DNA from: a virus
Virus record (IMG/VR): IMGVR_UViG_3300027816_000458
Coordinates: 1-21,538 of that record
Length of the DNA stretch: 21,538 bases
Reading direction: 5' to 3' (one strand)
The notes beneath the pieces are model-generated. The model searched no databases. It was not told the DNA's origin and saw only the letters and a program-made list of their open reading frames with translations. Position numbers and translations under genes: made by a program. Of the stretch, positions 1 to 21,538 are shown one piece after another (within the stretch, counting starts at the first letter, position 1; the number at the start of each line of letters is the position of its first letter).

Positions 1-103
1 TACCCTTTTTACTCCATCTGTATGTTGTGTTGTCTTTATCACAATCCATACCTCCTTTAGAGAAAAGACCGGTCTTGATGTTTTTGATACGGTATAGTTC
101 CAT
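1..103 (-). CDS. Small phage protein, N-terminal part only (runs off the window)
   Basis: An ATG at 103 opens a minus-strand frame that stays open to the window edge (34 codons). The product begins MELYRIKNIKTGLFSKGG and continues with an Asp/Lys-rich stretch and RWSKKG. The pattern Y-R-I-K-x-x-x-T-G-L-[FY]-S-x-G-G followed by RWSKKGK resembles small conserved phage proteins of unknown role; this is recollection, not a search. It lies 25 nt downstream of the VWA gene stop, beyond the hairpin at 118-145, so it may have its own promoter. Function unknown. Confidence 0.65.
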   Translation of the reverse strand, partial: MELYRIKNIKTGLFSKGGMDCDKDNTTYRWSKKG

Positions 104-117
104 AAGAAAAGATTAAG

Positions 118-145
118 AAAGAGAGGGTTAGAACACCCTCTCTTT
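118..145 (-). terminator. Intrinsic terminator of the VWA gene
   Basis: A perfect 11-bp stem (AAAGAGAGGGT / ACCCTCTCTTT) with a 6-nt loop is followed on the minus strand by a T-rich tract. The stop codon of the VWA gene lies in the loop, so the hairpin overlaps the last codons. Confidence 0.75.
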
Positions 146-1669
146 TAGTTTAATTACTCGACCATCTGGACCAACGTTCTCGATAGTCACACCGTTGAAG
201 ATGATACATTGTTGTCTTTGAGCGTACTGTGCCATGACACTACTATCGAAGTGACGGAAGTTGGCTCCCTGAACACCGATAAAGAATGCTTTATCACTGT
301 ATATAGAACAACAGTCTTCAGCATCTGTGATTACTAGAGCGTTCTTACCTGTTGTTACAATGTTCCTTACAGCGACGTTGATGTCCGTACCACCATCAGT
401 GTCGATCATAGAAATACTGATCAGGTCGTTTCTGTACTTCTTAAGTCGACTATTGAAGAGATACACGTCGTTTAACATGTCCATCTCTTTCAGCTTGGCC
501 ATCATAGCTTTACCGAAGTCTAAACAGCTGATAGGTTTATTTTCAGCGTTATTTATACCACAGCCACTGCCCATAGAACCAGAAATGTCCAAGTACACGT
601 CGATTTTACCGGCGTACCTGATAGTCTTAATCATGACATCTTCAGCAAAGATCTTGCGAAGTTTTGGGTGAAGCAGATGATACTCATCCAAACCAGAGAT
701 ATCTGTAGCGTTGAAGAGATCTTCAAACTCTACGATTTCATTGGCTGAAAAAGTACTGGCGGCTTTATCCAACAACTTTTTGATCTTCTGTTTCAGAGAA
801 CCCATAGACAATCTGATCTTGTCCAGGTTCTTAGCAACTTGTCTCAGATAGTCTGGACTCAACTTACCGGCATCTTTATTACCGGTGTATGAGTTAGCCT
901 GGTCGAACATCTGTTCTTGTAATTCCTGATCAATACTTTCATCAAGCATCTTACAGGTCTGTTGAGCATCCTGCATCATACGATCCAGAGAACTCTGACC
1001 GGTAGGAGAGTTCATCTTGTTCATCAGATTGTTCATGTCGTCGTTACCCATGCCGCTGCTGTCACCCAGACCATTCTGCATGTCGTTACCGGCATCTGGA
1101 TCGACATAGTCCATCTGAACCATTTGAGTCAGATAGTAGACCATCATGTTACGAGTGAATACAGAACTCTTCAGGTTGGAGTGTTCGCTCATAATCTTAC
1201 CAATAGGGTTATTGGCTTTCTCCAGGAACTTGTAACGCATGCCGTTTTTCTCAGTACGGTCTTCAAACTCCAGCTTTTCTGTACGGTTGTAGTACAACTT
1301 GAAGATGTCCCTCAGCATATGCTTCGGTATCTTCCGGTACTTTTCTTTGATTTTTTCGTAGTAGGCGTTGTAGTCTGGTTTCTGGTCACCAAGTCTACTA
1401 AAACTGGTTTGCTTAGCCCAGTGGTCGTATTCTTGTTTGATCAGTTTCTGATCTTCAACAGCTGCGTCAACCACACCTTCCAGCTTTCTCTCATCTAACC
1501 AGTGCATGTGTGGTTTGATAAGGTCGTCTTTTTTGTAAAAGTCTAACTTAGAGAATAGACCACCAGTACCATAACGGCTACCATAGTAGCTGTCACCGCT
1601 GATCTCACCTTTCTTTACTTTCTCTAAGATTGTGTATACGTTTCTGTATTGTTTGTTTCCTTTACTCAT
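128..1669 (-). CDS. VWA-domain protein (CobT/ViaA-like partner of a MoxR ATPase)
   Basis: A 513-residue protein with a C-terminal von Willebrand factor A domain at about residues 350-490. The metal-ion-dependent adhesion site is visible: DISGSM at 361-366, GGTD at 426-429 and ITDAED at 447-452. Residues 190-300 are Asp/Asn/Gln-rich with Met-rich stretches, resembling the acidic linker of CobT-type proteins. The gene directly upstream encodes a MoxR-type AAA+ ATPase; in known systems (CobS/CobT, RavA/ViaA, NorQ/NorD) such pairs form a remodelling machine in which the VWA subunit recruits the target. The target here cannot be told from sequence. The ATG follows an A/C-rich leader without Shine-Dalgarno. 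VWA identity is secure; the pairing is inference from adjacency. Confidence 0.88.
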   Translation of the reverse strand: MSKGNKQYRNVYTILEKVKKGEISGDSYYGSRYGTGGLFSKLDFYKKDDLIKPHMHWLDERKLEGVVDAAVEDQKLIKQEYDHWAKQTSFSRLGDQKPDYNAYYEKIKEKYRKIPKHMLRDIFKLYYNRTEKLEFEDRTEKNGMRYKFLEKANNPIGKIMSEHSNLKSSVFTRNMMVYYLTQMVQMDYVDPDAGNDMQNGLGDSSGMGNDDMNNLMNKMNSPTGQSSLDRMMQDAQQTCKMLDESIDQELQEQMFDQANSYTGNKDAGKLSPDYLRQVAKNLDKIRLSMGSLKQKIKKLLDKAASTFSANEIVEFEDLFNATDISGLDEYHLLHPKLRKIFAEDVMIKTIRYAGKIDVYLDISGSMGSGCGINNAENKPISCLDFGKAMMAKLKEMDMLNDVYLFNSRLKKYRNDLISISMIDTDGGTDINVAVRNIVTTGKNALVITDAEDCCSIYSDKAFFIGVQGANFRHFDSSVMAQYAQRQQCIIFNGVTIENVGPDGRVIKLKERVF

Positions 1670-1680
1670 GAGTTTGGGGT

Positions 1681-1809
1681 TTAAAGAGTTGTTGCAGAAG
1701 CTATCCGCAACAACTCTCCATTATGTAATTTGTACAGATCTCCAGTTTTTGGATTATGATAATAGTTACTATTACCTTGTAACTGTACTAACCCCTTACT
1801 TAGAAAGGG
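1681..1809 (-). other. Candidate -1 frameshift extension of the MoxR-type ATPase
   Basis: The last codons of the ATPase read AAC CCT TTC TAA, so CCCTTTC (minus strand, 1809 to 1803) is a canonical X XXY YYZ slippery heptamer touching the stop. Slipping back one base pairs Pro and Phe tRNAs on CCC and TTT and reads 40 further codons, ending in TAA at 1681-1683. The tail contains NSNYYHNPKTGDLYKLHNGE, which looks like real protein and resembles YMRGNDGSIYEV in the ATPase N-terminal extension. The frame has no ATG, GTG or TTG before this segment and is closed upstream by a TGA, so it could only be read by frameshifting. An indel or sequencing error would look the same. Confidence 0.5.
1685..1717 (-). 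terminator. Strong hairpin between ATPase and VWA genes
   Basis: A perfect 11-bp stem (AGAGTTGTTGC / GCAACAACTCT) with an 11-nt loop lies 16 nt before the VWA start. It is followed by TTTAAACCCC rather than a long U-run, so it may be a weak terminator, an attenuator or an mRNA end. It also overlaps the end of the -1 frame tail. Confidence 0.5.
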
Positions 1810-3428
1810 TTGGTAGCATCAGGAGTTGCTACTGCTTCTTCCAGGATATTGTCAAACTCTTCTGCAGACTGGTAGTCTTTACGTGCAGGGTGGCTAGACA
1901 GGATATACTGCATAGAGAGCTCTACTTCCTGTACCTGATCGCTATCCAGGATACCACGAGATGTGTAACTGTTGATCAGCGCTTCGATCTCAGCGATCGC
2001 CAACTCCAACTGTTCGTTGGTAGTCTGACTGTGCAACATGTCTACCTTACTCATAATAGCTTTCAGCTCTGGACTCATCAGCTTATTCTGAAGTTCAGAA
2101 CTAGCTGTCTGACCAATCATGATCTGAGCTGTCTTCACCAGGGCCTTATCTACAGAGATATCCCAGATGTAGCTTACAGCTTGAGCCAGCTTTGGTACGA
2201 AAGTCAGTGTACGGTCAGAAGAATTGGTGTAACCTACTTCCAGGTACTTCTCCAGCTTCTTAACTGGGATACTTACGCTCTCAATTTCTTGAGGTGTAGG
2301 AACAGGTACATTGATTACTTCTTTGTAGCTACGAGCACCCTGCTTGTAGTACTTCACCATCTCACCGGCAGATACACGGTTTACTGTCATCTTCAACATG
2401 AAACGATCCCAGAACGGAGAGTCAGCCTCTTCTTTAGGAATTTCGTTACAGGTAGCAATGAACAGCTTCCACTTACAAGGGATCTTGTGTTTACCGTTGA
2501 ACAAGAAACGTTCGTTCATAACACCCAACATGGCGTTACGGATAGCTGAGCTAGCTTTATCCACCTCGTTGATGATAACGATCTCAGCGTCAGCAATAGG
2601 AGCAGCGAGCTCGTATACGTTGTTGGTAAACAGCTTACCCAGATCCGGCATACCTTTGATCTCTGAAGCTTTGGTACCTTCGTCAGTCTCCAACATGTAG
2701 ATCTTATTCATGAAGTCTTGAGGAGCCATTGTACCGTCTTTGTTCAACCACGCTTTAGCGTAGTCAATAACGGTCTTAGTCTTTGCCACACCGGGTTCAC
2801 CGACTAACAGACATGGTAAGCCTGTTGCTTCCGCCAACGCCAACATGCGGAACACTTCGTCTTTATTGATCAAAGACGTGTTGATTGTACGTACTTCTTG
2901 AGCAGTTTTCTTAGCCGGTAAAGATTGTTTCTTAGACATTGTTTTTTGTTTGATGTTTGAAATTTGTTGATTGAGTTTCTCTACGTCAAATTGATCGTAG
3001 GTTGGTGTTGTGGTAGTAGGATAAACAGGAGGTTTAGTTAAGTCAAATGAGTCTGCACCCATAAAACCATCATATAATCCTTTACGATTACCTTGGTTAC
3101 TGTTAAAAGGAGCTGGTTCATGAACTAAAAAGCCAGGATTACGTGAGTAATGAGTTGGATGAAAAGCTTTTAGCTTTACTTTTTCTCCAATATGATTATC
3201 TCCTATACCAGAACCCTGTTTAACAATTGTTACGTCACTATCTAAATACGGTACATGGCGCTGTACAGTTGGTTTACTAAGATCAGCTGCTTTCCATCTT
3301 TTTACACCACTATTAGTTTCCATCACTTCGTAGATAGATCCATCGTTACCCCTCATGTATGTACCAACTGGATACAGAGTAGCGCTATCTGATGGACTCG
3401 GTCTACTTGATCTGTTACTTGAGGACAT
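1800..3428 (-). CDS. MoxR-type AAA+ ATPase (CobS-like) with N-terminal extension
   Basis: From the ATG at 3428 the product is 542 residues. The AAA+ core has Walker A GEPGVAKT at 210-217, Walker B EIVIINEVDKA at 282-292, sensor 1 LFIATCNEIP and a DSPFWDRF segment typical of MoxR/CobS ATPases. Residues 1-163 are a Ser/Pro/Thr-rich extension holding a small motif, YMRGNDGSIYEV. An internal ATG at 2939 (MSKKQSLPAKK) follows the leader CAAACATCAAACAAAAAACA, which fits the local start-site style better than the leader at 3428, so a 379-residue AAA core may also be made. The frame is open back to 3596, but that part overlaps the preceding gene; the ATG at 3428 is 10 nt past that gene's stop and was preferred. 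It precedes the VWA partner. The 3' end carries a slippery heptamer. Confidence 0.85.
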   Translation of the reverse strand: MSSSNRSSRPSPSDSATLYPVGTYMRGNDGSIYEVMETNSGVKRWKAADLSKPTVQRHVPYLDSDVTIVKQGSGIGDNHIGEKVKLKAFHPTHYSRNPGFLVHEPAPFNSNQGNRKGLYDGFMGADSFDLTKPPVYPTTTTPTYDQFDVEKLNQQISNIKQKTMSKKQSLPAKKTAQEVRTINTSLINKDEVFRMLALAEATGLPCLLVGEPGVAKTKTVIDYAKAWLNKDGTMAPQDFMNKIYMLETDEGTKASEIKGMPDLGKLFTNNVYELAAPIADAEIVIINEVDKASSAIRNAMLGVMNERFLFNGKHKIPCKWKLFIATCNEIPKEEADSPFWDRFMLKMTVNRVSAGEMVKYYKQGARSYKEVINVPVPTPQEIESVSIPVKKLEKYLEVGYTNSSDRTLTFVPKLAQAVSYIWDISVDKALVKTAQIMIGQTASSELQNKLMSPELKAIMSKVDMLHSQTTNEQLELAIAEIEALINSYTSRGILDSDQVQEVELSMQYILSSHPARKDYQSAEEFDNILEEAVATPDATNPF

Positions 3429-3438
3429 AGAACTGGTA

Positions 3439-3810
3439 TTAGAGGGAGAGGAACTCGTTTGTACCGACCGTCTCCGTAGAGCTTGTGCTGCTAACACTAT
3501 TTTTTCCGCCAGCTTCTTCTGATAAATTGCTGTTGTGTGGTGTTTCGGCTGCTGGCTCGACAACGGTGTTGGTGTTTTTGGTTTGAGCTTTCTCATCTTT
3601 AGTGTCGTCGATTACGTTAAAGATTACAGCATTGGTCTCTGCGTCTTTAAGAGCAGGATGTTTACGAATAACCATGATCTGTTTCTCGTTTGCTCCATAC
3701 TTTTCTTCGATGGAACCGAAGCCAAGGTCATCTTTCTTTAACCAGGTTACTCCGTTGTTCAGGTCGTCGATGATCTGAGATACGTACAGATCTTTCTTTG
3801 TTACTGCCAT
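3439..3810 (-). CDS. Small acidic protein of unknown function
   Basis: A 123-residue protein starting MAVTKKDLYVSQIIDDL. The first about 70 residues look folded (KKDDLGFGSIEEKYG then a Val/Ile-rich strand region); the rest is a low-complexity Glu/Ser/Thr/Asn tail ending NEFLSL. The ATG at 3810 follows AATTATTAAAACCCATAAC, a typical A-rich leader. It ends 10 nt before the ATPase start. Not recognised; no catalytic motif seen. It may be the first gene of the ATPase/VWA operon. Confidence 0.7.
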   Translation of the reverse strand: MAVTKKDLYVSQIIDDLNNGVTWLKKDDLGFGSIEEKYGANEKQIMVIRKHPALKDAETNAVIFNVIDDTKDEKAQTKNTNTVVEPAAETPHNSNLSEEAGGKNSVSSTSSTETVGTNEFLSL

Positions 3811-3831
3811 GTTATGGGTTTTAATAATTGG

Positions 3832-4560
3832 TTACCAAATAATTTGAAAATCCGAACCGTTGTTTTTAGTGAGGATACGGTTAACCTCGTTGAAGACGTC
3901 GTTACACTCCCATGTTGTCTTCGTGTACGCAGCTGAAGCAGGATGACTGGCTTTCAGTACGTAATGGTTCTGTCCGATAACCGACTCCAGCTCCTGAGCT
4001 TTAGTCCCAAGAAGAATGAAGATTAGACCGGACGATGTGAGATTCAGCATGTCAACCAGGTACATGACGAAGTCTTGCCAGATAGCGTAGTGTGTACCTA
4101 CTTTGTCTACCTGAGTTGTCAGTGCACTGTTCAATAACAGTACACCCTGGTTAGCCCACCGGGTAAGATCCGGGTTGTGTTCCTGTGGAACTCCTTGATA
4201 TACAGTAAGATCGATAGCTTCAAAGATGTTCTTCAGACTGGGTTGAGGTTTCTGTGTGTTACCACATGAGAATGCCAACCCATCCGCTACACCGAAATGC
4301 GGGTAGGGATCCTGTCCGATGATGACAACTTTGAGATCTTTTTCCGGACACTCGTAGAACGCTTTAAACACATCCTTTAGAGGCGGAGTAAATCGTTTAC
4401 CATCTTCTCTTTCTACATAGAGAGATTCCAGGATAGTATCAAACTCTGAACTCTTGACGAATCCACGAAGCTTGTGAGCCCATCCTGACGGTGTCAGTTT
4501 TTCGATCAGCTTTTCTTTGATTGACACTAGGTCAACCGGTGTTGTTTGCGTCATAGTCAT
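3832..4560 (-). CDS. ung: Uracil-DNA glycosylase, family 1
   Basis: A 242-residue enzyme that removes uracil from DNA to start base-excision repair. The water-activating motif GQDPY is at 82-86, followed by VADGLAFS, the uracil-contact strand LLLNSALT is at 141-148, and the minor-groove loop motif is SHPASA with the catalytic His at 206. The canonical GQDPYHGPGQAHG is here GQDPYPHFGVADG, a small variation that keeps the catalytic Asp. Length matches bacterial Ung (about 225-230). The start may be the ATG at 4560 or the one at 4554. It is divergent from the small gene at 4586 with 25 nt between starts. A phage carrying Ung presumably does not use uracil-DNA. Confidence 0.95.
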   Translation of the reverse strand: MTMTQTTPVDLVSIKEKLIEKLTPSGWAHKLRGFVKSSEFDTILESLYVEREDGKRFTPPLKDVFKAFYECPEKDLKVVIIGQDPYPHFGVADGLAFSCGNTQKPQPSLKNIFEAIDLTVYQGVPQEHNPDLTRWANQGVLLLNSALTTQVDKVGTHYAIWQDFVMYLVDMLNLTSSGLIFILLGTKAQELESVIGQNHYVLKASHPASAAYTKTTWECNDVFNEVNRILTKNNGSDFQIIW

Positions 4561-4585
4561 TATCTTTGAAGGAAATACGTAACCT

Positions 4586-4864
4586 ATGTCTACTTACACC
4601 ACCATTAAACCAGATGTCACCTTTGACATTACTGTAGGCGGAAGTACTCTCATCAGTTTTCAGAAGCTTTTGTTGTTTCTCCTGGCGGATAAAACCGAAG
4701 AAGAAATCCAAGAAGCTTATCAGAAGATTCTCAATAAAGAGTTTGATGAAGAGTGGATCCAGCACTACGCGTTTCTGGCTTACATGATTCAGTACCTGGA
4801 GCGTGTAGCAGTCGAAAAAGGACTGGCTACCCAGGAAGACTTAACTACCCAACAGGACAGTTAA
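4586..4864 (+). CDS. Small unknown protein on the plus strand
   Basis: A 92-residue product starting MSTYTTIKPDVTFDITVGG, with Glu-rich helices (KTEEEIQEAYQKILNKEFDEE) and an aromatic segment WIQHYAFLAYMIQYLERV. It is the only likely plus-strand gene in the first 9 kb, divergent from ung and convergent with the gene at 4845, overlapping that gene's end by 20 nt. Codon use and amino-acid pattern favour this frame over the hydrophobic minus-strand frame behind it. No family recognised. Confidence 0.65.
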   Translation: MSTYTTIKPDVTFDITVGGSTLISFQKLLLFLLADKTEEEIQEAYQKILNKEFDEEWIQHYAFLAYMIQYLERVAVEKGLATQEDLTTQQDS

Positions 4865-5243
4865 CGTCGTTGCCGATATCAATGGCAGCTTGTATAGCTA
4901 GAGCAAGTTCTTCTCTGGAACAGTCTCCGAAGCTCTTAGCTAGAAAGTATTCTTTTCCAGCAACTTCTTTAGCTATACAAAGACCTGCTCTGTCTTTTAC
5001 CAGCAGCTTCATGTTTTCTACCGATTCACCGGTGAATATCGCCAGCTCTCGGATCATCACATGTAGCTTGGCCAGTTGAGGTAAGGTGCCGTCATCTTTT
5101 TGTACTTCGTAGAAAACTTCCACGATGCTTCCATCAGGTATGGCTGATACAAACAGTTCGAACTGTTTTTTCATAGCCAGGTTACCTGACTGAAGACGTC
5201 CTTGTTGTTTGTGCAGTCGTCCTGTAAAATATGGTTGGCTCAT
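4845..5243 (-). CDS. Unknown protein, possibly NinB-like
   Basis: A 132-residue protein starting MSQPYFTGRLHKQQGRLQSG. The middle reads LPQLAKLHVMIRELAIFTGE then SVENMKLLVKDRAGLC, an arrangement similar to phage NinB/recombination-mediator-like proteins, in which a helix after a QNxxxHxxL-type motif is followed by a short EMKxLLK helix. This is a weak pattern match only. Its ATG overlaps the helicase TGA by 4 nt, which suggests translational coupling and a related job in DNA processing. Unknown is the safer label. Confidence 0.6.
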   Translation of the reverse strand: MSQPYFTGRLHKQQGRLQSGNLAMKKQFELFVSAIPDGSIVEVFYEVQKDDGTLPQLAKLHVMIRELAIFTGESVENMKLLVKDRAGLCIAKEVAGKEYFLAKSFGDCSREELALAIQAAIDIGNDVNCPVG

Positions 5244-6367
5244 AAGAATAGATCTTCTTCTTTTTGTGTTGAATCGTAATAGCTTACTTTAGAAGGATCC
5301 AGGTCTTTGATAGCTTCAGCTACCCAGCGTTCGTCTACTGTACCTTTATAACAGAGTATATGAGCTGTTGCCATCTCTGTCGGATTAAGACGTAGTAAAC
5401 GACCGATACGTTGAGCGGATTTACGCTCGTTACCGTACGCATGTAATAGTATACCGGCTTTTAAACCTGGTATGTTCACACCTTCGTTAAGCTGCAGTAC
5501 ACAAGACGCTTCGTATATCTTACCTCTCTTGAACATATCCAGATACTTGTCAGCATCAGGGTTGTTTGAGTGAATAGCGTATTTACAGATACGCTCAGCT
5601 TGTTCTTGTGTATTGGCAAAGACAAGACACTTGTCTTCCATTTCAGCTAACAGTTCTTTGGCGTATACTTCTTTGGTCTTGAAGTCCATCAGCGCTCTCA
5701 TTCTCATGATACTAGCTATCTGTTCTTCTTTCTTTGTAGACGCCAGCGCAATACGTTTAGTCCAGTATTCGTAGCTTTTCTGTTCTGATGTATAGAAACT
5801 AGCTCCTTTCTTGGTAGTTTGTTTTAACGTATTTGCTGATGACAAAGACAATTGGTGTACAATGATCCTATAGTCGTTAAGGATTGCATCGTCCACAGCG
5901 TCTTTTGTGATGTACTTAAATCGGACGGGACAGTATTTGTTTACCATCTGTCCTTTCTCGCTTTTGATATAGCGGGGTGGTGTACCTGTAAGACCTAGTA
6001 TTCTACCGGCGTAAGCACCTAAGAATACCTCGTGACCATAAAGTAGACTATGACACTCGTCCAGTATGACAATATCATAGTCTGATGGGTTATGTTTGTG
6101 TAAAGACAGATACGTTGTAAACGTAACGCTAACCATCATAGCAGGGTCTATACCAAACTTAACTGCTTCGTCTTTCCAGGTTTCAAATATGCTTACCTTG
6201 GGTGCAACGACAAGAGCTTTTCTCCAGGTATTTTCGTTCCAGAAATGTTCCAGATACTTAAGACCTATAAAAGTCTTACCGACACCCATAGAAATACCAA
6301 GACCACACCGGGGTATGACCTTAGCTATTTCTAAACCTTCGTCTTGAACTTGATCTCGTTTAGACAT
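5240..6367 (-). CDS. SF2 DNA/RNA helicase (DEAD/DEAH-like)
   Basis: A 375-residue ATP-dependent helicase. RecA domain 1 has Walker A MGVGKT at 27-32, motif Ia KALVVAPKVSIFETW, DECH at 103-106 (motif II) and TGTPPR at 127-132 (motif III). Domain 2 has CLVFANTQ (motif IV), LNEGVNIPGLKAG (motif V) and QRIGRLLR at 319-326 (motif VI). It is compact, with no accessory nuclease domain, and may work in phage replication, recombination or repair as UvsW-type helicases do; that role is inference. A GTG 21 nt upstream is possible, but the ATG at 6367 overlaps the previous stop in ATGTCTAA and fits the local pattern. It is coupled to the following gene by ATGA. Confidence 0.92.
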   Translation of the reverse strand: MSKRDQVQDEGLEIAKVIPRCGLGISMGVGKTFIGLKYLEHFWNENTWRKALVVAPKVSIFETWKDEAVKFGIDPAMMVSVTFTTYLSLHKHNPSDYDIVILDECHSLLYGHEVFLGAYAGRILGLTGTPPRYIKSEKGQMVNKYCPVRFKYITKDAVDDAILNDYRIIVHQLSLSSANTLKQTTKKGASFYTSEQKSYEYWTKRIALASTKKEEQIASIMRMRALMDFKTKEVYAKELLAEMEDKCLVFANTQEQAERICKYAIHSNNPDADKYLDMFKRGKIYEASCVLQLNEGVNIPGLKAGILLHAYGNERKSAQRIGRLLRLNPTEMATAHILCYKGTVDERWVAEAIKDLDPSKVSYYDSTQKEEDLFL

Positions 6368-6671
6368 GTTCTTCAGGTTCTTTAACACGATAAATTTGAG
6401 CTAAGTGGTACGTGTTAATGTTGTACTTAGCCTTGTAGATGAGCGTGAGATTCTTTTGACACTCTTCGTCTCCGTACATAACAGCTCCACCTAAATCGTT
6501 ATTGATTACAGCATCAACAAAACGACTAGAAAGAACATGTACATTGTCTCGTGTCATAAGTACCGACACGATGATGTCGATGATATGTTCAGAAGCTTCC
6601 CATCTGTTGCGAGCTAACCAGTTAACTACCATAGCGCGGTAGTCAACGTACGCATCTTGTTGAATACTCAT
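6360..6671 (-). CDS. Unknown 103-residue protein
   Basis: The product starts MSIQQDAYVDYRAMVVNWLARN and is mostly helical, with no clear motif. Its ATG overlaps the preceding TGA (ATGA) and its stop overlaps the helicase start, so it is coupled on both sides. Not recognised. Confidence 0.7.
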   Translation of the reverse strand: MSIQQDAYVDYRAMVVNWLARNRWEASEHIIDIIVSVLMTRDNVHVLSSRFVDAVINNDLGGAVMYGDEECQKNLTLIYKAKYNINTYHLAQIYRVKEPEEHV

Positions 6672-6970
6672 AGGTGTGCTTGTGTCTTCTTAGCTTTATC
6701 TTCTTCTCCTGCTTTTTTAATAGCTTCGTCAAGTTTCTTGATCATAAGATCGCCACCGTCTTTCAGACCTTTCTTGTATCCTTCACCATACTGTCTAACG
6801 TTATCATATGTAGAAATGAATAAGACACCTGCTGAAAGCAAAAGCCAACCTACAGCGTTCATCCAACCTGGTGCTGATAGTCTAAAAGGTTTGAACTCAA
6901 TCTTAAGTCCAGACAGGATAATAAATGCACCTATACAGATGCCTAACCAAAGCCAATCAGATGGTTTCAT
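6668..6970 (-). CDS. Small inner-membrane protein with cytoplasmic basic tail
   Basis: A 100-residue protein with two hydrophobic segments at about 5-22 (WLWLGICIGAFIILSG) and 36-54 (MNAVGWLLLSAGVLFIST), followed by a charged tail of about 45 residues rich in Lys, Asp and Glu (YGEGYKKGLKDGGDL). Topology and size resemble phage membrane proteins of unknown role; a holin-like function is possible but not supported by lysis genes nearby. It overlaps the next gene by 4 nt. Confidence 0.7.
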   Translation of the reverse strand: MKPSDWLWLGICIGAFIILSGLKIEFKPFRLSAPGWMNAVGWLLLSAGVLFISTYDNVRQYGEGYKKGLKDGGDLMIKKLDEAIKKAGEEDKAKKTQAHL

Positions 6971-6971
6971 G

Positions 6972-7217
6972 TTATTTAAGTTTTACTATGGAGAATGTAC
7001 CAAAGCGTTCTACCTGACGATTACACTCGTCAGTGTATCTAATACCACCGTTGGGTAGATACTCAATGCTGTTGGTGTAGTCACTGTGGTTTTCATTGGT
7101 TCTGTAGTACACCCTGTATTTGTAATCCTCTTTGGGAAGCTTGCAGCTAAACATCAGGATCATCATCAGTGTAAACACTACTAAGAACACCAGGTTAGGT
7201 GTTAATACTTTCTTCAT
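6972..7217 (-). CDS. Small exported or membrane-anchored protein, possible lipoprotein
   Basis: An 81-residue product starting MKKVLTPNLVFLVVFTLMMI, with a long hydrophobic core ending MFSC at 26-29. The Cys after a hydrophobic run suggests lipidation, but MFS-C is a poor lipobox. The rest is polar with DYKYRVYYRTNENHSDY and a C-terminal Cys. The start overlaps the HNH gene end by 23 nt. Function unknown. Confidence 0.65.
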   Translation of the reverse strand: MKKVLTPNLVFLVVFTLMMILMFSCKLPKEDYKYRVYYRTNENHSDYTNSIEYLPNGGIRYTDECNRQVERFGTFSIVKLK

Positions 7218-7614
7218 TAGTTTCTGTTTTTAAACGTGATTCAGATAGTCCAAGCTCTTTAGCTTCTTCTGGATGTGTCTCAACCCAGGTGTGACAGCTA
7301 CGACACAAAGCTTTCCACTTGGACATGTTGAGATAGTTATCCCCTGTCCGGCCAGCAGCGTGGTGTACATCGGTAGCTTTACCGGTACACCCCACTAGCT
7401 TAGCCTGGCAGTTGGGATTGGCTATCAGAAAGAGTTCTCTTTTCTTACTATACTCGTCTTGCTCAACCTTGCGTTTCTTAGACACCGGTGGTATCCGCTT
7501 AGGTTTCTCGATAGAGTACCAGCATTCTTTACAGTACTTTTCTTTACCATGGGATTTCCAGATGTGCTTGAGTTCTTTACACCCAGCACAAGGTTTGAGC
7601 TTTACTTGTATCAT
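7195..7614 (-). CDS. HNH endonuclease-like protein with zinc-binding cysteines
   Basis: A 139-residue protein from the ATG at 7614. Cysteine pairs are at 9-12 (CAGC) and 28-31 (CKEC), a further Cys pair at 69/76, then DVHHAAGR at 82-89, an N-rich turn (GDNYLN) and LCRSCH at 103-108. This is the beta-beta-alpha HNH metal finger flanked by structural Cys. Phage HNH proteins may be homing nucleases or act in packaging or host DNA attack; no intron or terminase lies next to it, so the role is open. The longer frame to 7674 would overlap the previous gene, whereas the ATG at 7614 begins just after that gene's stop. Confidence 0.85.
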   Translation of the reverse strand: MIQVKLKPCAGCKELKHIWKSHGKEKYCKECWYSIEKPKRIPPVSKKRKVEQDEYSKKRELFLIANPNCQAKLVGCTGKATDVHHAAGRTGDNYLNMSKWKALCRSCHTWVETHPEEAKELGLSESRLKTETNEESINT

Positions 7615-7615
7615 G

Positions 7616-8107
7616 TTATAGTTGGAAGAAGTTTTCGGGTAATAGTTGATTCTGTACAAGACGTTCAGCCACATCTTTAGGAGTTACTCCTAACTTGACC
7701 ATATCTTCCTGGCGGACTACCTTCTTGTCGTATCCCATGGTAATCATAACTTTAGCAGTTTTGGACCGGGGAAATAGACTTGTCAGCAGAGAGTTAATCT
7801 CGCGATACTTGAGATCGTTATACCAGAGACTCAGGATCTTCTGAACCTTTCTGGTTTTGGTCATGATGTAGTTACGGTTAGACTTGCTGATCTTAGCGAT
7901 CTCCTTGGGTTTATATGCGTATAAACCATAGAGCGCTTCATTGAACAGACGAAGTTGTACAGCATTAAAAACGGGCGGATGTTGGTAATGGACGGTTCCT
8001 TTCTGTTGAATACGTTGTACGTGTTCTACAGTTGGTTGGTACTGAACTTGTTGGATCAGTTTCTGCCGGTAAACCGGCGTCCCTGTTGGTTTTGATGATG
8101 CAACCAT
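7616..8107 (-). CDS. Unknown basic protein, possibly DNA-binding
   Basis: A 163-residue Lys/Arg/Gln-rich protein. The segment YKPKEIAKISKSNRNYIMTK resembles a helix-turn-helix (helix, tight turn around KS, recognition-like helix), and a second segment VRQEDMVKLGVTPKDVAERL near the C-terminus is similarly helical. No family is recognised. It is the first gene after the terminator at 8173-8204 and the TTGTAGA motifs, so it probably begins a transcription unit running through HNH and the helicase. Confidence 0.65.
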   Translation of the reverse strand: MVASSKPTGTPVYRQKLIQQVQYQPTVEHVQRIQQKGTVHYQHPPVFNAVQLRLFNEALYGLYAYKPKEIAKISKSNRNYIMTKTRKVQKILSLWYNDLKYREINSLLTSLFPRSKTAKVMITMGYDKKVVRQEDMVKLGVTPKDVAERLVQNQLLPENFFQL

Positions 8108-8140
8108 GGTTAGGGTTTTAGAGAGGTGAAGATAATAAAA

Positions 8141-8168
8141 GTCTACAAGATGTCAAAGAGTTCTACAA
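8141..8168 (-). promoter_or_regulatory. Two TTGTAGA-type motifs upstream of the 8107 gene
   Basis: On the minus strand TTGTAGAAC (8168-8160) and CTTGTAGAC (8149-8141) lie 35-60 nt before the ATG and just after a terminator. The same TTGTAGAAC sits in the same place at 20932-20924, directly after another terminator. A phage promoter or operator is a reasonable inference; a strict TAnnTTTG element is not seen. Confidence 0.35.
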
Positions 8169-8172
8169 AAAG

Positions 8173-8204
8173 AATGGGAACCAGATAGATACCTGGTTCC
8201 CATT
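8173..8204 (-). terminator. Intrinsic terminator after the 8235 gene
   Basis: A perfect 12-bp stem (AATGGGAACCAG / CTGGTTCCCATT) with an 8-nt loop is followed on the minus strand by CTTTTTG. Confidence 0.8.
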
Positions 8205-8234
8205 TACAGTCTACGTCTACGTTTACATTTTTTC

Positions 8235-8711
8235 TTACAACTGAGCTTCCAAACGAGCTTTACCAGCTGCTTGTAAAGCGTTCATAGCTTTCTGAGCTTG
8301 TTGTACATCTTTGATCTCCTGGCCGTTGGTGTGTGTTACAAACACATCGAACGCATCAGGGTTTGTTGTGTAATTGGCTTGGCGGTAGATCGGCTGATCG
8401 TCCTGACGACAGATCACACCAGTGTCACCGGCAATCTTCAAATCGCGGTCCGGTTCATCTGTGTTGAACGGAGTCAGAGACTCTTTTACCACGATCTTAC
8501 CTTCCAGCTCTTGACCATCTGCAAAGTTCATCTGCTGGAGATCTTCTACTTTACCTTTAATCAACGCAGAGCGCTTAGCTATACGCAGCCAGCCTTGGTC
8601 GTTGATCTCTTGGATTGTTTGCTCCACGCGTACATAACCGTACTCGGGGTTGTTCTCGGATACACCGATAACGTTGCCGTCTTTGTCGGCACACACTGTC
8701 ACTTTTGACAT
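8235..8711 (-). CDS. Unknown acidic protein
   Basis: A 158-residue product starting MSKVTVCADKDGNVIGVSEN. The N-terminal half looks beta-rich (VSENNPEYGYVRVEQ); the C-terminus is an Ala/Gln helix (QAQKAMNALQAAGKARLEAQ). The frame extends to 8756, but the ATG at 8711 follows AAAACCCCTTTTGTT and avoids the upstream terminator hairpin, so it was preferred. It is flanked by terminators on both sides, so it is likely monocistronic with a promoter squeezed into 8712-8734. A structural or decoration-like role is possible but unproven. Confidence 0.7.
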   Translation of the reverse strand: MSKVTVCADKDGNVIGVSENNPEYGYVRVEQTIQEINDQGWLRIAKRSALIKGKVEDLQQMNFADGQELEGKIVVKESLTPFNTDEPDRDLKIAGDTGVICRQDDQPIYRQANYTTNPDAFDVFVTHTNGQEIKDVQQAQKAMNALQAAGKARLEAQL

Positions 8712-8733
8712 AACAAAAGGGGTTTTAGTGATT

Positions 8734-8770
8734 AAAAAAGAAAACCCCGGAGACAAGAAGTCGTCCGGGG
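8734..8770 (-). terminator. Intrinsic terminator after the 8808 gene
   Basis: A GC-rich stem CCCCGGA / TCCGGGG, extended inward by GAC/GTC with one bulged base, is followed on the minus strand by TTTTCTTTTTT. Textbook rho-independent structure. Confidence 0.88.
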
Positions 8771-8807
8771 TCCGGTATAAAAATGTAAGGGGTTTCTATC
8801 TTAACGC

Positions 8808-9056
8808 TTACTCTTCTTCAGTAAAGTCTGGGTCGGTAAGCTTATCAATCTCAGGGATATCGGTTAACTCAGGAAAAGTATCTTCTATATCGTCCTGTAC
8901 AGGTGTTCCTTTGTGTATTACGGATCCAAACCATGGATTGTCAACCATTTCTCCGTAGTTGTGTGCAATAAGGTACTCCAGTTCTTCATCGGACATTTCG
9001 AGATACTGTTCTGTACTGAGCTCGATAACTCTGCCGTTGGGTAACTGGTAGAGCAT
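8808..9056 (-). CDS. Small acidic conserved phage protein
   Basis: An 82-residue product starting MLYQLPNGRVIELSTEQYLE, followed by MSDEELEYLIAHNYGE, a PWFGS turn and a very acidic tail (DIEDTFPELTDIPEIDKL). This layout is similar to small acidic proteins I recall from T4-like marine phages, whose role is unknown to me. It ends 38 nt before a strong terminator and begins after a tandem repeat at 9087-9109 that may be its control region. Confidence 0.75.
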   Translation of the reverse strand: MLYQLPNGRVIELSTEQYLEMSDEELEYLIAHNYGEMVDNPWFGSVIHKGTPVQDDIEDTFPELTDIPEIDKLTDPDFTEEE

Positions 9057-9086
9057 GGTGTACAGGTTAGTTGCTACTAAGTTAAC

Positions 9087-9109
9087 CTCTACAAATAACT
9101 CTACAAATA
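9087..9109. repeat. 12-bp tandem repeat upstream of the 9056 gene
   Basis: CTCTACAAATA occurs at 9087-9097 and again at 9099-9109 (period 12 bp). On the minus strand this reads TATTTGTAGAG twice, about 30-50 nt upstream of the ATG. The TTGTAGA core matches the motif at 8141-8168 and 20924-20932. It is probably regulatory. Confidence 0.45.
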
Positions 9110-9148
9110 GGTAAAAAATGAAAAGCCGGATAATAGGGCTATAATCTG

Positions 9149-9307
9149 TTAGCGACGTCGTTCACGTTCGTAAAAACGCTTCTTCCAGTACGCATTTGTC
9201 TTGTTGATGGCATCTTGTCGTTTGTCGACTTCTGCTTTGAGTTCTTCGTTCTTTCTTTCCAGATCAGCGATCCAGGGAAAGAATTTTCGTAAAAGCTTCT
9301 TAATCAT
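9149..9307 (-). CDS. Very small basic coiled-coil protein
   Basis: A 52-residue frame begins at the ATG at 9307: MIKKLLRKFFPWIADLERKN, then EELKAEVDKRQDAINKTNAY, and a WKKRFYERERRR tail. It is a heptad-like helix with strongly basic ends, and the leader ATAAGTAA fits the local style. It lies between the terminator at 9342-9374 and the 9056 gene. The N-terminus is amphipathic, so membrane or nucleic-acid contact is possible. Function unknown. Confidence 0.65.
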   Translation of the reverse strand: MIKKLLRKFFPWIADLERKNEELKAEVDKRQDAINKTNAYWKKRFYERERRR

Positions 9308-9341
9308 TTACTTATGTTTTGTTTTCACGGATTTAGGTAAC

Positions 9342-9374
9342 AAAAAAGGGGTGAGAACTGAATCCCACCCCTTT
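9342..9374 (-). terminator. Intrinsic terminator after the HTH gene
   Basis: A 9-bp stem AAAGGGGTG / CACCCCTTT with a 12-nt loop is followed on the minus strand by a run of six T. Confidence 0.82.
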
Positions 9375-9395
9375 GCTATCGTTACCGGTTACTTA

Positions 9396-9740
9396 TTAAA
9401 AATTGATCTTGATGCCGTCTTTGTCTATACGGACATCTTTTGCCTCGGAGGATATCTGTACCGAGATACCGTTGACTACGAACTTGTATTCACCGGTACT
9501 TTTGATTATAGGTACTTCTGAGCCTCCTGGAGACGTATGGTTGACCTCTACAGATCCTGTTGGACGTTTACCACGAACAGAAGGAAAGTCCAGTCCTTCG
9601 GCTTTAAAACGGTTTTTGTAGTTGTGTACCGAAGAAATCGCTATACCAAAGTGGTTGGCAATGTCTTCTGGAGCGACACCTTGTTTAACCATGGACCTCA
9701 TTTCGTTAATCTGTGTGACGGACAGTCGTTTGCTTGCCAT
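9396..9740 (-). CDS. HTH DNA-binding regulator
   Basis: A 114-residue protein. Residues 5-45 form a resolvase/transposase-type helix-turn-helix: LSVTQINEMRSMVKQGVAPE, then DIANHFGIAISSVHNYKNRF. A Gly/Pro linker (SVRGKRPTGS) leads to a small beta-rich C-terminal part (EYKFVVNGISVQISSEA and DVRIDKDGIKINF). It is transcribed divergently from the integrase, and its promoter region carries two palindromic AAAACGTTT boxes, so autoregulation and control of the integrase are plausible inferences. A terminator follows 22 nt after the stop. Confidence 0.82.
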   Translation of the reverse strand: MASKRLSVTQINEMRSMVKQGVAPEDIANHFGIAISSVHNYKNRFKAEGLDFPSVRGKRPTGSVEVNHTSPGGSEVPIIKSTGEYKFVVNGISVQISSEAKDVRIDKDGIKINF

Positions 9741-9742
9741 AT

Positions 9743-9779
9743 AAAACGTTTGCGTTAAGTAAAGTTATACAAAACGTTT
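9743..9779. promoter_or_regulatory. Paired AAAACGTTT boxes, candidate operator
   Basis: AAAACGTTT occurs at 9743-9751 and 9771-9779. The second extends to the perfect palindrome AAAACGTTTT. Spacing is 28 bp, and the first box is 3 bp upstream of the HTH gene ATG. Confidence 0.45.
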
Positions 9780-9875
9780 TACATAGGTAGGATTTAAGGT
9801 TTTATTGAGTATCAATAAGTTATGGATTTTGTTGTTTCCGATTTTTACTATCTTACATCGGCTAGAACACGCCAT

Positions 9876-9920
9876 GGATCGTTAGCTCAGTTGGTTTAGA
9901 GCATTACTTTGACAGAGTCG
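9876..9920 (+). pseudogene. 5' half of a tRNA-Val (GAC) gene
   Basis: The sequence from 9876 reads as the 5' part of a bacterial tRNA: acceptor strand GGATCGT, TA, D-arm GCTC-AGTTGGTTTA-GAGC, then anticodon loop TTGACAG at 9909-9915 with anticodon GAC. After about 9920 no variable region, T-arm or 3' acceptor strand follows. It points toward the integrase gene 38 nt downstream, so it is probably a relic or component of the attachment site rather than a decoding tRNA. Integrases usually capture the 3' half of a tRNA, so a 5' half is unusual. Confidence 0.7.
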
Positions 9921-9933
9921 TTTTCAGGTGTGT

Positions 9934-9954
9934 TAACTAGCTATAAACTAGTTA
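9934..9954. repeat. Inverted repeat before the integrase, candidate attP core
   Basis: TAACTAG (9934-9940) and CTAGTTA (9948-9954) flank the 7-bp spacer CTATAAA, ending 3 bp before the integrase ATG. Two short inverted arms around a 7-bp overlap is the normal layout of a tyrosine-recombinase core site. The assignment is inference. Confidence 0.4.
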
Positions 9955-9957
9955 GTT

Positions 9958-10860
9958 ATGAACATCACTCCAACGAATGCTTACGGTAGATGGATGACTC
10001 TCTTCGGAAACCAGGTTCCATACAACGTTGTCACCGTTTCAAGAATGATCAAACGCTGGGATGTCAAGACTCTATACGAGATTCCAGAAAGACTACTTAC
10101 CGATTCGAAGCTCGGGCCGGTCACCTATAACAACAGACTGGCAATCCTACGTCGATTCAGCAAATGGTGTCTTAAGAAGAAGCTGATTAAGTATGACATC
10201 ATGGAAGATCTTTCTACCAGGAAAATACCAGGTAGAAGTAAGACGCGTGAACCTTACTCTGACGAACAGATCCATAAGATTCTAAACGCGTTGTATGATA
10301 AACCCTATACACGGAAGTATTACTACCCGTATATCAAGTTCATGCTGCTCACCGGCGTACGTAATGGTGAAGCAGCCGGTCTTAAAATCGGTAACGTCGA
10401 CTTTTACGATGGGTATATCCTGATAGATAAGTCCTATTCAAGAAAAGTCAACGGTAAGTACCATCTTAAGTCAACCAAGACTGTAAGTGGTGTCCGGTAT
10501 ATACCGATTACCCCGGAACTCAAGGATCTCTTGGAACCTCTTTGTACGAAGAAAGACTCAAATACGTATGTGTTCCGGTCCCGGTTTGGGAATCCTATAC
10601 ACAACGTAAACTTTCAAAAGAGGGTGTTTAAACCCTTACTTAAGAAGCTAGGTATACCAGAGAGGGATCTCTATGCTTGTCGACACACGTTTGGAACGAT
10701 AGCCGTAGAACAAAACATGGACATCCTCTCTGTTGCATACCTGATGGGTCACAGTAAACCCAGAACAGTTCTGGATCACTATGCTAAAATCAGACACAGA
10801 CCTAAGACTCTTCCCCAAGTTGTGCAAACTTTTGGAAAAGACCGCCGAAACGACCTTTAA
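9958..10860 (+). CDS. int: Tyrosine recombinase / phage integrase
   Basis: A 300-residue site-specific recombinase. Residues 1-95 form the helical core-binding domain; there is no separate arm-binding domain. The catalytic domain shows R135 (LLTGVRNGEAAGL), K174 (STKT), Y239-A-C-R242 followed by HTFGT, H265 (LMGHS) and the nucleophile Y275 (DHYAK). The usual HxxR box is YxxR here, a substitution that I believe active enzymes can tolerate. It is one of few plus-strand genes, lies next to a half tRNA and an inverted repeat, and its last 59 bp overlap the end of the convergent gene at 10802. It suggests temperate ability or an integrated ancestor; excisionase is not obvious unless the HTH gene serves. 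Confidence 0.95.
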   Translation: MNITPTNAYGRWMTLFGNQVPYNVVTVSRMIKRWDVKTLYEIPERLLTDSKLGPVTYNNRLAILRRFSKWCLKKKLIKYDIMEDLSTRKIPGRSKTREPYSDEQIHKILNALYDKPYTRKYYYPYIKFMLLTGVRNGEAAGLKIGNVDFYDGYILIDKSYSRKVNGKYHLKSTKTVSGVRYIPITPELKDLLEPLCTKKDSNTYVFRSRFGNPIHNVNFQKRVFKPLLKKLGIPERDLYACRHTFGTIAVEQNMDILSVAYLMGHSKPRTVLDHYAKIRHRPKTLPQVVQTFGKDRRNDL

Positions 10861-11386
10861 CGTCATTGGTGTCTGTACCCTTATTACTCAGCTTTTCGTT
10901 GATGGTCAGTTCAACATCATCTACCATCTCACCTTCTTCTGTGATCTTCTTACCCTTACGGTGGATGTCGTAACAGAAACTTGATGTTTTGTCACCGGTA
11001 TCAATCGTAATAAACACAGCTTCCTGCTGTATAGGTAAGTGATCCCAATTGTCTTCGGTTACATTGTCTTTCGGATCAGCTGTTCTTACCCAGACTTCTG
11101 ATGCCCAACCAACGCTCTCGACGCTGATGATTTCATTCATCTTTTTAGCGATCTTAGGAATCACTTCGTCAACGAAAGTTTGTTTGGTTTCTCCAGACTC
11201 CATAAACTCGCTGGGAATCATGACGTGGATTACCGCGTCTTTGGGTTCTGTTGTGTTTTCGATAAGCTCCTGTTTATGCTTACCAAACACGGTAATAGAT
11301 GGTGGAAGGTGACCCATAGACTCCATCATCATCTTGATGTTTTGGACGTACATTTCCAATGTCTCGTCCATCCTTTCTTGTGTCAT
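10802..11386 (-). CDS. Unknown acidic protein
   Basis: A 194-residue product starting MTQERMDETLEMYVQNIKMM. It contains mixed alpha/beta stretches (DAVIHVMIPSEFMESG, EAVFITIDTGDKTSSFCYDI) and an acidic middle. The last about 20 residues (KGRFGGLFQKFAQLGEES) are encoded opposite the integrase 3' end. No family recognised. The ATG follows TCCAACTATTATG. It sits at the end of the operon running from 13542. Confidence 0.7.
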   Translation of the reverse strand: MTQERMDETLEMYVQNIKMMMESMGHLPPSITVFGKHKQELIENTTEPKDAVIHVMIPSEFMESGETKQTFVDEVIPKIAKKMNEIISVESVGWASEVWVRTADPKDNVTEDNWDHLPIQQEAVFITIDTGDKTSSFCYDIHRKGKKITEEGEMVDDVELTINEKLSNKGTDTNDVKGRFGGLFQKFAQLGEES

Positions 11387-11402
11387 AATAGTTGGATAGA
11401 AG

Positions 11403-11717
11403 TTAACAAATTACTGTAGACTCTTCAACGCTAAGATGAGTAACGATTGTTTTATCCCATGTATGTATGAACCTCATCAAAATATGTAACTCAACAAACG
11501 TAGCGTAGTCTACTGATTTGAACTTTTTGTCAAATGTGATATTGTTACCGTCGTCTACAGCAGTGACGATAGTTTCTCCTCTTACATGATCAGACCAAAC
11601 AGGATTATTACTACGTTTTAAAGTGTACACCGTAGCGCTTGTCTTTGGATCTTCAGTTACTTCGATGTAGTACTCAACATTATCGTTTTCGTCATTGACT
11701 ACTTTAAATCTTTTCAT
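11403..11717 (-). CDS. Unknown 104-residue protein
   Basis: The product starts MKRFKVVNDENDNVEYYIEV and is beta-rich in its first half (TVYTLKRSNNPVWSDH), with a helix near the end. Its start overlaps the previous gene's end by 14 nt. Not recognised. Confidence 0.65.
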   Translation of the reverse strand: MKRFKVVNDENDNVEYYIEVTEDPKTSATVYTLKRSNNPVWSDHVRGETIVTAVDDGNNITFDKKFKSVDYATFVELHILMRFIHTWDKTIVTHLSVEESTVIC

Positions 11718-11985
11718 CGGGTTGATTTTTTAGAAAGTCAGTAAGCTCTTCCAGACCTTTGACGTGTTTGCGTTCTAGAATAAACTCATCCCAGGCTCCG
11801 AAACGACATTTGTACCCAAAGATGTATTTAAGACCATATTTTAACCGGTACCAGAAAGACTTCCGTACCAAGTGAATATGGACAAACACTTCTCTGGATA
11901 TCTGATCCTCGTGAGGGTGAAGTACTATCTGATGTTCTGTACTGTTACAGCTACAGACAAAAATTACTGGTTTATCGTCTTTCAT
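11704..11985 (-). CDS. Small conserved phage protein of unknown function
   Basis: A 93-residue product starting MKDDKPVIFVCSCNSTEHQI, then FVHIHLVRKSFWYRLKYGLK followed by YIFGYKCRFGAWDEFILE. The order CxCNSxEHQ, HIHL, F(W)xRLKYGxKYIFGYKCRxGxxDEF is familiar to me from many phage genomes as a protein without assigned role. The CxC near the N-terminus and KC later could bind metal. Part of the operon from the AAA ATPase; overlaps the next gene. Confidence 0.75.
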   Translation of the reverse strand: MKDDKPVIFVCSCNSTEHQIVLHPHEDQISREVFVHIHLVRKSFWYRLKYGLKYIFGYKCRFGAWDEFILERKHVKGLEELTDFLKNQPDEKI

Positions 11986-12016
11986 TGTACGCGATTTAAG
12001 TATGGTCTAATAGGGT

Positions 12017-13060
12017 TTAGAAAGCACCGGGGTGGAAAGCAAAAGCTCTGTGAGTCTTGTTGACTTTTTCAAAACGATAGTGATTAGTAACTTCTTCGTC
12101 TTCACCTTTTTCGTTTTCTTGCCATACTCTTACTTTAACTTCGCTTTCGCTCATTACATCTACGATAGTACCTATGTATCTACCGGCAACGTAGATCTCA
12201 GCACCCAGTGAGAATGTGTTGAAGTAGTTAGGACTTACTGTAGCGTAAGTATTGACTTCTTCTTTGTCACCAGTTTTGAGAATCTTGTAAACGTTGAACA
12301 GTTCGTTTCTGTCAGAGTGAATGTTGAATACATCTCGGAAGTTGATAGGATCTTCTTCGTGGATGTTTACTTCTTCGATCACGCTGGTTACCAGGTCCAT
12401 AGTAATGATTGGTAACTGAGAAATGAAGTCAATTGTACACTGTCTTAAGTGTGGAAACTTGAGCTTGTCGTCTACTACCTCCATGATAATATTCAAGCTC
12501 ATGTCGTCAAAGGTCTTTACGTATCGTACACGACCAGGACGCTGCAGCAGGTTCTTATCAACTCGTAACTCGTTGGTAGTCAACAAGAAAAACAGACGAT
12601 GTTTGGTGTTCATAGCACCGTCCATAATGGTCAACAGTGAGTTTTCGTATCCGTTATAGATTTTCTCAAACTCATCAACGAATACTACTACATTCTGCTG
12701 GATGTCGTTTAAGAAAGAAATCAGTTTTTTGTGGTGGAAACCAACAACGATAATTGGTTGGTCCAGTCCCATTGCGATCTGCTTAGCAGTAACGGTTTTA
12801 CCGGTACCTTTCAGACCGTTAAGTAATACACCAAAGTTACCGCCGGTGTTGTTATAGGACTTCAGTACGCGGTTAATAAAACCGGTTTCTACGCCGTAGA
12901 CTTTCTTAGGAAGTTCAAAAACATCTTGTGATCTTTCCAGATACAGATTGTCAAACGGATCAATACATACCTTGTACACTCCATTAGGAAGTGTTTTTAA
13001 CTGAGAGGAAACTTCGCTGATCATGTAGCTGTTTCCTGATTGAACCCAAACGTTGTTCAT
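12017..13060 (-). CDS. AAA ATPase (BCS1/FtsH-like core)
   Basis: A 347-residue protein. Residues 1-60 form an N-terminal beta-rich part; the AAA core has Walker A GLKGTGKT at 82-89, Walker B VVVFVDE at 124-130, sensor 1 LLTTNE at 159-164 and the arginine-containing RPGRVRY at 174-180. A C-terminal part of about 90 residues (from about 255) looks like a small beta-barrel (AEIYVAGRYIGTIVDVM, SEVKVRVWQENEKGEDEEV). Single-AAA proteins of this type are common in large phages; the substrate is unknown. The leader TACAAAAACACAACACA before the ATG is typical of the window. It is distinct from the MoxR-type ATPase at 1800. Confidence 0.88.
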   Translation of the reverse strand: MNNVWVQSGNSYMISEVSSQLKTLPNGVYKVCIDPFDNLYLERSQDVFELPKKVYGVETGFINRVLKSYNNTGGNFGVLLNGLKGTGKTVTAKQIAMGLDQPIIVVGFHHKKLISFLNDIQQNVVVFVDEFEKIYNGYENSLLTIMDGAMNTKHRLFFLLTTNELRVDKNLLQRPGRVRYVKTFDDMSLNIIMEVVDDKLKFPHLRQCTIDFISQLPIITMDLVTSVIEEVNIHEEDPINFRDVFNIHSDRNELFNVYKILKTGDKEEVNTYATVSPNYFNTFSLGAEIYVAGRYIGTIVDVMSESEVKVRVWQENEKGEDEEVTNHYRFEKVNKTHRAFAFHPGAF

Positions 13061-13077
13061 TGTGTTGTGTTTTTGTA

Positions 13078-13296
13078 TTAGAGATTAGGATTACTTGGTT
13101 TTTCCTTCATCAGCTCCCACTCTGTATCGAGAGCTTGATTATAGGTATAAGTTCTGTCGCAGGTAGGACAGATTAAAGCGTTACCGTCAGCTGTGTGTCC
13201 TACCACCGGTTCTCCTGGTTTTATTTGAGGAGCACATGTAGAACAGTCACACGCGTTACACTGCTTACAGTATGGACAGTAGAAGCCTCCTTTCAT
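13078..13296 (-). CDS. Small zinc-ribbon protein
   Basis: A 72-residue product starting MKGGFYCPYCKQCNACDCST. Many cysteines (CPYC at 7-10, CNAC, CSTC, then CPTC at 43-46) suggest one or two zinc ribbons. The C-terminus is a short charged helix. The start overlaps the upstream gene's TGA by 4 nt (ATGA). Role unknown. Confidence 0.7.
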   Translation of the reverse strand: MKGGFYCPYCKQCNACDCSTCAPQIKPGEPVVGHTADGNALICPTCDRTYTYNQALDTEWELMKEKPSNPNL

Positions 13297-13394
13297 AAGC
13301 GTAAGTTTATTTTGTACACGTTGTACAGTAGAAATAATAAGACACAGTATGTAACAAACAGTATCACGCCGGTCTTGTCTGTTTTCTTTTTCAT
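13293..13394 (-). CDS. Very small single-pass membrane peptide
   Basis: 33 residues from the ATG at 13394: MKKKTDKTGVILFVTYCVLL then FLLYNVYKINLRL. A basic N-terminus, one hydrophobic helix and a basic tail. The leader TACTAAAACGAAAACT fits the local starts, and the stop overlaps the next ATG. A longer frame to 13475 exists but would cover the 45-residue gene upstream. Function unknown. Confidence 0.55.
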   Translation of the reverse strand: MKKKTDKTGVILFVTYCVLLFLLYNVYKINLRL

Positions 13395-13404
13395 AGTTTT
13401 CGTT

Positions 13405-13542
13405 TTAGTAACGTAATAACCGGTACTTAAAGCACCAGGTCTTGTACTTGGTAGCCAATGGGCTATTGTGCTCACCGTACTTTCTGATGATCTGTAGGTG
13501 AGTGTTGTACCAGCTCAAAGCATTCTTTTTTGTTGGTAACAT
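13405..13542 (-). CDS. Very small basic protein
   Basis: A 45-residue frame begins at the ATG at 13542: MLPTKKNALSWYNTHLQIIR then KYGEHNSPLATKYKTWCFKY. Its leader CTAAACAAAACAACAAAC is the clearest start-site leader in the window. It is followed 10 nt later by the membrane peptide. Rich in Lys, Tyr and Trp; possibly nucleic-acid binding. Not recognised. Confidence 0.6.
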   Translation of the reverse strand: MLPTKKNALSWYNTHLQIIRKYGEHNSPLATKYKTWCFKYRLLRY

Positions 13543-13560
13543 GTTTGTTGTTTTGTTTAG

Positions 13561-14196
13561 CACCCTTCAGAGTTATCTGAGTAGGGTCACGTAGTTAAAT
13601 AGTACGTCATATCTGAGTTAAACTCTGGGTAATCTTAGGACAGACCCCACCTGTCAGTACTCTCTCGTTTTAGATAACTACGCTTGCTGAGCACTCATTC
13701 GTGTTGTAGGAAATACTCATCCTCTTCGCAGTCATTCCGTCATATTCCTTGCTCAAGGGAACAACACGTTACGTCTTACAACGTACATCTTTGTTTAAAG
13801 TCGTATCAATGTTTAACGACTGACTGTTTAATGTGATTCACAGACAACATAGAAGATAACAACTACTGCCTTCTAAGACAGGATAATTTCTTATAGGTGG
13901 TTAGAACTATCGTTATTCACGACCACACGGGTAGCGTGGCAAAAAGGGTAGCTCCGTTTCCAGTCAGCTATAACTCCCTCTTTTTTCTCTAACACTTCAT
14001 TTCGCGTTTACCTTTACATCAACTCAAACTACTCACATCTTAGAACTGTGAGATGCTCAAGCCAGAAGGTCGTTGGCATTTGTTTGTAGTCAATCAGTAG
14101 TTGTTAAAGAACTTAAAAATGTAGTTGGTGGCAGGGTTGGGTTAACTCCGACTGAATAAATCCAGCAGCCTGCACTTCTATGGCCACACCAACTAC
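13561..14196 (-). ncRNA. Large structured non-coding RNA region (about 640 nt), family not recognised
   Basis: No credible reading frame exists between the genes at 13542 and 14204. Instead many perfect short stems are present: 14121-14130/14187-14196 (10 bp), 14032-14037/14047-14052 (6 bp), 13799-13804/13816-13821 (6 bp), 13700-13707/13761-13768 (8 bp) and 13639-13643/13651-13655 (5 bp). The region begins 8 nt after the stop of the 14204 gene and lies near a tmRNA and tRNA-like genes. Size, phage context and neighbourhood fit the large ornate RNA classes GOLLD and ROOL, but no consensus could be checked. I saw no RNase P core (GAGGAAAGUCC) and no group I intron core. Strand is inferred from the operon. 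Confidence 0.5.
13562..13630 (-). promoter_or_regulatory. Leader hairpin upstream of the 13542 gene
   Basis: CAGAGTT (13568-13574) pairs with AACTCTG (13621-13627), flanked by ACC/GGT, and ACGTA (13589-13593) pairs with TACGT (13603-13607) inside. It ends about 20 nt before the ATG. It may be the 3' domain of the large RNA or a translational control element. Confidence 0.35.
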
Positions 14197-14203
14197 AAAG
14201 ATC

Positions 14204-20585: not shown

Positions 20586-20876
20586 TTATTTTAACAACTC
20601 TGTTATCCAACTTTGTCCGGCTCCTGGATTCCACCGGTGTATTACGCCTTTTGCTTCGAGTCTTTTTAAGGACCGTTTGATGGTTGACGCTGTTACATTG
20701 TTTTCAGCAGCCATCTTTTGTACAGATACACACAAAGTGTTGGTCTGACTATTGGCGTAGGTGCACATATAGGAATACAAGCCTTTATCAATAAGAGAAA
20801 GATCTGGATCTCGCATCACCTGGTTGGAACATTGTCCAAATCCACCAGCTAATCGAGTTTTTTTATGCTGTGACAT
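20586..20876 (-). CDS. Winged-helix DNA-binding protein
   Basis: A 96-residue product. Residues about 25-85 match a winged-helix N-terminal domain as in phage replication initiators: LSLIDKGLYSYMCTYA, VSVQKMAAENNVTASTIKRS, LKRLEAKGVIHRWNPGAG. The recognition helix is TASTIKRSLKRLEA. The first 20 residues contain a Gly/Gln-rich stretch. It is short compared with full initiators, so it is more likely a regulator. A perfect 9-bp inverted repeat at 20894-20932 upstream of its start is a candidate operator. It is followed directly by the structured RNA. Confidence 0.78.
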   Translation of the reverse strand: MSQHKKTRLAGGFGQCSNQVMRDPDLSLIDKGLYSYMCTYANSQTNTLCVSVQKMAAENNVTASTIKRSLKRLEAKGVIHRWNPGAGQSWITELLK

Positions 20877-20893
20877 GTGTAGATGTGTTGGTG

Positions 20894-20932
20894 TTGTAGA
20901 ACAAACTTAGAGAGTTTAAACCAGTTCTACAA
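20894..20932. promoter_or_regulatory. Inverted repeat TTGTAGAAC-N21-GTTCTACAA, candidate operator
   Basis: A perfect 9-bp inverted repeat with start-to-start distance of 30 bp (about three helical turns), 18-56 bp upstream of the winged-helix gene. GTTCTACAA also occurs at 8160-8168 in the same position after a terminator. Confidence 0.5.
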
Positions 20933-20934
20933 GA

Positions 20935-20966
20935 AAATGGGGTGACTTTTTTACGAGTCACCCCTC
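20935..20966 (-). terminator. Intrinsic terminator after the last gene
   Basis: GGGGTGACT (20939-20947) pairs perfectly with AGTCACCCC (20956-20964), loop 8 nt. On the minus strand ATTTTCTTG follows. Confidence 0.78.
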
Positions 20967-20982
20967 ATTGATCCAAACCATC

Positions 20983-21538
20983 CTAATCCAAACCTATGTT
21001 ATTCAATGCTTTATTGACAAAGTCATCACCGTTCAGTAGACGGAGATACTTTTCCCAGTTGTAGTTGCTGTCTTTACAGAGTTTTATCCGGGATATCAAC
21101 GAACCAGGATTCATTGATTCTACCGGTACTTCAAAGTTCTGTGAGACTTTGGACTCTTTCATACTGTCCGCTTTGGCTTTAAGGTCCAAAGCATGTTTGA
21201 GGATACTCATTTTGAGTTTGGTCTCGGGTGATATGTCCTCACTATGTTCCTCAATCTTTTGGTTGATTCTGTACAGCTTGAAAGCAGCCAGAGCCATTTC
21301 GTGATACTTGAAGAACATCAGAAGAGTCAACTCGTACTCTAAAGGATCCGTAATCGCTTTAAGGATTGTTTGTAAATCTCCACTGGAGCTTCTCAGTTCC
21401 ATGGGTGCTTCTGTGACTTCTTCATACATATCGAAACACAACAAAGCGTTTACAAAAGTGTAGAAGAAGATACGTTCACGAGCGTTTTTGTAAACAACGC
21501 CGGTGGGTTCAACGCAAGCAAAGAACTCGTCTTTACTG
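20983..21538 (-). CDS. Unknown protein, N-terminus outside the window
   Basis: The frame stays open from the stop at 20983 to the window edge (first full codon at 21537), so about 184 residues are visible. It reads SKDEFFACVEPTGVVYKNAR, then ERIFFYTFVNALLCFDMYEE, a helical Leu/Met/Lys part (ITDPLEYELTLLMFFKYHEM) and a C-terminal GDDFVNKALNNIGLD. A TTG at 21444 has been a possible start, but the upstream part is clearly protein-like and in frame. Mostly helical; no family recognised. It ends 17 nt before a strong terminator. Confidence 0.7.
   Translation of the reverse strand, partial: SKDEFFACVEPTGVVYKNARERIFFYTFVNALLCFDMYEEVTEAPMELRSSSGDLQTILKAITDPLEYELTLLMFFKYHEMALAAFKLYRINQKIEEHSEDISPETKLKMSILKHALDLKAKADSMKESKVSQNFEVPVESMNPGSLISRIKLCKDSNYNWEKYLRLLNGDDFVNKALNNIGLD

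Follow-up and report, generated by a model that had tools for sequence, protein, structure and literature searches.

The window analyzed here, a 21,538-nucleotide stretch of virus DNA, comprises positions 1 to 21,538 of the IMG/VR record IMGVR_UViG_3300027816_000458. Its minus strand carries a gene for a MoxR-type AAA+ ATPase beside a gene for a VWA-type partner protein (Table 1). Pfam confirmed the MoxR AAA+ domain (bpMoxR, PF20030, E value of 8.7e-24, and also AAA_5), and the RavA structures match the core distantly in sequence. The ATPase has an in-frame N-terminal extension, which begins at the first ATG after the upstream stop, at position 3428. The extension module RPSPxxSATxYxxGxxxxGNDGNxWxVxxxxxGVxRWV is conserved in 38 of 75 homologues, and in others a second module, YKFxVGDxVKVxxxGxGxxPEDxG...SFELV, replaces or accompanies it. 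The start ATG of the core (MSK or MAK) is conserved besides the extension, so a long and a short MoxR start may both be used. The VWA gene starts 11 nt behind the stop codon of the tail described below. A D.SGSM motif is present in 67 of the 69 open reading frames (ORFs) downstream of MoxR; the window protein itself has no Pfam VWA match. The homologues of the small gene upstream of MoxR end nearly always in SAFANL-stop or IFANL-stop, and MoxR lies in the +1 frame relative to this gene in nearly all loci examined. At several loci, the next ATG is within about 10 nt of its end.

Table 1. Coordinates of the features at the MoxR-VWA locus of the window
Feature	Position	Strand	Basis
VWA-type partner gene, 513 aa, DISGSMGSG MIDAS-like motif	128..1669	-	Motif comparison
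Predicted outer stem, 3' arm AACCCC, about 7 nt ahead of VWA start codon	1676..1681	-	Fold
Class c tail in the -1 frame, 40 codons and a TAA stop, predicted to be a beta meander	1681..1803	-	Coding test, AF2
Predicted inner hairpin, 17 bp (1720-1704/1698-1682)	1682..1720	-	Fold
Predicted inner stem GUACAG/CUGUAC (1788-1783/1737-1732), closing small hairpin (1776-1769/1765-1758)	1732..1788	-	Fold
Predicted outer stem, 5' arm GGGGUU, beginning 7 nt behind heptamer	1790..1795	-	MFE and centroid fold
0-frame stop TAA, directly behind heptamer	1800..1802	-	Sequence
MoxR-type AAA+ ATPase, conserved core, 379 aa from MSKKQ to DATNPF-stop	1800..2939	-	Pfam, homologues, structure matches
Slippery heptamer C CCT TTC (X_XXY_YYZ), last base touching stop	1803..1809	-	Sequence and homologues
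N-terminal extension, in frame, with module RPSPSDSATLYPVGTYMRGNDGSIYEVMETNSGVKRWK	2940..3428	-	Frame open in most homologues
Small gene upstream of MoxR, 123 aa	3439..3810	-	Neighbor, outside the frameshift unit

The MoxR gene ends in GCT ACC followed by AAC CCT TTC TAA (1811-1800, minus strand). The initial annotation had noticed here a canonical X_XXY_YYZ heptamer touching the stop codon and, behind it, a 40-residue extension in the -1 frame ending in TAA, and both are present. The -1 reading starts CTA AGT AAG GGG and gives LSKGLVQLQGNSNYYHNPKTGDLYKLHNGELLRIASATTL, with 40 codons at 1803-1684 and the TAA at 1683-1681. As also noted there, this frame lacks a start and is closed upstream: in the window and the near-identical locus L002, only five codons are open upstream, and no ATG, GTG, or TTG occurs before codon 30. 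An AlphaFold2 model of the tail is a three-stranded beta unit (strands 14-16, 23-27, and 30-35) with a pLDDT of 86.5.

We scanned IMG/VR and obtained about 100 contigs with a related MoxR of 55 to 100% identity, each adjoining the same VWA gene; 67 are close homologues of the window MoxR. Dereplication left 75 distinct 3' ends as the comparison set. In 32 of them, the -1 frame behind the MoxR stop holds a protein-like tail of 27 to 53 residues, each lacking a usable start upstream, and about 40, roughly half of the homologues, are tail-less. The tails fall into four classes: class a (RDFLKPMNPG...SLEDLVKQAN), class b (GTPVxKPGSLQELYDLL), class c (QGYRHITENYYWKSGEIYFLNDxGEMHPLLGAS), of which the window is the most diverged member, and class d (GLW...PGSFTLEDL). 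A class c HMM built without the window found the window tail at rank 2 among 833 segments with an E value of 0.63, which is unconvincing alone, and thus the case rests on the family. Pfam, PHROG, and PDB searches gave no usable match to the tails; four class a tails matched TTC3_9th (E value of 0.002), which we put down to a chance resemblance between helices. Searching all loci with an HMM and scanning the collection twice revealed tails only behind MoxR and behind no other gene.

The carriers of the site and the tail are a family of uncultured phages. No close relative of the clade was found among 50,697 phage records, no cellular relative came from 84,980 species genomes, and no Terminase Pfam family matched in the 113- to 131-kb relatives. 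The uracil-DNA glycosylase is nearest to crAss-like, Flavobacterium, and other phage enzymes, with 34 to 41% identity. The window also contains a tyrosine-integrase-like ORF on the plus strand (9958-10860; phrog_1, E value of 2e-46), unlike its plus-strand neighbor genes, which suggests a temperate phage or a mobile element.

The heptamer goes with the tail. An X_XXY_YYZ site is found at the MoxR stop in 24 of the 32 tailed genes versus 2 of the 39 tail-less ones (Fisher P = 4e-10), and counting by cluster gives 19/27 versus 2/32 (P = 2e-7). The initial annotation had named a conserved heptamer and a conserved -1 tail in most homologues as support; the joint occurrence holds, but the tail is not in the majority and its sequence is poorly conserved. 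Eight tailed genes lack the full heptamer. Six of these retain U_UU.Y at the stop, and the remaining two have a UUU-type slippery run one or two codons upstream. The 0-frame stop is TAA or TAG in every tail-bearing homologue. Codon choice at the site is restricted as well. Among genes ending in Pro-Phe-stop, the Pro codon is CCT in all 25 tailed genes versus 5 of 19 tail-less genes, while CCA and CCT are both common Pro codons in the MoxR gene body. The residue before this Pro varies (Asn, Leu, Ile, or Ser), and its codon has C as third base wherever the heptamer is complete. In frame, CCCTTTN occurs twice in 27,418 codons of the MoxR body, which sets the chance level. Only 6 of 562 other ORFs of these loci end in X_XXY_YYZ, and none in CCCTTT. 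The association of site and tail could be inflated by linked inheritance as one DNA block.

We built a MoxR tree without the last residues of the protein, on which tail presence changes about 20 times. Over 20 independent pairs of a tailed and a tail-less gene, the heptamer accompanied the tail in 14.3 and opposed it in 0.5 (means; median P = 2e-4); well-supported branches alone gave 5 pairs, too few for significance, so the test leans partly on weakly supported branches. Natural variants were also found. In L003 and L004, the slippery site is gone (CCT TAC TAA) and, compared with L005, a net change of one base disrupts the tail frame, with the stem described below kept; slippery site and tail frame were thus lost in step. 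L006 and L008 have an intact class b tail in the +1 frame behind ACT TTT TAA and retain the outer stem (AGGTCAT/ATGACCT). The Phe-tRNA at TTT TAA could slip forward there, and a switch from -1 to +1 shifting is possible; phages are known to use either shift direction for one purpose (PMC5009743). Two homologues, L055 and L064, keep CCCTTTC-TAA without a recognizable tail. In L055, the -1 frame gives only 10 residues, LNQDFLPISL, which look like a decayed class a tail. Across the MoxR family, tails appear to have been swapped, lost, and regained while the slip site follows.

Selection on the tail as protein was examined with alignments made from DNA only. We calculated the mean BLOSUM score of differing codons and used column shuffles as the control. 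The -1 frame stood out in class b (0 of 1,500 permutations), class c (z = 4.5, 0 of 1,500, with the window included or left out), and class d (z = 2.4, P = 0.003). The signal was weaker in class a (z = 1.5, P = 0.06), probably because this tail runs into the VWA start at its 3' end and has a strong hairpin in the middle. The other five frames gave null results. Restricted to pairs that include the window, the test gave P = 0.009 for the -1 frame, while the two remaining forward frames showed no signal. All six gaps in the class b DNA-only alignment are multiples of three. A Nei-Gojobori pN/pS analysis had given a weak signal (ratios of 0.67 to 0.81, with saturation), and the permutation test was used instead.

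A constrained -1 frame could in principle be a separate small ORF, translated from its own start or by ribosomes that reinitiate after terminating at the MoxR stop. The tail ORF does sit between two codirectional genes, and most class a tails have an ATG or GTG at codon 9. However, class a conservation (RDFLKP) starts ahead of this ATG, and several tails lack any start codon. In the window and the rest of class c, no ATG, GTG, or TTG stands ahead of the conserved tail residues, except in L083 (TTG, codon 7) and L086 (ATG, codon 12). Independent initiation would also leave the synonymous choice of CCT and of NNC codons at the stop unexplained, and we consider it very improbable.

Behind the heptamer, the RNA is predicted to form a long-range stem. 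In the window, the region folds with -47.4 kcal/mol (z = -8.4). In nearly all tailed loci, the stem begins 3 to 4 nt after the stop, i.e., 6 to 7 nt after the heptamer, and closes 65 to 125 nt downstream around an inner hairpin. Folds of 60 nt behind the stop had shown no structure specific to tailed loci, wrongly, as the far arm lies 65 to 125 nt away; folding was therefore extended as far as the VWA start. We measured the stem as the pairing probability of these positions with partners 50 to 130 nt downstream. Its median was 0.88 in tailed versus 0.15 in tail-less loci (P = 5e-12), and it exceeded 0.5 in 31 of 32 tailed loci versus 8 of 41 others. Classes a, b, and d have AGRTYNN/NNGATCT-like arms, and one pair of their stem occurs as UA, AU, CG, and GC. 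The covariation score was 0.49 versus 0.25 in shuffles (0 of 500), a somewhat generous figure as the arms were hand-picked for pairing.

The initial annotation had judged the stimulator weak and too distant, which is not borne out: the long-range stem is far stronger than the hairpin considered there and begins 7 nt behind the heptamer. It was misjudged because the far arm is located just before the next gene. The small hairpin proposed instead (AGUUAC, 1784-1779, with GUAACU, 1769-1764) can form but is absent from the minimum-energy fold. Similarly, the AACCC and GGGGTT segments said to flank the site are real, but in the full fold GGGGUU pairs with AACCCC at 1681-1676. AACCC at the site could pair with a following GGGTT in most class c members. 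We rejected this pairing as an element, since it is in competition with the downstream arm and is excluded while a ribosome occupies the site.

As a separate observation, nearly all loci, with or without a tail, have a strong hairpin of unrelated sequence in the MoxR-VWA gap, which may be terminator-like or serve VWA translation. The RNA structure could serve to control the VWA gene in one of these ways, with the -1 ORF being incidental; that such hairpins accompany tailed and tail-less loci alike, and that the 3' arm of the class c stem is just ahead of the VWA start, would fit. Nevertheless, this account has little chance of being correct, because the substitutions respect only the -1 frame, the class b gaps keep that frame, and the heptamer accompanies the tail and not the hairpin. 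The RNA may serve both purposes, yet this does not make the -1 frame incidental. A frame broken by a sequencing or assembly error or a recent indel might be suspected from a single metagenomic contig with short homopolymers (CCC and TTT), and the initial annotation had named an in-frame tail among homologues as its mark; the same -1 arrangement in 32 distinct contig ends, with a frame-0 tail in none, refutes it. Transcriptional slippage and stop codon read-through can each yield C-terminally extended proteins and are both exceedingly unlikely here, since the CCC and TTT runs are too short for the former and the latter would stay in frame 0, where the next stop comes within 7 codons (median), while the tail is in the -1 frame.

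Taken together, a programmed -1 ribosomal frameshift very probably puts the C-terminal tail on a fraction of the MoxR subunits. Two ATPase forms made in this way had been suggested initially and are strongly supported by comparative sequence evidence, namely the site, the constraint in the -1 frame only, the stem at the right distance, and the joint loss of site and tail frame. Most ribosomes would terminate at the TAA after NPF. A fraction would slip back one base at C CCU UUC, with the Pro and Phe tRNAs re-pairing with CCC and UUU, assisted by the long-range stem 6 to 7 nt downstream and by the adjoining stop codon. The shifted ribosomes would then read the -1 frame and append the 40-residue tail, giving short MoxR and a presumed minority of long MoxR. 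In E. coli, C_CC.U_UU.Y heptamers rank among the efficient -1 motifs, and shifting also occurs at U_UU.Y tetramers (PMC4066793).

MoxR proteins assemble into hexamers that pair with a VWA protein, and NorQ hexamers bind one NorD (PMC9976466). By analogy with such machines, short and long MoxR probably join one hexameric ring. A minority of tailed subunits would give rings with zero or few tails, and hence a built-in asymmetry. The tail might provide one or a few subunits with an extra contact to the VWA partner, a substrate, or a structural protein. The tail kind differs between near-identical MoxR proteins, which suggests contact with a variable partner. The initial proposal that the long form docks through a repeated small domain of the N-terminal extension found no support: profile-profile comparison of the tail with the N-terminal module RPSPSDSATLYPVGTYMRGNDGSIYEV gave a probability of 0.4%, and the tail was rejected as a repeat of that module. 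More speculatively, the stem might both drive the -1 shift and shield the VWA start, and a shifting ribosome, by opening the stem and stopping beside the VWA start, might help the VWA gene to start; we regard this coupling as a tentative idea that is rather less likely than not to hold.

The dnaX gene encodes an AAA+ clamp-loader subunit and makes its tau and gamma products by a -1 frameshift. There, shifting at the heptamer A AAA AAG yields the shorter protein and is stimulated by a Shine-Dalgarno-like element upstream together with a short hairpin. The MoxR gene is like dnaX in that an AAA+ ring protein would come in two lengths by -1 frameshifting, and unlike it in that the shifted product would be the long form and the heptamer is C CCT TTC. 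In T7 gp10A/10B, frameshifting produces a C-terminal extension of a structural protein. Further extensions of phage structural proteins, such as the Ig-like ones of T3 and Lactobacillus phage A2 and those of Listeria A118 and PSA, likewise have a -1 shift near the 3' end. These small C-terminal modules look dispensable, are carried by a minority of molecules, and are exchanged among phages, and related phages can differ in the direction of the shift (PMC5009743). Here, in contrast, the carrier is the AAA+ ATPase of a MoxR-VWA pair and no known capsid or tail protein. Pfam and PDB gave no Ig-like match for the tails, and the tail of the window is predicted to be a beta meander. In lambda G/GT, a -1 shift fixes the ratio of the short and long forms of one tail assembly factor (PMC5009743). 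Our locus resembles it in the short and long form from one gene by a -1 shift, while the gene, the position, and the stimulator are different. A viral MoxR AAA+ gene adjoins a VWA gene also in ATV (p618/p892) and in group 2.2 jumbo phages, with a proposed role in virion assembly (PMC7824862). In the literature found, no frameshift has been described for these pairs. We found no paper on a MoxR with a frameshift site of its own; the sole literature match for MoxR and frameshift (PMC7911831) concerns tail chaperones.

Our results would add a MoxR-class AAA+ chaperone to the few phage gene types with a well-supported programmed frameshift and show how a phage could make deliberately uneven rings from a single gene. 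If the coupling to the VWA start were true, the frameshift rate would set the ratio of MoxR to tailed MoxR to VWA protein in one step. Since the tail changes about 20 times with the slip site following, the family offers a ready-made set of variants with which to test what drives -1 shifting in Bacteroidota-type hosts. Current annotations of these phages would miss the C terminus of one protein form, and identifying the binding partner of the tail would give direct access to the function of the MoxR-VWA pair in phages.
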